This document shows positions 1 to 64,000 of a stretch of DNA of 64,000 nt, piece after piece. Location: positions 620,001 through 684,000 of the forward strand of contig NZ_CP024901.1 in the NCBI RefSeq assembly GCF_003343245.1, written 5' to 3'. The translations under genes and the position numbers were made by a program. Each line of letters starts with the position of its first letter. Positions within the stretch are counted from its first letter, which is position 1. The notes below the pieces were generated by a model that did no database searches, was not told the origin of the DNA, and was given only the letters and a program-made list of their open reading frames with translations. The stretch comes from Photorhabdus laumondii subsp. laumondii. Its GTDB lineage: Bacteria > Pseudomonadota > Gammaproteobacteria > Enterobacterales > Enterobacteriaceae.

Positions 1-240
1 TTCCGTGCCTTCAAGAACGACTCGCGTAATGGGAAAGCAGGGCGTATCGACGGGAAATGTAGAAGGTACTGCTGTTTCAGGAACAGACAGACGAATATCC
101 GCCGGTGGCGGCGCTAATTGGGCTTCCAGTGCTTTCTGCCGTTCTTGTTGATGAATGAGTTGCTGATCTGATATTTCGGCGGCTTTAACATCGGTAGTAA
201 CAATAAGAAAGCTAGTAAAAATAATAACCTTTTTTTTCAT
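1..240 (-). CDS. Two-partner secretion outer-membrane transporter (ShlB/FhaC/HecB family), N-terminal part, cut by window edge
   Basis: The minus strand reads 80 open codons from an ATG at 240 to the window edge without a stop. Residues 1-20 look like a Sec signal peptide (MKKKVIIF... ending VKA-AE). A Gln/Glu-rich segment (HQQERQKALEAQL), a Pro-rich linker (PPPADIRL) and the start of a POTRA-like segment (PCFPITRVVLEG) follow. This order is typical of TpsB proteins, which export a large TpsA exoprotein such as a haemolysin across the outer membrane. In Photorhabdus the matching pair is phlB/phlA; that name is an inference. The beta-barrel and the TpsA partner would lie outside the window. 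Confidence 0.72.
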   Translation of the reverse strand, partial: MKKKVIIFTSFLIVTTDVKAAEISDQQLIHQQERQKALEAQLAPPPADIRLSVPETAVPSTFPVDTPCFPITRVVLEGTE

Positions 241-710
241 TATTCTTTGGCATCCCGCACGCGTCATATAATTTTTGGGGCGCTATTAGTCATTAATTTG
301 ACTTAATAATCAATATGTGGATTTACCTAGTGATATAATTGAAAAATATGGCTTGTTTTAAATTTCTAATAAAAACAAATAGATATATTTTTATTTGAAA
401 ATGAGCAAGAGTGAAAAATGCGTTGTTAATTAATGAGTTATGTAACTAATGTCAGGTATTTTTGATTTAATTCTATATATTGATAAATATGTGATATATG
501 TCACTAAGAATATTATTATGTAATTAAAGTTAAAGTAACTGAATAAACTATTACTTTATTTATTAAATAATGGGCGAGCTTGTTTCTCTCAGTTAAGATT
601 GATGATTTTTTATTAGTTACAGCGTGTTTATTCAGCCATGAAATGTCTTGGTAAAGGGGGCTGAGGCCCTGGAAATGATTGAATGCTCCGAGCCATGCCC
701 TAATTCCATC
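241..710. other. AT-rich intergenic region
   Basis: About 470 bases of very AT-rich DNA lie between the TpsB start and the first ERIC element. I see no gene, RNA or clear terminator. It must contain the promoter of the minus-strand TpsB gene, but no box stands out. Confidence 0.5.
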
Positions 711-837
711 TATACCCTTCATCTTTCAAGCTGCTGCTTTGTTGGCTGCGTTCACTTACCCCAGTCACATAGTTATCTATGCTCCTGGGGATGCGTTCTC
801 TTGCCGCCGCACTGCAACTTGAAATCTATTGGGTATA
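711..837 (+). repeat. ERIC element (copy 1, tandem pair)
   Basis: 127-bp imperfect palindrome bounded by TATA at both ends, with the ERIC core (TTGTTGGCTGC, then CACATAGTTATCTATGCTCC). Here '+' means the copy starts with TATACCC followed by the CATCTTTCAAG arm. This copy is more diverged than the others in the window (CTTCATC, CTGCTGC, CCTGGGGATGCG). Its terminal TA is shared with the next copy. Confidence 0.93.
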
Positions 838-962
838 TACCCGTCATCTTTCAAGTTGCCTCTTTGTTGGCTGCACTCGCTCACCCCGGTCACATAGTTA
901 TCTATGCTCCCGGGGATTCACTCCCTTGCCGCCGCGATGCATCTTGAAATCCATAAGGTATA
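836..962 (+). repeat. ERIC element (copy 2, tandem pair)
   Basis: 127-bp ERIC that begins in the last TA of copy 1 (836-837), so the two are head-to-tail with a shared dinucleotide. The sequence is closer to the other copies in the window than copy 1 is. Confidence 0.95.
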
Positions 963-1003
963 TTGATTTCGATATCAAAATGATTTAGTAAGAAATTTTC
1001 GCT

Positions 1004-1648
1004 TTATTTCTCTTCTTCTCCATTTGCACTTGATTTACTGTTGGCTGTCAGTAAATAAGGCGATTGTTGCCATCGACTTGGTGTTAATTGCAATAGGTTA
1101 TGTGCCAGAATAAAACCAATTGCTAAAGCGAGTAAGATCATGATCCGGAGTAAGTTAGTTGTGTTATCCACCTGCTTGGACTCAGTTGCCAATTTGTGGG
1201 TATCCAGCGTCAGGCGCAGAAAGCCTTTTGGCTCATCTTTTCCTGGGATGGGGACGACTATCTGGTAGTTAAAATAGCTGCCCGCTTTTTTACCATCCAA
1301 AGATAGACGATCCCGCACCGAGACGTTTTCTCCGCTATGGGCAACCTGTGTCCCATTGTTAAGATAAACACTGGCATCAAGTATGCGGCTGTTTGTCGTC
1401 AGATGATGCAAATTAGCCAGTATCCGCTCATTATTAAGATCTTTGCTGCCACTCTCCATATAATCAGATAAGCTGAATGCGACTTGTTTTGCCAAGGTTT
1501 TTGCCAATTCCTCAAATTGATCCATCTGGGCTTGTTGGTGAGAACGGCTGAAATAAGAAACGCCCTGCATTAGAAATACTAATAAAGCAATGCAAATCAA
1601 GATAATAGCTGTTTTATGCAGTCGGAATTTTAATTTAGCTTTGATCAT
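1004..1648 (-). CDS. smp: Smp/YtjB-type membrane protein
   Basis: A 214-residue inner-membrane protein similar throughout to E. coli Smp (YtjB), whose function is not firmly known. It has a short basic N-terminus (MIKAKLKFRLHKT), a membrane helix at about residues 14-34, a periplasmic domain with the recognisable segment VRDRLSLDGKKAG, a second helix at about 165-185 and the tail RWQQSPYLLTA. The start at 1648 matches the E. coli N-terminus; the open frame extends 24 codons further but that part has no family similarity. It is divergent from serB, as in E. coli. Confidence 0.88.
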   Translation of the reverse strand: MIKAKLKFRLHKTAIILICIALLVFLMQGVSYFSRSHQQAQMDQFEELAKTLAKQVAFSLSDYMESGSKDLNNERILANLHHLTTNSRILDASVYLNNGTQVAHSGENVSVRDRLSLDGKKAGSYFNYQIVVPIPGKDEPKGFLRLTLDTHKLATESKQVDNTTNLLRIMILLALAIGFILAHNLLQLTPSRWQQSPYLLTANSKSSANGEEEK

Positions 1649-1763
1649 CGTTATCTCTTCCAAGCTTTGGTCAACGCAATGTTGCCAGATGCAGTACAGA
1701 GAGGATAGTTTGAAGCGCAATTTTTTGCTGTCAAATCATGTGGGATTACAGGAGTAGGGATTA

Positions 1764-2741
1764 ATGTCTAATAACCTGGCTTATCACTATTTGCCGGAAG
1801 AGGTCCATAAGTGGCCGGGATTACCACTTTCGTTAAGTGGTGAAGAAGTGATGCCGTTGGATTACCGAGCGGGTGACAGTGGTTGGTTGATATATGGCCG
1901 TGGCCTGGATAAACAACGTATTAGTAATTTTCAACATCGGCTTGGCGCTGCTATTGTCATCGTTTCTTCATGGCGTATTGATGATTATCAGGTAGTACGT
2001 ATTGCCGGAAATTTGACTGCTCGTATTAAACGGCTAGCTGATGAGTGTCGGTTAGATGTGGTTCCCTTGGGGCAGATCCCACGGTTGCGGTCACCAGGTT
2101 TGCTGGTGATGGATATGGATTCAACAGCAATTCAAATTGAATGTATTGATGAAATTGCCCGTTTGGCTGGCGTAGGTGACAAAGTGGCCGAAATTACTGA
2201 GCGGGCAATGCAAGGAGAGTTGGATTTTTCTGATAGTCTGCGAGAGCGAGTTGCTCAGTTGGCAGGGGCTGATGCTGATATTCTGCGACAGGTTGTAGAA
2301 AATTTACCACTTATGCCGGGGCTGACCAGTCTGGTGCGTAAGTTACAATCCTTTGATTGGCATGTGGCCATCGCATCGGGTGGTTTTACCTATTTTGCTG
2401 ACCATTTACGCCAGAATTTACGTTTGGTGGCTGCGGTAGCTAATCAGTTAGAAGTCAAAAATAGTCAGTTGACAGGTAAGGTTATAGGGCCCGTTGTTGA
2501 TGCTAAATATAAGGCTGCTACATTGGTGAAATTGGCGAAAAAACTGGATATCCCATTGGAGCAAACTGTCGCGATTGGTGACGGCGCTAATGACTTGAAG
2601 ATGATCCGCAAAGCAGGGTTAGGTATCGCTTACCATGCCAAGCCGAAAGTGTATGCACAGTCGAAAGTGACCATTCGTCATGCTGATCTCATGGGAGTAT
2701 TGTGTGTGTTAAGTGGTGGTCTCAAACACGAAGAACGTTAA
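1764..2741 (+). CDS. serB: Phosphoserine phosphatase
   Basis: SerB dephosphorylates O-phosphoserine in the last step of serine synthesis; it is cytoplasmic and Mg-dependent. The 325 residues compare with 322 in E. coli. The HAD nucleophile motif DMDST (D117, D119) is present, as are IASGGFTYF (motif II region) and GDGANDLKM near residue 270 (motif IV metal ligands). The N-terminal 100 residues are the usual regulatory extension. It is first in the serB-radA-nadR cluster; an ERIC starts directly after its stop codon. Confidence 0.97.
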   Translation: MSNNLAYHYLPEEVHKWPGLPLSLSGEEVMPLDYRAGDSGWLIYGRGLDKQRISNFQHRLGAAIVIVSSWRIDDYQVVRIAGNLTARIKRLADECRLDVVPLGQIPRLRSPGLLVMDMDSTAIQIECIDEIARLAGVGDKVAEITERAMQGELDFSDSLRERVAQLAGADADILRQVVENLPLMPGLTSLVRKLQSFDWHVAIASGGFTYFADHLRQNLRLVAAVANQLEVKNSQLTGKVIGPVVDAKYKAATLVKLAKKLDIPLEQTVAIGDGANDLKMIRKAGLGIAYHAKPKVYAQSKVTIRHADLMGVLCVLSGGLKHEER

Positions 2742-2868
2742 TATACCCTATGGATTTCAAGATGCATCGCGACGGCAAGGGAGTGAATCCCCGGGAGCAT
2801 AGCGAACGATGTGACCGGGGTGAGCGAGTGCAGCCAACAAAGAGGCAACTTGAAAGATGACGGGTATA
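2742..2868 (-). repeat. ERIC element (copy 3) between serB and radA
   Basis: 127-bp ERIC in reverse orientation (starts TATACCCTATGGATTTCAAG, ends GATGACGGGTATA). It begins one base after the serB stop and ends about 10 bases before the radA ribosome-binding site, so any serB-radA transcript must carry it as a long hairpin. Confidence 0.96.
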
Positions 2869-2887
2869 AAGTTTTTAGGAGTGCAGA

Positions 2888-4270
2888 GTGGCTAAAGCAG
2901 TAAAGCGGGCATTTGTCTGTAATGAGTGTGGGGCGGATTATCCGCGCTGGCAGGGGCAATGTAGTGCGTGTCATGCTTGGAATACCATTACGGAGGTGCG
3001 CTTAGCCGCAGCACCTTCCTCCCGTAATGAGCGGCTCAGTGGTTATGCGGGAGATGCTGGTGTCAGTAGGGTTCAGAAATTATCAGAGATCAGTCTGGAA
3101 GAACTTCCTCGTTTTTCTACCGGGTTTAAAGAGTTCGATCGGGTGCTTGGCGGTGGTGTTGTTCCCGGTAGTGCGATTCTGATTGGTGGTAATCCGGGAG
3201 CAGGGAAAAGTACCTTATTGTTGCAGACGATGTGTCAGTTGTCTGCACAGATGAAAACTTTATATGTCACTGGGGAAGAGTCGTTACAGCAGGTGGCAAT
3301 GCGTGCGCACCGGTTGGGATTGCCGGCTGATAATCTGAATATGTTGTCAGAAACCAGTATTGAACAAATTTGTCTGATTGCGGAGCAGGAACAGCCAAAG
3401 TTGATGGTGATTGACTCCATTCAAGTGATGCATATGGCAGATATTCAATCTTCGCCGGGGAGTGTTGCTCAGGTCAGAGAGACGGCCGCTTATCTTACTC
3501 GGTTTGCTAAGACTCGTGGTGTTGCCATTGTTATGGTTGGTCATGTGACCAAAGATGGCTCGTTGGCGGGTCCGAAGGTGTTGGAACACTGTATTGACTG
3601 CTCTGTGATGCTTGATGGTGAAGCGGATTCCCGCTTTCGCACTTTACGCAGTCATAAAAATCGGTTTGGGGCCGTTAATGAGCTTGGCGTATTCGCTATG
3701 ACAGAACAAGGATTGCGTGAGGTTAGTAACCCATCAGCGATTTTCCTGAGCCGTGGTGATGAAGTTACCGCTGGCAGTTCTGTCATGGTGGTGTGGGAAG
3801 GGACTCGTCCTCTGTTGGTCGAGATTCAAGCGCTGGTGGATCATTCTATGATGACCAATCCACGGCGGGTGGCTGTGGGTTTGGAGCAAAACCGGTTGGC
3901 TATTTTGTTGGCTGTCCTTCATCGTCATGGTGGTTTGCAAATGTCCGATCAGGATGTGTTTGTGAATGTTGTGGGGGGAGTTAAAGTTGCGGAAACCAGC
4001 GCGGATCTCGCTTTACTGCTCTCTTTAGTCTCCAGTTTTCGGGATCGGCCGTTACCCCGTGATTTGGTTGTATTTGGAGAGGTGGGACTGGCAGGGGAAA
4101 TCCGTCCTGTGCCCAGTGGACAGGAGCGTATATCCGAAGCCGCTAAACATGGTTTTAAACGGGCGATAGTCCCTTATGCCAATATGCCGAAAAAAGCGCT
4201 GCCAGGGATGGAAGTTTTTGGTGTGAAAAAGTTGGCGGATGCGTTATCTGTTATGGATGATTTTGATTAA
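2888..4270 (+). CDS. radA: DNA repair ATPase RadA
   Basis: RadA processes recombination intermediates and helps branch migration. The 460 residues equal the family length. An N-terminal zinc finger (C11, C14, C25, C28), a RecA-like core with Walker A GGNPGAGKST near residues 99-108, the RadA-specific KNRFG motif near 257 and a C-terminal Lon-protease-like domain are all present. The start is GTG at 2888, with AGGAG at 2877-2881 as ribosome-binding site; the protein then begins MAKAVKRAFVC as in relatives. nadR follows after 13 bases. Confidence 0.97.
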   Translation: MAKAVKRAFVCNECGADYPRWQGQCSACHAWNTITEVRLAAAPSSRNERLSGYAGDAGVSRVQKLSEISLEELPRFSTGFKEFDRVLGGGVVPGSAILIGGNPGAGKSTLLLQTMCQLSAQMKTLYVTGEESLQQVAMRAHRLGLPADNLNMLSETSIEQICLIAEQEQPKLMVIDSIQVMHMADIQSSPGSVAQVRETAAYLTRFAKTRGVAIVMVGHVTKDGSLAGPKVLEHCIDCSVMLDGEADSRFRTLRSHKNRFGAVNELGVFAMTEQGLREVSNPSAIFLSRGDEVTAGSSVMVVWEGTRPLLVEIQALVDHSMMTNPRRVAVGLEQNRLAILLAVLHRHGGLQMSDQDVFVNVVGGVKVAETSADLALLLSLVSSFRDRPLPRDLVVFGEVGLAGEIRPVPSGQERISEAAKHGFKRAIVPYANMPKKALPGMEVFGVKKLADALSVMDDFD

Positions 4271-4283
4271 ACAGGGAGGAGAT

Positions 4284-5519
4284 ATGGGGCAATTTGACTA
4301 CCTTAAAGAAGCGATTAAACAGACAGGTTATACGTTGCAACAGGTTGCCGATGCAAGTGGTATGACCAAAGGTTATCTTAGCCAATTAATTAATGACAAA
4401 ATTAAAAGTCCTAGTGCCCAAAAACTGGCGGCGCTCCATCACTATCTGAGGTTGCAATATCCTGTGCAAAATAAAACTGTTGGAGTGGTATTCGGCAAAT
4501 TCTATCCATTGCATACTGGGCATATCTATCTGATTCAACGGGCCTGTAGTCAGGTGGATGAGTTGCATATTATCCTTTGCCATGATGAGCCTAGAGATCG
4601 GGAGCTATTTATGAGTAGTTCCATGTCTCAGCAACCCACGGTGAGTGATCGCTTGCGCTGGTTGCTTCAAACATTTAAGTATCAGAAAAATATTCATATT
4701 CACTCTTTTGATGAACAGGGAATTGAACCCTATCCACATGGTTGGGATGTGTGGAGTGATGGCATGAAAGCCTTTATGTCAAAGAAAGGCATTCATCCCA
4801 CTTATATATATTCCAGCGAAACTCAGGATTCTCCCCGATATAAAGAGCATTTAGGAATTGAGACAATTCTTATCGATCCACAACGTTCGTTTATGAAAAT
4901 CAGTGGTCGGCATATTCGCCAAGATCCATTCCGTCATTGGGAATATATTCCTACCGAAGTGAAACCTTTCTTTGTTCGTACCGTAGCGATTCTTGGTGGA
5001 GAATCTAGTGGTAAATCTACATTAGTTAACAAATTGGCAAATATTTTTAATACGACAAGTGCTTGGGAATATGGTCGTGATTATGTTTTTTCTCATCTGG
5101 GGGGAGATGAGATGGCGCTACAATATTCGGACTATGACAAGATTGCATTGGGACAAGCCCAATATATTGATTTTGCCGTAAAATATGCGAATAAGGTTAC
5201 ATTTATCGATACCGATTTTGTCACTACCCAAGCATTCTGTAAGCGATATGAAGGACGTGAACACCCGTTTGTTCAGGCATTAATTGATGAATACCGATTT
5301 GATTTGGTCATTCTACTGGAAAACAACACTCCTTGGGTTGCTGACGGTTTGCGTAGCCTTGGCAGCGAGCAGGATCGTAAAGCGTTTCAGCAACTGCTGG
5401 AGGATATGCTGAAAAGTAATAATATTGAATATGTCAATGTGGATTCACCCGATTATGATCAGCGTTTCCTACGTTGTATTGAGCTCATTCAGCAACTTTT
5501 AGCGGCTAATCCTAAATGA
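4284..5519 (+). CDS. nadR: Trifunctional NAD regulator NadR
   Basis: NadR represses NAD synthesis genes, adenylates NMN and phosphorylates nicotinamide riboside. The 411 residues compare with 410 in E. coli. Visible parts are an N-terminal helix-turn-helix (VADASGMTKGYLSQLINDK), the nucleotidyltransferase motif GKFYPLHTGHIYLI near residue 70 and the kinase P-loop GGESSGKST near residue 238. I chose ATG at 4284 because GGAGGAG precedes it and MGQFDYLK matches the family start; an upstream ATG at 4239 lies inside radA. Confidence 0.96.
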   Translation: MGQFDYLKEAIKQTGYTLQQVADASGMTKGYLSQLINDKIKSPSAQKLAALHHYLRLQYPVQNKTVGVVFGKFYPLHTGHIYLIQRACSQVDELHIILCHDEPRDRELFMSSSMSQQPTVSDRLRWLLQTFKYQKNIHIHSFDEQGIEPYPHGWDVWSDGMKAFMSKKGIHPTYIYSSETQDSPRYKEHLGIETILIDPQRSFMKISGRHIRQDPFRHWEYIPTEVKPFFVRTVAILGGESSGKSTLVNKLANIFNTTSAWEYGRDYVFSHLGGDEMALQYSDYDKIALGQAQYIDFAVKYANKVTFIDTDFVTTQAFCKRYEGREHPFVQALIDEYRFDLVILLENNTPWVADGLRSLGSEQDRKAFQQLLEDMLKSNNIEYVNVDSPDYDQRFLRCIELIQQLLAANPK

Positions 5520-6193
5520 CACGTCAGTTGAATCGTTTATAATTAGATTTGTATATAATATTTTATATAATAAATTAGTAAATATATATCTAATCACAAT
5601 ATGCATTGTGGCTGGATATTTTTATTTTCTGTAAGTAATAAAATATATAACGGCTATTAATATTTTTGATACTTCTATTGATTATTTATTTCTTGAATAA
5701 AAACAAAATTAATAATTAAATACTTCCCTGTTGATTTTTAAATAAAAGTTTTTGTGTTTTTGATTGGTTGGGGAATAATGGGAGGCTGGTTTTTTATTAA
5801 TAATTTAATGTTCAAAGTATCATTGTTATGATGGTAATTAAATATTAATTTTAACATGTTGTTATGATATTAAGGTGTTTTTATCTATAAAAAATTATTT
5901 GTCTGATGTTATTTTTTTATTTGTACTAACAAGATAATGGCCTGTTGCTAATGAGTGGTTGATAGGAATGGGTTGATCTTGTTTAGTAAAATTTTGATTT
6001 TAGCATGCAGATAGTCATTTGAAATAGTCACTGGTAGAAATATTGATATACTTTCAATTGAGATATTTCTTATATGATTTTCCCTCGTTTGTGTAATCTT
6101 ATAATGATGAATATCTGTATTTTTACGGATTGCTCTGGCTGTAAGAGTTACTGATAATGCCAGATTTCTTACACTATTAATTATGCTGAGATA
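5520..6193. other. AT-rich intergenic region after nadR
   Basis: About 670 bases of strongly AT-rich DNA with homopolymer tracts and frequent stops in all frames. An 86-codon minus-strand frame (5948-6208) overlaps the next gene antisense and has no ribosome-binding site or family resemblance. I call nothing here. It may be decayed DNA associated with the orphan ABC gene downstream. Confidence 0.45.
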
Positions 6194-6940
6194 ATGAATT
6201 TGAATCAAATCGCTACGATTGAAGCCATTGATATTTCATATGGTTTTTCGAACAGTAAAGCTAACCAGAAAACGATTTCAGACATCACTCTTTCTATTTT
6301 TCCAGGTGAATTTACTTTGATTAATGGGGATCTCTGTTCAGGAAAAAGTACTTTACTGGCAATGATTTCTGGGTTATTGCCTCTCGATGGAGGAAAAATA
6401 TTAATTGCTGATAACGAGTTGGGGAGGCTGAATAACTTCGAGTTAGATAGATTCCATTTGATGAATTGTGGTTTTATCTTTCAAAGAATTAATTTATCTA
6501 ATGAACTTACGGTCTTGGATAATTTGCTATTATCTCTCTCTTGTGGAATCACGACTTCTCATCAGGAAGCAATAGTCAGAGCAACTAAGGCACTCAATAT
6601 TGTTGGCCTGAAACACAAGAAAGATATATATCCCAAGGAATTGCGTGATAATGAAAAACAACGGCTGGCAATAGCCAGTGCCATTGTGAAAAGCCCTCGG
6701 TATTTGTTTGCTGACGAGCCAACCCGTCATCTTAATAATTATGACTGTCAAACAGCTATTGATATCTTAGGTTTTATTGCTCATAACCAAAGAGGTACGG
6801 TTGTTGTGGCTTCACAGGATAATAGGCTTATCAAACATGCCGATCGTATTATTACTTTGAAAGGAGGAAAGATTATCCATGATACGTATCTTACACATAA
6901 CATAATGAATAAGACTATGAGTTTATATCTAAATAATTGA
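6194..6940 (+). CDS. Orphan ABC-type ATPase with degenerate motifs (LolD/MacB-like)
   Basis: A 248-residue ABC nucleotide-binding protein of the LolD/MacB/DevA type, which normally powers a FtsX-like permease. Walker A (GDLCSGKST, residues 45-53), the Q-loop region (FIFQRINL) and Walker B (YLFADEPT, about 168-175) are intact. The signature LSGGQ is replaced by LRDNE (150-154), the D-loop reads HLNNYD, and the switch histidine is replaced by Gln in VASQDN. No permease gene is adjacent. The gene is AT-rich compared with its neighbours and has only a weak ribosome-binding site. It may be a decaying or non-transport ABC protein; the substrate is unknown. Confidence 0.75.
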   Translation: MNLNQIATIEAIDISYGFSNSKANQKTISDITLSIFPGEFTLINGDLCSGKSTLLAMISGLLPLDGGKILIADNELGRLNNFELDRFHLMNCGFIFQRINLSNELTVLDNLLLSLSCGITTSHQEAIVRATKALNIVGLKHKKDIYPKELRDNEKQRLAIASAIVKSPRYLFADEPTRHLNNYDCQTAIDILGFIAHNQRGTVVVASQDNRLIKHADRIITLKGGKIIHDTYLTHNIMNKTMSLYLNN

Positions 6941-6978
6941 GTGGAAAACGGCCTGTTGCCAGGCCATTTTCAATATGA

Positions 6979-8646
6979 TTATTTGCTGATTCTCTTATAT
7001 TTAATGCGATGCGGTTCCAGTGCTTCTGCTCCGAGAGTCCGCTTCTTATAGTCTTCGTATTCACTAAAGTTACCTTCAAAGAAAGTGACTTTACCTTCAT
7101 CTTGATAATCAATGATGTGGGTTGCGATACGATCAAGGAACCAACGATCATGGGAAATAACCATTGCACAACCTGGGAACTCCAGCAAGGCGTTTTCCAG
7201 TGCGCGCAAAGTTTCAATGTCCAGGTCGTTGGTTGGTTCATCGAGCAACAGCATGTTACCGCCGACTTGCAGCAGTTTAGCCAAATGCAGTCGTCCTCTT
7301 TCACCACCAGACAATTCACCGACACGTTTACCTTGATCAATACCTTTGAAGTTAAAACGGCCAACATAGGCACGACTTGGTAGCTCAAAATTACCGATAC
7401 GCATGATATCTTGGCCGCCGGAGATCTCTTCCCAAACGGTTTTCTTATCATCCATGTTGTCACGGAACTGATCGACAGAAGCGAGTTTGACGGTTTCACC
7501 TAATGTGATGGTGCCGGAATCGGGTTGTTCCTGGTTGGAGATCATACGGAACAGGGTAGATTTACCTGCACCGTTAGGCCCGATAATCCCGACAATCGCT
7601 CCTTTAGGCAGAGAGAAGTTCAGATTATCAATCAGAACCCGGTCGCCATAGGATTTGGTTAGATTTTCCACTTCCAGAATTTTGTCGCCCAGGCGTGGCC
7701 CAGGTGGAATGAACAGCTCGCTGGTTTCGTTACGTTTCTGGTATTCAACGCTATTTAATTCTTCAAAACGGGCCAGACGTGCTTTACCTTTTGCCTGACG
7801 GCCTTTCGGATTTTGGCGAACCCATTCCAGCTCTTTCTCAATGGATTTACGGCGTGCAGCTTCTGTTGCGGCTTCTTGAGCCAGACGAGCATCTTTCTGT
7901 TCCAGCCATGAAGAGTAGTTACCTTCCCACGGAATGCCTTCACCACGATCAAGTTCCAGAATCCAGCCAGCAACGTTATCAAGGAAGTAACGGTCGTGGG
8001 TAATTGCAACCACGGTACCTTCGTAATTGTGCAGGAAGCGTTCTAGCCAAGCGACAGATTCGGCGTCAAGATGGTTAGTGGGTTCGTCCAGTAGCAGCAT
8101 GTCGGGTTTTTCCAGCAGTAAGCGGCAGATTGCCACACGGCGGCGTTCCCCTCCAGAGAGATGCTCGATTTTTGCATCCCACGGCGGCAGACGCAGGGCA
8201 TCAGCGGCACGTTCAAGCTGGTTATCAAGGTTATGACCATCGTGGGATTGAATAATCGCTTCCAGCTCACCTTGCTCTTTAGCCAGTTTGTCAAAATCAG
8301 CATCAGGATCAGCATAGGCTGCGTAAACTTCATCCAAACGGGTCAGCGCGTGTTTTACCTCACTAACGGCTTCTTCCACTGCTTCGCGGACAGTATATTC
8401 AAGGTTTAATTTAGGCTCCTGCGGTAGATAGCCAATTTTAATTCCTGGTTGTGGTCGGGCTTCTCCTTCGATATCGTTATCGATGCCGGCCATAATGCGC
8501 AATAAGGTAGACTTACCGGCGCCATTAAGACCAAGAACCCCAATTTTTGCTCCCGGAAAGAAACTCAAGGAGATATTTTTCAGAATATGGCGCTTCGGGG
8601 GAACAATTTTACCAACCCGATGCATGGTGTAGACATATTGAGCCAC
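6979..8646 (-). CDS. ettA: Energy-dependent translational throttle protein EttA (ABC-F)
   Basis: A soluble ABC-F protein that binds the ribosomal E site and controls entry into elongation according to ATP/ADP. It has two ABC domains with Walker A GLNGAGKST and GPNGAGKST, two LSGGE signatures and Walker B LLLDEPTNHLD / LLLDEPTNDLD, joined by a charged linker (KELEWVRQNPKGRQAKGKARL). I chose the GTG at 8646 (VAQYVYTMHRVGK), which gives 555 residues, the E. coli length, with GAGG upstream. An in-frame ATG at 8700 would add 18 unrelated residues. Confidence 0.95.
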   Translation of the reverse strand: MAQYVYTMHRVGKIVPPKRHILKNISLSFFPGAKIGVLGLNGAGKSTLLRIMAGIDNDIEGEARPQPGIKIGYLPQEPKLNLEYTVREAVEEAVSEVKHALTRLDEVYAAYADPDADFDKLAKEQGELEAIIQSHDGHNLDNQLERAADALRLPPWDAKIEHLSGGERRRVAICRLLLEKPDMLLLDEPTNHLDAESVAWLERFLHNYEGTVVAITHDRYFLDNVAGWILELDRGEGIPWEGNYSSWLEQKDARLAQEAATEAARRKSIEKELEWVRQNPKGRQAKGKARLARFEELNSVEYQKRNETSELFIPPGPRLGDKILEVENLTKSYGDRVLIDNLNFSLPKGAIVGIIGPNGAGKSTLFRMISNQEQPDSGTITLGETVKLASVDQFRDNMDDKKTVWEEISGGQDIMRIGNFELPSRAYVGRFNFKGIDQGKRVGELSGGERGRLHLAKLLQVGGNMLLLDEPTNDLDIETLRALENALLEFPGCAMVISHDRWFLDRIATHIIDYQDEGKVTFFEGNFSEYEDYKKRTLGAEALEPHRIKYKRISK

Positions 8647-8805
8647 GTTGCTATAAGCCTCGCTATCTCTGATGGTGATAATGCCTGTTTTGCGAAGCAA
8701 GTCGCATGGACAGGGCGCGTTGATACCTGATTATATCCGTTTAGGTTGTTGATGTTCATCTGAATATGATTTGTCACAGTTTACCCGATTTAAGTTAATA
8801 AACTC

Positions 8806-8932
8806 TATACCCGTTATCTTTCAAGTTGCCTCTTTGTTGGCTGCGCTCGCTCACCCCGGTCACATAGTTTGCTATGCTCCCGGGGATTCACTCTCTTGCC
8901 GTCGCGATGCATCTTGAAATCCATAGTGTATA
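8806..8932 (+). repeat. ERIC element (copy 4) between ettA and slt
   Basis: 127-bp ERIC, TATACCCGTTATC... to ...CCATAGTGTATA, in the divergent spacer between ettA and slt. Confidence 0.95.
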
Positions 8933-9142
8933 TAACCCAATTGCCCGAATAAGATGATCCTAGGTTGAATTTGTTAAAGTGAATCAATTTATTGGATAAA
9001 AAACTTACCTGTTCTGGATATGTAGTTAGATATTTCATCATAGGGTGAATTAATGTGGTAAGCGGTGGTAATTATATTATTATGCTGTTTATGCATTCGT
9101 AATATTAACCTATTTGATTTGATCTCCGGGAGGAGCGTGATA

Positions 9143-11059
9143 ATGGCTAAATGGCAATGCCTTACGATGGCTATAGGGTTGATTTTTATCTCTGTAGCCG
9201 TAAATGCTGATTCTCTGGAAAATCAGCGACAGAGATATCAGCAGATTAAGCAAGCGTGGAATGTCAGCGATAGGGCTGAAGTTGCGAGACTGATGCCCAC
9301 ATTGAAAAACTATCCTCTTTATCCTTATCTGCAATACCGGGAACTGGCTCAGGATCTGTCACTTGCCACCCCGACGCGGATTCGTGATTTTATTGATCGT
9401 CACCCCAATCTGCCTCCCGCACGTTCTTTATCATCCCGTTTTATCAATGAACTTGCACGCCGCGAAGAGTGGCGCGAGCTACTGGCGTTCACCTCTACTG
9501 CACCAAAATCGATTACCGCCCGCTGTCATTACTATTTTGCTAAATGGGCTACAGGTGAGGAGCAGATTGCCTGGCAGGGAGCGAAAGAAGTTTGGTTGAA
9601 TGGGCGTTCTTTACCAGACAGTTGCGATAAATTATTTGATGTTTGGCAGCAAACAGGCCATTTATCAGTAAAACTGATATTACAGCGTATTAGTCTCGCG
9701 TTAAAAGCGGGCAATACATCATTAGTCAGTTACCTCGCTAAACAGTTACCACAGGGATACAAAAGTATCAGTGAAGGTCTGATTAAGTTGCAGAATGATC
9801 CGGTTACCGTAACAGACTTTGCTGATCATACCGGGCCGACTGATTTTAGCCGTGTAGCCACTTTAGCGGCTTTTTCGCGTTTCGCACGTCAAGATCCGGA
9901 GCAGGCAAGAGTGATCATCCCATCAATTGTCAGAGTGCAAAAGATGACTGCAAGTGAACGTCAGCGATTAAAAGATATTGTTGCCTGGCAGTTAATGGGT
10001 GATGTGAGTGATGAACAGGAAAAGTGGCGTGATGATGTGATCCGCGATAGCCAATCTGTTGCATTGCTTGAGCGTCGTGTTCGTTTGGCGTTGGGTCATG
10101 CAGATGAGCGTGGTGTGGCTCAATGGATAAAATTGCTACCGTTAGAGAACCAAGACAAAGAGGAATGGCGTTATTGGCGAGCTAACATTCTATTGGCGCA
10201 GGGTAATAAAAGTGAAGGTGAGGCAATATTGCGTCAGCTAACAGAAGGCCGTGGTTTTTATCCAATGGTTGCTGCGCAGAAACTGAATGTCAGCTATCCG
10301 CTGATGATGAATAGCGCAAAAAAGCCAGATGCTGCTATTGCTTCAATACCCGAAGTACAGAGAGTAAGAGAGTTGCTATATTGGCAAATGGATAGCCTTG
10401 CTCGCATAGAGTGGAGTTACTTGGTCGCCAGCCAAGATAAATTAAAACAACAGCAACTGGCGCGTTATGCTTTCGATCAAAAATGGGCGGCGCTTAGTGT
10501 ACAGGCGACAATAACCGGAAAAATGTGGGACTACCTTGAAGAGCGTTTTCCATTGGCATGGCGGCGGGAATTTAGTCACTTCACGGCAAATAAAGGGATT
10601 TCTCAAAGTTATGCAATGGCGATAGCCCGTCAGGAAAGTGCCTGGAATCCGCAAGCTAATTCGCCAGTTGGGGCAATTGGGTTGATGCAAGTGATGCCAG
10701 AAACGGCGCAAGATACGGTTAAGCAAAATGGAATCCAAGGATATATAAACAGTAGCCAACTTATAAACCCGCTGACGAATATCGAAATCGGTACTGCTTA
10801 TCTCGAATCGGTTTATCAGCGCTTTGGTAATAATCGGATACTGGCCAGCGCTGCTTATAATGCCGGACCGACTCGTGTAGATCGCTGGTTATCTAACAGT
10901 GGTGGGCGATTAGATGCGATAGCTTTTATTGAAAGTATTCCATTTTCTGAAACCCGCAATTATGTCAAAAATATTTTGGTTTATGATGTCTTCTACACTT
11001 ATTTCATGGGTAAGTCATCAAATGTATTGACTGACGCTGAATGGCAAAGGCGTTATTGA
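9143..11059 (+). CDS. slt: Soluble lytic murein transglycosylase Slt70
   Basis: A periplasmic exo-acting transglycosylase that cleaves the MurNAc-GlcNAc bond with formation of 1,6-anhydro ends. 639 residues against 645 in E. coli. A signal peptide covers about residues 1-23 (cleavage near VNA-DSLEN), followed by a long alpha-superhelical domain and the C-terminal SLT domain. The catalytic Glu is E498 in ARQESAWNPQA, followed by GAIGLMQVMPETA and AYNAGPTRV. The ATG at 9143 is favoured by GGGAGGAG upstream and the signal peptide; the frame is open back to 9065. trpR follows. Confidence 0.94.
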   Translation: MAKWQCLTMAIGLIFISVAVNADSLENQRQRYQQIKQAWNVSDRAEVARLMPTLKNYPLYPYLQYRELAQDLSLATPTRIRDFIDRHPNLPPARSLSSRFINELARREEWRELLAFTSTAPKSITARCHYYFAKWATGEEQIAWQGAKEVWLNGRSLPDSCDKLFDVWQQTGHLSVKLILQRISLALKAGNTSLVSYLAKQLPQGYKSISEGLIKLQNDPVTVTDFADHTGPTDFSRVATLAAFSRFARQDPEQARVIIPSIVRVQKMTASERQRLKDIVAWQLMGDVSDEQEKWRDDVIRDSQSVALLERRVRLALGHADERGVAQWIKLLPLENQDKEEWRYWRANILLAQGNKSEGEAILRQLTEGRGFYPMVAAQKLNVSYPLMMNSAKKPDAAIASIPEVQRVRELLYWQMDSLARIEWSYLVASQDKLKQQQLARYAFDQKWAALSVQATITGKMWDYLEERFPLAWRREFSHFTANKGISQSYAMAIARQESAWNPQANSPVGAIGLMQVMPETAQDTVKQNGIQGYINSSQLINPLTNIEIGTAYLESVYQRFGNNRILASAAYNAGPTRVDRWLSNSGGRLDAIAFIESIPFSETRNYVKNILVYDVFYTYFMGKSSNVLTDAEWQRRY

Positions 11060-11085
11060 TATGTAGCAAACTATGTTATGCTGAT

Positions 11086-11103
11086 GTACTAGTTAAATAG
11101 TAT
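11086..11103 (+). promoter_or_regulatory. trp operator upstream of trpR
   Basis: GTACTAGTTAAATAGTAT is a near-perfect palindrome and differs at two positions from the trp operator core GTACTAGTTAACTAGTAC. It lies 16 bases before the trpR start, so TrpR autoregulation is expected, as in E. coli. Confidence 0.82.
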
Positions 11104-11118
11104 GATGACTGATTAATT

Positions 11119-11439
11119 ATGACGACAAATCATCTGACAGACCCGGCACTTTCGCCGCAAGATCATGAAGATTGGCAATGTTTTGTGACATTACTCCAAC
11201 AGGCTTTTGCCGAAAATCTACAGCATCCGATTTTGCAGTTATTATTGACACCAGATGAACGGACAGCACTGGCTACCAGGGTACGCATTATCAAGGAGTT
11301 GATGAGTGGAAAAATGAGCCAGCGTGAGCTGAAAAATGAACTTGGAGTGGGTATTGCGACGATTACGCGCGGCTCTAATAGCCTGAAATTTGCTTCAAAC
11401 GATGTTAAGGCTTGGTTGGAACAGCAATTACTGAAATAG
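11119..11439 (+). CDS. trpR: Trp operon repressor
   Basis: The tryptophan-activated repressor of trp, aroH-type and its own genes. 106 residues against 108 in E. coli, all-helical. The helix-turn-helix is visible ([24 protein letters not shown], around residues 67-90), as is the ligand-site region [16 protein letters not shown]. It is downstream of slt, the conserved order, with a trp operator in its promoter. Confidence 0.96.
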
Positions 11440-11440
11440 C

Positions 11441-11459
11441 AGGCCGCCAATTGCGGCCT
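11441..11459. terminator. Hairpin between convergent trpR and yjjX
   Basis: AGGCCGC / GCGGCCT stem with a 5-base loop directly after the trpR stop. There is no long T-tract, so termination strength is uncertain; it could serve both convergent genes. Confidence 0.5.
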
Positions 11460-11474
11460 AGGCGGAATGCTGGT

Positions 11475-12005
11475 TTAACGGGCGTTCAGCTCTTTATAAA
11501 TTTCATGATGTACGGGCACTAAAGCCAATATCAGAGCTTGGTGGTACACGCTGGTACGAGTCAGGATGCCATCAGTGAAAAAGCCAATTGCACCCTCTTT
11601 CTGATTGATGTTATCAATGCCTGTAAGATAAGCCATTTCATGGCCTAATTCCCGACCTTCGCGGATACCATCAAGAATTTTCTCTGGTAGCATCAGACTG
11701 GCTGAACGAGATTCTCCGCGAATTTGCTGATATTCCACAACCATCCAGGCAAATGTCATATCGTCTTCAATACCTGCTTCCACACCGACCCAGAAGTCTG
11801 CTTCTGGGCGAACTTGTCTGGCAGCCATGACACGCTGGCGGGCACCAGTGCGGGTTTCTGTGTTACCAATAGGTTGTTGTGGGACGCTACTGTCTACATT
11901 GATATCTTCGATTCGATAAGTACCTGGCCCAAAAACATCATCAAAGGCGAGACTAATGGCTTTAATTTTTGCAGGGTTGGTGGTTGCAGCAATAACGTGA
12001 TACAT
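11475..12005 (-). CDS. yjjX: Inosine/xanthosine triphosphatase (NTPase YjjX)
   Basis: A house-cleaning phosphatase that hydrolyses ITP and XTP to prevent their incorporation. 176 residues; E. coli YjjX has 170. The NTPase-fold N-terminus ([16 protein letters not shown]), the conserved [10 protein letters not shown] and the acidic [10 protein letters not shown] segments are clear. It is convergent with trpR and divergent from gpmB, as in E. coli. Confidence 0.93.
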
Positions 12006-12059
12006 AATAGATGAGTTATCCTTTGAACGAGTATTTACGCAGTATAACGGAAAATGAAA

Positions 12060-12707
12060 ATGTTACAGGTATATCTTGTTCGTCATGGGGAGTCTGAATG
12101 GAACGCAGCACGTCGTATTCAGGGACAATCTGACAGCCCTTTGACTGAAACAGGCGAACATCAAGCCAGATTAGTGGCACAAAGAGTAAAATCTGAAAGT
12201 ATTACCCATATTATTACCAGTGACCTTGGACGGACACGCCGAACGGCGGAAATCATTGCTAAGGTTTGTGGTTGTGAAATTATTCTGGAGCCACGTTTGC
12301 GTGAATTGCACATGGGGGTTCTTGAACGCAGAAATATTGATTCATTAACATCGGAAGAAGAGAAATGGCGTAAGAAAGTCCTTGATGGCACACCTGGGGG
12401 ACGTATCCCCAAAGGCGAATCTATGGATGAACTGGCTGTGCGTATGAGGGCTGCGCTGGAGAACTGTCGTAATCTGCCTGTTGGTAGCCGACCGCTGTTA
12501 GTCAGTCATGGCATCGCTTTGGGATGTTTGGTTGGCACAATACTGGGATTGCCCGCACATGCTGAACGTCGTCTTCGCTTGCGAAATTGCTCTCTGTCCA
12601 GAGTGGATTATCAGCACAGTCCGTGGCTAGCGTCGGGCTGGATTGTAGAAACGGCAGGCGATATCACACATCTGGATACGCCCGCACTGGATGAATTACA
12701 ACGTTAA
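12060..12707 (+). CDS. gpmB: Phosphoglycerate mutase-like phosphatase GpmB
   Basis: A histidine phosphatase superfamily member of the cofactor-dependent phosphoglycerate mutase type; the physiological substrate of enterobacterial GpmB is not settled. The RHG motif ([21 protein letters not shown]) gives the phosphorylated His at residue 8, and LVSHGIALG holds the second catalytic His. The ATG at 12060 gives 215 residues, the E. coli length; an in-frame ATG at 12054 would add Met-Lys. The stop overlaps the end of convergent rob by 4 bases. Confidence 0.9.
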
Positions 12708-13579
12708 TGTTGGATAGGAATGAGATACTGAAATTCGATGATATGATTCGCCGCTTCCTTGTCTCTATCATTGGTATTGGTAAGATAATATCGCTCGATG
12801 TCGTATCCTTTCCTACGTGTCAGGTTTAGCATTGGCAGGCAAATGCCATAGACGGTAAACAGGAAATCTTGTAAGCCATCTTTGGTACCGTAGTAACTAA
12901 ATGAAACGTATTCTCCAGCCGGTAATGTAACAGGTTGGCTGCCTGCCACATCAAACTGGGCATATTGGGGTTCTACCGCTGTTGTGTACAATACGGTTTG
13001 TTCATCTTCTTTTTCTGGATTGGGAGTCGCATGATGAAGGCCATAAAGTACAGGAGGTAACACTTCCGCATTTTTCAGATAGTATGTCCAGAAATTGTGG
13101 CGCATTTCAGTACAAAAACTGGACCATTGTTCCAGCGTATAAGAGCAGGTTTGTTCTATACCCACCAGTGATTGTTCCTTTAGTGTGAGATAGGTTGCTT
13201 CGGGAATATACCTCTTATCCAGCAATATGGGGGGGCAAATACCCGTGGCGCACCACTCCTCACTGAGACGATAAAGTGCAGGTGTTTTATTAAATTGTTT
13301 TTTAAATGCGCGAGTGAAAGTTTGTTGGGAGTCAAACTGGTACTGTAAAGCAATATCCAGAATAGGGCGGCTGGTTAAACGTAAAGCAACGGCTGCCCGT
13401 GATAACCTTCTGGCACGGATATAGGAGCCAATAGCCTGGCCGGTAATGTCTTTAAACATACGTTGCAGGTGCCATTTAGAATAACCTGCTTTAGCTGCAA
13501 CATTATTGAGTGATAACGGTTGATCTAAATGATTATCTAGCCAACGTAATAAATCACGAATGATGCCGGTTTGATCCAT
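12704..13579 (-). CDS. rob: Right-origin-binding transcription factor Rob
   Basis: An AraC/XylS-family activator of the mar/sox/rob regulon (efflux, solvent and superoxide tolerance). 291 residues against 289 in E. coli. Two N-terminal helix-turn-helix motifs (LSLNNVAAKAGYSKWHLQRMF and ILDIALQYQFDSQQTFTRAFKKQF) are followed by a GyrI-like ligand-sensing domain from about residue 120 to the end. The orientation is convergent with gpmB. Confidence 0.95.
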   Translation of the reverse strand: MDQTGIIRDLLRWLDNHLDQPLSLNNVAAKAGYSKWHLQRMFKDITGQAIGSYIRARRLSRAAVALRLTSRPILDIALQYQFDSQQTFTRAFKKQFNKTPALYRLSEEWCATGICPPILLDKRYIPEATYLTLKEQSLVGIEQTCSYTLEQWSSFCTEMRHNFWTYYLKNAEVLPPVLYGLHHATPNPEKEDEQTVLYTTAVEPQYAQFDVAGSQPVTLPAGEYVSFSYYGTKDGLQDFLFTVYGICLPMLNLTRRKGYDIERYYLTNTNDRDKEAANHIIEFQYLIPIQH

Positions 13580-13962
13580 ACATCTCCTTAGTCGTTAAGA
13601 CCAGAAAGAACAATATAAGAACTCATACTACTAGGCTATTTTGTTTGCCACTTGAACAGGCTTACAGAGTGAGTAAAACGAATCATTCCTATGTATTGCA
13701 TATCTGTTCTGGTGTCTGCGTGCTGTTGGTGTTCATAATGTATTGACAAGCGTGGCATTCAACAATAACTCTACTAGATATAAGCACTAAGTGTAAAACA
13801 AGTCTTATATTTACAATAGGATACTTGTTCGTATTATTATTTCACTCATTACTTTGTGAAATTATTCTAATAAGTAATTATTGCTATTGGGTGGTATTAC
13901 CGCCTATTTGGTATCTCGGCGGTGAAATTTTACGCTGAATTAATTAAGGCATGAGACTATAT
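13580..13962. other. rob-creA intergenic region
   Basis: About 380 bases holding the divergent promoters of rob and creA. I see no further gene and no convincing operator; the half nearest creA is AT-rich. Confidence 0.45.
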
Positions 13963-14448
13963 ATGTTAAAAATCATAAAGATACTCGTAACAACGACATT
14001 GTTGTGTTTACCTGTGGCGGCTCTGGCTGAAGAGATTGGCTCGGTAGACACTGTTTTTAAATTTATCGGGCCTGATCACAAAATTGTCGTGGAAGCGTTT
14101 GATGATCCTGATGTTAAAAATGTGACTTGCTACCTGAGTAGGGCAAAAACAGGCGGAATAAAAGGGGGTTTAGGACTTGCGGAAGATACTTCTGATGCGG
14201 CTATTTCTTGTCAGCAGGTTGGAGAGATTGAACTAACAGACAAGATTAAAAAGAGCAGCAAAAAAGGTCAGGTAGTTTTCCAGAAGCGAACCTCATTGGT
14301 GTTTAAAAAACTTCAAGTCGTTCGCTTCTATGATGCAAACCGTAATGCATTAGTCTATTTGACATATTCCGATAAGATGATCGATGGTTCACCGAAGAAT
14401 GCGATCAGTGCTGTACCCATTATGCCGTGGAAGCCGGTGGAAAATTGA
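13963..14448 (+). CDS. creA: CreA family exported protein
   Basis: A conserved periplasmic protein of unknown function named for its place beside creBCD in E. coli. The signal peptide covers residues 1-22 (LPVAALA-EE), and the mature part ([39 protein letters not shown]) is almost the E. coli sequence. The ATG at 13963 gives the E. coli N-terminal length with AAGG about 13 bases upstream; ATG 13951 is too close to that site. creB, creC and creD are not seen here; arcA follows on the other strand. Confidence 0.9.
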
Positions 14449-14451
14449 GGG

Positions 14452-14487
14452 GCAGGATGGGTTCCTACAGGGATATCCCATCCTGTC
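14452..14487. terminator. Hairpin between convergent creA and arcA
   Basis: A GCAGGATGGG ... CCCATCCTGTC stem with a 15-base loop in the short gap between two convergent genes. It is likely a bidirectional terminator, though the T-tract is weak. Confidence 0.55.
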
Positions 14488-14511
14488 ATTGTTAGAGACC
14501 GATAGTTCAGG

Positions 14512-15228
14512 TTATGCTTCCAAATCACCACAGAAACGATAGCCTTCACCGTGAATGGTGGCGATAATTTCCATCGTATCTGGCGTCGATTCAAAATGTT
14601 TACGGATACGACGAATCGTTACATCAACAGTACGGTCGTGAGGTTTCAATTCACGACCTGTCATCTTTTTCAGTAAATCTGCGCGTGTTTGGATTTTGCC
14701 TGGATTTTCACAGAAATGAAGCATGGCGCGGAACTCGCTGCGTGGCAATTTATACGGCTCACCAGCCGGGCTTATCAGAGAACGGCTATTGATATCTAAT
14801 TCCCAACCGTTGAATTTATAACTCTCAACTTGGCGACGTTCCTCGCTGACATTACTCAGATTCATGGTACGAGAAAGCAGGTTGCGGGCGCGAATAGTCA
14901 ATTCACGCGGATTAAATGGTTTGGTGATGTAATCATCTGCACCGATTTCCAAGCCAAGGATTTTGTCTACTTCGTTATCACGGCCAGTCAGGAACATCAA
15001 AGCAACATTTGCTTGCTCTCGCAGTTCGCGGGCAAGTAACAAGCCATTTTTGCCTGGAAGGTTAATATCCATAATCACCAGGTTAATGTCGTTGTTTGAC
15101 AGAATATGGTGCATTTCTGAACCATCAGTGGCTTCATAAACTATGTACCCTTCAGCTTCGAAAATGCTTTTTAGGGTATTGCGAGTGACAATTTCGTCTT
15201 CAACAATCAAAATGTGCGGGGTTTGCAT
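14512..15228 (-). CDS. arcA: Two-component response regulator ArcA
   Basis: The OmpR-family regulator of aerobic/anaerobic metabolism, phosphorylated by ArcB. 238 residues, identical in length to E. coli. The receiver domain has phospho-acceptor D54 (VIMDINLPG), acidic pair E10/D11 and conserved Lys in YITKPFNP. The C-terminal winged-helix domain includes [15 protein letters not shown]. The start at 15228 gives [12 protein letters not shown] as in relatives. Confidence 0.97.
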
Positions 15229-15819
15229 GGTTGCTACCTAGAATCGCTTAAAAATAAATCAGAATGATTCAAACTACTCTTATCTCAGGATATTTACTGG
15301 TTATTATTTGTCATCACTGAAATTATAGCCCAAATCAGTAATAACATTTTATTGATATGTTTTACACTGAAAGTAAAAGTTGCTTTTCCTTTGGTGGGTA
15401 TATACCCAAAAAACTGGTTAAACAGTGTTATGTTAGTCCATTAACAGCAATATAACAGCTTGCAATGCATTTACCATCTAAAAAAACTACCTTTTATTGA
15501 CGTACATCAAAATTGATTGTAGCACGTTAATATTATTTATATTGGTTATTTTATACCTTGTATTCTGTCATGCAAATGACAAATTTTTGTTAACGCATAG
15601 AGTGGTTTTGTACGAAAAATAATCCCCCATGAGCTGGGCGGTGAACAAAAATAACTGATTTTTACGAAAAGATAAAATATATTGTTAATTTTGTTAAAAA
15701 TGGATTTAACAACTAAAAGATTGGGTTCAGTAAGAAATATTTGTTTGTCTTGATGACCATGAAATGAATTATTCCAATGTTAAAAATATCAAAAGCGTAA
15801 GGTTATTTAGAGAAAATGT
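15229..15819. other. arcA-thrL intergenic region
   Basis: About 590 bases, AT-rich, holding the arcA promoter region and ending at the thr promoter. No open frame with a ribosome-binding site is seen; the small yjjY/yjtD genes found here in E. coli are not recognisable. Confidence 0.45.
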
Positions 15820-15848
15820 TTGACTTTGCGCACAAATTCATTTAACCA
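15820..15848 (+). promoter_or_regulatory. thr operon promoter
   Basis: TTGACT (15820-15825), a 17-base spacer, then TAACCA (15843-15848) followed by ATATAGG. This matches the E. coli thr promoter in sequence and spacing. Confidence 0.72.
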
Positions 15849-15886
15849 ATATAGGGTCGAACCCATTAAATAACAGACAGGAACCT

Positions 15887-15955
15887 ATGCGAATTATCAG
15901 CCTGAAAACCACAATGATTACCACCACCGGGACCACAGGTTGCGGGGCGGGCTGA
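15887..15955 (+). CDS. thrL: thr operon leader peptide
   Basis: A 22-codon leader (MRIISLKTTMITTTGTTGCG..., ending AG) containing seven Thr and three Ile codons, preceded by ACAGGAAC. Ribosome stalling at these regulatory codons when Thr or Ile is short would favour the antiterminator over the hairpin at 15974-16012. Confidence 0.93.
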   Translation: MRIISLKTTMITTTGTTGCGAG

Positions 15956-15973
15956 CGCATATATAAAACAGAG

Positions 15974-16012
15974 AAAAAAGCCCGCATCCAAATCAGATGC
16001 GGGCTTTTTTTT
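15974..16012 (+). terminator. thr attenuator
   Basis: A strong hairpin GCCCGCATC / GATGCGGGC (15980-15988 and 15996-16004) followed by eight T and preceded by a run of A. It sits between thrL and thrA. Confidence 0.92.
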
Positions 16013-16038
16013 GGCGCGGAATCAGGAGAAAAATGTTA

Positions 16039-18498
16039 ATGCGAGTACTTAAATTTGGAGGAACTTCGGTCGCTAATTACCAGCGGGTGTTGAGCGTTGC
16101 CGACATTGCAGAGAAAAAATTTTCTCAAGGCGGGGTCGCGTTGGTGCTTTCTGCTCCGGCAAAAATTACCAATCATTTAGTGGCTATGATTGAAAAAACG
16201 GTCGCCGGGCAAGAGATCATTACCCATATGCACGATGCTGAGCAGATCTTTGTTGATTTATTACAGGGGATGGCACGGGCGCAACCCGGTTTTGCTTATG
16301 AACGGTTAAAAATGATGGTTGAGCAAGAATTTGCTCAATTGAAACAGGTTCTGCATGGTATTTCGTTACTGGGCCAATGCCCGGACAGCATTAACGCTTC
16401 CCTGATTTGTCGTGGGGAAAAACTCTCTATCGCTATCATGGAGTCTGTATTGCAGGCACGTGGTCACAAGGTCACGGTGATTGATCCGGTAGAAAATTTG
16501 TTGGCACAAGGTCATTACCTTGAATCTACGGTAGATATCAACGAGTCTACTAAGCGCATTGCTTCTCTGAATATTCCAGATGACCATATTGTCCTGATGG
16601 CTGGATTTACGGCTGGAAATGATAAAGGGGAGCTCGTTGTCTTGGGGCGTAATGGTTCTGACTATTCTGCTGCGGTTTTGGCGGCTTGCTTGCGGGCGAC
16701 ATGTTGTGAAATCTGGACTGATGTGGATGGTGTTTATACTTGTGATCCCAGAGTTGTGCCGGATGCACGGTTATTAAAAGGCATGTCCTATCAGGAAGCG
16801 ATGGAGCTCTCTTATTTTGGTGCCAAGGTATTGCATCCACGGACCATTGCGCCAATTGCTCAATTTCAGATCCCTTGCTTGATTAAAAATACCGCCAATC
16901 CAGATGCGCCGGGAACACTGATCGGCGATGGGCAAAAAGATGAAAGTACGCCGGTAAAAGGGATAACCAACCTGAGCAATATGGCAATGATTAACGTATC
17001 AGGTCCAGGTATGAAAGGGATGGTGGGGATGGCGGCAAGGGTATTTGCTGTCATGTCCCGCAAAGGGATCTCTGTTGTGCTGATTACTCAGTCATCTTCA
17101 GAATACAGTATCAGCTTCTGTGTCCCTCAACGTGAATTGGAACGCGCGCGTCAGGCGCTGAGTGAAGAATTCTATCTTGAGCTGAAAGAGGGGGTGCTTG
17201 ATCCTTTGGATGTGATGGAAAATCTTTCCATTATCTCGGTTGTTGGCGATGGTATGCGTACCCTGCGTGGCATCTCTGCCCGTTTCTTCTCTGCATTGGC
17301 GCGCGGTAATATCAATATTGTTGCCATCGCACAGGGATCTTCTGAACGTTCTATCTCTGCGGTTATCGATAATGAAGTGGCAACAACAGCCGTTCGTTTG
17401 TGCCATCAGATGTTATTTAATACCGATCAAGTGATCGAAGTTTTTGTTGTCGGCGTTGGTGGCGTAGGCAGTGTTTTGATTGAGCAGATCCGTCGTCAAC
17501 AAACATGGTTGAAGCAAAAGCACATTGATTTACGGGTATGTGGTATTGCTAATTCACGGGCCATGTTGACGGACATGAGAGGTATTTGCCTTGATAATTG
17601 GCCGCAGTGTTTATCAGAGGCCAAAGAACCTTTTAGTTTGAGCCGCCTGATCCGTTTGGAGAAAGAGTACCATTTGCTGAACCCGGTGATAGTGGATTGT
17701 ACCTCTAATCAGCAAATTGCTGATCAATACGCTAGTTTCCTGAGAGATGGTTTCAATGTGGTTACGCCGAATAAAAAAGCCAATACTTCGTCGATGGCTT
17801 ATTATCATCAGATCCGTAAGGCGGCAGAGAAATCTAAACGTAAATTTCTGTATGACACTAACGTAGGCGCTGGTCTGCCTGTTATTGAGAACTTACAAAA
17901 CTTGCTAAATGCGGGTGATGAATTGGTTCAGTTCAATGGCATTCTTTCCGGTTCTCTCTCCTTTATTTTCGGTATGCTGGATGAAGGAATGTCACTATCT
18001 CAGGCGACGTTACTGGCAAAAGAGAAGGGTTATACCGAACCCGATCCGCGTGATGATCTATCTGGTGTGGATGTTGCTCGTAAGCTGTTGATCCTCGCCC
18101 GAGAATCAGGTTATGAACTTGAATTGGATGATATTGATGTGGAGCCTGTACTGCCAGCTTCCTTTGATAACCGAGGGGATGTGGATGCTTTCCTTGAACG
18201 TTTACCCGCTCTTGATCAGGTTTTCAGCCAGCGTGTGGCAGAAGCGAAAGAACAAGAGAAAGTGTTGCGCTATATTGGCGTGATTGAAGATGGCTGTTGT
18301 AGAGTGAAAATCGCGGCAGTAGACAGCAATGATCCGCTTTATAAAGTCAAAAATGGCGAAAATGCATTGGCATTCTACACGCGTTACTATCAGCCGATAC
18401 CGCTGGTACTGCGGGGATACGGAGCAGGTAATGATGTCACTGCCGCAGGTGTTTTCGCCGATATGCTGCGTACTTTGTCCTGGAAACAGGGAGTTTAA
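16039..18498 (+). CDS. thrA: Bifunctional aspartokinase I / homoserine dehydrogenase I
   Basis: Catalyses the first and third steps from aspartate to threonine, with feedback inhibition by threonine. 819 residues against 820 in E. coli. The aspartokinase part starts [16 protein letters not shown] regulatory repeats follow ([13 protein letters not shown]); the dehydrogenase part has the NAD(P) site [16 protein letters not shown] and the signature segment around [14 protein letters not shown]. The ATG at 16039 has AGGAG nine bases upstream. Two earlier in-frame ATGs are excluded: 15997 falls in the attenuator and 16033 is too close to the Shine-Dalgarno sequence. Confidence 0.96.
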
Positions 18499-18500
18499 TT

Positions 18501-19430
18501 GTGATTAAAGTCTATGCGCCTGCATCTATTGGTAATGTCAGTGTTGGGTTTGATGTACTGGGAGCGGCGGTCTCTCCAGTTAATGGTGCTTTATTAGGTG
18601 ACTGCGTTACTGTTCGGGCAGCGAAGAGTTTCAGTTTGCGTAATGAAGGGCAGTTTGTGGGGAAGTTACCTGAGAAGCTGGAGCACAACATTGTTTATCA
18701 ATGCTGGCAATTATTCTGCCAGCATTTGGGCAAACAATTACCAGTGGAAATGACGCTGGAAAAAAATATGCCAATTGGTTCTGGCCTTGGCTCCAGCGCT
18801 TGTTCTGTTGTTGCAGGTTTGATGGCACTGAACGAGTTTGCAGGTCTCCCATTTAATGAAAGCCAATTACTGGCAATGATGGGGGAACTGGAAGGACGTA
18901 TTTCCGGCAGTATTCACTATGATAATGTCGCTCCATGCTATCTCGGCGGTTTGCAACTGATTATGGAACAAGGAGATATTATCTGTCAGCCAGTACCTTC
19001 GTTTGATGAGTGGTTATGGGTGATGGCCTATCCGGGCATCAAAGTTTCTACCGCAGAAGCCAGAGCAATTTTACCTGTAAAATATTCGAAGCAGGATGTT
19101 ATCGATCATGGACGTTTTCTTGCCGGGTTTATTCATGCCTGTCATACACGGCAACCGGCGCTGGCCGCCAGATTGATGAAAGATGTGGTTGCTGAACCGT
19201 ATCGTACCCAACTGTTACCGGGTTTTGCCAATGCGCGTGAAACAGCAAAACGGGTAGGGGCATTGGCGTGTGGTATTTCTGGTTCTGGCCCGACATTGTT
19301 TTCCATTTGTAATGATATAGCGACCGCAGAGGAAATAGCTGAGTGGCTGCAACAGCATTATGTTCAGAATGATGAAGGTTTTGTACACATTTGCCGTCTG
19401 GATCTCGCAGGCGCACGACAAATAGGGTAA
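18501..19430 (+). CDS. thrB: Homoserine kinase
   Basis: A GHMP kinase that phosphorylates homoserine. 309 residues against 310 in E. coli; the ATP-binding motif [12 protein letters not shown] is near residues 90-101. It starts with GTG two bases after the thrA stop, inside the translationally coupled thr operon. Confidence 0.96.
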
Positions 19431-19433
19431 CTA

Positions 19434-20732
19434 ATGAAACTGTATAACTTGAAAGACAACAGCGAGCAGGTGAGTTTTGCACAAGCAGTCAAACAGGGAT
19501 TAGGCAAACAGCAAGGGCTTTTCTTTCCGCAAGATTTACCCGAATTCAGTCGTGAAGAAATTGACCACCTATTGAAACTGGATTTTGTCACCCGCAGCGG
19601 TTGCATTCTCTCCGCGTTTATTGGCGATGAAATTCCGCCAGAACAACTGGCAACACGAATTAAGAACGCTTTTACTTTTCCGGCACCTGTTACCAACGTG
19701 GAAAATGATGTTGCAACATTGGAATTATTCCACGGCCCGACTCTGGCATTTAAGGATTTTGGTGGCCGTTTTATGGCGCAAATATTGGCACAAGTTGCTG
19801 GTGAACAGCCAGTAACTATCCTGACTGCGACTTCCGGCGATACAGGAGCAGCAGTAGCGCACGCCTTTTATGGGCTAAATAATGTACAGGTGGTGATCCT
19901 CTATCCACAGGGCAAAATCAGCCCGTTACAGGAGAAATTGTTCTGTACATTGGGTGGTAATATTCACACGGTGGCGATTGATGGCGATTTCGATGATTGC
20001 CAGGCGTTGGTTAAACAGGCGTTTGATGATCAGGAGTTGAAACAGGCTCTGTATCTCAATTCAGCTAACTCAATTAACATCAGCCGCTTGTTGGCACAAA
20101 TTTGCTATTACTTTGAAGCGGTTGCTCAGCTACCGGAAGATCAGCGTGAACAACTGGTTATTTCTGTACCGAGTGGGAATTTTGGTGATTTAACCGCGGG
20201 TTTATTGGCAAAATCGATGGGATTGCCGGTAAAACGCTTTATCGCTGCCACGAATGTTAACGATACAGTTCCTCGTTATCTAGAGGATGGAAAATGGTTG
20301 CCTCATCAGACCGTTGCCACGCTTTCCAACGCAATGGATGTGAGCCAGCCAAACAACTGGCCACGTATTGAAGAACTGTTCCACCGTAAATCCTGGCCAT
20401 TGAGCGAATTGGGATATGGTGTAGTCAATGATGACGTGACTAAAGAAACGATTAAGGAACTGGCTAAACACGGTTATATCTCTGAACCTCATGCCGCGGT
20501 GGCTTATCGTGTCTTGCGTGATCAATTACAAGAAGGTGAATACGGATTATTTCTTGGTACGGCGCATCCAGCGAAATTTAAAGAGAGTGTGGAGCAGATT
20601 CTGGGTGAGGAATTACCCTTGCCCAAAGCTTTGGCTGAACGGGCTGATCTGGAGTTGCTATCCCATTACTTACCGGCAGATTTTGCTAAGTTGCGAGCTT
20701 TCTTGATGGAAAGAGCACCCAAGTCATTATGA
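19434..20732 (+). CDS. thrC: Threonine synthase
   Basis: A PLP enzyme that converts O-phosphohomoserine to threonine. 432 residues. The PLP lysine lies in HGPTLAFKDFGGRF and the phosphate-binding region is TATSGDTGAAVAHAF. It starts three bases after the thrB stop and is the last gene of the operon. Confidence 0.96.
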   Translation: MKLYNLKDNSEQVSFAQAVKQGLGKQQGLFFPQDLPEFSREEIDHLLKLDFVTRSGCILSAFIGDEIPPEQLATRIKNAFTFPAPVTNVENDVATLELFHGPTLAFKDFGGRFMAQILAQVAGEQPVTILTATSGDTGAAVAHAFYGLNNVQVVILYPQGKISPLQEKLFCTLGGNIHTVAIDGDFDDCQALVKQAFDDQELKQALYLNSANSINISRLLAQICYYFEAVAQLPEDQREQLVISVPSGNFGDLTAGLLAKSMGLPVKRFIAATNVNDTVPRYLEDGKWLPHQTVATLSNAMDVSQPNNWPRIEELFHRKSWPLSELGYGVVNDDVTKETIKELAKHGYISEPHAAVAYRVLRDQLQEGEYGLFLGTAHPAKFKESVEQILGEELPLPKALAERADLELLSHYLPADFAKLRAFLMERAPKSL

Positions 20733-20737
20733 AAGTG

Positions 20738-20766
20738 GGCGCCGCACAGATCATGCGGCGTTTATT
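20738..20766 (+). terminator. thr operon terminator
   Basis: CGCCGCA / TGCGGCG stem (20740-20746, 20754-20760) followed by TTTATT just after the thrC stop. Confidence 0.7.
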
Positions 20767-20782
20767 AATTGGTAGTAAGGTC

Positions 20783-21559
20783 TTAATGTTGTTCAGGGCG
20801 CTTAAATACCAGCTCATTTCCTTTGGATAACGATTCATCAAAGGCGTAGCCATCCAAATTAAACTCCACCAGACGGTCAATTTGCGTTAACTGATTCTGA
20901 ATAATAAACTGGCTCATTAGCCCACGGGCTTTTTTCGCGTAGAAGCTAATAATCTTATATTTACCGTTTTTCTCATCGAGAAATACCGGTTTAATAATTT
21001 TACCGGCTAACTTTTTCGTATTCACGGATTTGAAATATTCATCGGAAGCCAAATTAACCAACACATTATCACCTTGTTGTTCCAGCGCCTCATTGAGTTT
21101 TTCTGTGATCAGGTCTCCCCAAAAAGCGTAGAGATCTTTACCGCGTTTATTTTCCAGTTTGATCCCCATTTCCAACCGGTAAGGTTGCATCAGATCTAAC
21201 GGACGGAGTACACCATAAAGGCCAGATAAGATACGCAGATGATTCTGAGCAAAATCAAAATCCTTATTGGAGAAAGATTCAGCCTGCATACCGGTATAAA
21301 CATCACCTTTAAATGCCAGGATAGCCTGACGGGCATTTAAAGGTGTGAAATCAGCATGCCATTCGCCAAAACGGGCGGCATTCAAGCCGGCAAGTTTATC
21401 GCTGATACCCATCAAACTCGCAATTTGGGCAGGCGTCAGTTCGCGACAAATACGGATTAACCGCTTTGATTGGTCGAGTAATTCTGGTTGGCTATATTCC
21501 TCCGTGGCAAGCGGGCTTTCATAATCAAGAGTTTTTGCAGGTGAAATAGTAATAAGCAT
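20783..21559 (-). CDS. yaaA: Peroxide stress protein YaaA
   Basis: A DUF328/UPF0246 protein that lowers intracellular iron-driven damage during hydrogen peroxide stress. The 258 residues equal the E. coli length; [17 protein letters not shown] and [12 protein letters not shown] are diagnostic. The ATG at 21559 fits; the frame runs 50 codons further upstream without similarity. It is convergent with thrC. Confidence 0.95.
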
Positions 21560-21735
21560 AATATCGTCCCGGTTGTTCAGATGAGGATACTTTAACAGAA
21601 GATAGGATAATAAAGAATTAATCACGACGATAGCGGAAACTGTGTGCGTGATATCTGTAGGGTAACAAGCTGATAATTTTGCACTCCATTTTATTGATCG
21701 ATACTGCACTTAGCGTTAAAAATATTTAAATAATT

Positions 21736-21862
21736 TATACCCGTCATCTTTCAAGCTGCCTCTTTGTTGGCTGCACTCACTCACCCCGGTCACATAGTTA
21801 TCTATGCTCCCGGGGATTCGCTCCCTTGCCGTCGCGATGCATCTTGAAATCCATAGGGTATA
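21736..21862 (+). repeat. ERIC element (copy 5)
   Basis: 127-bp ERIC between yaaA and the MFS gene, forward orientation, TATACCCGTCATC to CATAGGGTATA. With copy 6 it brackets the MFS gene. Confidence 0.96.
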
Positions 21863-22059
21863 TATAAATTAAAATAAAGTTTTTTGGCTTATTAAAATAT
21901 TAATTTTTGTGAGTTTGATCGATTTTTCTTGGATTGTAATATAGTAATTATGCTAAAAGTGAGAAAGTGTACAATATTACCAGTTTCTTATTTGATTGAA
22001 GTCGGGGAAATACCATTAATGAAATCGATTGGATAAATAAAATATAAGTGAGATAAGGT

Positions 22060-23271
22060 ATGGAGAATAAAAATAGGCTATTATCCTCTGATATAATATC
22101 TATCTTTGGTACAGGAATAAGTGAAATAGCGCTTCTTTCGCTTGTATATTCAATTACCAAGTCGGAGATAGATACGTCTTTAATGGTATCTGTAAGGTTA
22201 ACAGCGAGTATATTAGTTTTTGTGGTTATTGGCGGGCTAACTGCTCGGTTTAGTATGCGGGCTATTTGTATTTCTTCGGATTTCTTCCGGGCAGTAACAA
22301 TATTTCTTGCTGTATTTGTCAATAATATATATTTATTATTTTTCATATCTTTTCTTCTATCATTTTTTTCAGGTTTGAATATATCGATAAGGTCAGTGGC
22401 ATACCAGGCATTTGTCAGCTCAGAAGAAAGAGTGGCTTTTATATCAAAGCAACAATTCTATTATGGGTTGCTCTCTATATCTTCTCCATTGATAGCAGGT
22501 TTTTTGATAAATATAACATCGATACGTTTTTTATTTATTATTGAATCAATGTGTTTTATTTTATCAATTATATTTCTCTTTTTTATTGGTGAATGGGGAA
22601 ATAAAATAAAGAAAAATGATGCTGTTATGAAATATGGAGGATTAGAATATATCATCAATAATGATACTCAGAGAAATATATTATTGTTCAGGATAAGTAT
22701 TTTAACTGCTATGGTGTCATATCAAGTGATTTCAACCTATATAATGACTTCTAGCTATACAACAATTATCTCTTTATTTAATGGATTATATTCATTTTCT
22801 TTTTCTGATTTAATTGCTTATTTTTCCTTTTTAGCTTCTGTTTCAATATTATTTGGATCTTATTTTTCTAGCTACTATTTTAATATAAGTAAATTAAAAA
22901 AATCTTTCTTTCTTGGCTCTCTATTGATTGCAATTGGGAGTATTCTTTGGGCTATGCCTTTGTCAAGAATTGTTTTGTTATTTTATACTTTGGGAACTAT
23001 GCTTATTTTTATCGGACTTTCTTTTTTAAGGATATCTCTCTATACATCAGGGCAAGAGCTGACACCAGAAAAATACTTTGCGAGAATAATATCGTCTTCG
23101 GATGCAATTGCAAGGAGTTATCAATCAGTCTTTGGTATTATAATAATATGGTTAATCCCTTTGCTAGGAAGTAGTGTGTTGTTTGTCTTTTTTGCAATGT
23201 GTTCTTTGAGTTCAGTTTTTGTTGCAAAGAAAATAAGCGCTGATGTTGAGAATAAACTCACATTGAAGTAA
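22060..23271 (+). CDS. MFS transporter, unknown substrate (EntS-like exporter fold)
   Basis: A 403-residue hydrophobic protein with about 10-12 membrane helices and the layout of major-facilitator drug/siderophore exporters of the EntS (MFS_3) group. The first 25 residues (SSDIISIFGTGISEIALLSLVYSI) and the loop between helices 2 and 3 (GGLTARFSMRAICISSDFFRA) resemble that group. The gene is much more AT-rich than the backbone, with many ATA/TTA codons, and sits between two ERICs where E. coli has other genes. This points to horizontal acquisition. No substrate can be inferred. Confidence 0.72.
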   Translation: MENKNRLLSSDIISIFGTGISEIALLSLVYSITKSEIDTSLMVSVRLTASILVFVVIGGLTARFSMRAICISSDFFRAVTIFLAVFVNNIYLLFFISFLLSFFSGLNISIRSVAYQAFVSSEERVAFISKQQFYYGLLSISSPLIAGFLINITSIRFLFIIESMCFILSIIFLFFIGEWGNKIKKNDAVMKYGGLEYIINNDTQRNILLFRISILTAMVSYQVISTYIMTSSYTTIISLFNGLYSFSFSDLIAYFSFLASVSILFGSYFSSYYFNISKLKKSFFLGSLLIAIGSILWAMPLSRIVLLFYTLGTMLIFIGLSFLRISLYTSGQELTPEKYFARIISSSDAIARSYQSVFGIIIIWLIPLLGSSVLFVFFAMCSLSSVFVAKKISADVENKLTLK

Positions 23272-23304
23272 TTTATGTAGGGAGTAAAGAGGACCTAATT
23301 TAGC

Positions 23305-23431
23305 TATACCCGTCATCTTTCAAGCTGCCTCTTTGTTGGCTGCACTCACTCACCCCGGTCACATAGTTATCTATGCTCCCGGGGATTCGTTCCCTTGCCG
23401 TCGCGATGCAACTTGAAATCCATAGGGTATA
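23305..23431 (+). repeat. ERIC element (copy 6)
   Basis: 127-bp ERIC downstream of the MFS gene, same orientation as copy 5 (TATACCCGTCATC to CATAGGGTATA). Confidence 0.96.
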
Positions 23432-23451
23432 TTAAGAAAATAAGGTGGAAA

Positions 23452-23607
23452 ATGAACATTTCTGCAATTAAGAATAATTTAACGAAGCAATATAGTACCT
23501 TAATTCTGTTTCCTGTTGAAGTTATAATTAACTTATTATCTTCTTTTTTTATTTTTATTATAAAAATTCCTTATTGTAATGTTGAAACCTATCTTGAGTG
23601 TGATTAA
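23452..23607 (+). CDS. Small hydrophobic protein, unknown
   Basis: A 51-codon frame starting ATG at 23452, with a strong ribosome-binding site (AAGGTGG at 23443-23449). The product is a short basic N-terminus followed by a hydrophobic stretch (LILFPVEVIINLLSSFFIFIIK), then a polar end with two Cys. It could be a real small membrane protein or the N-terminal remnant of a larger membrane protein, since decayed ABC-like sequence follows. I do not recognise a family. Confidence 0.35.
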   Translation: MNISAIKNNLTKQYSTLILFPVEVIINLLSSFFIFIIKIPYCNVETYLECD

Positions 23608-23660
23608 TGATCTAAGTCTGTTTTTTATGACTAAAAATCAGGCTTATGTTCTATCAATAA

Positions 23661-23861
23661 TATATAGATCATAATTTTGATCCCTATTTAGCAAACGATA
23701 GATTTTTATATTATCTTAACAACTCGGATTCAGATGTGATTATATTTGATGAGTTTGATTGCAGGAAATTAATAAATAGAATTGATAAAAATAAGAAAAT
23801 AATCGTTGTCTCACACATGGAAACTATTGGTTCAATATTGAACATTAGAGAAGTGATATGA
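23661..23861 (+). pseudogene. Fragment resembling the C-terminal end of an ABC-type ATPase
   Basis: A 66-codon frame without a start, ending at 23861. It contains a Walker-B-like DVIIFDEFD and an H-loop-like IIVVSHMETIG at the right relative distance for an ABC ATPase. A short frame just upstream (MTKNQAYVLSIIYRS) may be the preceding segment in another frame. Together with the small hydrophobic gene before it, this looks like a decayed transporter gene. The assignment rests only on these two motifs. Confidence 0.35.
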
Positions 23862-23994
23862 AAAGATTGGCTACAGAGTGAGTGACTGCGCGTGATCGTT
23901 TTACCGCCTTGCAGCAAGGTCTTACCGTGTTATTATCAGTGGATGGCTCAATAACAATGCCACAATTTCACGCATAACGATGAGATATGACAAA

Positions 23995-24948
23995 ATGACC
24001 GATAAACTAACCTCCCTGCGTAAACTGACAACAGTAGTAGCAGATACCGGGGATATTGCGGCGATGAAGCTTTATCAGCCACAAGATGCGACAACTAACC
24101 CATCTCTGATCCTTAACGCTGCACAGATTCCTGAATACCGTAAACTAATTGATGAAGCAATTGCGTGGGCGCGCGAACAGAGCGATTCCCGCGAGCAGCA
24201 GATTGTGGATGCTAGTGATAAACTGGCGGTAAATATTGGCTTGGAAATTCTCAAACTGATCCCAGGCCGTATTTCGACAGAAGTTGATGCCCGTTTGTCT
24301 TATGACTCCGAACGCAGTGTTGCCAAAGCTAAGCGCTTGATTAAGCTATATAACGAGGCTGGTATCAGCAATGATCGGATTCTGATCAAATTGGCTTCAA
24401 CTTGGCAGGGTATCCGTGCGGCTGAACAGCTAGAAAAAGAAGGGATTAACTGTAACCTGACACTACTGTTTTCCTTTGCTCAGGCGCGTGCTTGTGCGGA
24501 AGCCGGGGTTTATCTGATTTCGCCATTTGTTGGCCGTATCCTTGACTGGTATAAAGCGAACAGCGATCAGAAAGAGTTCGCTCCACACGAAGATCCGGGC
24601 GTTATTTCTGTAACTGAAATCTACCAATACTATAAACAACATGGCTATGACACCGTGGTTATGGGAGCAAGTTTCCGTAATTCCGGTGAGATCTTGGAAT
24701 TGGCGGGTTGCGACCGTTTGACTATTGCGCCTGCGCTGTTGAAAGAGTTGTCTGAAGCTCAGGGTGAAGTTGAACGTAAACTGGGTTATGCCGGTGAAAT
24801 TAAAGCGCGTCCAGAGCCATTGAATGAAGCTCAGTTCTATTGGGAACATCATCAGGATGCAATGGCAACAGAAAAACTGGCGGATGGTATCCGTAAATTT
24901 GCTATTGATCAGGGCAAACTTGAGAAGATGATCTCTGATCTGCTGTAA
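23995..24948 (+). CDS. talB: Transaldolase B
   Basis: The pentose phosphate pathway enzyme that transfers a dihydroxyacetone unit from sedoheptulose 7-phosphate to glyceraldehyde 3-phosphate. The 317 residues equal E. coli TalB. The Schiff-base Lys lies in [13 protein letters not shown] and the conserved [10 protein letters not shown] is near the N-terminus. I chose ATG at 23995 ([12 protein letters not shown]) over the in-frame ATG at 23980. Confidence 0.97.
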
Positions 24949-24977
24949 TGATAGGCGATAAACTATTCTTTTAGCGT

Positions 24978-25005
24978 TAAAGGCGGCATAATTGGCCGCC
25001 TTTTT
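24978..25005 (+). terminator. talB terminator
   Basis: GGCGGC / GGCCGCC hairpin followed by TTTTT, 30 bases after the talB stop. Confidence 0.8.
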
Positions 25006-25029
25006 GCTATTTAGTTAATTGAGGTTTAT

Positions 25030-25605
25030 ATGAATGAATTGCGCATTGGCTTGGTATCCGTCTCTGATCGTGCATCAAGCGGTGTTTATCAGGACAAAGG
25101 GATTCCGGCATTAGAAGAGTGGCTGAAAAGTGCGATTACCACCCCTTTTCAGATAGAGGCTCGTCTGATCCCGGATGAGCAGATCATCATTGAACAAACC
25201 TTGTGTGAGCTAGTGGATGAAATCGGCTGTCATCTGGTTTTGACCACTGGTGGAACCGGCCCCGCACGCCGAGATGTGACGCCTGATGCTACATTAGCGG
25301 TTGCAGACCGTGAAATGCCGGGTTATGGCGAACAGATGCGTCAGATTAGTTTGCAATTTGTTCCAACGGCAATTTTATCCCGTCAGGTTGGTGTTATCCG
25401 CAAGCAGGCGCTGATTTTGAATTTGCCGGGGCAACCAAAAGCAATCGCAGAAACGTTGGAAGGCTTGAAAGACGAAAATGGCAAAGTTCTGGTATCCGGC
25501 ATTTTTGCCAGTGTGCCGTATTGTATCCAATTGCTAGATGGCCCGTATGTGGAAACCGATGATAAGGTAGTCGCGGCTTTTAGACCGAAAAGTGCTCGTC
25601 GTTGA
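25030..25605 (+). CDS. mog: Molybdopterin adenylyltransferase
   Basis: Mog activates molybdopterin with ATP before molybdate insertion. 191 residues against 195 in E. coli. The MoCF motif TTGGTGPARRDVTPDAT and the start LRIGLVSVSDRASSGVYQDKGIPAL are diagnostic. It follows talB as in E. coli; satP, the next E. coli gene, is displaced about 9 kb by inserted genes. Confidence 0.95.
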   Translation: MNELRIGLVSVSDRASSGVYQDKGIPALEEWLKSAITTPFQIEARLIPDEQIIIEQTLCELVDEIGCHLVLTTGGTGPARRDVTPDATLAVADREMPGYGEQMRQISLQFVPTAILSRQVGVIRKQALILNLPGQPKAIAETLEGLKDENGKVLVSGIFASVPYCIQLLDGPYVETDDKVVAAFRPKSARR

Positions 25606-25742
25606 ATAATGAGTTGATTGTAGAAAGAATCAAAAAATCGAACTTTTATCTGCCACCTATCGAAAGGTAATTTCAACATTTTAAGCTTATAATTAATTTG
25701 GTATGTTGATTAGTTTGTTTGGAATAAATTTCGGGGTGAAAA

Positions 25743-26303
25743 ATGGAACGGCTAAAAAAAGTAAAGATTGGTTTTATTGCTGGTTTGGCATTGGTTATGA
25801 GCGCAATGGCACCAACGGTGGCGTTAGCAATGGAGTCAAAGACCACGGTAGCTCAGTTGATTAATCAGCGTCTCTCTTACATGAAAGATGTGGCAGGATA
25901 CAAGTCTGAAAATCATTTACCTGTTGAAGTTTTGGCTCAAGAAGAGAAGGTTCTTGCTAAATCAATAAGTGAGGCTGAATCTTTCGGGTTAAATGGGGAA
26001 TCAGTTAGACCATTCGTTATAATCCAAATGAATGCGGCAAAGGCGATTCAATATCGCTATCGAGCTGATTGGTTGTCAGTTCCTGAAAATGGTTGGCAAC
26101 TGAAGCCGCTAGATGATGTTCGGATTAAAATTAGCGGGTTGAGTACGGAAATCCTCCAACAAATTGCAACCTTGCTCAAAGCCGGAGAAAAAATAAGCGC
26201 TTCTGACAAAGAAATGTTTATGAAGAATATTCAACAACACAATTTAAAGGATTCGGATAAACAGCAAATTTTCGCGGCGCTTGAAAAGGTGAAATTAAAA
26301 TAA
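25743..26303 (+). CDS. aroQ: Exported (periplasmic) chorismate mutase, AroQ-gamma type
   Basis: Converts chorismate to prephenate. 186 residues: a signal peptide (1-29, cleavage near ALA-MESK) followed by an AroQ helical domain. The key segment LINQRLSYMKDVAGYKSENHLPVE carries the active-site Arg and Lys, and VIIQMNAAKAIQYRYRADWL is typical of the secreted gamma subclass found in enterobacteria and some pathogens. The role outside the cytoplasm is unknown. It is not in the E. coli talB-mog-satP cluster and marks the start of inserted DNA here. Confidence 0.88.
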   Translation: MERLKKVKIGFIAGLALVMSAMAPTVALAMESKTTVAQLINQRLSYMKDVAGYKSENHLPVEVLAQEEKVLAKSISEAESFGLNGESVRPFVIIQMNAAKAIQYRYRADWLSVPENGWQLKPLDDVRIKISGLSTEILQQIATLLKAGEKISASDKEMFMKNIQQHNLKDSDKQQIFAALEKVKLK

Positions 26304-26738
26304 ATCACAATCCCTCGCTCTTTAGCAAGAAAAGCCGGTCTTTTTGAAGTGAGCCTTTGGAAATGGATTTGCTTTACGGTTTTTCAAGCTACCAGCGGCA
26401 CATACAGCAACAATCTATTTCGGCATACAGATAACTCTGCCCGATATCACGAGACACTGATAATGTTGTACAGGGCTTGATACCTCTCAGATTAAAGTGG
26501 CCTTATAGTTTTTCACTGAACGTCATATGTTAAAAATCCCCTACGGGCGGGCGAACTTGCGCCTTATATCTTATTGATGGTAACTCCTCGAAAGTTAAAT
26601 TTGACGTATACAGCGTAAAAGCTAGTGTGGTGATAATTTGTTTTTTAGGTTGACAAAATCGACATTATTCATGACATTCATGCATATTGGCATGACAAAA
26701 AATCATTTTTGATTGTCATTGTATTTAAGGGGTTGGTT
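26304..26738. other. Intergenic region before the AAA ATPase gene
   Basis: About 430 bases without a gene. The last 100 bases contain TTGACA (26650-26655) and two copies of CATGACA (26670 and 26691), which could belong to the promoter and an operator of the AAA/protease pair. No other signal stands out. Confidence 0.4.
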
Positions 26739-27845
26739 ATGAATATCGTTGCTGAGGACATTGTTGCCCTCATAGAAGCGTCTTTGGATGCTAATTATAC
26801 AGAAGTTAGAAGTGTCAGTAATAGAATAGCTAAATCCATCAGTGCTGATGATATGGATGTTGCCAAAAAAATTAAATCCATAGTAAGACGTAAGGGAGTT
26901 CCACTTCGTAGTTCGGGATATAGTGATAGTTTACCTGTTGACCCTAAATCAAGAATGCCTTTAATTGAGGAACACCAGTGGTCAGTGACCCCTATTTTTT
27001 TGGGCGAGTCTGAAAATATTACTTTTAATGCTTTTATTGAAAGTGTTAAACATCAAAAAAAGCTAATTGAAAATGGGTTATCAGGAAGATTGGGATTACT
27101 ATTATCGGGTCCACCGGGTACCGGTAAGACATTGATTGCTGGTCATATTGCTTCTCAACTAAATAGGCCGTTATTCGTTGTCAGATTAGATTCAGTAATA
27201 TCATCATTATTGGGTGATACAGCTAAGAATTTAAGGCAAATTTTTGATTATGTACCTTCTAGAAACGGCATATTGTTATTAGATGAGGTTGATGCGGTTG
27301 CTAAGATACGTGATGATCGGTACGAAATAGGTGAGCTTAAACGTGTTGTGAATACTTTGATACAAGGTTTAGATTCACTGGATGATAGCGCAGTAGTCAT
27401 TGCGGCAACTAACCACGCAGATCTTTTAGACCCCGCGATTTGGCGACGTTTTCCATATAAAATTCGCTTTGGTATGCCAAACCTTGAAGTTAGGGAGTCT
27501 CTTTGGAATCATTTCCTTTTCCAAGACAAGGGTATATCAAAGGAGTTAAAAGCACTATCTATAATATCAGACGGATTAAGTGGAGCAGATATTGAAACTA
27601 TAGCAATAGCAGCGAGAAGACAGGCAATTTTGACTAATTCGAATATTGATATTGTAGCGGTCATTCAAGCAATAATTGAGGGTGACTCACATAACTCGAT
27701 TATACCTTACAGAGAAGGGTTAAGTTCGGATAATAAAAAAAGCATCGTTAATTTGCTTTCTGAAACTAAATTGTTTACTCAGGCTGAAATAGGTAGTTTT
27801 TTGAAACTAAGTAGACAGACAATTTCAAGCTATCTCAAGGAATAG
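26739..27845 (+). CDS. ietA: AAA+ ATPase of an IetAS-like ATPase/subtilase pair
   Basis: A 368-residue AAA+ protein. An N-terminal segment of about 100 residues is followed by Walker A GPPGTGKT (124-131), Walker B ILLLDEVDA (D/E at about 182-183), the sensor-1 region IAATNHADLLDPAIWRRFP with an Arg finger, and a C-terminal helix-turn-helix-like end (TQAEIGSFLKLSRQTISSYLKE). It is followed after five bases by a subtilisin-like protease gene. AAA ATPase plus S8 protease is the layout of IetAS, described first for plasmid stability in Agrobacterium and later as an anti-phage system. The symbol follows that architecture. The start is ATG at 26739 (AAGGGG upstream). The gene is AT-rich relative to its neighbours. 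Confidence 0.75.
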   Translation: MNIVAEDIVALIEASLDANYTEVRSVSNRIAKSISADDMDVAKKIKSIVRRKGVPLRSSGYSDSLPVDPKSRMPLIEEHQWSVTPIFLGESENITFNAFIESVKHQKKLIENGLSGRLGLLLSGPPGTGKTLIAGHIASQLNRPLFVVRLDSVISSLLGDTAKNLRQIFDYVPSRNGILLLDEVDAVAKIRDDRYEIGELKRVVNTLIQGLDSLDDSAVVIAATNHADLLDPAIWRRFPYKIRFGMPNLEVRESLWNHFLFQDKGISKELKALSIISDGLSGADIETIAIAARRQAILTNSNIDIVAVIQAIIEGDSHNSIIPYREGLSSDNKKSIVNLLSETKLFTQAEIGSFLKLSRQTISSYLKE

Positions 27846-27850
27846 GAATT

Positions 27851-28792
27851 ATGGCTGAGGGTGTTAGAAGTCCTTTATTAAATCCTGTACTATCTTTTTT
27901 AGATAAGCCAGTTCCCAATACAGTGAGTGGTGGTGGGAAAAATTCTAAAGGTATAATTTGGGCGCGATTAGATACTCAAAAAGAGAAGCTATCGAAAGAG
28001 CTTAGATGTATTAGCGAAGATGATGGTATTGTTTCCCATTCAGGTAAAATTCATCTATTAGCTAAAATGTTTGATGATTCTCTTGCACCATCTTGGACTC
28101 CTGATGATTTATTTGAACCAGATGATTTAACAAGAATAGTTGCTCCGGCTTTTGATGGATACCTAGTCGAAATTTCAGGTTCTAGAATCTCTAGTTTGAT
28201 TGAGAAAATAGAAAGAGCGAAAAATGGTCGAATTAAAGTCGATATTTCTCGTCTTGAAAGCATTATTGGTTTTGATAAAAACCAAGTATTACGAGGAAGA
28301 AAGGAAAAAGCTGTTTTTGAAGCGTTCGATGATGTAGAAAAACAGTTCAACGTTTGGGTTTTACCATTCCATGATAAAAAAGCAAGAGTATCTGTTAAGA
28401 AAGAACTTGAAGAGTTTGCTAATCAGAAGATTATTGGTTTTGGTCATTCTAAATTTGATAATGTTTTTAAAAATGAAGAAATACAAAAAAATGGAAATAG
28501 ATATTTTCCAAGAAAATTGGATGAATATTTAATCGACGGAATATTATCATTTACCACAGTAATAAATAATTTAGAGAATTTTAATAAGTTAATTAGCTCT
28601 GGTATTGTTTATAGAATTGAGCCGGTACATCATGTTTCAGCAAAATCAGTGCCACCAGGTAGCGGTAAAGAACCAATACCTAATTTAACCCGAATTCTGG
28701 ATAAGAAATTGACGAGAAGCCTGTTCCAGGAGCAAAGTTTTGGTGTGCACCAAAAACAGCTCCGAGGGGGGAACAGGCTATGGACAACTTAG
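27851..28792 (+). pseudogene. ietS: IetS-like subtilisin-family protease, 5' fragment (IS-interrupted)
   Basis: The first 279 codons (27851-28687) encode the N-terminal non-catalytic region of the protease. The frame then runs 34 codons into the inserted IS before stopping at 28792. No catalytic residues are in this half. If the IS and one copy of the 7-bp duplication are removed, the frame joins exactly to 29685, giving a 744-residue protein (…PIPNL-SNLKNIPTVVIVD…). The disruption is therefore a simple insertion into an otherwise open gene, probably recent. It lies directly after ietA. Confidence 0.8.
28681..28687. repeat. Target-site duplication, left copy
   Basis: TAATTTA immediately before the IS left end; the identical heptamer is at 29678-29684 after the right end. 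Confidence 0.9.
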
Positions 28793-29677
28793 TTGAAATT
28801 TTCTGTGATGTCGATGATTTTTGCCGTTTTTTCATCCCTCAATGGGAACAATTTTGTCTCGATAGCGGGCATCGTTTACGCCGCCGACAAGGTCATATGT
28901 ATCCCAGTGAAATCATGACCATTTTGATCCTTTTTCATATGTCGCATTACCGTGATTTTAAACATTTTTATCTAGAACATATTTGGAAATATCACCATAA
29001 GGATTTTCCAACCTTGCTTAGCTATCCTCGTTTTGTCAGTGTGGCTCCTTCCGTTTTGGTGCCATTATGCAGCTATCTGACTCAATTAAAAGGGAAACCC
29101 ACAGGCATTGCTTTTATTGATTCCACCCGTTTGAGTGTCTGCCATAACATTCGCATCCCTCGACATAAGGTCTTTGCGGGGATAGCAAAGCGCGGAAAAA
29201 ATTCAATGGGCTGGTTTTACGGTTTCAAATTACACCTGGTTGTCAATCATCAGGGTGAAATTCTCGCGCTTAAAGTGACTCCGGGTAATGTGGATGATCG
29301 GGAACCTGTTCGTGAATTATCAAAAGAATTAACGGGTTCTCTTTACGGTGACAAAGGTTACCTCAGCCAGGAATTGGCGGACGATTTAGCTAAAACCGAT
29401 GTCACTTTCATCACGAAAAAACGGCGTAACATGAAAGCGAGTATGCAAGCTGAGTGGGATAAGATAATGTTAAAAAAGCGTTTTATCATTGAAACGATTA
29501 ATGGGCAATTAAAAACTCTTTCTCAAATAGAGCATTCCCGCCACCGAAGTATAAAAGGCTTTCTGTTGTGCGTTTTAGGTGGATTGATTGCTTACTGCCT
29601 TAAATTGAAGAAGCCATCACTGAAAGTTTTCTACTCAGAAGACGATTTTTCAATGACGGATTAAGCAGAATTCGGGT
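28688..29677 (+). mobile_element. IS982-family insertion sequence, complete, 990 bp
   Basis: The element is bounded by inverted repeats beginning ACCCGAATTCTG (left) and its complement CAGAATTCGGGT (right), and flanked by the 7-bp duplication TAATTTA. The length and single transposase match IS982-family elements. It has inserted in the protease gene of the IetAS-like pair in the same orientation as that gene. Related remnants occur at 56688-56869 and 62269-62450. Confidence 0.93.
28780..29664 (+). CDS. IS982-family DDE transposase
   Basis: 294 residues, intact. The order of acidic motifs fits a DDE enzyme: AFIDSTRLSV (first Asp), SLYGDKGYLS (second Asp) and RFIIETINGQLK (Glu). The C-terminal stretch [24 protein letters not shown] is typical of the family. 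A purine-rich ribosome-binding site (GAGGGGGG) precedes ATG 28780. Because it is undamaged the element may still move. Confidence 0.92.
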   Translation: MDNLVEIFCDVDDFCRFFIPQWEQFCLDSGHRLRRRQGHMYPSEIMTILILFHMSHYRDFKHFYLEHIWKYHHKDFPTLLSYPRFVSVAPSVLVPLCSYLTQLKGKPTGIAFIDSTRLSVCHNIRIPRHKVFAGIAKRGKNSMGWFYGFKLHLVVNHQGEILALKVTPGNVDDREPVRELSKELTGSLYGDKGYLSQELADDLAKTDVTFITKKRRNMKASMQAEWDKIMLKKRFIIETINGQLKTLSQIEHSRHRSIKGFLLCVLGGLIAYCLKLKKPSLKVFYSEDDFSMTD

Positions 29678-29684
29678 TAATTTA
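29678..29684. repeat. Target-site duplication, right copy
   Basis: TAATTTA immediately after the IS right end, identical to 28681-28687. Confidence 0.9.
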
Positions 29685-29690
29685 TCTAAC

Positions 29691-31082
29691 TTGAAAAATA
29701 TCCCAACAGTAGTAATTGTTGATGGCGGTTGCTCTGCTGTTTCTTATTTACCTTTTAACGTAATGAGTATTACTCCATTAGTAGATCAACATGATGCAGA
29801 TTTAAGGCATGGTAATAAGGTTACTTCAGTAATTTGCCAAGGATCTGCGTGGAATAATAATCTCGCTTTACCTGAGTTGGAGTGCAAGTTTATTAGCGTT
29901 CAAGCAATTAATAAAAAAGGAGTCTCTATTCAACCAACGACCGAACAATTTATTAACTATCTTAGAGATGTTGCTAATGAGACAAAAGGGGTATCTCAGG
30001 TATGGAATCTTTCATTTAATGAGAGTGAGCCATATTATTCGAATGAGGAAATTAGTTATTTAGGGCATGAAGTTAATCGAATTTCCCGTGAATTTAACAT
30101 ATTACCAATTATTTCAATCGGTAATGTAAGCAGATCAAATAATATAAGATTGTGTCCTCCTGCCGACTGTGAATCTGCTTTAACTATAGCGGGACGATGT
30201 GCGGATGAAAATGGCATGGCAACTACACCTTGCTCGATGAGCTTGCGAGGGCCTGCTCCGGCAGGGATGAAAAAGCCGGAACTATCTTGGTTTTCAACGT
30301 TACGAATGATTGGTGGGGTAATAGATACTGGAACTAGTTATAGTACACCTCTTATTTCATCAATAGCAGCACATGCGTTTAAAAGTCTAAAAGAACCTAC
30401 TCCTGATTTAGTTAGAGCGTTGTTAATAAATAAAGCTGAGAGGTGTGCACATGATTTGCGTCTAGGTTGGGGATCACCTTGGAAAGAAGGTAATAACCTT
30501 CCTTGGTATTGTGATGAAGGGACAGTGACTCTCGCTTGGAATAGTAAAATTCGTGCAGGGTTTGCATATTATTGGAATGATATTCCTCTACCTACTGAAA
30601 TGTTGGAAGATGGAAAAATTAAAGGAGAAATAATATTAACAGCAATATTAAAACCCTTGGTTTCTGAACTGGGCGGCGAAAATTATTTTGCTACTAGACT
30701 ACAGTGTTCTTTGCAGAGCATTAGTAACGACGGTAAAGTAAAAAATCTTCTTGGTACTATGAAGGAATCTAAAGAAAAAGAACTTCAGTCTCGCCAAGAG
30801 TTAGCTAAATGGAGTCCGATAAGACATCATGGAAAATCTTTTTCAGGAGTGTCCGTTGATAATACGAAGTTAAGACTCTATGCTCGAATTTTTACCCGTG
30901 ATTTATATCAGTTTGATATGTCATCACACCATGAACTCTCTGAACAAGAGGTATCATTTGTCTTAACTTTTAAAAGTCACGATAAAGATTCTGGTATTTA
31001 TAACTCAATGAAACAACGTTTAGGACCAAAAGTTGAAGTTGGGATAATTGAGAAAAATATTGATATTGATAATACAATATAA
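29691..31082 (+). pseudogene. ietS: IetS-like subtilisin-family protease, 3' fragment carrying the catalytic domain
   Basis: Homologous reading frame continues from 29685; the first possible start is TTG 29691. All three catalytic residues of an S8 protease are in this half: Asp in VVIVDGGC (residue 292 of the rejoined protein), His in DLRHGNKVTSVI, and Ser in GTSYSTPLISS. An oxyanion Asn is plausible in ISIGNVS. A C-terminal domain of about 200 residues follows, without a recognised fold. Internal initiation at TTG could in principle make a protease without its N-terminal region, but no good ribosome-binding site is visible. Confidence 0.78.
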
Positions 31083-31093
31083 ACACATAGTAT

Positions 31094-31121
31094 CCCCTGT
31101 ATTAGCTGCTTGATACAGGGG
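31094..31121 (+). terminator. Hairpin after the protease gene
   Basis: CCCCTGTAT / ATACAGGGG stem with a 10-base loop, 12 bases after the stop at 31082; a T-rich run follows at about 31132. Probably the operon terminator. Confidence 0.6.
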
Positions 31122-31213
31122 CGAATTAGATATTTTTTATCTATCTATTATATCTATGTAAATTAACTGTTATTGACGTGTCAATCCTCGCAGATGAGAG
31201 GCTTTTTCGTTTC

Positions 31214-31340
31214 TATACCCGTCATCTTTCAAGTTGCCTCTTTGTTGGCTGCACTCACTCACCCCGGTCACATAGTTACCTATGCTCCCGGGGATTCGTT
31301 CCCTTGCCGTCGCGATCCATCTTGAAATCTTTAGGGTATA
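31214..31340 (+). repeat. ERIC element (copy 7) upstream of galT
   Basis: 127-bp ERIC between the protease gene and the gal operon, with a few changes at the right end (CGATCCATC, CTTTAGGGTATA). Confidence 0.95.
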
Positions 31341-31354
31341 TATTTAAATTTTTT

Positions 31355-31370
31355 GTGTAATCGTTGATAT
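31355..31370 (+). promoter_or_regulatory. Possible GalR/GalS-like operator half-site
   Basis: GTGTAATCGTTGATAT matches the left half of the GalR/GalS consensus (GTGKAANCGNTTNCAC) but only part of the right half. It lies 120 bases before galT. This is weak evidence. Confidence 0.25.
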
Positions 31371-31490
31371 TTGCGTGATTGGTATCTCAGATTAGTGTTA
31401 ATGCCGGTTGTTAAACTGTGTCCAGCCTGAGTGTTAATAAAGATTTCCACAGCCGGTGTTGAAAAGTATAGATTAAGGTAAGAGACTGCC

Positions 31491-32564
31491 ATGCCCCAAA
31501 TTGCATTCAATCCTATTGAACATCCCCATCGTCGTTATAATCCGTTAACCGGGCAATGGGTTTTGGTCTCTCCTCATCGGGTGAAACGGCCGTGGCATGG
31601 GCAGGATGAGCAGCCATTGATAGACAATATTCCGAACTATGATGAGCAATGTTTTCTTTGCCCATCAAATACACGTATTTCCGGTGATAAAAATCCTGCT
31701 TATCAAGGAGCCTTTGTTTTTAATAATGATTTTTCGGCTTTAATGCTCGATTCACCTGATTTACCACCATCATGTCATCCACTATTTAAAGCGCAGGGGG
31801 TTAGAGGATTAAGTCGCGTGATCTGTTTTTCTCCCGATCACAGTAAGACATTGCCGGAATTGCCGGTTAAACACATTCGTCAATTGATTGATACCTGGAA
31901 TGAGCACATTGAAATACTGGGTAAGGAATATCTTTGGGTTCAAGTTTTTGAAAATAAGGGTGAAGCAATGGGATGTTCTCAGCCTCATCCACATGGGCAA
32001 ATCTGGGCGAATAGTTTTCTGCCAAACGAAATTGAACGTAAAGATAAACAACTGCGTGCTTATTACCAAGAACAGAGTTCTAATTTATTGATGGATTATA
32101 TTCAGGCTGAATTAGCTGATGGTGAGCGGGTTGTGGTCGATACAACCCATTGGTTGGCGGTTGTGCCTTATTGGGCAGCATGGCCCTATGAAACCATGTT
32201 GTTACCTAAAGTTCATGTGCGTCGAATGAATGAATTAACGGATCAGCAACGCGATGATTTGGCGGTCGCGCTTAAAAAGCTTACCAGCCGTTATGATAAT
32301 TTATTTCATAGCGCTTTTCCCTATTCGATGGGTTGGCATTTTGCACCGTTTTTTGAACAAGGCGCTGATATTGAACATTGGCAACTACATGCACTTTTCT
32401 ATCCGCCATTATTGCGATCGGCTACTGTGCGAAAATTTATGGTGGGTTATGAAATGTTTGCTGAAAAACAACGTGATTTAACGGCAGAGCAAGCCGCTCA
32501 GCTTTTGCGTGCTGTGAGCGATATACATTATAAAGAGCAACAATGTTCATTATCGAGTGGCTGA
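31491..32564 (+). CDS. galT: Galactose-1-phosphate uridylyltransferase
   Basis: A Leloir pathway enzyme that exchanges UMP between UDP-glucose and galactose 1-phosphate. 357 residues against 348 in E. coli. The active-site HPH occurs in [13 protein letters not shown]; zinc-site and conserved regions ([32 protein letters not shown]) are present. It is first of three collinear genes galT-galK-galM; galE is not in this cluster. Confidence 0.95.
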
Positions 32565-32586
32565 TACTATATTTGAGAGTAATGTG

Positions 32587-33747
32587 ATGAAGACTTTAAT
32601 TAATCGCGTTGAAAATGTTTTTGATTTAGTATTTCATTATATGCCGACACATATTATTCAAGCGCCGGGTCGGGTTAATTTGATTGGAGAGCATACGGAT
32701 TACAATGATGGCTTTGTATTGCCCTGTGCTATTAATTACCAAATTGTGGTTGCGGCGGCGAAACGAGAGGGTAATATTATCCGCGTTGTTTCGGTTGACT
32801 ACGGCAATCAATTAGATGAATTTGATATTAGCCAACCTATTACATTTCACGAAAGTAAAATGTGGGCCAATTATATTCGCGGTGTTGTAAAGTGTCTGCT
32901 CAGTCGTGGCTATATATTTAACGGGGCAGATATTGTGGTAGCGGGTAATGTGCCACAAGGGGCGGGATTAAGTTCATCGGCGGCACTGGAAACAGTTATT
33001 GGTCAAACAATTAAAAACCTTTACCACCTAGTCATTAGCCAAACAGAAATTGCCTTAAATGGGCAGCAAGCTGAAAATGAATTTGTCGGTTGTCATTGTG
33101 GCATTATGGATCAATTAATTTCCGCGCAAGGTAAGAAAGAGCATGCATTATTAATTGATTGTCGTCATTTAACCGCGCAAGCTGTATCTATGCCGAAAGA
33201 TATTGCAGTCATGATTATTAATTCAAATAAAAAACGGGAATTGGTTGGCAGTGAATATAATATCCGTCGGGCTCAATGCGAACAAGCAGCGGCATTATTT
33301 GGGGTTAAGGCTTTGCGAGATGTGGCATTAGATGAATTTGAAAAACGTAATGTTGAGCTTGATAGCATAGTGGCTAGACGTGCACGTCATGTAATCACAG
33401 AAAATGAACGTACACTTCTGGCAGCAAAAGCGTTGGCAGAGAGTGATATGCCATTAATCGCGGAACTTATGGCGCAATCACATCAGTCAATGCGCGATGA
33501 TTTTGAAATTACCGTGCCTGAAATCGATACCTTGGTTGATATTGTGCAGCAAGCCATTGGTAAACAAGGAGGAGTGAGAATGACCGGCGGTGGGTTTGGT
33601 GGTTGTGTGGTGGCTTTAGTGCCACAAACTTTGGTTGATGTGGTTAAGGCAGCGGTAGAGCAACACTATTTTGCGTTGACAGGTCTGAAAGAGACTATTT
33701 ATGTATGTCAGGCTTCGGAAGGTGCAGATTTGGTTGAAACATGGTAG
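32587..33747 (+). CDS. galK: Galactokinase
   Basis: Phosphorylates alpha-D-galactose at C1. 386 residues against 382 in E. coli. The galactokinase signature [21 protein letters not shown] and the GHMP ATP loop [14 protein letters not shown] are both present, as is [13 protein letters not shown] near the end. The ATG at 32587 matches the family start; an in-frame start at 32557 lies within galT. Confidence 0.95.
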
Positions 33748-33755
33748 GCAATAAA

Positions 33756-34841
33756 ATGATAGATGCTTACTTTGAATTATTGAACGCTTCAATGACACAA
33801 GATATTGCTAGGGATGGAAAAAAAGCAAATCTTGTCTGCCTTTCCAATGCCTCGGGTTTTTCTATTGTGTTGATGGACATTGGTGCATCTTGGTTAAGTT
33901 GCCGTGTGCCCTTAAGTGGAGAGAAAAGAGAGGTTTTACTGGGTATTGCCACCTTAAAAGATTTTTATAAACAGACCAGTTACTTAGGTGCTACCGTAGG
34001 ACGATACGCCAATCGGATTGCAAATGGATGTTTTAATCTTGATGGTAAAACTTATCAATTACAGGTAAATCAGGCAGGAAATTGTTTGCACGGTGGGATT
34101 GAGGGTTTTGATAAGCGGCGTTGGACAATCACTGCAAGAGATGCTTATTCAGTGAGTTTTACATTACAGTCACCGGATGGTGATCAAGGTTTTCCTGGTA
34201 ATGTCGTTGTGACCGTTCGTTACGTATTAACCAATGATAATCACGTAATCGTGGATTATTTAGCCCATACAGATGCTGCGACGCCCATTAATTTGACTAA
34301 TCACGCTTATTTTAATTTATTGGGGGCGGATGCTGGGAAAACATGTTTATCGCATCATCTAGAAGTGAAAAGTGACGGCTATTTACCGATTGATGAAAAT
34401 GGTATTCCATTGGGCCAACTGGCTTTGGTTGATAATACGGGTTTTGATTTTCGAACACCTAAAGCAATTAACAGTCACTTTATGCTGGATAAACAGCAGC
34501 AAATTGTAAATGGATATGATCATTCATTCTGGTTGCAAGCAACCCGTTTGGACACGGATTATGCAATCTCAGTCACCTCCCCTGATGAAGCAATCACAAT
34601 GAAAATATTCACCACAAAACCGGCTGTGCAGTTTTACTCGGGAAATTGGCTAGGTGGAACGCCTAACCGTGATGGTGGGCGATATGAGAACTATGCGGGA
34701 ATGGCATTTGAGCCACAATTTTTGCCGGATTCTCCCAACCATCCTGAATGGGAGCAAGAGAGCTGTATACTTCGTCCTAACCAACGCTATAAGCACCGTA
34801 CTTGCTATCAATTCGAAATCCATAATGCTTATACACATTGA
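33756..34841 (+). CDS. galM: Aldose 1-epimerase (galactose mutarotase)
   Basis: Interconverts beta- and alpha-D-galactose so that GalK can use it. 361 residues. Conserved segments are GRYANRIANG, LHGGIEGFDKRRW, NLTNHAYFNL (catalytic His region), GYDHSFWL, and FEPQFLPDSPNHPEW (catalytic Glu region). I chose ATG 33756, eight bases after galK; the alternative ATG 33741 overlaps galK by seven bases and would add five residues. Confidence 0.92.
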   Translation: MIDAYFELLNASMTQDIARDGKKANLVCLSNASGFSIVLMDIGASWLSCRVPLSGEKREVLLGIATLKDFYKQTSYLGATVGRYANRIANGCFNLDGKTYQLQVNQAGNCLHGGIEGFDKRRWTITARDAYSVSFTLQSPDGDQGFPGNVVVTVRYVLTNDNHVIVDYLAHTDAATPINLTNHAYFNLLGADAGKTCLSHHLEVKSDGYLPIDENGIPLGQLALVDNTGFDFRTPKAINSHFMLDKQQQIVNGYDHSFWLQATRLDTDYAISVTSPDEAITMKIFTTKPAVQFYSGNWLGGTPNRDGGRYENYAGMAFEPQFLPDSPNHPEWEQESCILRPNQRYKHRTCYQFEIHNAYTH

Positions 34842-34873
34842 AAAAAATAGGATAGCAATACACTCATAACGGA

Positions 34874-34907
34874 CTGGAAGAGGGGAAAAATTTTTACCTT
34901 CTTCCAA
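34874..34907. terminator. Possible bidirectional hairpin between galM and satP
   Basis: A TGGAAGAGG ... CCTTCTTCCA imperfect stem around an A5T5 centre, in the 77-base gap between two convergent genes. Confidence 0.4.
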
Positions 34908-34918
34908 CCCACGGTTTA

Positions 34919-35488
34919 TTACGGTTTTATCTCGCCAATGGGCAGAATAGTGCGGCCATACTGCTCATTCAGCACTTCCGCCATTGCCAGATAAAATGCG
35001 CTGGCACCACAAATTATCCCTTCATAGCCGGCAATCGTCAGAAGAGTGGTATTGCCAGTAAAGTTGCCAATCGCTAACAGAGCGAACAACAGTGTCAGGC
35101 CACCAAAGATAAACTGTAGTACGCGGTTAGCCTTGAAGGTGCCAAAGAACATAAACAGAGTAAACACCCCCCACAGGCCAAGATATACCGCTAAATATTG
35201 GCTGCTGGTGGCTTCTGCCAGTCCCATTTTGGGCAGAAATAATAACCCAACCAGACTGAGCCAAAACAACCCATAAGAGGTGAAAGCCGTTGCGGCAAAG
35301 GTATTGCCTTTCTTATATTCAAAAAGCCCTGCCAATACTTGAGCCAGGCCGCCGTAGAAAATGCCCATACTCAGGATAACGGATGCTAGTGGAAAGAAAC
35401 CTGCGTTATGCAGATTCAGAAGAATGGTTGTCATGCCGAAGCCCATTAAACCTAAGGGGCCGGGGTTAGCCAATTGATTCGCGTTCAT
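34919..35488 (-). CDS. satP: Acetate/succinate-proton symporter SatP (YaaH)
   Basis: An inner-membrane protein of the GPR1/FUN34/YaaH family with six predicted helices. 189 residues against 188 in E. coli. The family signature [20 protein letters not shown] is at the N-terminus, and [19 protein letters not shown] follows. In E. coli it sits between mog and dnaK; here accessory genes separate it from mog. Confidence 0.95.
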
Positions 35489-35509
35489 AAGTCCTCTGAA
35501 AGAAAGTCA

Positions 35510-35636
35510 TATACCCGTCATCTTTCAAGTTGCCTCTTTGTTGGCTGCACTCACTCACCCCGGTCACATAGTTTTCTATGCTCCCGGGGATTCGCTCCCT
35601 TGCCGTCGCGATGCATCTTGAAATCCATAGGGTATA
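35510..35636 (+). repeat. ERIC element (copy 8) between satP and dnaK
   Basis: 127-bp ERIC, TATACCCGTCATC to CATAGGGTATA, upstream of satP's start and about 85 bases before the dnaK heat-shock promoter. Confidence 0.96.
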
Positions 35637-35720
35637 AATAGCAAAGGGGGCGAATCATAATGATCTGTCAGCAAGGAAACAATGACCTTTGAAATAATAA
35701 AAAGGTTTTTTTTCGCATCC

Positions 35721-35752
35721 CCCCTTGATGATAGTTTTAACGACCCCATCTT
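35721..35752 (+). promoter_or_regulatory. Heat-shock (sigma-32) promoter of dnaKJ
   Basis: CCCTTGA (-35), then CCCCATCTT (-10) after a 13-15-base spacer; the region CCCCTTGATGA...ACGACCCCAT is nearly the E. coli dnaK P1 promoter. It lies about 165 bases before dnaK. Confidence 0.85.
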
Positions 35753-35917
35753 ATAATCAACCGCAGTTGCTAATCGCTGCCCTAATACAGTCAGTGTATA
35801 TAAGCAAGGGTGAGGAATCGCGTAGAGGCATAAAAATAGGTGCCATTGAAAAGCAGAGAGTTATCCTCATATTGGTTAGCAACTTGATTGATTACGAATT
35901 TCTTTGGAGGCGTTTAG

Positions 35918-37828
35918 ATGGGTAAAATTATTGGTATCGACCTGGGAACTACCAACTCTTGTGTAGCTATTATGGATGGCACGACAGCTCGTGTGCTGGA
36001 AAACAGCGAAGGTGATCGCACAACGCCTTCCATCATTGCTTATACCCAGGATGGAGAGACTCTGGTTGGTCAACCGGCTAAACGTCAGGCTGTTACTAAC
36101 CCGCAAAATACATTGTTTGCTATTAAGCGTCTGATCGGCCGTCGTTTCCAAGACGAAGAAGCGCAACGCGATGTCGCTATCATGCCATACAAAATTATTG
36201 CGGCAGATAATGGCGACGCATGGCTGGAAGTGAAAGACCAGAAGATGGCTCCTCCTCAGGTTTCTGCTGAAGTTTTGAAGAAGATGAAGAAAACGGCAGA
36301 AGATTATCTGGGTGAGCCAGTGACTGAAGCGGTAATCACCGTACCTGCCTATTTTAACGATGCTCAGCGTCAAGCAACCAAAGATGCTGGCCGTATCGCA
36401 GGTCTGGAAGTAAAACGTATTATCAACGAGCCAACCGCTGCTGCACTGGCTTATGGCTTGGACAGAGAAGTAGGTAACCGTACTATCGCGGTTTATGACC
36501 TTGGTGGTGGTACTTTCGATATTTCTATTATCGAAATTGATGAAGTTGACGGCGAAAAAACCTATGAAGTGCTGGCAACCAACGGTGATACTCACTTGGG
36601 CGGTGAAGACTTCGACAGCCGTATGATCAACTATCTGGTTGACGAATTTAAGAAAGATCAGGGCATTGATCTGCGTAATGACCCACTGGCAATGCAACGT
36701 CTGAAAGAAGCCGCGGAAAAAGCAAAAATTGAGCTCTCTTCTGCACAACAGACCGATGTTAACCTGCCATATATCACCGCAGATGCAACTGGTCCTAAGC
36801 ACATGAACATCAAAGTGACCCGTGCGAAACTGGAATCACTGGTAGAAGATCTGGTTAAACGTTCTATGGAGCCTGTACGAGTCGCATTGCAAGATGCCGG
36901 CCTGTCAGTTTCTGATGTGAACGATGTCATTCTGGTGGGCGGTCAGACCCGTATGCCAATGGTACAGAAAGTGGTTGCTGACTTCTTCGGTAAAGAGCCA
37001 CGTAAAGATGTGAACCCTGACGAAGCGGTAGCAATGGGTGCTGCGGTACAGGGCGGTGTTCTGGCCGGTGATGTGAAAGATGTCTTGTTGCTGGATGTTA
37101 CACCACTGTCTCTGGGTATCGAAACAATGGGTGGCGTTATGACTTCCCTCATTGTGAAAAACACCACGATCCCAACCAAACACAGCCAGGTGTTCTCTAC
37201 GGCGGAAGACAATCAGTCTGCGGTAACTATCCATGTGTTGCAGGGTGAGCGTAAACGTGCCGGTGATAACAAATCTTTGGGCCAGTTCAATTTGGATGGT
37301 ATTCAGGCAGCACCTCGTGGTATGCCTCAGATTGACGTGACTTTTGACATCGATGCTGACGGTATTCTGCATGTGTCCGCTAAAGACAAAAATAGTGGCC
37401 GCGAACAGCAGATCACTATCAAGGCTTCTTCCGGTCTGAATGAGGAAGAAATTCAACGGATGGTTCGTGATGCAGAAGCGAACGCGGAATCTGATCGTAA
37501 GTTTGAAGAGTTGGTACAAGTTCGTAACCAGGCAGATCAACTGGTTCACGGCACGCGTAAGCAAGTGGAAGAAGCGGGTGACAAGCTGCCAGCAGAAGAT
37601 AAAACCGCGATTGAAAGCGCTGTAGCTGAGTTGGAAAAAGTTGCTAAAGGCGAAGATAAAGCGGATATCGAAGCGAAAATTCAGGCTTTGGTTCAGGCTT
37701 CCGCTAAGCTGTTGGAAATTGCTCAGCAGCAGGCTCAGGCTGGTGCAACCGCAGATGCTGGTGACAGTGCGAAGAAAGATGACGATGTTGTAGACGCTGA
37801 ATTCGAAGAAGTTAAAGATAAAAAATAA
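35918..37828 (+). CDS. dnaK: Chaperone DnaK (Hsp70)
   Basis: ATP-dependent chaperone working with DnaJ and GrpE. 636 residues against 638 in E. coli. The ATPase domain starts [21 protein letters not shown], with [15 protein letters not shown] further on; the linker [15 protein letters not shown] leads into the substrate domain, and the acidic tail ends [14 protein letters not shown] strong ribosome-binding site (TGGAGG) precedes the start. Confidence 0.98.
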
Positions 37829-37883
37829 TAGCCCTTAGCGGGCGCGGTGACAGTTAGATGATGATAACTGTTGCTGATTAACC

Positions 37884-37916
37884 GGCACGGGCGTTGAGGG
37901 AACTCTGCGCCCGTGC
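37884..37916 (+). promoter_or_regulatory. Stem-loop between dnaK and dnaJ
   Basis: GCACGGGCG / CGCCCGTGC hairpin in the 113-base gap. There is no T-tract, so it is more likely a processing or mRNA-stability element between the two genes than a full terminator. Confidence 0.6.
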
Positions 37917-37941
37917 GCGCATGTTAAGGGTAAAATAAGAG

Positions 37942-39060
37942 ATGGCGAAAAGAGATTATTACGAGGTTTTGGGGGTTTCCAAAACAGCGAGCGAAAAAGA
38001 GATTAAAAAAGCCTATAAGCGGCTGGCGATGAAATATCATCCTGATCGTAATCAGGGCGATAAAGAGGCAGAAAGCCAATTCAAAGAAGTTAAAGAAGCT
38101 TATGAAATTCTGACGGATGACCAGAAACGGGCTGCTTATGATCAATATGGTCATGCTGCTTTTGAACAAGGCGGCATGGGCGGCGGCGGAGCTGATTTTA
38201 GCGATATCTTTGGTGACGTTTTCGGTGATATTTTCGGTGGTGGTCGTCGTCAACAGCGTCCAAGCCGCGGTGCTGATTTGCGTTACAGCATGGAGTTGAC
38301 GCTGGAAGAAGCGGTTCGTGGTGTGACCAAAGAGATCCGTATCCCGACACTGGAAACTTGTGATATCTGTCATGGTAGCGGCGCTAAAGCAGGAACCAGC
38401 CCTGTAACCTGTTCAACCTGTCAAGGTGCTGGTCAGGTTCATATGCGTCAGGGATTTTTCACCGTTCAGCAACCTTGCCCACACTGTCATGGCCGTGGTC
38501 AGATTATCAAAGATTCTTGCCATAAATGTCATGGTCATGGGCGAGTTGAAAGATACAAAACCCTGTCTGTCAAAATCCCGGCGGGTGTGGATACCGGTGA
38601 CCGTGTTCGTTTGAGTGGTGAGGGTGAAGCGGGGGCTAAAGGCGCACCCGCAGGTGATTTGTATGTTCAGGTACAGGTGAAATCACACCATATTTTTGAG
38701 CGTCAAGAAAGTAATCTCTATTGTGAAGTGCCGGTTAACTTTGCAATGGCGGCACTGGGTGGAGAAATCGAAGTTCCAACTCTCGATGGCCGTGTGAAAC
38801 TGAAAATACCTGCGGAAACCCAGACAGGTAAAATGTTCCGCATGAAAGGCAAAGGTGTTAAATCTGTCCGCGGTGGTGTTCAGGGTGATTTATTGTGCCG
38901 GGTAGTGGTAGAAACGCCGGTTAAATTAAATGAAAGACAGAAAGAATTACTGCGCGAATTGGGTGAATCTTTCGGTGGGGCCGGCGAAGAAACGAATAGC
39001 CCACGTTCTAAAAGTTTCTTCGATGGCGTAAAGAAATTTTTTGATGATTTGACCAAGTAA
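37942..39060 (+). CDS. dnaJ: Co-chaperone DnaJ (Hsp40)
   Basis: Stimulates DnaK ATPase and delivers unfolded proteins. 372 residues. The J domain has the HPD motif (KYHPDRN, about residues 32-38), followed by a Gly/Phe-rich region and four zinc-binding CxxCxGxG repeats ([32 protein letters not shown]). It is second gene of the dnaKJ heat-shock operon. Confidence 0.97.
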
Positions 39061-39111
39061 ATATCTTCACATAATAGAGCTGGATTGTTAAATAAAGCTC
39101 GAATTATGGGT

Positions 39112-39142
39112 AAAAAGTCCTCGTTTTGGATGAGGACTTTTT
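39112..39142. terminator. Terminator after dnaJ
   Basis: AAAAAGTCCTC / GAGGACTTTTT stem, symmetrical with A and T tracts on both sides, so it can also terminate the convergent porin operon. Confidence 0.88.
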
Positions 39143-39156
39143 GTTTTGGTTAAGAA

Positions 39157-41890
<2,734 letters not shown>

Positions 41891-41941
41891 TTAAACTTGG
41901 AAGATATCCTCTTAATATGATTCTTCCTCTCAGAGTTTAAA

Positions 41942-43396
<1,455 letters not shown>

Positions 43397-43438
43397 TCAT
43401 TTAATACGCTGAAAACAGCGAAAGACCGAATTTAAGGC

Positions 43439-43509
43439 AAAAAAAAACCTAACCCATCATCTATAATCGCCCTGGAATAAGGGGATCGTGACGTGATGGA
43501 TTAGGTTTT
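43439..43509 (-). terminator. Leader terminator upstream of the EIIBC gene
   Basis: On the minus strand AAAACCTAATCCATCA pairs with TGATGGGTTAGGTTTT (one G-U), then a run of nine T. Its left arm overlaps the antiterminator target at 43504-43545. This is the standard arrangement of BglG/LicT-controlled leaders. Confidence 0.82.
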
Positions 43510-43545
43510 GCCCGACGCCAGTCGCAACTAAGTCGGTAACAAGCC
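43504..43545 (-). promoter_or_regulatory. Ribonucleic antiterminator (RAT) target of a BglG-type protein
   Basis: On the minus strand GGCTTGTTACCGAC and GTCGGGCAAAACC flank a loop of about 15 bases. They match the two halves of the BglG/LicT RAT consensus (GGATTGTTACTG ... CAGGCAAAACC). The 3' half overlaps the terminator arm, so binding of the antiterminator would block termination. Confidence 0.75.
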
Positions 43546-43803
43546 TATATCAGTTGGTTAAAAGCTAGTTATTCCTTGTGATACTTGCAAGTCATTAAAT
43601 ATAATTTTGGTAAAAATGTGATACTTATCATAAATACCTTGGGTAAGTTGGGTATGTTGCTGTGCCGTTGACTTTGTAAAAATAATGCCTTAGCCTGAAA
43701 GATAACATAATGAATATAGTGTACAGGAGTGTTACTGATAAGATCAGGCACAACCAGGTCACAAATATATTTCACCTATTTTATAGGCTTAGGTTGGAGC
43801 ATA

Positions 43804-43930
43804 TATACCCTAAAGATTTCAAGATGCATCGCGACGGCAAGGGAGTGAATCCCCGGGAGCATAGATAACTATGTGACCGGGGTGAGCGAGTGCAGCCAAC
43901 AAAGAGGCAACTTGAAAGATGACGGATATA
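43804..43930 (-). repeat. ERIC element (copy 9) directly before the antiterminator gene
   Basis: 127-bp ERIC in reverse orientation (TATACCCTAAAGATTTCAAG to GATGACGGATATA). It ends 26 bases before the proposed TTG start of the antiterminator gene. Confidence 0.95.
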
Positions 43931-43956
43931 ATAGTTTATCCTGTAAGGTATCTCTT

Positions 43957-44811
43957 TTGTTAACGATAGTAAAACTCATAAATAATAATGTTGTTCTTGC
44001 CATTGATGAGAATAATAATGAAGTTATTCTAATGGATAAGGGCATAGGTTTTAATAGAAAAAAAGGCGATAGGCTGAATGTTCAAGATGTTGCGAAAGTT
44101 TTCACTGTTGAAAAGAACGATAGAATTAATCAAATTATTGCGACTATTCCAGTCTCAGTTATAGAGCTAACCGAGAAAATTATCGCATTAGGGAAAGATC
44201 TTCTTGGCAAATCTCTCAACGATTCATTACTCATTACTTTGTCAGAGCATTTAAACTTTGCATTTGAGCGTGTGAGTAAAGGATATCAGATTGGTAATGT
44301 CTTACAATGGGAGATCCCTCATCTTTACCCGTTGGAATATGAAGTCGGTAAACAGGCACTTATCTATATTAATGGCCAGATTGAAAAACCATTACCGCCG
44401 ATAGAAGCCTCATTGATTGCCTTGCATTTTGTCAATGCTCAATATGAAGGGCAAACGATGGGAGATACATTAAAATTAACGAATTTGATTAATAAAACGG
44501 TTAAGCTCATTCACTACTATTTTCATGTTAACCTTGATACAACCTCGGTAAATTACTCTCGTTTTATTACCCATTTGCGCTATTTCCTGATTAGACAAAA
44601 TAAAAATGAGCATTCTTCTGCGATTGAGATGGATTTTTCTCTGCAAGAGTTGATAGAAGAAAAGTATTTCAAAAGCTACAACTGTGCAGTTAAGCTAATT
44701 AAATATCTGAGGGAGAAATATCAATGGAAAGTGCCCGATGATGAATTGATTTATTTAGTCATTCATATAGAACGGGTGGTTAATGATAGTTATAAGAGCA
44801 GGGAATTATAA
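43957..44811 (+). CDS. BglG/LicT-family transcriptional antiterminator
   Basis: A 284-residue RNA-binding regulator. A CAT domain (about 1-58: LTIVKLINNNVVLAIDENNNEVILMDKGIGFNRKKGD) is followed by two PRD domains with conserved His in LITLSEHLNFAF, WEIPHLYPLEY, LIALHFVNAQ and YLVIHIERV, which are phosphorylated by PTS proteins. The open frame extends upstream into the ERIC (ATG 43873), but that part is repeat sequence. TTG 43957 has TAAGG nine bases upstream and gives the correct family N-terminus. It should act on the RAT of the divergent EIIBC operon. Confidence 0.88.
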   Translation: MLTIVKLINNNVVLAIDENNNEVILMDKGIGFNRKKGDRLNVQDVAKVFTVEKNDRINQIIATIPVSVIELTEKIIALGKDLLGKSLNDSLLITLSEHLNFAFERVSKGYQIGNVLQWEIPHLYPLEYEVGKQALIYINGQIEKPLPPIEASLIALHFVNAQYEGQTMGDTLKLTNLINKTVKLIHYYFHVNLDTTSVNYSRFITHLRYFLIRQNKNEHSSAIEMDFSLQELIEEKYFKSYNCAVKLIKYLREKYQWKVPDDELIYLVIHIERVVNDSYKSREL

Positions 44812-44866
44812 GTAAGTGGAGCGTCAAAATAAGTGTCAATTGCTAATGGTATTAGGTGAGTATATT

Positions 44867-44993
44867 TATACCCGTTATCTTTCAAGTTGTCTCTTTGTTG
44901 GCTGCACTCACTCACCCCGGTCACATAGTTATCTATGCTCCCGGGGATTCGCTCACTTGCCGTCGCGATGCATCTTGAAATCCATAGGGTATA
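44867..44993 (+). repeat. ERIC element (copy 10) between antiterminator and EIIBCA genes
   Basis: 127-bp ERIC, TATACCCGTTATC to CATAGGGTATA, filling most of the gap between the two collinear genes. Confidence 0.95.
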
Positions 44994-45040
44994 TGTGATT
45001 TAGGCTTTTTTCAGGTAATAGATTAGAGGTGGAGGATAAA

Positions 45041-46888
45041 ATGAGAGATGAAGATTTTGCAAAAGAGATCATTATATTTACTGGCGGACAAGAAAATATA
45101 AATAAAAGTTGGCATTGTGTTACCAGATTGCGTTTTAATATTATAGATGATAGTAAAGTAGATATTGTTGCGATCAGAAAAATGCAGGGGGTTATTGGGG
45201 CACATTTTCACAGCGGGCAATTACAAATAATTATTGGTAATAGAGTTGTTGAAATATTTAGTGAAATAATTAAGCAGTTAAAAGAAAATGAAGGAAATCA
45301 TTATGGTCTAAAAAAGGGTTTCATTAGTCATATTCTTGACGTCATTTCAGGCATATTTGTTCCCGTATTGCCGGCAATTGTAGGGGCGGGTTTACTTAAA
45401 GGCGGGTTAATTTTTTTCTATATGATGGATTGGGTTTCAGAGCAGAGTAATGAGTATAAGTTATTATATATTCTTTCTGATACACCTCTCTATTTTTTGC
45501 CTGTTCTTTTGGCTTTTTCAGCAGCAAGAAAATTTAAAACAAATGAATTTATTGCAGCCACATTAGCGTGTATTTTAATTTATCCAACATTATCTCATCT
45601 TGTGAGCAGTTCTGGTGGCGGATATTTTAGTGTATTTGGTATTACTATTCCCGCTAATCATTATAGTTATACTGCCATTCCAATTATTTTAGGGGTTTGG
45701 TTGCTCAGTTATATTCATCGATGGGTAGATAGGTTTATTCCAACGGTATTGAAAATAATACTTACACCATTATTGGTCTTATTAATTTCCGCACCTATTT
45801 TATTGATTATTGCTGCACCGTTGGGAAATACAATTGGTTTGTATCTTGAAAAGTGGCTTTTAATATTATTTTCCGTGGCTGGACCGTTTGCGGGATTATT
45901 GTTAGGTGGATTGATACCTATTTTAGTTATTACTGGGATGCATTATGCCTTTTTGCCAAGTGTTTTTGCTAACTTTAAGTCTCTTGGATACGATTTTATG
46001 TTATTACCTATCAGTTTTGCGAGTAATATTGCACAAGCTGGTGCGACATTAGCCGTCGCAATTAAAATTAAAGATAGGCAAATGAAATCATTAGCTTATT
46101 CATCTTCATTCTCTGCTTTTTTAGGTGTAACTGAACCTGCAATGTATGGCGTTACGCTTAAATTAAGAAAACCTTTTTATGCTGCATTAATGAGTGGAGC
46201 CGTTGGTGGCGCTATTATAGGTATTTTCTCTGTGAAAATATTTGCTTTTAGTGTACCGGGCTTGGTGTCATTACCTTTTTATATACAAAAAGATAGCAAT
46301 AACTTTATTTTTATTTTGCTTGGCATTTTTAGTAGTTTCTTAGTGGCATTTATATCCACTTTATTAATGAAATTAGAATCTAATGTTGATTCTATAGTAT
46401 TAATAAAGCCACGCTTTTCAAAAAAGAAGAAAATCATATTACGTTCTCCGATGACCGGCACAACAGAATCTCTCTCAAGAGTACCTGATGATACTTTTTC
46501 TGAAAAAATTATTGGTGATGGTATTGCTATTATTCCTACCGAAGGTGTGGTTAAATCGCCTTTTAATGGCAAGGTTTCAATGATTACTCCGACTGGACAT
46601 GCTATTGGTTTAATTTCCGATCAAGGAGTAGAGTTATTAATTCATATTGGTATTGAAACGGTAGGTTTGCAAGGTGCAGGATTTAATTTACAAATTATAG
46701 AAGGGCAGAGAGTGGTTGCCGGTGAGGTATTAGTTAATTTTGATCTGGAATTTCTTCAAGAGAATAAAATTCAGATTATATCGCCAATTATCGTCACTAA
46801 TAGTGAGGAATATCACTCAATAATGCCGACTAAAAGAAGAAGAGTTATTGGATGTAAAGATGATTTGTTGGTTATTAATCGATGTTGA
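45041..46888 (+). CDS. bglF: PTS beta-glucoside permease, EIIBCA (BglF-like)
   Basis: Full three-domain enzyme II, 615 residues: EIIB with Cys in WHCVTRLRFNI (about 26), membrane EIIC (about 100-450, with GVTEPAMYGVTLKLRKPF) and EIIA with the phosphorylated His in LLIHIGIETVGLQG (about 530-545). The ATG at 45041 has GGAGG six bases upstream; a GTG at 45029 overlaps that site. It probably forms an operon with the antiterminator gene and may supply EIIA to the divergent EIIBC permease. AT-rich. Confidence 0.92.
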   Translation: MRDEDFAKEIIIFTGGQENINKSWHCVTRLRFNIIDDSKVDIVAIRKMQGVIGAHFHSGQLQIIIGNRVVEIFSEIIKQLKENEGNHYGLKKGFISHILDVISGIFVPVLPAIVGAGLLKGGLIFFYMMDWVSEQSNEYKLLYILSDTPLYFLPVLLAFSAARKFKTNEFIAATLACILIYPTLSHLVSSSGGGYFSVFGITIPANHYSYTAIPIILGVWLLSYIHRWVDRFIPTVLKIILTPLLVLLISAPILLIIAAPLGNTIGLYLEKWLLILFSVAGPFAGLLLGGLIPILVITGMHYAFLPSVFANFKSLGYDFMLLPISFASNIAQAGATLAVAIKIKDRQMKSLAYSSSFSAFLGVTEPAMYGVTLKLRKPFYAALMSGAVGGAIIGIFSVKIFAFSVPGLVSLPFYIQKDSNNFIFILLGIFSSFLVAFISTLLMKLESNVDSIVLIKPRFSKKKKIILRSPMTGTTESLSRVPDDTFSEKIIGDGIAIIPTEGVVKSPFNGKVSMITPTGHAIGLISDQGVELLIHIGIETVGLQGAGFNLQIIEGQRVVAGEVLVNFDLEFLQENKIQIISPIIVTNSEEYHSIMPTKRRRVIGCKDDLLVINRC

Positions 46889-47245
46889 TTTGTTTTCCAA
46901 GTAATTAGTGTATGTTGATAATATTCTTAATGCTTTTTTTATTTAAAGATTGCGATATGACCAGTTTTAATACCTGTTAATTATTCATGCTGTTTTCTCG
47001 TTATTATTGTCTTATTTTATCTTTTCTGTCGAATTCTTAGAAATTATCTAGCTATATAAATTCTGAAAAAATATATTTTTCATAATATTAAGTCATATTG
47101 AATACTAATATTTGAGGTGAAAAATTAAACGATCTACATTGCAATTAACCCTAAAAGGGCTACTTTTTATTGTGTAATAATATAAGGTAGCGGAATGGCC
47201 GCAGCCTGACATCCCTAAAAAGGAAGAACGACGAGCACTACTAAA
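46889..47245. other. AT-rich intergenic region
   Basis: About 355 bases after the EIIBCA gene. No gene, repeat or clear terminator seen; the right end leads into two small phage-like genes. Confidence 0.4.
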
Positions 47246-47407
47246 ATGACTACTGCTGAATTCGAAAAAATCCACGCTGAAATAGCAAAATTAATGGCAG
47301 AAACGACAAAGATAAATCGTGAAGCGATATGGTATCCGATTGTTGTTGCTTCTACTCTTATTGGTGCAGTAGCGACTATCACAACTCTATTGCTCAAATT
47401 CATTTAA
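47246..47407 (+). CDS. Small membrane protein (phage-like), 53 residues
   Basis: ATG 47246 to TAA 47407 encodes MTTAEFEKIHAEIAKLMAET..., a charged helix of about 27 residues followed by one membrane helix (YPIVVASTLIGAVATITTLLLKF). The Shine-Dalgarno sequence is weak. The layout recalls small membrane proteins that sit next to Xre-like genes in enterobacterial prophages. The function is unknown; a holin-like role is only a guess. Confidence 0.5.
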   Translation: MTTAEFEKIHAEIAKLMAETTKINREAIWYPIVVASTLIGAVATITTLLLKFI

Positions 47408-47413
47408 TTAATT

Positions 47414-47431
47414 GGCCCCGTAAGGGGCTTT
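47414..47431 (+). terminator. Short hairpin between the two small genes
   Basis: GCCCC / GGGGC stem with a four-base loop followed by TTTGTT. Probably a weak terminator. Confidence 0.4.
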
Positions 47432-47445
47432 GTTCTGGAATACTT

Positions 47446-47754
47446 ATGCGACTGATCGGCAATTATTCTCCTCCTACTACAGAAGATCTCATTAAACTCA
47501 AAGAAGAATTAGGTTTCACGGGAGAACAAATGGCCGATTTAGCGGGAGTTTCCGGTAACAATCAATGGAGAAAATACACGGGTGGGAAAATACCACGTGT
47601 TATTTCTCTGCACATTCTATTCTATACCCTATGGATTTCAAGATGCATCGCGACGGCAAGGGAGCGAATCCCCGGGAGCATAGGTAACTATGTGACCGGG
47701 GTGAGTGAGCGCAGCCAACAAAGAGGCAACTTGAAAGATAACAGGTATATATAG
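47446..47754 (+). CDS. Xre-like helix-turn-helix protein with ERIC-derived C-terminus
   Basis: 102 codons from ATG 47446. The first 59 or so (MRLIGNYSPPTTEDLIKLKE..., GEQMADLAGVSGNNQWRKYTGG, KIPRVISLHILF) form a helix-turn-helix protein of a type seen in prophages. From 47623 the frame reads through an ERIC, so the last 42 or so residues (YTLWISRCIATARER..., NRYI) are repeat-encoded. The original C-terminus is probably lost. It may be a truncated remnant, or a chimeric protein if expressed. Confidence 0.6.
   Translation: MRLIGNYSPPTTEDLIKLKEELGFTGEQMADLAGVSGNNQWRKYTGGKIPRVISLHILFYTLWISRCIATARERIPGSIGNYVTGVSERSQQRGNLKDNRYI
47623..47749 (-). repeat. ERIC element (copy 11) inside an Xre-like gene
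   Basis: 127-bp ERIC in reverse orientation (TATACCCTATGGATTTCAAG to GATAACAGGTATA) that interrupts the 3' part of the gene at 47446. Confidence 0.95.
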
Positions 47755-48002
47755 CAACACAGTTAACACTATCATAAGATGATTTAAACCGCATTTTGGC
47801 TAAGATGCGGGAAATTGGTGCTAATGTAAGATAAATAGGCACGCTCCACTTAACGATTTCCTCTGATTGATAATCTATTTTATTGAGATGTAGATCATCA
47901 ATAGATCGGTTATAGCGAATTATTCTGGTCATAAAATCGATTTTTTTCGAAACCATAGCTAGAGTACCATTTAAGTCCGATCAGTTTCAGAGGTTAATCA
48001 TC

Positions 48003-49169
48003 GTGACAGCAATTATTCGTCAATTCCTGAAATTAGAAGCGGCTGGAGGGCTTCTTCTTATCATCACTGCCATTATTGCGTTGATAATGGCAAACTCGCC
48101 ATTACAGGGTATTTATCAGCAATTTCTTAATATTTCGGTGGCAGTACAATTCGCTGCACTGGAGATCAATAAGCCTTTGTTGTTGTGGATTAATGACGGC
48201 TTGATGGCGGTCTTCTTTTTGATTGTTGGTTTGGAAGTAAAACGGGAACTGTTGGAAGGCTCTTTGGCAGGGCGTGATAAGGCACTATTTCCGGTGATAG
48301 CGGCGATAGGTGGTATGGTCGCTCCGGCACTAATATATCTACTCTTTAATGGCAATGATGAGTTTACCCGTCAGGGTTGGGCTATTCCTGCGGCAACCGA
48401 TATTGCTTTTGCCTTGGGTGTGATGGCGCTATTGTCTAAGCGAGTACCAACAGAACTCAAGGTTTTCTTGTTGGCACTTGCGATTATTGATGATCTGGGC
48501 GTTATCGTGATTATCGCTCTGTTTTATACCAAAACGGTTTCTCTTGTGGCGCTTGGATTGTCAGCGGCAATGATTGCTTTGCTGGTTTGGATGAATTGGC
48601 GCGGTGTCGAAAAAACATCGGCTTATTTGGCTGTTGGCGCTATCCTTTGGGTTTGCATCTTGAAATCGGGTGTTCATGCAACACTCGCCGGCGTCATTGT
48701 TGGTTTTCTGATTCCTCTGCGTGGCCAGAATGGTCATTCACCATCTGAATTACTTGAGCACGGTTTGCATCCTTGGGTGGCGTATCTTATTTTGCCATTA
48801 TTTGCATTTGCCAATGCAGGTGTAGCCCTGAATGGCGTTACGTTAAATGGTTTGACCGATATATTGCCGTTAGGTATTGCTGTGGCTCTGTTTCTTGGTA
48901 AACCATTGGGCATTTTTCTTTTTAGCTATATTTCTATTCAGATCGGATTTGCTAAATTGCCACAGCAGATTAATCTTAAACAGATATTTGCGGTTTCTGT
49001 TCTTTGTGGAATTGGCTTTACTATGTCTATCTTTATTTCAGGATTGGCTTTTGAAGGGGTGGATGAATCTTTCAGTGTCTATTCCCGTCTTGGCATTCTG
49101 ATGGGTTCAACCATCGCTGCGTTTATGGGGTATGGCTTGTTACGAATGGTCTTACCAAAGAAAAAGTGA
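48003..49169 (+). CDS. nhaA: Na+/H+ antiporter NhaA
   Basis: An inner-membrane antiporter for sodium and pH homeostasis. The 388 residues equal E. coli NhaA. Key Asp residues are in [15 protein letters not shown] and [13 protein letters not shown] (the ion-binding pair DD). The start is GTG 48003. nhaR follows, as in E. coli. Confidence 0.96.
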
Positions 49170-49392
49170 TGGCAGAGTGGTGATAAATTCATTAATTTAG
49201 CCAAATGAAGTTCTACATTTTAGAGAAAATTTCTGGACTGACTCATCATTTTTGTATTTGCGGTACAACAACTAGAATTGTATCGCGGATGCTTTATGTA
49301 GTGGAAAAACAGAAAATCACCGGGAGACGGTGGATTAGTAATGTATGGCTGGCGTTGTCTACCAGACGAAGGCGATACATAAGGAAAAAAGT

Positions 49393-50307
49393 ATGCGGGT
49401 GTCACATCTGAATTTTAATCATCTCTATTATTTCTGGCATGTTTGCAAGGAAGGATCTGTGGTTGGGGCGGCAGAAGCGCTTTATCTAACACCTCAAACG
49501 ATCACAGGACAGATAAAAGCGCTGGAGGAGCGTCTGGGAGGGAAACTGTTCAAACGTCAGGGCAGGGGATTAGTGCCATCAGAGCTAGGGCAGCTTATTT
49601 TCCGCTATGCGGATAAGATGTTTATGCTGAGCCAGGAGATGTTGGATATTGTTAACTACAGCCGTGAATCTAATCTTTTATTTGATGTTGGTGTTGCTGA
49701 TGCACTGTCCAAACGTCTGGTTAGCCAGGTATTGAAAACGGCGGTTGTGGAACATGAACAGATTCATCTACGTTGTTTTGAATCAACCCATGAATTGTTG
49801 CTGGAACAACTCAGCCAGCACAAACTCGATATGATATTGTCTGATTGCCCGGTGGATTCTTCCCAACAGGAAGGGCTGTTCTCGGTAAAACTGGGTGAAT
49901 GTGATGTGAGTTTCTTCTGCCGACAACCTATCCCGGAAAAACCTTTCCCGGAGTGTTTGGAGGAACGTCGCTTATTGGTTCCAGGGCGTCGCTCTATGTT
50001 GGGGCGTAAGTTGTTGACTTGGATACGTAATAAAAATCTTCAGGTTGAAGTACTAGGTGAGTTTGATGATGCTGCGTTAATGAAAGCGTTTGGTATGTAT
50101 CATAATGCGATTTTCGTGGCGCCATCTTTGTATACCAATGATATTTTTATAGATAATGATATTGCCGAGATTGGTCGGTTAGATGCTGTGCAGGAAGAGT
50201 ATTATGTGATTTTTGCTGAACGAATGATTCAACACCCGGCTGTTCAAAGGGTATGTAATAAAGATTTTTCTGCGTTGTTTAATGTGCTATCTAAGAAGCG
50301 TACTTAA
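49393..50307 (+). CDS. nhaR: LysR-family activator of nhaA, NhaR
   Basis: A sodium-responsive LysR-type regulator. 304 residues against 301 in E. coli. The N-terminal winged helix-turn-helix reads [44 protein letters not shown]; the rest is the effector domain. The ATG at 49393 (AAGGAAAA upstream) fits; an earlier in-frame ATG at 49345 adds 16 unrelated residues. Confidence 0.94.
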
Positions 50308-50333
50308 AAATAATTGATAGTCACTGTTAACAC

Positions 50334-50360
50334 AAAAAAACCGGCGCAGGCCGGTTTTTC
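50334..50360. terminator. Bidirectional terminator between nhaR and rpsT
   Basis: AAAAAAACCGGC / GCCGGTTTTT stem with A and T tracts on either side, between two convergent genes. Confidence 0.88.
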
Positions 50361-50377
50361 AGTAACCCAACCGCAAA

Positions 50378-50641
50378 TTATTGCATTGCGTTGATTTGCG
50401 CCGTCAGATTAGATTTATGACGTGCTGCTTTGTTTTTGTGGATCAGACCCTTACAGGCGTGACGATCAACAATAGGTTGCATGTCATGAAATGCTTTCTG
50501 CGCAGCTTCTTTATCGCCGGTAGCGATAGCAGCATATACCTTCTTGATAAAGGTACGCACCATAGAACGACGACTAGCGTTATGCTTACGACGTTTTTCA
50601 GACTGTATGGCGCGTTTCTTAGCTGATTTGATATTAGCCAA
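50378..50641 (-). CDS. rpsT: 30S ribosomal protein S20
   Basis: 87 residues, [20 protein letters not shown] start, highly basic. The start codon is TTG (50641), as in E. coli rpsT, where the UUG start takes part in translational autoregulation by S20. Confidence 0.97.
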
Positions 50642-50991
50642 GGTCCAACTCCCAAATATATTCTATCAAGGACAATTCAAAGGCCGAGGAATATGCCTGT
50701 TCAACCTTCTTTTGTCAATGGATTTGTGCAAATAAGCGCCGTTGTACCGCGGCAACTTGTTTCGTTGTGATGGCGCAGGATTTTATCAGCTTACTTAGTG
50801 GGAATACAGTCTTTCACAATAAAAATCTCATTGAATAGTCCAGATAGAAATAAAATGAATATTTTTCGGGATTCCTGCTCGTTTTTGTTGTATGAATCAG
50901 GGCTATTGATTTAAATCATCTTATGATGGTGGGTTAACCTTGAGCTTTGTACAAGGTATAATTTGGCAATTTCCAGGGTATTGAGCCAGCT
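50642..50991. other. rpsT-ribF divergent region
   Basis: About 350 bases carrying the rpsT promoter(s) on the minus strand and the ribF promoter on the plus strand. No other gene seen. Confidence 0.5.
50934..50962 (+). promoter_or_regulatory. Probable ribF-ileS-lspA promoter
   Basis: TTAACC (50934-50939), a 17-base spacer, then a perfect TATAAT (50957-50962), 30 bases before the ribF start. Confidence 0.55.
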
Positions 50992-51936
50992 ATGGAGCTA
51001 ATTCGCGGTATACGTAATATCCGGACATGTCACCGCGGTTGCGTGTTGACGATTGGTAATTTTGATGGTGTCCACAGAGGTCATCAGGCACTACTGAAAC
51101 ACTTAAAACACGAAGGGCAGCGTCTGGGATTACCAGTAATGGTCATGATTTTTGAGCCACAACCTTTGGAGTTTTTTGCTAAGGGTCATGCGCCTGCGCG
51201 TCTGACGAGATTGAGGGATAAAGCCAAATATCTCGCCCAATGTGGAGTGGATTATTTATTATGTGTGAAATTTGATAGAAATTTTGCGGCAAATACGCCA
51301 GAAGCCTTTGTTTCACGGTTGCTGGTGGAAAAATTGGGTGTTAAGTTTCTCGCTGTAGGAGACGACTTTCGTTTTGGTCAATCTCGCAGTGGTGATTTTG
51401 CCTTTTTGCAGCGAGCCGGTGAGTCATACGGCTTTGATGTGACCAGCAGTGAAAGTTTTTGTGATGATGGTTTACGGATTAGCAGTACAGCTATCCGTCA
51501 AGCACTGCAAAATGATGATTTGGTATTAGCCGAAACATTATTGGGACATCCATACAGCATTTGTGGTCGGGTCGTTCATGGTAAGCGACTAGGGAGCACT
51601 ATTGGTTTTCCAACAGCAAATTTGCCGTTAAAACGATTAGTGGTTCCGGTACACGGCGTTTATGTTGTTGAAGTTTATGGTTTAGGAGACCAGCCTTTAC
51701 CGGGTGTTGCCAATATTGGTACACGTCCAACAGTCTCTGGTCAGGGTCAACAACTTGAAGTACATCTAATTGATACCCAAATGGATCTCTATGGGCGTTA
51801 TATTGATGTGGTGTTACGTAAAAAATTGCGTAATGAACAGCGGTTTGCTTCCCTTGATGCACTCAAGCAGCAAATTGCGAATGATTTGGTTGCTGCGAAG
51901 GAATTTTTTAAGCAGCTACCTGTGTCATGTATCTAG
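50992..51936 (+). CDS. ribF: Bifunctional riboflavin kinase / FMN adenylyltransferase
   Basis: Makes FMN and FAD from riboflavin. 314 residues against 313 in E. coli. The nucleotidyltransferase motif TIGNFDGVHRGHQALL is near residue 20, ISSTAIRQAL is near 165, and the C-terminal kinase domain has GSTIGFPTANL. It is first gene of the conserved ribF-ileS-lspA-fkpB-ispH cluster. Confidence 0.97.
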   Translation: MELIRGIRNIRTCHRGCVLTIGNFDGVHRGHQALLKHLKHEGQRLGLPVMVMIFEPQPLEFFAKGHAPARLTRLRDKAKYLAQCGVDYLLCVKFDRNFAANTPEAFVSRLLVEKLGVKFLAVGDDFRFGQSRSGDFAFLQRAGESYGFDVTSSESFCDDGLRISSTAIRQALQNDDLVLAETLLGHPYSICGRVVHGKRLGSTIGFPTANLPLKRLVVPVHGVYVVEVYGLGDQPLPGVANIGTRPTVSGQGQQLEVHLIDTQMDLYGRYIDVVLRKKLRNEQRFASLDALKQQIANDLVAAKEFFKQLPVSCI

Positions 51937-51960
51937 CGGAAAATTGGAATTGAGAATCGA

Positions 51961-54774
51961 ATGAGTGACTATAAAAACACCCTGAATCTGCCAGAAACAG
52001 GGTTTCCAATGCGCGGAGATTTAGCAAAGCGCGAACCAAATATGTTAAAACGTTGGTACAAAGATGAGTTGTATCAGGTAATTCGTAAAGCAAAAGCCGG
52101 TAAAAAAACATTTATTCTGCATGACGGCCCTCCTTACGCGAATGGCAGTATTCATATTGGTCACTCAGTCAATAAGATTCTCAAAGATATTATTATTAAA
52201 TCCAAAGGAATGGCGGGATATGATTCGCCGTATATTCCTGGTTGGGATTGCCACGGTTTGCCTATTGAGCTTAAGGTTGAGCAGATTATTGGTAAACCGG
52301 GGGAAAAATTTTCCGCCGCTGAATTTCGTGCCGAGTGCCGCAAATATGCCAAAGAGCAAATTGAAGGTCAGAAGAAAGACTTTATCCGTTTGGGCATATT
52401 AGGTGACTGGGAACGGCCATATTTGACGATGGACTTTAAGACAGAAGCCGACATTATTCGTGCATTGAGCCGTATTATCGCTAATGGTCATTTGTTGAAA
52501 GGTGCCAAGCCTGTTCATTGGTGTACTGATTGTCGTTCATCACTGGCCGAAGCAGAAGTTGAGTATTACGACAAAACTTCGCCATCAATTGACGTGCGTT
52601 TTAATGCGGTTGATGCAGTTGCCGTTTGTGAGAAATTTGGTGTGCAGGCACCAGAACAACCGGTCTCTCTGGTTATCTGGACAACCACGCCGTGGACGTT
52701 GCCGGCTAACCGGGCGATCGCTTTGCATGCTGAATTTAACTATCAATTAGTACAGATTGAGGGTGAATGCCTGATCCTGGCTGCTGATTTGGTAGAAAGT
52801 GTGATGCAGCGTGCAGGTATAACTTCGTGGACAGTGCTAGGGCATTGTGCGGGTTCCGCGTTGGAGCTATTGCGCTTTAAACATCCATTTATGGGTTTTG
52901 ATTCACCGGTAGTACTGGGTGATCACGTGACTTTGGATGCGGGTACCGGTGCTGTGCATACGGCCCCAGGTCACGGCCCGGACGACTTTGTTCTCGGTCA
53001 GAAATATGGTTTGGAAGTTGCAAATCCGGTTGGCCCTAATGGTTGTTATCTACCCGGAACTTATCCTTCTCTGGATGGCATGTTTGTCTTTAAGGCGAAT
53101 GATGTTGTGCTGAATATCCTGAGTGAAAACAATGCATTGTTGCATTTGGAAAAATTACAGCATAGTTATCCCTGCTGCTGGCGTCACAAGACGCCTATCA
53201 TTTTCCGCGCCACGCCGCAGTGGTTTGTCAGCATGGATCAAAATGGTCTGCGTAAACAATCGTTGCAAGAGATCAAAGGGGTTCAGTGGATACCGGGTTG
53301 GGGTCAGGCCCGTATTGAGGCAATGGTTGAAAACCGTCCTGACTGGTGTATTTCACGTCAACGCACTTGGGGCACGCCGATGTCTCTTTTTGTCCATAAA
53401 GAGACGGAAGAGCTTCATCCACGTACTATCGAATTGATGGAAGAAGTTGCAAAACGTGTTGAAGTTGACGGTATTCAGGCGTGGTGGGATCTGGAGCCAG
53501 CCGAACTGTTAGGTGATGATGCGGCTAACTATGTCAAAATTTTTGATACGTTGGATGTTTGGTTCGATTCGGGATCAACTCACGCATCGGTGGTTGATGC
53601 CCGCCCTGAATTCCAGGGTAATGCTGCGGATATCTATCTTGAAGGTTCAGATCAGCACCGTGGCTGGTTTATGTCTTCCCTGATGATCTCAACGGCAATA
53701 AAAGGTAAAGCACCTTATCGTCAGGTGTTAACGCATGGTTTCACTGTCGATGGTCAGGGCCGTAAGATGTCTAAATCTATCGGTAATACCATCAGTCCGC
53801 AGGATGTCATGGATAAATTAGGGGCAGATATTCTGCGTCTATGGGTTGCTTCTACCGATTATACCGGCGAAATTGCGGTATCCGATGAGATCTTGAAACG
53901 CTCTGCTGATGCATATCGTCGTATCCGTAACACGGCGCGTTTCTTGTTGGCAAACCTGAATGGTTTCGATCCTGAACAACATAGCGTTAAACCAGAAGAG
54001 ATGGCGGTGCTGGATCGTTGGGCTGTGGGGTGTGCTCAAGCGGCACAGGCGGACATTGCCAAATGTTACGATAAATATGATTTCCACACTGTTGTTCAAC
54101 GTATGATGCAATTCTGTTCCGTGGAGATGGGATCGTTCTATCTCGATATCATTAAAGACCGTCAATACACTGCTAAGAGCGATAGTTTGGCTCGTCGCAG
54201 TTGTCAGACTGCGCTGTATCATATTGCGGAAGCATTGGTTCGCTGGATGGCACCTATCCTCTCCTTTACTGCTGATGAAGTTTGGAATGAGTTGCCTGGC
54301 AAACGTGCTCAATATGTATTTACCGAAGAGTGGTACGGCGGTTTGTTTGGTCTGGCGGCAGGCGAACTAATGAACGATGCTTTCTGGGCTGATTTGTTGG
54401 CTGTGCGTGGTGAGGTTAACAAAGTGCTGGAGCAGGCACGCGCAGACAAACATATCCGTAGTTCACTGGAAGCCGCGGTGACGCTGTACGCCGATAATGA
54501 ATTGGCGGACAAACTGAATAGCCTCGGAGATGAATTGCGTTTTGTTCTGCTAACATCTCAGGTTGTTGTTGCAGATTATGAGCAGGCTGGTGAAGATGCG
54601 CAACAAAGCGAAATCGGTAGTCTGAAAATTGCTTTCCGCAAGGCGGATGGCGAAAAATGTCCTCGTTGCTGGCATTACGCTAAAGATGTGGGATTGGTGG
54701 CGGAACATGCAGAACTTTGTGGCCGCTGTGTAACTAATGTTGCCGGTAACGGCGAAGAGCGTAAGTTTGCCTGA
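51961..54774 (+). CDS. ileS: Isoleucyl-tRNA synthetase
   Basis: A class I synthetase with editing domain. 937 residues against 938 in E. coli. The HIGH motif is in [14 protein letters not shown] near residue 60, KMSKS is in [10 protein letters not shown] near residue 602, and the C-terminal zinc site is formed by CPRC and CGRC. The stop codon overlaps the lspA start by one base. Confidence 0.98.
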
Positions 54775-55277
54775 TGAATAAACCCATTTGCTCCACCGGC
54801 CTTCGCTGGCTTTGGTTAGTTGTTGTGGTATTGATTTTGGATCTGGGGAGTAAGCAGTTAGTGTTGCAACACTTTCATCTGTATGAATCCGTTCCATTGA
54901 TACCTTATTTTAATCTGACTTATGCCCAGAATTTTGGGGCGGCTTTCAGTTTCCTTGCAGAGAAAGATGGTTGGCAGCGTTGGTTCTTTGCATTCATTGC
55001 CGTTGCTATTTCAGTTGTCCTGATGGTGATGATGTATCGTGCCAGCGCAAAGAAGAAACTGAGTAATATCGCTTATGCCCTGATTATTGGTGGAGCACTG
55101 GGTAATCTGTTTGACCGGTTGGTTCATGGCTTTGTCATCGATTTTATTGATTTTTATGTCGGTGATTGGCACTTTCCAACTTTTAATATCGCCGATATGG
55201 CGATATGTATCGGGGCGGGATTGGTTATCATTGATAGCTTTCTAAGCCCGGATGAAAAGACCATCAAAGTGGGATAA
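54774..55277 (+). CDS. lspA: Prolipoprotein signal peptidase (signal peptidase II)
   Basis: An inner-membrane aspartyl protease that removes lipoprotein signal peptides. 167 residues, four helices. The catalytic Asp pair is in [11 protein letters not shown] and [11 protein letters not shown]. It is translationally coupled to ileS through the TGATG overlap. Confidence 0.96.
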
Positions 55278-55282
55278 GTAAT

Positions 55283-55753
55283 ATGTCAAACCAGGTGCAG
55301 GCGGATAGTGCAGTTTTACTGCACTTCATTTTAAAACTGCAAGATGGCTCTATTGCCGACTCCACTTACACTCAGGGCAAACCTGCATTATTTCGTTTAG
55401 GTGATGGAACCCTTTCTTCACCTTTGGAACAGCAGCTCACTGGGCTAAAAGACGGAGATAAACATACCTTTACTCTGGCGGGTGAGAATGTATTTGGTAA
55501 ACCAAATCCTGATCTGATCCAATATTTTACTCCGCGTGATTTTGCCGCAACGGGTATTCCTGAAATTGGCACTATAATGTTATTTACGGCAATGAATGGC
55601 AGTGAAATGCCGGGCATAGTCAAAGCGGTAACAGAGGAATCTGTGACTGTTGATTTCAATCACCCGTTAGCTGATCAGAACGTCACGTTTGAAATTGAAG
55701 TGGTGGAAATTGATCCACAATTGGAGGAAAACCATGCAGATATTGCTGGCTAA
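55283..55753 (+). CDS. fkpB: FKBP-type peptidyl-prolyl isomerase (SlpA-like)
   Basis: An FKBP/SlyD-type isomerase with an inserted flap, 156 residues (E. coli FkpB has 149). Typical segments are [46 protein letters not shown] and [18 protein letters not shown]. It overlaps ispH by 20 bases. Confidence 0.94.
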
Positions 55754-56687
55754 CCCCCGCGGTTTTTGTGCTGGTGTTGACCGTGCTATCAGTATTGTAG
55801 AACGCGCACTGGAATTATATGGTGCGCCGATCTACGTTCGTCATGAAGTGGTGCATAACCGTTATGTTGTAGATAACCTGCGCAAGCGGGGGGCTATCTT
55901 TATTGAAGAAATTTCAGAAGTACCGGATGATGCGATTCTGATTTTTTCGGCGCACGGTGTTTCACAGGCTATTCGTGCTGAAGCGCGTTCTCGCAATTTG
56001 ACAATGTTGTTCGATGCGACTTGCCCTCTAGTGACTAAAGTCCATATGGAGGTAGCAAGAGCTAGCCGCAAGGGCAAAGAAGCTATTCTGATTGGTCACG
56101 CTGGACATCCCGAAGTTGAAGGTACAATGGGTCAGTACAACAATGCGGAAGGTGGAATGTATCTGGTTGAATCTCCGGCAGATGTATGGAACTTGAAAGT
56201 CAAAGATGAAGACAATTTGTGTTTTATGACTCAAACCACATTATCTGTTGATGATACTTCAGAAGTGATTGATGCACTTAATGCACGATTCCCAAACATC
56301 GTTGGTCCCCGTAAAGATGATATCTGCTATGCGACGACTAACCGCCAGGAAGCGGTACGGGATCTGGCGTCTGACGCCGATGTTGTCTTGGTTGTAGGTT
56401 CGAAGAATTCATCTAACTCTAATCGCCTTGCTGAGTTAGCTCAGCGGGTTGGTAAACCTGCTTACCTGATAGATTCTGCTGAGGATATTAAAGAAGAGTG
56501 GATTACTGGCATCTCTTTGGTTGGCGTAACCGCGGGCGCTTCGGCACCGGATATTTTAGTTCAGCAAGTTATTGAACGCCTGAAATCTCTTGGTGCTGAT
56601 TCCGTCCAAGAATTACATGGTAGAGAAGAAAATATTGTATTTGAAGTGCCAAAAGAGTTACGTGTTGAAGTTAAAGAAATTAGCTAA
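55734..56687 (+). CDS. ispH: 4-hydroxy-3-methylbut-2-enyl diphosphate reductase
   Basis: The last enzyme of the MEP isoprenoid pathway, a [4Fe-4S] protein. 317 residues against 316 in E. coli. The cluster Cys residues are C12 ([12 protein letters not shown]), one in [11 protein letters not shown] and one in [11 protein letters not shown]. The ATG 55734 is preceded by GGAGG and gives [12 protein letters not shown] remnant IS begins one base after the stop. Confidence 0.97.
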
Positions 56688-56869
56688 CCCGAATTCCGTT
56701 TAAGCCGTCACTGGGAAATCTTCTTCTGAGTAGAAAACTTTCAGTGATGGCTTCTTCCATTTGAGGCAGTATGCAATCACCCCATCTAACACGGTCAACA
56801 GAAATCCTTTTATACTTCGGTGACGCGAATGCTCTATCTGAGGAAGGGTTTTTAATTGCCCATTAATCG
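56688..56869 (-). pseudogene. IS982-family remnant: transposase C-terminus and inverted repeat
   Basis: Starts with ACCCGAATTCCG, one base different from the inverted repeat of the complete IS at 28688. On the minus strand it encodes the last 55 transposase residues (INGQLKTLPQIEHSRHRSIK..., ending SEEDFPVTA), closely matching the intact copy. Its upstream part is replaced at 56870 by group II intron sequence. It abuts the ispH stop codon. Confidence 0.88.
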
Positions 56870-56950
56870 GTTGAGCAGACCGTAGGAACTGCTCCCACAG
56901 TCTCTCGCAGAACGGTACGTGAGTCTCTCGACTCATACCGCTCCCATCAA
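56870..56950 (-). mobile_element. 3' end of a group II intron (domains V and VI)
   Basis: On the minus strand 56943-56910 is a 34-nt domain V: a GAGCGGTA / TACCGTTC lower helix, a two-base bulge, and an AGTC / GACT upper helix capped by GAGA. A domain VI-like hairpin follows (GTGGGA ... TCCTAC) and the sequence ends ...GCTCAAC exactly where transposase coding sequence resumes (CGATTAATG). The remainder of the intron, including its reverse transcriptase, is not visible, so this is a fossil. Confidence 0.75.
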
Positions 56951-56991
56951 GTAAATCGTCCAAAGCAAGCCAGATAAAAGGAGCTCCAACT

Positions 56992-57205
56992 ATGTCATCA
57001 CCTACCGTAAAAATCCTGCGTATGCCTGACAGTTGTCAACAAACTAGGTATCGCTCGCTCGACCATTTACGATTGGATCAACCCGAAGTCACTGCGTTAT
57101 GACAATACATTCCCTAAGCAGCGCCAGCTAGGAAAGTAATCCGTCGGTTGGCTCGAATCAGAACTGGATTAGTGGCTTCTCCAACGTGAAACACTAGCCC
57201 CTTGA
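56992..57205 (+). pseudogene. alpA-type prophage regulator, frameshifted
   Basis: ATG 56992 (GGAG upstream) starts MSSPTVKILRMP, then the homologous reading continues in another frame as VVNKLGIARSTIYDWINPKSL, TFPKQRQLGK, an in-frame stop, SVGWLESELDQWLLQRETLAP. This is the AlpA/Xis-like helix-turn-helix family that controls P4-like and other integrative elements. At least one frameshift and one nonsense change make it a pseudogene. It marks the island as formerly mobile. Confidence 0.75.
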
Positions 57206-57300
57206 GTCATTCATCTACAACGTGCCGGAGGTTTTATCTCCGGCAAAAAACATTTATCACTGACCTTTCTTATAATTATCCGAGTTGATACCAGAGCAAA

Positions 57301-58332
57301 TCAAGATTGCTTGTAAGCTTTGAGCAAAGATTCCGGAATAAACGTCAGATTGCCTCTTGCCCTTGAGCAGGCCACATATAGTTTATTGCGTGTCTCCGCA
57401 TTGATATCCCGAAAACTTCCCTTTTTCCAAGCTCTTACATTAGCGGGATTAAGGACTACACATACATCATGATAGTGGTCTACTCCCTTCGATGCTCCCC
57501 AATTTTGGGAGTGGCAGGAATACTTGTGGTGTTCCCTGTAAAACAGCTTCACCGTTTCCGGATCCCGGTAGAGAGCAAGTACAGCTTCCGGGTTATCCTC
57601 GTATCTAATGACACTTTCCCGGCGATCATAAGCTTCGATTTCGATACCAATCTTTTCCGTAATAAAATCGCAAACACTTTTGCTACATCTGCGGCTCTTT
57701 TTGAGACTGTCGGTATCGACGAGCAATTTAGCCTTTTTAAATTTAGCCTCGTAGACCGTGTAATCTTTGTGAAGACTAGCGTTCACATTACCATCTCGGC
57801 TTGTGTCGAATGTGTGTTGGAAAAAATCGCCAACAAAGGAGACATTTAACTCAGCGGCACTTATGGCTAGCAGAAGGTTAAAATCATGCCCAGCAAAGTC
57901 CTGAACCTCATCCACGAAGAAAGCATCAAAATACTTCTCCATACGCGCTATGATCGCACCAACCAGATGAGATTGCTCGATGAATTTGGCAAGACGGTTG
58001 GCGTAAACCTGACGATTGGTTGACACGTAACGCCGGTCGTCAGTCAATGCATACCGTGGGTATGCCAAGGGAAGTTTGAATGTGATACCTATGGTATTCT
58101 TATCCGATCGTAGAAATGGCCGGTAGCAAAAACCGTGTAAAAATTTGAAATACGTGTAGAGAGTAATATTTGCTGGAAAGTAACCGAATCGATTTATAAT
58201 TTTTCCACGCAAATTGCTGTAGTTAGACTCTGTATAAGTAACGATAAGAAAGCGCTTCTCCTCATCAAGGCTGGCAACAAGACGGGATGTCTTACCCGAT
58301 CCGGCAACGGCAAATACTACTCTCTTATCCAT
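57301..58332 (-). CDS. UvrD-like helicase, compact, partner of an OLD nuclease
   Basis: 343 residues, superfamily 1 helicase. Motif I is AVAGSGKTSRL (8-18), motif Ia region IVTYTESNYSNLR, motif II FFVDEVQDFAGHD (about 140), motif III FVGDFFQHTFD, and motif VI LYVACSRARGNL near the end. It is much shorter than UvrD or GajB (about 490 or more), so accessory subdomains are reduced. It overlaps the OLD gene by 16 bases. OLD nucleases next to a UvrD-type helicase define class 2 OLD systems, of which Gabija is the best known. Confidence 0.82.
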   Translation of the reverse strand: MDKRVVFAVAGSGKTSRLVASLDEEKRFLIVTYTESNYSNLRGKIINRFGYFPANITLYTYFKFLHGFCYRPFLRSDKNTIGITFKLPLAYPRYALTDDRRYVSTNRQVYANRLAKFIEQSHLVGAIIARMEKYFDAFFVDEVQDFAGHDFNLLLAISAAELNVSFVGDFFQHTFDTSRDGNVNASLHKDYTVYEAKFKKAKLLVDTDSLKKSRRCSKSVCDFITEKIGIEIEAYDRRESVIRYEDNPEAVLALYRDPETVKLFYREHHKYSCHSQNWGASKGVDHYHDVCVVLNPANVRAWKKGSFRDINAETRNKLYVACSRARGNLTFIPESLLKAYKQS

Positions 58333-59885
58333 GTGATTGCCTGCTGAATGTAATTTGGCGCGACAAGTTCGGTTCCCTTTTGTTCGAGCAATTCGAATGC
58401 AGCTTCCGTCTTGTTTTTTAACATATATTCTTCTACGGTAAGCTTTTTTCGACCTGCTGCGAACTGACCTTCACAAATGGTCGTATTATCTTGGTATATG
58501 CAAACCTCGAAAGTGTACCGAGCATCGTCAGCGTCTGCGAAAATCTGCACAGAATCTGAAATGAGGTCAGCATAGTTAGTAACACAATTGCTTTTGTAGT
58601 CCCCGTCATTGTCACGGATAGCCGCAACCTTGATGCCAAGCAACTTGGCTAGCTCAAGATAACGCTTGAAACTTGTTCCATCGACAGAGATTACATAGAT
58701 ACCATCGGTATCAGTACTTGCACCTCCAGTGCAGTTTTTATAGAGGGCATCCATGAGGATAAACTCAGCATCTCCCTCCACAAGGATAGCCTTCTTACAC
58801 AACGCAAGTTCCAGCACATTGTTGTCGGGAGCCTTCATGAAGAAATTGGCTGTGCTCTGACTGAGATCTTTGAGAGAAGTTGGTTGGGACAAGTTTTCTT
58901 CGCTCAATATTAGTACTTTCTTGAGGTTCAACCGAGTTGCAATCAAACTACTATGAGTAGCGATGAAAAGCTGCTTTTTGACCGAACCCCGGATGCGATC
59001 AATAAGCTTATGCATATGGACATGGCTAAGATGATTCTCCGGCTCTTCGAGAAGGAGGATATCAAGTACGTGTTCGCGATTGCGCAAGGCAAATTCCGTC
59101 TTGATAAAGCATTGGCGACCTTTCCCCTTACTATCGATCGGGATATCGCCTTCAGTAATAATAATATCCGTTTCGACACTCGCTTTTGGGCTTGTCCGAA
59201 CATCGAATTTGTAGATGTCCAATGCATCATTCATCGTTTTGAAAACTACTCTCTTAAACTCAGACTTAGCTTTACGGTACTCAAAACTGTGATGATTACG
59301 CTCTACAACAGACGCATGAGTGGTATACATGGTGCGGGTATACTCACGAGTGGCATACTCGCTATTGATCTGAGAACTATCTATGAGTAAGTGCTGGAGC
59401 GGCTTTTTATATGGAAGGATAGTCTCGTCCGTGAAGGTTAGAAAACGGATGCTATAGTACTCAAAAGGAAAGTTATCGTGCCTCTCAGCTAAAATCGTCT
59501 GAATTTCTTGTGTGTATTTATCAACAGGCTTGCATACCAACTTGATGCCTAAGTGATCTATGCTCTTGCTGTTATTACGGCCATCTAGTTCGTGGTGACC
59601 TTCAATCCCATCTAGGTATACCTCTATCAGCAGCTCAGGTAGTTCGACGATTTTTCTCTCACCTTTCAGGAATTCCGAGATACATTCCATATTGAAAAGG
59701 GTTTCAAGACCGAGCGATTCTACCTTACTTCGACTGGCGTTGAGCGCGATATCAATTGCCTGGAGCACCGAACTTTTGCCAGCTTCATTGCCGCCAACCA
59801 GAATATTTAATTCAGGATCGAATTCTAATTCAAGATTTTTAAATCGTTTGAAGTTTTTCAGAACCAATCTGCGTATTATTGCCAC
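58317..59885 (-). CDS. OLD-family ATPase/TOPRIM endonuclease (class 2, GajA-like)
   Basis: 522 residues. An SMC-like ATPase with Walker A GGNEAGKSS (31-39), Walker B LLLEEPENHLSHVH near residue 305 and the following LFIATHSSLIA, then a TOPRIM domain with Glu in KAILVEGDAEFIL and Asp pair in AAIRDNDGDY. These are the nuclease residues of OLD/GajA proteins. It starts ATG 59885, 54 bases after the DUF4928-like gene, and overlaps the helicase gene. The pair probably senses and cuts invading DNA; the trigger is unknown. Confidence 0.85.
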   Translation of the reverse strand: MAIIRRLVLKNFKRFKNLELEFDPELNILVGGNEAGKSSVLQAIDIALNASRSKVESLGLETLFNMECISEFLKGERKIVELPELLIEVYLDGIEGHHELDGRNNSKSIDHLGIKLVCKPVDKYTQEIQTILAERHDNFPFEYYSIRFLTFTDETILPYKKPLQHLLIDSSQINSEYATREYTRTMYTTHASVVERNHHSFEYRKAKSEFKRVVFKTMNDALDIYKFDVRTSPKASVETDIIITEGDIPIDSKGKGRQCFIKTEFALRNREHVLDILLLEEPENHLSHVHMHKLIDRIRGSVKKQLFIATHSSLIATRLNLKKVLILSEENLSQPTSLKDLSQSTANFFMKAPDNNVLELALCKKAILVEGDAEFILMDALYKNCTGGASTDTDGIYVISVDGTSFKRYLELAKLLGIKVAAIRDNDGDYKSNCVTNYADLISDSVQIFADADDARYTFEVCIYQDNTTICEGQFAAGRKKLTVEEYMLKNKTEAAFELLEQKGTELVAPNYIQQAITWIRE

Positions 59886-59939
59886 CAGATTTCCTTCCTA
59901 TGCGAAATTTTGATTTACCCTAAATAAGAGATATCCCCA

Positions 59940-60935
59940 TCAATCTCTTGAAAGAAGTTTCACAATCCACTTTGGCTCATCGATCATAAGGGATTTATCG
60001 ATCTCAATATTTGAGATACGTTCGTTATATGTACGTATCAAATGAGCAACTCCCTTGCGTATTCTATCACTTTCATAGATAGCAATTTCTTCAATATTAG
60101 TACCAATGAAAATTTCTGCTGCTTGAACGGAGATTTGGTCAGACATGCCAACGTTTTCAGCCATTTGACGAGCAGCCAATACCTTACTTTCCAGCGTCAG
60201 TATTACAGGTCGGTAACCAGCTCTCTTGTTTTCAACGCAGCGAGAAACAAGCTTTTCCATAGGGGCTGTAGTGACATGAAATGCTGTCGTTCCAACTTGA
60301 AAATCACCTTCCCGATCGGTTTGCATATCTGCTGCATTAGCTCGGTCGAGGCCGATCTTAATTTCTGGAAAACGCAATTGTAATTTCGCACCAATTAGAT
60401 GTTGGAGAACAACCCCGGTAGGCTTATCAGAACGTTCAGCCGCTGCATCCAGAATATCAGAAATGATCGATGATACTGGTTTGGTGGTTTCAATATCGAC
60501 CGTAATTCTTTGTTTATCGAAATAATCAATGCGAACACAGTTTGTGAAGAAATCTTCAAGCAACAAAGAGAGATGATTAGTGTTCAACGTAGCTCCAGAA
60601 GAGCGATTGATGCCATTCATAGCGTCGCGAAATGAAACCGCTAAGTGGATCGTTCCTCTCGATGTTCTCCCACCCTCTCGTGTAAATAGGCGGGTCTCGC
60701 CATGCTGTTCAAGAATCTTGGCGATAGTGTTGCCACTCAAACCACGAACCTGGCTCCTACCCTCGCTGTAAAGTCGGCCATCATCGATGGGAAAACCATC
60801 AGCGATCATGCGTGAAACCACAAGCCCCACGTTCATGACATTGGTATTTATGGAGCCATTTTGTGCCCGCTGGCTTTCATACCACGCTTTAGCTGCATTC
60901 AAATACTGCTCAATAAGAGTATCTTTCTCACCCAT
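59940..60935 (-). CDS. DUF4928-like protein, possible type II restriction endonuclease
   Basis: 331 residues, no classical signature visible by eye. The N-terminal third (LSGNTIAKILEQHGETRLF) may bind DNA. A middle region contains TVDIETTKPVSSII and GLDRANAADMQTDREGDFQVGTTAFHVTTAPMEKL; the spacing of D/E and the following FHVTTAP could be a PD-(D/E)xK-like core. It overlaps the cytosine methyltransferase gene by 8 bases, the usual place of a cognate restriction enzyme. The DUF4928 assignment comes from memory of methyltransferase neighbours and needs confirmation. Confidence 0.6.
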   Translation of the reverse strand: MGEKDTLIEQYLNAAKAWYESQRAQNGSINTNVMNVGLVVSRMIADGFPIDDGRLYSEGRSQVRGLSGNTIAKILEQHGETRLFTREGGRTSRGTIHLAVSFRDAMNGINRSSGATLNTNHLSLLLEDFFTNCVRIDYFDKQRITVDIETTKPVSSIISDILDAAAERSDKPTGVVLQHLIGAKLQLRFPEIKIGLDRANAADMQTDREGDFQVGTTAFHVTTAPMEKLVSRCVENKRAGYRPVILTLESKVLAARQMAENVGMSDQISVQAAEIFIGTNIEEIAIYESDRIRKGVAHLIRTYNERISNIEIDKSLMIDEPKWIVKLLSRD

Positions 60936-62067
60936 TTATTATTTTTCCATCGAACATCTGAATACTAACCAGGTGTGGAATGAGCATGTGCTTGGCGATC
61001 CATCCGACAACAGGTACAGCAACGGCATCACCAAACCCATAATGAACTTGTGAATCGCGCATATTATCAAGAGAATACCAACCGGCCCCCATCAGACGTG
61101 CATATTCTAGTCCAGTCATCCACCTGATTTTCACACTGCCGCCGCCCATAATTACTACCGCTTGCTTTGATGAACCACCACGCGCGGTACGTAAACAACC
61201 AGAGACATCTTCGGCTCGCATTTCCCATACAGGAATTCCGTTCCGGGTACGACGATAAGCTGTTCGGGCAGTCATGTTTGGTAATTCGATAAATGCTTCC
61301 AACCGTTCTCGTTGGACTGGAGCCATTGAGTCTACAAATCGTTTAACCCGATCGCCTCCCCACCATCTGGGGTCATTATGCGGCATTTGTTCTATTTCAC
61401 GGGTTAAACCTTCGCTGAGTAAATCTGGCGCTTTTGGTAGCGGCATCATGAAAGTACGAATTTCAGCGTCTTCATGAAGCCAGGCAAGCCAATCAGGGCG
61501 TAAGCAAGTATCTTGCTCCCCGCCGTCAATAGGATACTGAGCGCCAATTAGGAATAAACGTGGGCGTGATTGCGGGATAAAGCGGCGAGCATCTAGAGTA
61601 ATGGCATCTACAGCATAACCTAGTGAATTGAACTCCTTGGCTGCCGCACGCAAATCTTCACGATTATGAGATGAAGCAAGGCCAGTCACATTCTCCAGGG
61701 CTATAACTTTAGGTTTTCGCTCTTTCATCTCTGCTATCAGACGAGTAAACCCAAAAAAAGCAGATGATTCACGTCCACCACGTAAACCAGCCCTTTTTCC
61801 TGCAAGGCTGAGATCTGTACACGGTGAAGAGGACCATGCAACATCTACAGTTGGTAGATCATCGCCACAAAGCGAATGCACATCAGCCAGCAAAAGCTCG
61901 TTGCCTCCCCACTGGCCTTCGTACATAGCCTTTTTATTAATGTCGTAGTCATTAGCCCAAAGAGTTTTTATACCAGCGAGTTCCAAACCTGCCCTTGCCA
62001 GGCCGATACCAGCAAAAAACTCTAAAGCTGTCCAATCGTGTTGACGGCGAAGCGGCACTACATTCAC
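60928..62067 (-). CDS. C5-cytosine DNA methyltransferase (type II)
   Basis: 379 residues. Motif I is ALEFFAGIGLARAGLELAG (15-32), motif IV SSSPCTDLSLAGKRAG with catalytic Cys at 83, motif VI ALENVTG (about 123-129), motif VIII RFIPQSRPRLFLIGAQ, and motifs IX/X LEYARLMG ... YGFGDAVAVPVVGWIAKHML. The recognition sequence cannot be read from the sequence. The start is GTG 62067 with GGAGG a few bases upstream. It is first gene of the four-gene defence operon. Confidence 0.93.
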   Translation of the reverse strand: MNVVPLRRQHDWTALEFFAGIGLARAGLELAGIKTLWANDYDINKKAMYEGQWGGNELLLADVHSLCGDDLPTVDVAWSSSPCTDLSLAGKRAGLRGGRESSAFFGFTRLIAEMKERKPKVIALENVTGLASSHNREDLRAAAKEFNSLGYAVDAITLDARRFIPQSRPRLFLIGAQYPIDGGEQDTCLRPDWLAWLHEDAEIRTFMMPLPKAPDLLSEGLTREIEQMPHNDPRWWGGDRVKRFVDSMAPVQRERLEAFIELPNMTARTAYRRTRNGIPVWEMRAEDVSGCLRTARGGSSKQAVVIMGGGSVKIRWMTGLEYARLMGAGWYSLDNMRDSQVHYGFGDAVAVPVVGWIAKHMLIPHLVSIQMFDGKIING

Positions 62068-62268
62068 TTGGTTCCTCCTTCAATTCGTCCCGTATCATCC
62101 CATAAACAGGTTCATTAGTCACATACAGGACAAAGGTTGCTTCAGCTTTTGATTAAACGCTTCCTCCCGCGCTTCTGCTTCCCTTACTTCATTCATTCAA
62201 CAGTTCAGTAGAGCTGTCAGTTTATTGATAAAGTGCTGGTTTTTTTATCCGGCCCGTTGTTTTAATTA
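62068..62268. other. Upstream region of the defence operon
   Basis: About 200 bases holding the minus-strand operon promoter. No gene or clear operator is seen. Confidence 0.4.
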
Positions 62269-62450
62269 ACCTGAATACTGGTTAAGCCGTCACTAACATA
62301 TTCATTTCTGAGCGGGAAATATTCAGTGACGGTTTGTTCTCTTTGAGACAATAAGCGATGAGTCCACCCAACACATTCAACATTAATACCTGTACACTAT
62401 GATGCCGTGAATGCTCTATCTGAGAAATATTCTTTAACTGATCATTTGAT
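62269..62450 (-). pseudogene. IS982-family remnant, second copy
   Basis: Starts ACCTGAATACTG, two bases different from the intact IS end. The minus strand encodes 55 transposase-like codons ([20 protein letters not shown]..., [15 protein letters not shown]..., MLVTA stop), more diverged than the left remnant. It has the same orientation as the remnant at 56688, so the two bracket the defence operon. Confidence 0.82.
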
Positions 62451-63659
<1,209 letters not shown>

Positions 63660-63685
63660 AAATTTATTTTTTTTAACTTATTGAT

Positions 63686-63719
63686 ATCGCATAATTAAAT
63701 GTTTTATTATGCGATTTTT
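63686..63719 (+). terminator. dapB terminator
   Basis: ATCGCATAAT / ATTATGCGAT stem with a 10-base loop followed by a TTTTTA tract, 27 bases after the dapB stop. Confidence 0.82.
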
Positions 63720-64000
63720 AATTTATTTGTTTAATTCTATTGTTTTTTGGTTTATTTTTTCTATTTTTGTCTTGTTTATAACCTTAATTTTCTGCTTTCT
63801 TCTCCTTTTTGTGATTATTTTCAACTTTTCATCTGAAAATCAAATCTTCTATGCTCATTACCGTTTTATCAATTAACTTTATTGCTATTTTCAGTCTTAT
63901 TTCATTGGTTTGTCTGGCGAAGTGTGCAAAAAAATAAGAAAAGTAACATTTTTTGTAGACAACTCTCCCTCTCATCATTAGAATGCGCGCAATTTGCCAA
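63720..64000. other. AT-rich region after dapB
   Basis: About 280 T-rich bases with no open frame; by gene order this should be the carAB control region. Confidence 0.5.
63956..63984 (+). promoter_or_regulatory. Probable carAB upstream promoter
   Basis: TAGACA (63956-63961), a 17-base spacer and TAGAAT (63979-63984), followed by GCGCGCAATTTGCCA. The region resembles the pyrimidine-controlled car P1 promoter of enterobacteria; carA itself would lie beyond the window. Confidence 0.55.

What the first reader, a model, noticed from the sequence alone, without database searches (positions are those of the whole stretch)
57301..62067. Four-gene defence operon joining a restriction-modification pair to an OLD nuclease/helicase pair
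A C5-cytosine methyltransferase, a DUF4928-like protein (possible restriction enzyme), an OLD ATPase/TOPRIM nuclease and a UvrD-like helicase are encoded on one strand with overlaps of 8 and 16 bases and one 54-base gap. The tight linkage suggests one transcription unit. Gabija-type pairs and type II systems are each known; a single operon of the four suggests that the OLD/helicase pair may depend on methylation status or on ends made by the restriction enzyme. That functional link is inference.
Basis: partly seen in the sequence, partly recalled or inferred. Interest (0 to 1): 0.82.

Follow-up and report, generated by a model that had tools for sequence, protein, structure and literature searches.

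The report
Known PluTI restriction pair beside Gabija
In the genome of an insect-killing bacterium, an already described restriction-modification system sits directly upstream of a compact form of the known Gabija anti-phage pair inside a decayed mobile element; in the relatives examined the two pairs nearly always live apart, so this looks like two known defences stacked together, not a new joint system.

Summary
In detail: four minus-strand genes at 57301-62067, overlaps of 8 and 16 nt, one 54-nt gap. The genome is Photorhabdus laumondii TT01-like. The upstream pair is the PluTI type II system; its GGCGCC 5mC mark is already mapped in TT01. The downstream pair is a compact Gabija (Class 2 OLD nuclease plus a 343-aa UvrD-type protein). 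The proposed functional link is not supported. Of 80 gajA relatives from named genomes (the best 80 of 127; 68 with at least 2.3 kb upstream of gajA), one has the PluTI-type pair: P. noenieputensis, where, in a draft assembly, gajB and the 3' half of gajA are missing and the restriction pair is intact. Eight close DUF4928 loci elsewhere show no gajAB in the fetched flanks. The tight junctions lie inside each pair and persist when the pairs are apart (start codon 16 nt inside the gajA end in 77 of 78 loci). The genes lie in a ~6-kb insertion between ispH and dapB bounded by IS982-family remnants; 10 of 12 Photorhabdus genomes have the empty site. Best reading: two independent defence modules stacked in a decayed IS982-bounded element, probably co-transcribed. 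A second, diverged copy of the set is hinted at but could not be fetched.

The parts
60928..62067 (-). C5-cytosine DNA methyltransferase, M.PluTI (first gene of the cluster)
   Evidence: PF00145 136.7 bits; PDLC03243 MTase_II 682.8 bits; C5 motif strings I, IV, VI, VIII, IX, X located (motif names recalled); position agrees with the PluTI locus of TT01 in PMC6092372
59940..60935 (-). DUF4928 protein, R.PluTI restriction endonuclease; overlaps the methyltransferase by 8 nt
   Evidence: PF16280 543.4 bits; PDLC03543 REase_II 786.4 bits over 1-331; PMC6092372 names the pair PluTI
59886..59939 (-). 54-nt gap between the two modules, with a Shine-Dalgarno-like AGGAAGG just before the GTG of gajA; the scan lists no promoter-like or terminator-like site of the minus strand inside the gap
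   Evidence: sequence; scan: the nearest minus-strand promoter-like site is a 9-of-12 match at 60499-60470, inside the DUF4928 gene
58317..59885 (-). gajA: Class 2 OLD-type nuclease, ABC ATPase + TOPRIM (522 aa)
   Evidence: PDLC00102 376 bits; PF20469 64.7 bits; model pLDDT 90.4, best Foldseek match B. cereus GajA 8sm3_A, E 1.4e-16; candidate active-site residues E370, E374, D425, D427, T458, E460, K492 invariant in 35 aligned sequences
57301..58332 (-). gajB: compact SF1A (UvrD/PcrA-type) protein, 343 aa
58317..58332 (-). 16-nt gajA/gajB overlap (gajB starts inside the end of gajA)
   Evidence: start codon at exactly this offset in 77 of 78 surveyed loci with a gajB match
56681..56872 (.). 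left remnant: one end (192 nt) of an IS982-family element
   Evidence: 87.5% identical to the end of a ~1-kb IS of the same genome, whose transposase is IS982 family (NF033520, 290.3 bits)
57011..57136 (+). relic of an AlpA-type island/prophage regulator, with stops on both sides
   Evidence: PF05930 36.8 bits, cut-off 21; frames read
62263..62712 (.). right remnant: internally deleted IS982-family copy, same orientation as the left one
   Evidence: 62263-62493 (72%) and 62562-62712 (74%) match the two ends of the IS; terminal inverted repeats 62261-62285/62694-62718
56680..56687 (.). TTAGCTAA, possible left target-site duplicate (end of ispH)
   Evidence: sequence, seen by eye; 7 of 8 identical to 62710-62717
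62710..62717 (.). TTAGTTAA, possible right target-site duplicate
   Evidence: sequence, seen by eye

Best explanation
The locus is a roughly 6-kb acquired element between ispH and dapB. It carries two known, separately functional defence modules, one behind the other on the same strand. Module 1 is the PluTI type II restriction-modification system: M.PluTI marks GGCGCC with 5-methylcytosine and R.PluTI cuts unmarked DNA. Module 2 is a compact Gabija system: a GajA nuclease (ABC ATPase + TOPRIM) and a short GajB motor-fold protein, most likely a complex that is held inactive in healthy cells and cuts DNA when infection is sensed. The modules are probably co-transcribed from a promoter upstream of the methyltransferase, but each is self-contained. 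Remnants of an IS982-family element at both ends suggest that it arrived as, or was built like, a composite transposon that has since decayed. Shown here: gene content, family membership, module junctions, separate occurrence, empty sites, IS remnants. From print: PluTI methylation in TT01; the Gabija mechanism in B. cereus. Recalled only: R.PluTI cleavage. Inferred: co-transcription, anti-phage activity of this gajAB copy, transposon origin.
For: Module 1 is PluTI: PMC6092372 places it at TT01 679941-682068 with GGm5CGCC methylated at 470 of 500 sites in exponential phase; the window's pair lies at 679940-682067 of its genome. Module 2 is Gabija: PADLOC, fold, helicase-like gene in tandem and overlapping as in Class 2 OLD (PMC6755086 passages). 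Independence: 1 of 80 gajA loci carries the PluTI-type pair (68 with at least 2.3 kb upstream); 0 of 5 viral, 0 of 2 plasmid and 0 of 1 whole-genome loci with a close DUF4928 (70-78% identical) carry gajAB in the fetched flank; among 5426 E. coli genomes gajAB fills at least 80% of the query in 5 (~78% DNA identity) and the PluTI pair in none. Junctions inside each pair persist apart: start codon at -16 in 77 of 78 loci; 8-nt methyltransferase/DUF4928 overlap in L147, L148, L139 and L144. P. noenieputensis has the PluTI pair whole, but no gajB and a gajA that breaks off at an IS end. GC3 differs: 36.8 and 38.0% (restriction pair) against 46.3 and 44.8% (gajA, gajB). Ten of 12 Photorhabdus genomes have ispH and dapB joined without the insert; both flanks carry IS982 ends.
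Against: The two modules are on one strand, 54 nt apart, with no promoter-like or terminator-like site listed inside the gap, so expression may be shared. The window and P. noenieputensis share one insertion site, so the modules have been carried together. DUF4928 cluster P0124 (88%) and GajB cluster P0243 (82%) both give 10,901 bases as longest contig, consistent with another joint copy. The survey kept 80 of 127 confirmed loci. In L140-L142 the mechanically called methyltransferase/DUF4928 overlaps were 14, 23 and 23 nt, not 8. The paper that described the element (Khan 2010) could not be opened. No phage test is known to me for this gajAB copy.
Confidence: 0.85

Rival explanations
1. The four genes are one functional system: GajAB acts on ends made by R.PluTI, or its activity is gated by the 5mC mark set by M.PluTI.
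For: Same strand, 54-nt spacing, no promoter-like site listed in the gap; both pairs act on DNA; possible second joint copy on a 10,901-base contig.
Against: 79 of 80 gajA loci lack this pair (67 of the 68 with at least 2.3 kb upstream), and none of the eight close DUF4928 loci fetched shows gajAB in its flank. Immediate neighbours of gajAB that look like restriction genes are few and of unrelated types among the families shown, the lists being cut at 25 families (upstream 73 proteins: DUF4928 1, type IIG 1; downstream 74: type III methylase 2, C5 methylase 1). P. noenieputensis has one half only. B. cereus gajAB alone protects E. coli from T7 (passage of PMC8136825).
Confidence: 0.07
2. The OLD/helicase pair is a repair helper of the restriction system: it processes chromosome breaks that R.PluTI makes when methylation lapses, rather than acting on phage.
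For: A role of Class 2 OLD in repair or replication was speculated (PMC6755086 passage); the GajB model is closest to PcrA/UvrD/Rep.
Against: Not found in the fetched flanks of the eight other close DUF4928 loci and broken in P. noenieputensis while the restriction pair is whole, so it does not seem needed to tolerate R.PluTI; sequence and fold match Gabija defence proteins.
Confidence: 0.04
3. The modules are merely adjacent: gajAB has its own promoter and is not co-transcribed with PluTI.
For: gajA has its own Shine-Dalgarno-like site; a weak promoter-like site (9 of 12) lies inside the DUF4928 gene at 60499-60470 on the minus strand; gajAB is found in many other settings.
Against: No promoter-like site is listed in the gap itself, though the scan is crude and found fewer sites than shuffled sequence (6 against a mean of 11.9); 9 of 75 upstream neighbours lie 50-58 nt ahead of gajA on the same strand, so a place close behind another gene recurs.
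Confidence: 0.25

Closest known systems
PluTI restriction-modification system (Photorhabdus TT01; Khan et al. 2010; methylome PMC6092372)
   Same: Same genes at the same position; GGCGCC 5mC methylation mapped in TT01 (PMC6092372 passages). Recalled, paper not opened: R.PluTI is a type IIF enzyme cutting GGCGC/C, and the paper described a putative mobile element with the methyltransferase, the endonuclease, two genes of unknown function and 16-bp terminal repeats shared with insertion sequences.
   Different: Nothing in the restriction pair. Added here: the two further genes, which the paper (as recalled) left unknown, are assigned to Gabija.
Gabija (GajA/GajB; Class 2 OLD nuclease with UvrD-like partner)
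   Same: Two-gene order, domains, candidate active-site and helicase motifs, overlapping frames, fold.
   Different: Compact: GajB 343 aa against 494 residues for B. cereus GajB (PMC10681800 passage); 67 residues lie between helicase motifs IV and V, so the 2B-like insert is probably missing (inference); gajA/gajB overlap of 16 nt almost fixed in this clade.
IS982-bounded composite element
   Same: Two same-orientation remnants of one IS982 family flank the cargo; possible 8-nt target duplicate (7 of 8).
   Different: No intact transposase in the element; both IS copies are partial, so it is probably no longer mobile by itself.
SGI1-related islands of cluster 7 with DUF4928/C5-methyltransferase cargo (PMC9035990)
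   Same: The same kind of restriction pair as island cargo (passage).
   Different: Another backbone; accompanied there by Vsr and an AAA family ATPase; I did not look at those sequences, so whether that ATPase is of OLD type is open.

Membership tests
Gabija / Class 2 OLD | OLD-type ABC ATPase followed by TOPRIM nuclease domain in one protein | tested here: met
   PF13175 + PF20469; GajA profile over residues 3-519; model, leading Foldseek matches GajA and OLD
Gabija / Class 2 OLD | UvrD/PcrA/Rep-like gene immediately downstream, often overlapping | tested here: met
   gajB found in 78 of 80 relatives, start codon at -16 in 77 of 78
Gabija / Class 2 OLD | Two-metal active site: E, E, DxD, T, E and a lysine (E400, E404, D455, D457, T506, E508, K562 of B. 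pseudomallei OLD) | tested here: met
   E370, E374, D425, D427, T458, E460, K492 are invariant in 35 sequences; residue list from passages of PMC6755086; equated by motif order, not by direct alignment to that protein
Gabija / Class 2 OLD | GajB is an SF1A helicase-fold protein with DExQD box | tested here: met
Gabija / Class 2 OLD | GajA about 50 aa longer than Class 1 OLD because of a helical insert in TOPRIM | tested here: inconclusive
   522 aa, close to Class 1 T. scotoductus OLD (chain of 528); helices follow the TOPRIM core in the model, but no superposition of the insert was made
Gabija / Class 2 OLD | GajA-GajB complex that protects from phage | not testable with these tools
   no assay for this copy; shown for B. 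cereus (PMC10781630 and PMC8136825 passages)
PluTI type II restriction-modification | C5-methyltransferase plus DUF4928 endonuclease, adjacent | tested here: met
PluTI type II restriction-modification | Identity of the locus with TT01 PluTI | tested here: met
   position agrees to one base with PMC6092372 Table 1; sequences were not compared with a named TT01 record
PluTI type II restriction-modification | Cuts GGCGC/C and is blocked by methylation | not testable with these tools
   GGm5CGCC methylation is in print; cleavage is recalled from Khan 2010, which is not held
Composite transposon (IS982) | Cargo flanked by two copies of one IS | tested here: met
   partial copies at 56681-56872 and 62263-62712
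Composite transposon (IS982) | Target-site duplication | tested here: inconclusive
   TTAGCTAA/TTAGTTAA, 7 of 8, the left one being the end of ispH; found by eye after seeing the empty sites
Composite transposon (IS982) | Functional transposase | tested here: not met
   no full transposase ORF between ispH and dapB in the ORF list; so a decayed element, not a working transposon

The most novel reading that the evidence does not exclude
The cassette is a self-stabilising two-layer defence unit that has spread as a unit: the PluTI pair makes the element hard to lose (cells that lose it are cut by leftover endonuclease) and thereby keeps the compact Gabija pair, while GGCGC/C ends or unmarked DNA made by R.PluTI feed or trigger the compact GajAB, whose GajB lacks the 2B domain of ordinary Gabija.
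Probability: 0.08. Interest if true: 0.55.

Novelty: new member of a known kind. Interest (0 to 1): 0.25.

Why it matters
It closes a small gap: the two genes that, as I recall, were left unassigned in the PluTI mobile element are a compact Gabija system. It also tests, and mostly removes, a tempting inference: that four tightly packed defence genes in one operon act together. The P. noenieputensis locus suggests that the restriction half persists without the Gabija half. If the two layers did cooperate, it would be an unusual case of a restriction system feeding an OLD nuclease.

Tried and rejected
Tried without result or set aside. (1) Papers: the word 'PluTI' drowned in unrelated words; Khan 2010 is not held under DOI or PMC id, so what I say of it beyond title and citation is recall. 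Searches for R.PluTI/M.PluTI/plu0599/plu0600 (1 paper, PMC6092372), DUF4928 (1 paper) and Gabija with Photorhabdus (1 paper on Vibrio, listing only) gave no paper that assigns these two genes to Gabija; that holds only for this library. (2) A near DNA match of 56700-62700 in E. coli genomes: none. (3) Phage records: gajA matches in 3 of 50,697, all under 60% identity, not followed. (4) A general association of gajAB with restriction genes: 73 upstream and 74 downstream neighbours were scanned out of 75 and 75 found in 80 loci (L019 left out on both sides as a duplicate of L018; the 2154-aa upstream neighbour of L024 left out for the residue limit); restriction-type matches were few and mixed, but the tallies show only the first 25 families of 65, 54, 35 and 75. 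A crude motif scan of larger ORFs in these loci also flagged nine possible N6/N4-methylase motifs, some of them plainly not methylases. (5) GGCGCC avoidance: 0 sites in the element and 4 in the 64-kb window, too few to mean anything. (6) A conserved leader before gajA: 20 leaders and the window's read by eye, nothing shared across distant loci. (7) PDB sequence search with a GajA profile listed no Gabija chain at E 0.01; the fold search did. (8) DUF4928 has no meaningful PDB sequence match (4 chains, best E 0.38). (9) A Xenorhabdus search was not possible with the handle I had.
Full report
What is there. Pfam and PADLOC agree on the families; NCBIfam has no model for the DUF4928 protein and none above cut-off for the last two genes, and recognises the first as a C5 methylase. 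PADLOC's best GajA and GajB models match over residues 3-519 and 1-332, and the two best GajB models are themselves short (369 and 365 positions), so the compact kind is already inside that library's Gabija.

Where it is. The window is bases 620001-684000 of a single-contig genome of 5,687,677 bases. The neighbours read as ileS, lspA, fkpB and ispH on one side and dapB on the other (names recalled from the translations). A 98%-identical gajA in Photorhabdus noenieputensis and DUF4928 relatives named Photorhabdus place it in that genus. PMC6092372 (passages seen) lists the PluTI system at 679941-682068 of TT01, one base from the window's 679940-682067, and reports bisulfite mapping of GGm5CGCC at 470 of 500 motifs in exponential phase. 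The paper cites Khan et al. [quoted passage not shown] That paper is not held; from recall, its abstract describes the endonuclease, the methyltransferase, two genes of unknown function and 16-bp terminal repeats shared with insertion sequences.

The element. A 185-nt direct repeat (71%) lies at 56680-56864 and 62262-62446. A search of the window's genome with the left flank finds, besides both flanks and one short partial match, 18 further copies; comparison of their surroundings gives a ~1-kb insertion sequence whose transposase is IS982 family (NF033520, 290.3 bits against a cut-off of 130). The left flank is 192 nt of one end of such an IS (87.5%); the right flank is an internally deleted copy (72-74%) in the same orientation. 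In 10 of 12 Photorhabdus genomes the end of ispH and the region just before dapB are adjacent without the insert; the other two, the window's and P. noenieputensis, carry it at the same place. A TTAGCTAA/TTAGTTAA pair at the outer ends (56680-56687, 62710-62717) may be a target duplicate, found by eye. An AlpA-type regulator relic (PF05930, 36.8 bits) lies inside the left part, which suggests that other island DNA was once here.

Do the pairs belong together? I fetched relatives of gajA from the named-genome collection: 127 confirmed, the best 80 kept, 48 to 98% identical. By HMM on their ORFs, 78 of 80 have gajB. A mechanical ORF call put the overlap at 16 nt in 77 of 85 pairs, at 160 nt in 7 and at 19 nt in 1 (these 85 include viral, plasmid and whole-genome loci and the window); looking at the fixed offset, a start codon lies exactly 16 nt inside the gajA end in 77 of 78 survey loci. 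Only L037, P. noenieputensis, has the PluTI-type pair beside gajA. Of the 80, 68 have at least 2.3 kb upstream of gajA, so the fully examined fraction is 1 of 68. In L037 gajA stops matching after residue 278, no gajB is found, and the sequence runs into the IS end and ispH; the methyltransferase and endonuclease are full length. The simplest reading is a deletion from the IS into gajA; as it is a draft assembly and the junction lies in a repeated IS end, a misassembly is not excluded.

The reverse survey. Close DUF4928 relatives (70-78% identical) were fetched from viral contigs (5), plasmids (2) and one whole genome (L144): none of these 8 has a gajA or gajB match in its fetched flank. The flank is 1.5 kb for L144; L143 is cut just before the gene, so its methyltransferase was not seen. 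The methyltransferase/DUF4928 overlap is 8 nt in L139, L144, L147 and L148 and was called as 14, 23 and 23 nt in L140-L142. Three distant loci (31-37% identical) have no gajAB match either, within 1.5 kb. In sampled genomes DUF4928 is rare: 2 of 149 in the family, 3 of 394 in the order, 2 of 369 in the class and 1 of 61 in one genus, the window's own genome counted in the first three and some genomes drawn more than once. Among 5426 E. coli genomes, gajAB at ~78% DNA identity fills at least 80% of the query in 5, and the PluTI pair in none; 62 have a partial match to the latter, in the 30 rows listed over a DUF4928 gene annotated in two pieces. One such remnant was opened and shows no OLD or UvrD-like neighbour in its annotation. 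The two E. coli gajAB places that I opened sit in integrase-bearing islands with other cargo; in one, a type II endonuclease and a C5 methyltransferase lie ~8.5 kb further on, beyond the integrase.

Neighbours of gajAB in general. Among the families shown for 73 upstream and 74 downstream neighbours (each list cut at 25 families), restriction-type matches were: upstream one DUF4928 (necessarily the P. noenieputensis one, the only DUF4928 in these loci) and one type IIG; downstream two type III methylases and one C5 methylase. Four upstream neighbours are pPIWI_RE proteins and one is Shedu SduA. Nine of 75 upstream neighbours lie 50-58 nt ahead of gajA on the same strand. So gajAB is a module found behind various genes, some of them defence genes, and PluTI is one case. 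Third-position GC also separates the pairs (36.8 and 38.0% against 46.3 and 44.8%), weak evidence of separate origins.

Against my reading. The genes may well form one transcript: no promoter-like or terminator-like site of the minus strand is listed in the gap, although one weak promoter-like site lies inside DUF4928 at 60499-60470, and the scan found fewer sites overall than shuffled sequence (6 against 11.9) and is crude. The DUF4928 cluster P0124 and the GajB cluster P0243 report the same longest contig length, 10,901 bases, and two contigs each; if that is one contig, the four-gene set may exist in a second, diverged copy. I could not fetch it, since no metagenome scans were allowed. One further joint copy would make joint transfer likelier, but would not by itself show functional coupling.

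Verdict. The sequence observation is confirmed. The restriction pair is already known in this very strain group, the other pair is a new member of a known kind, and the idea that the two form one system is not supported. Interest is modest: the assignment of the remaining genes of the PluTI element to compact Gabija, and a natural locus that keeps one half.

Noticed in passing
58317-58332 and survey loci L006-L085: The gajA/gajB overlap is nearly locked at 16 nt (start codon at the same offset in 77 of 78 loci), in Proteobacteria and Bacteroidota alike, which suggests strict translational coupling and constrains both protein ends.
   Followed up: partly
L037 (P. noenieputensis) 10001-11000: gajA breaks off after ~278 codons at an IS982 end and gajB is absent, while the PluTI pair upstream is whole (draft assembly).
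   Followed up: partly
57011-57136: Relic of an AlpA-type island regulator inside the element, between the left IS remnant and gajB.
   Followed up: partly
upstream neighbours of gajAB in the 80-locus survey: Four of 73 upstream neighbours match pPIWI_RE proteins; the one paper search for pPIWI with Gabija and 'adjacent' found nothing. The tally does not name the loci.
   Followed up: no
PMC6092372 Table 1: The table labels plu0599 as M.PluTI and plu0600 as its partner, yet the text lists plu0600 among the annotated DNA methyltransferases; with R.PluTI recalled as plu0599, the table labels look swapped.
   Followed up: no
29492-29679: A further end of the same IS982-family element in the window (genome 649492-649679), one of 18 further copies in the genome.
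   Followed up: no
L149 8001-10570 (Citrobacter plasmid): A 48%-identical gajAB pair lies between two vapBC toxin-antitoxin pairs on a plasmid; gajA relatives, all under 60% identity, occur in 2399 of 72,556 plasmid records, most in Klebsiella and Escherichia.
   Followed up: no
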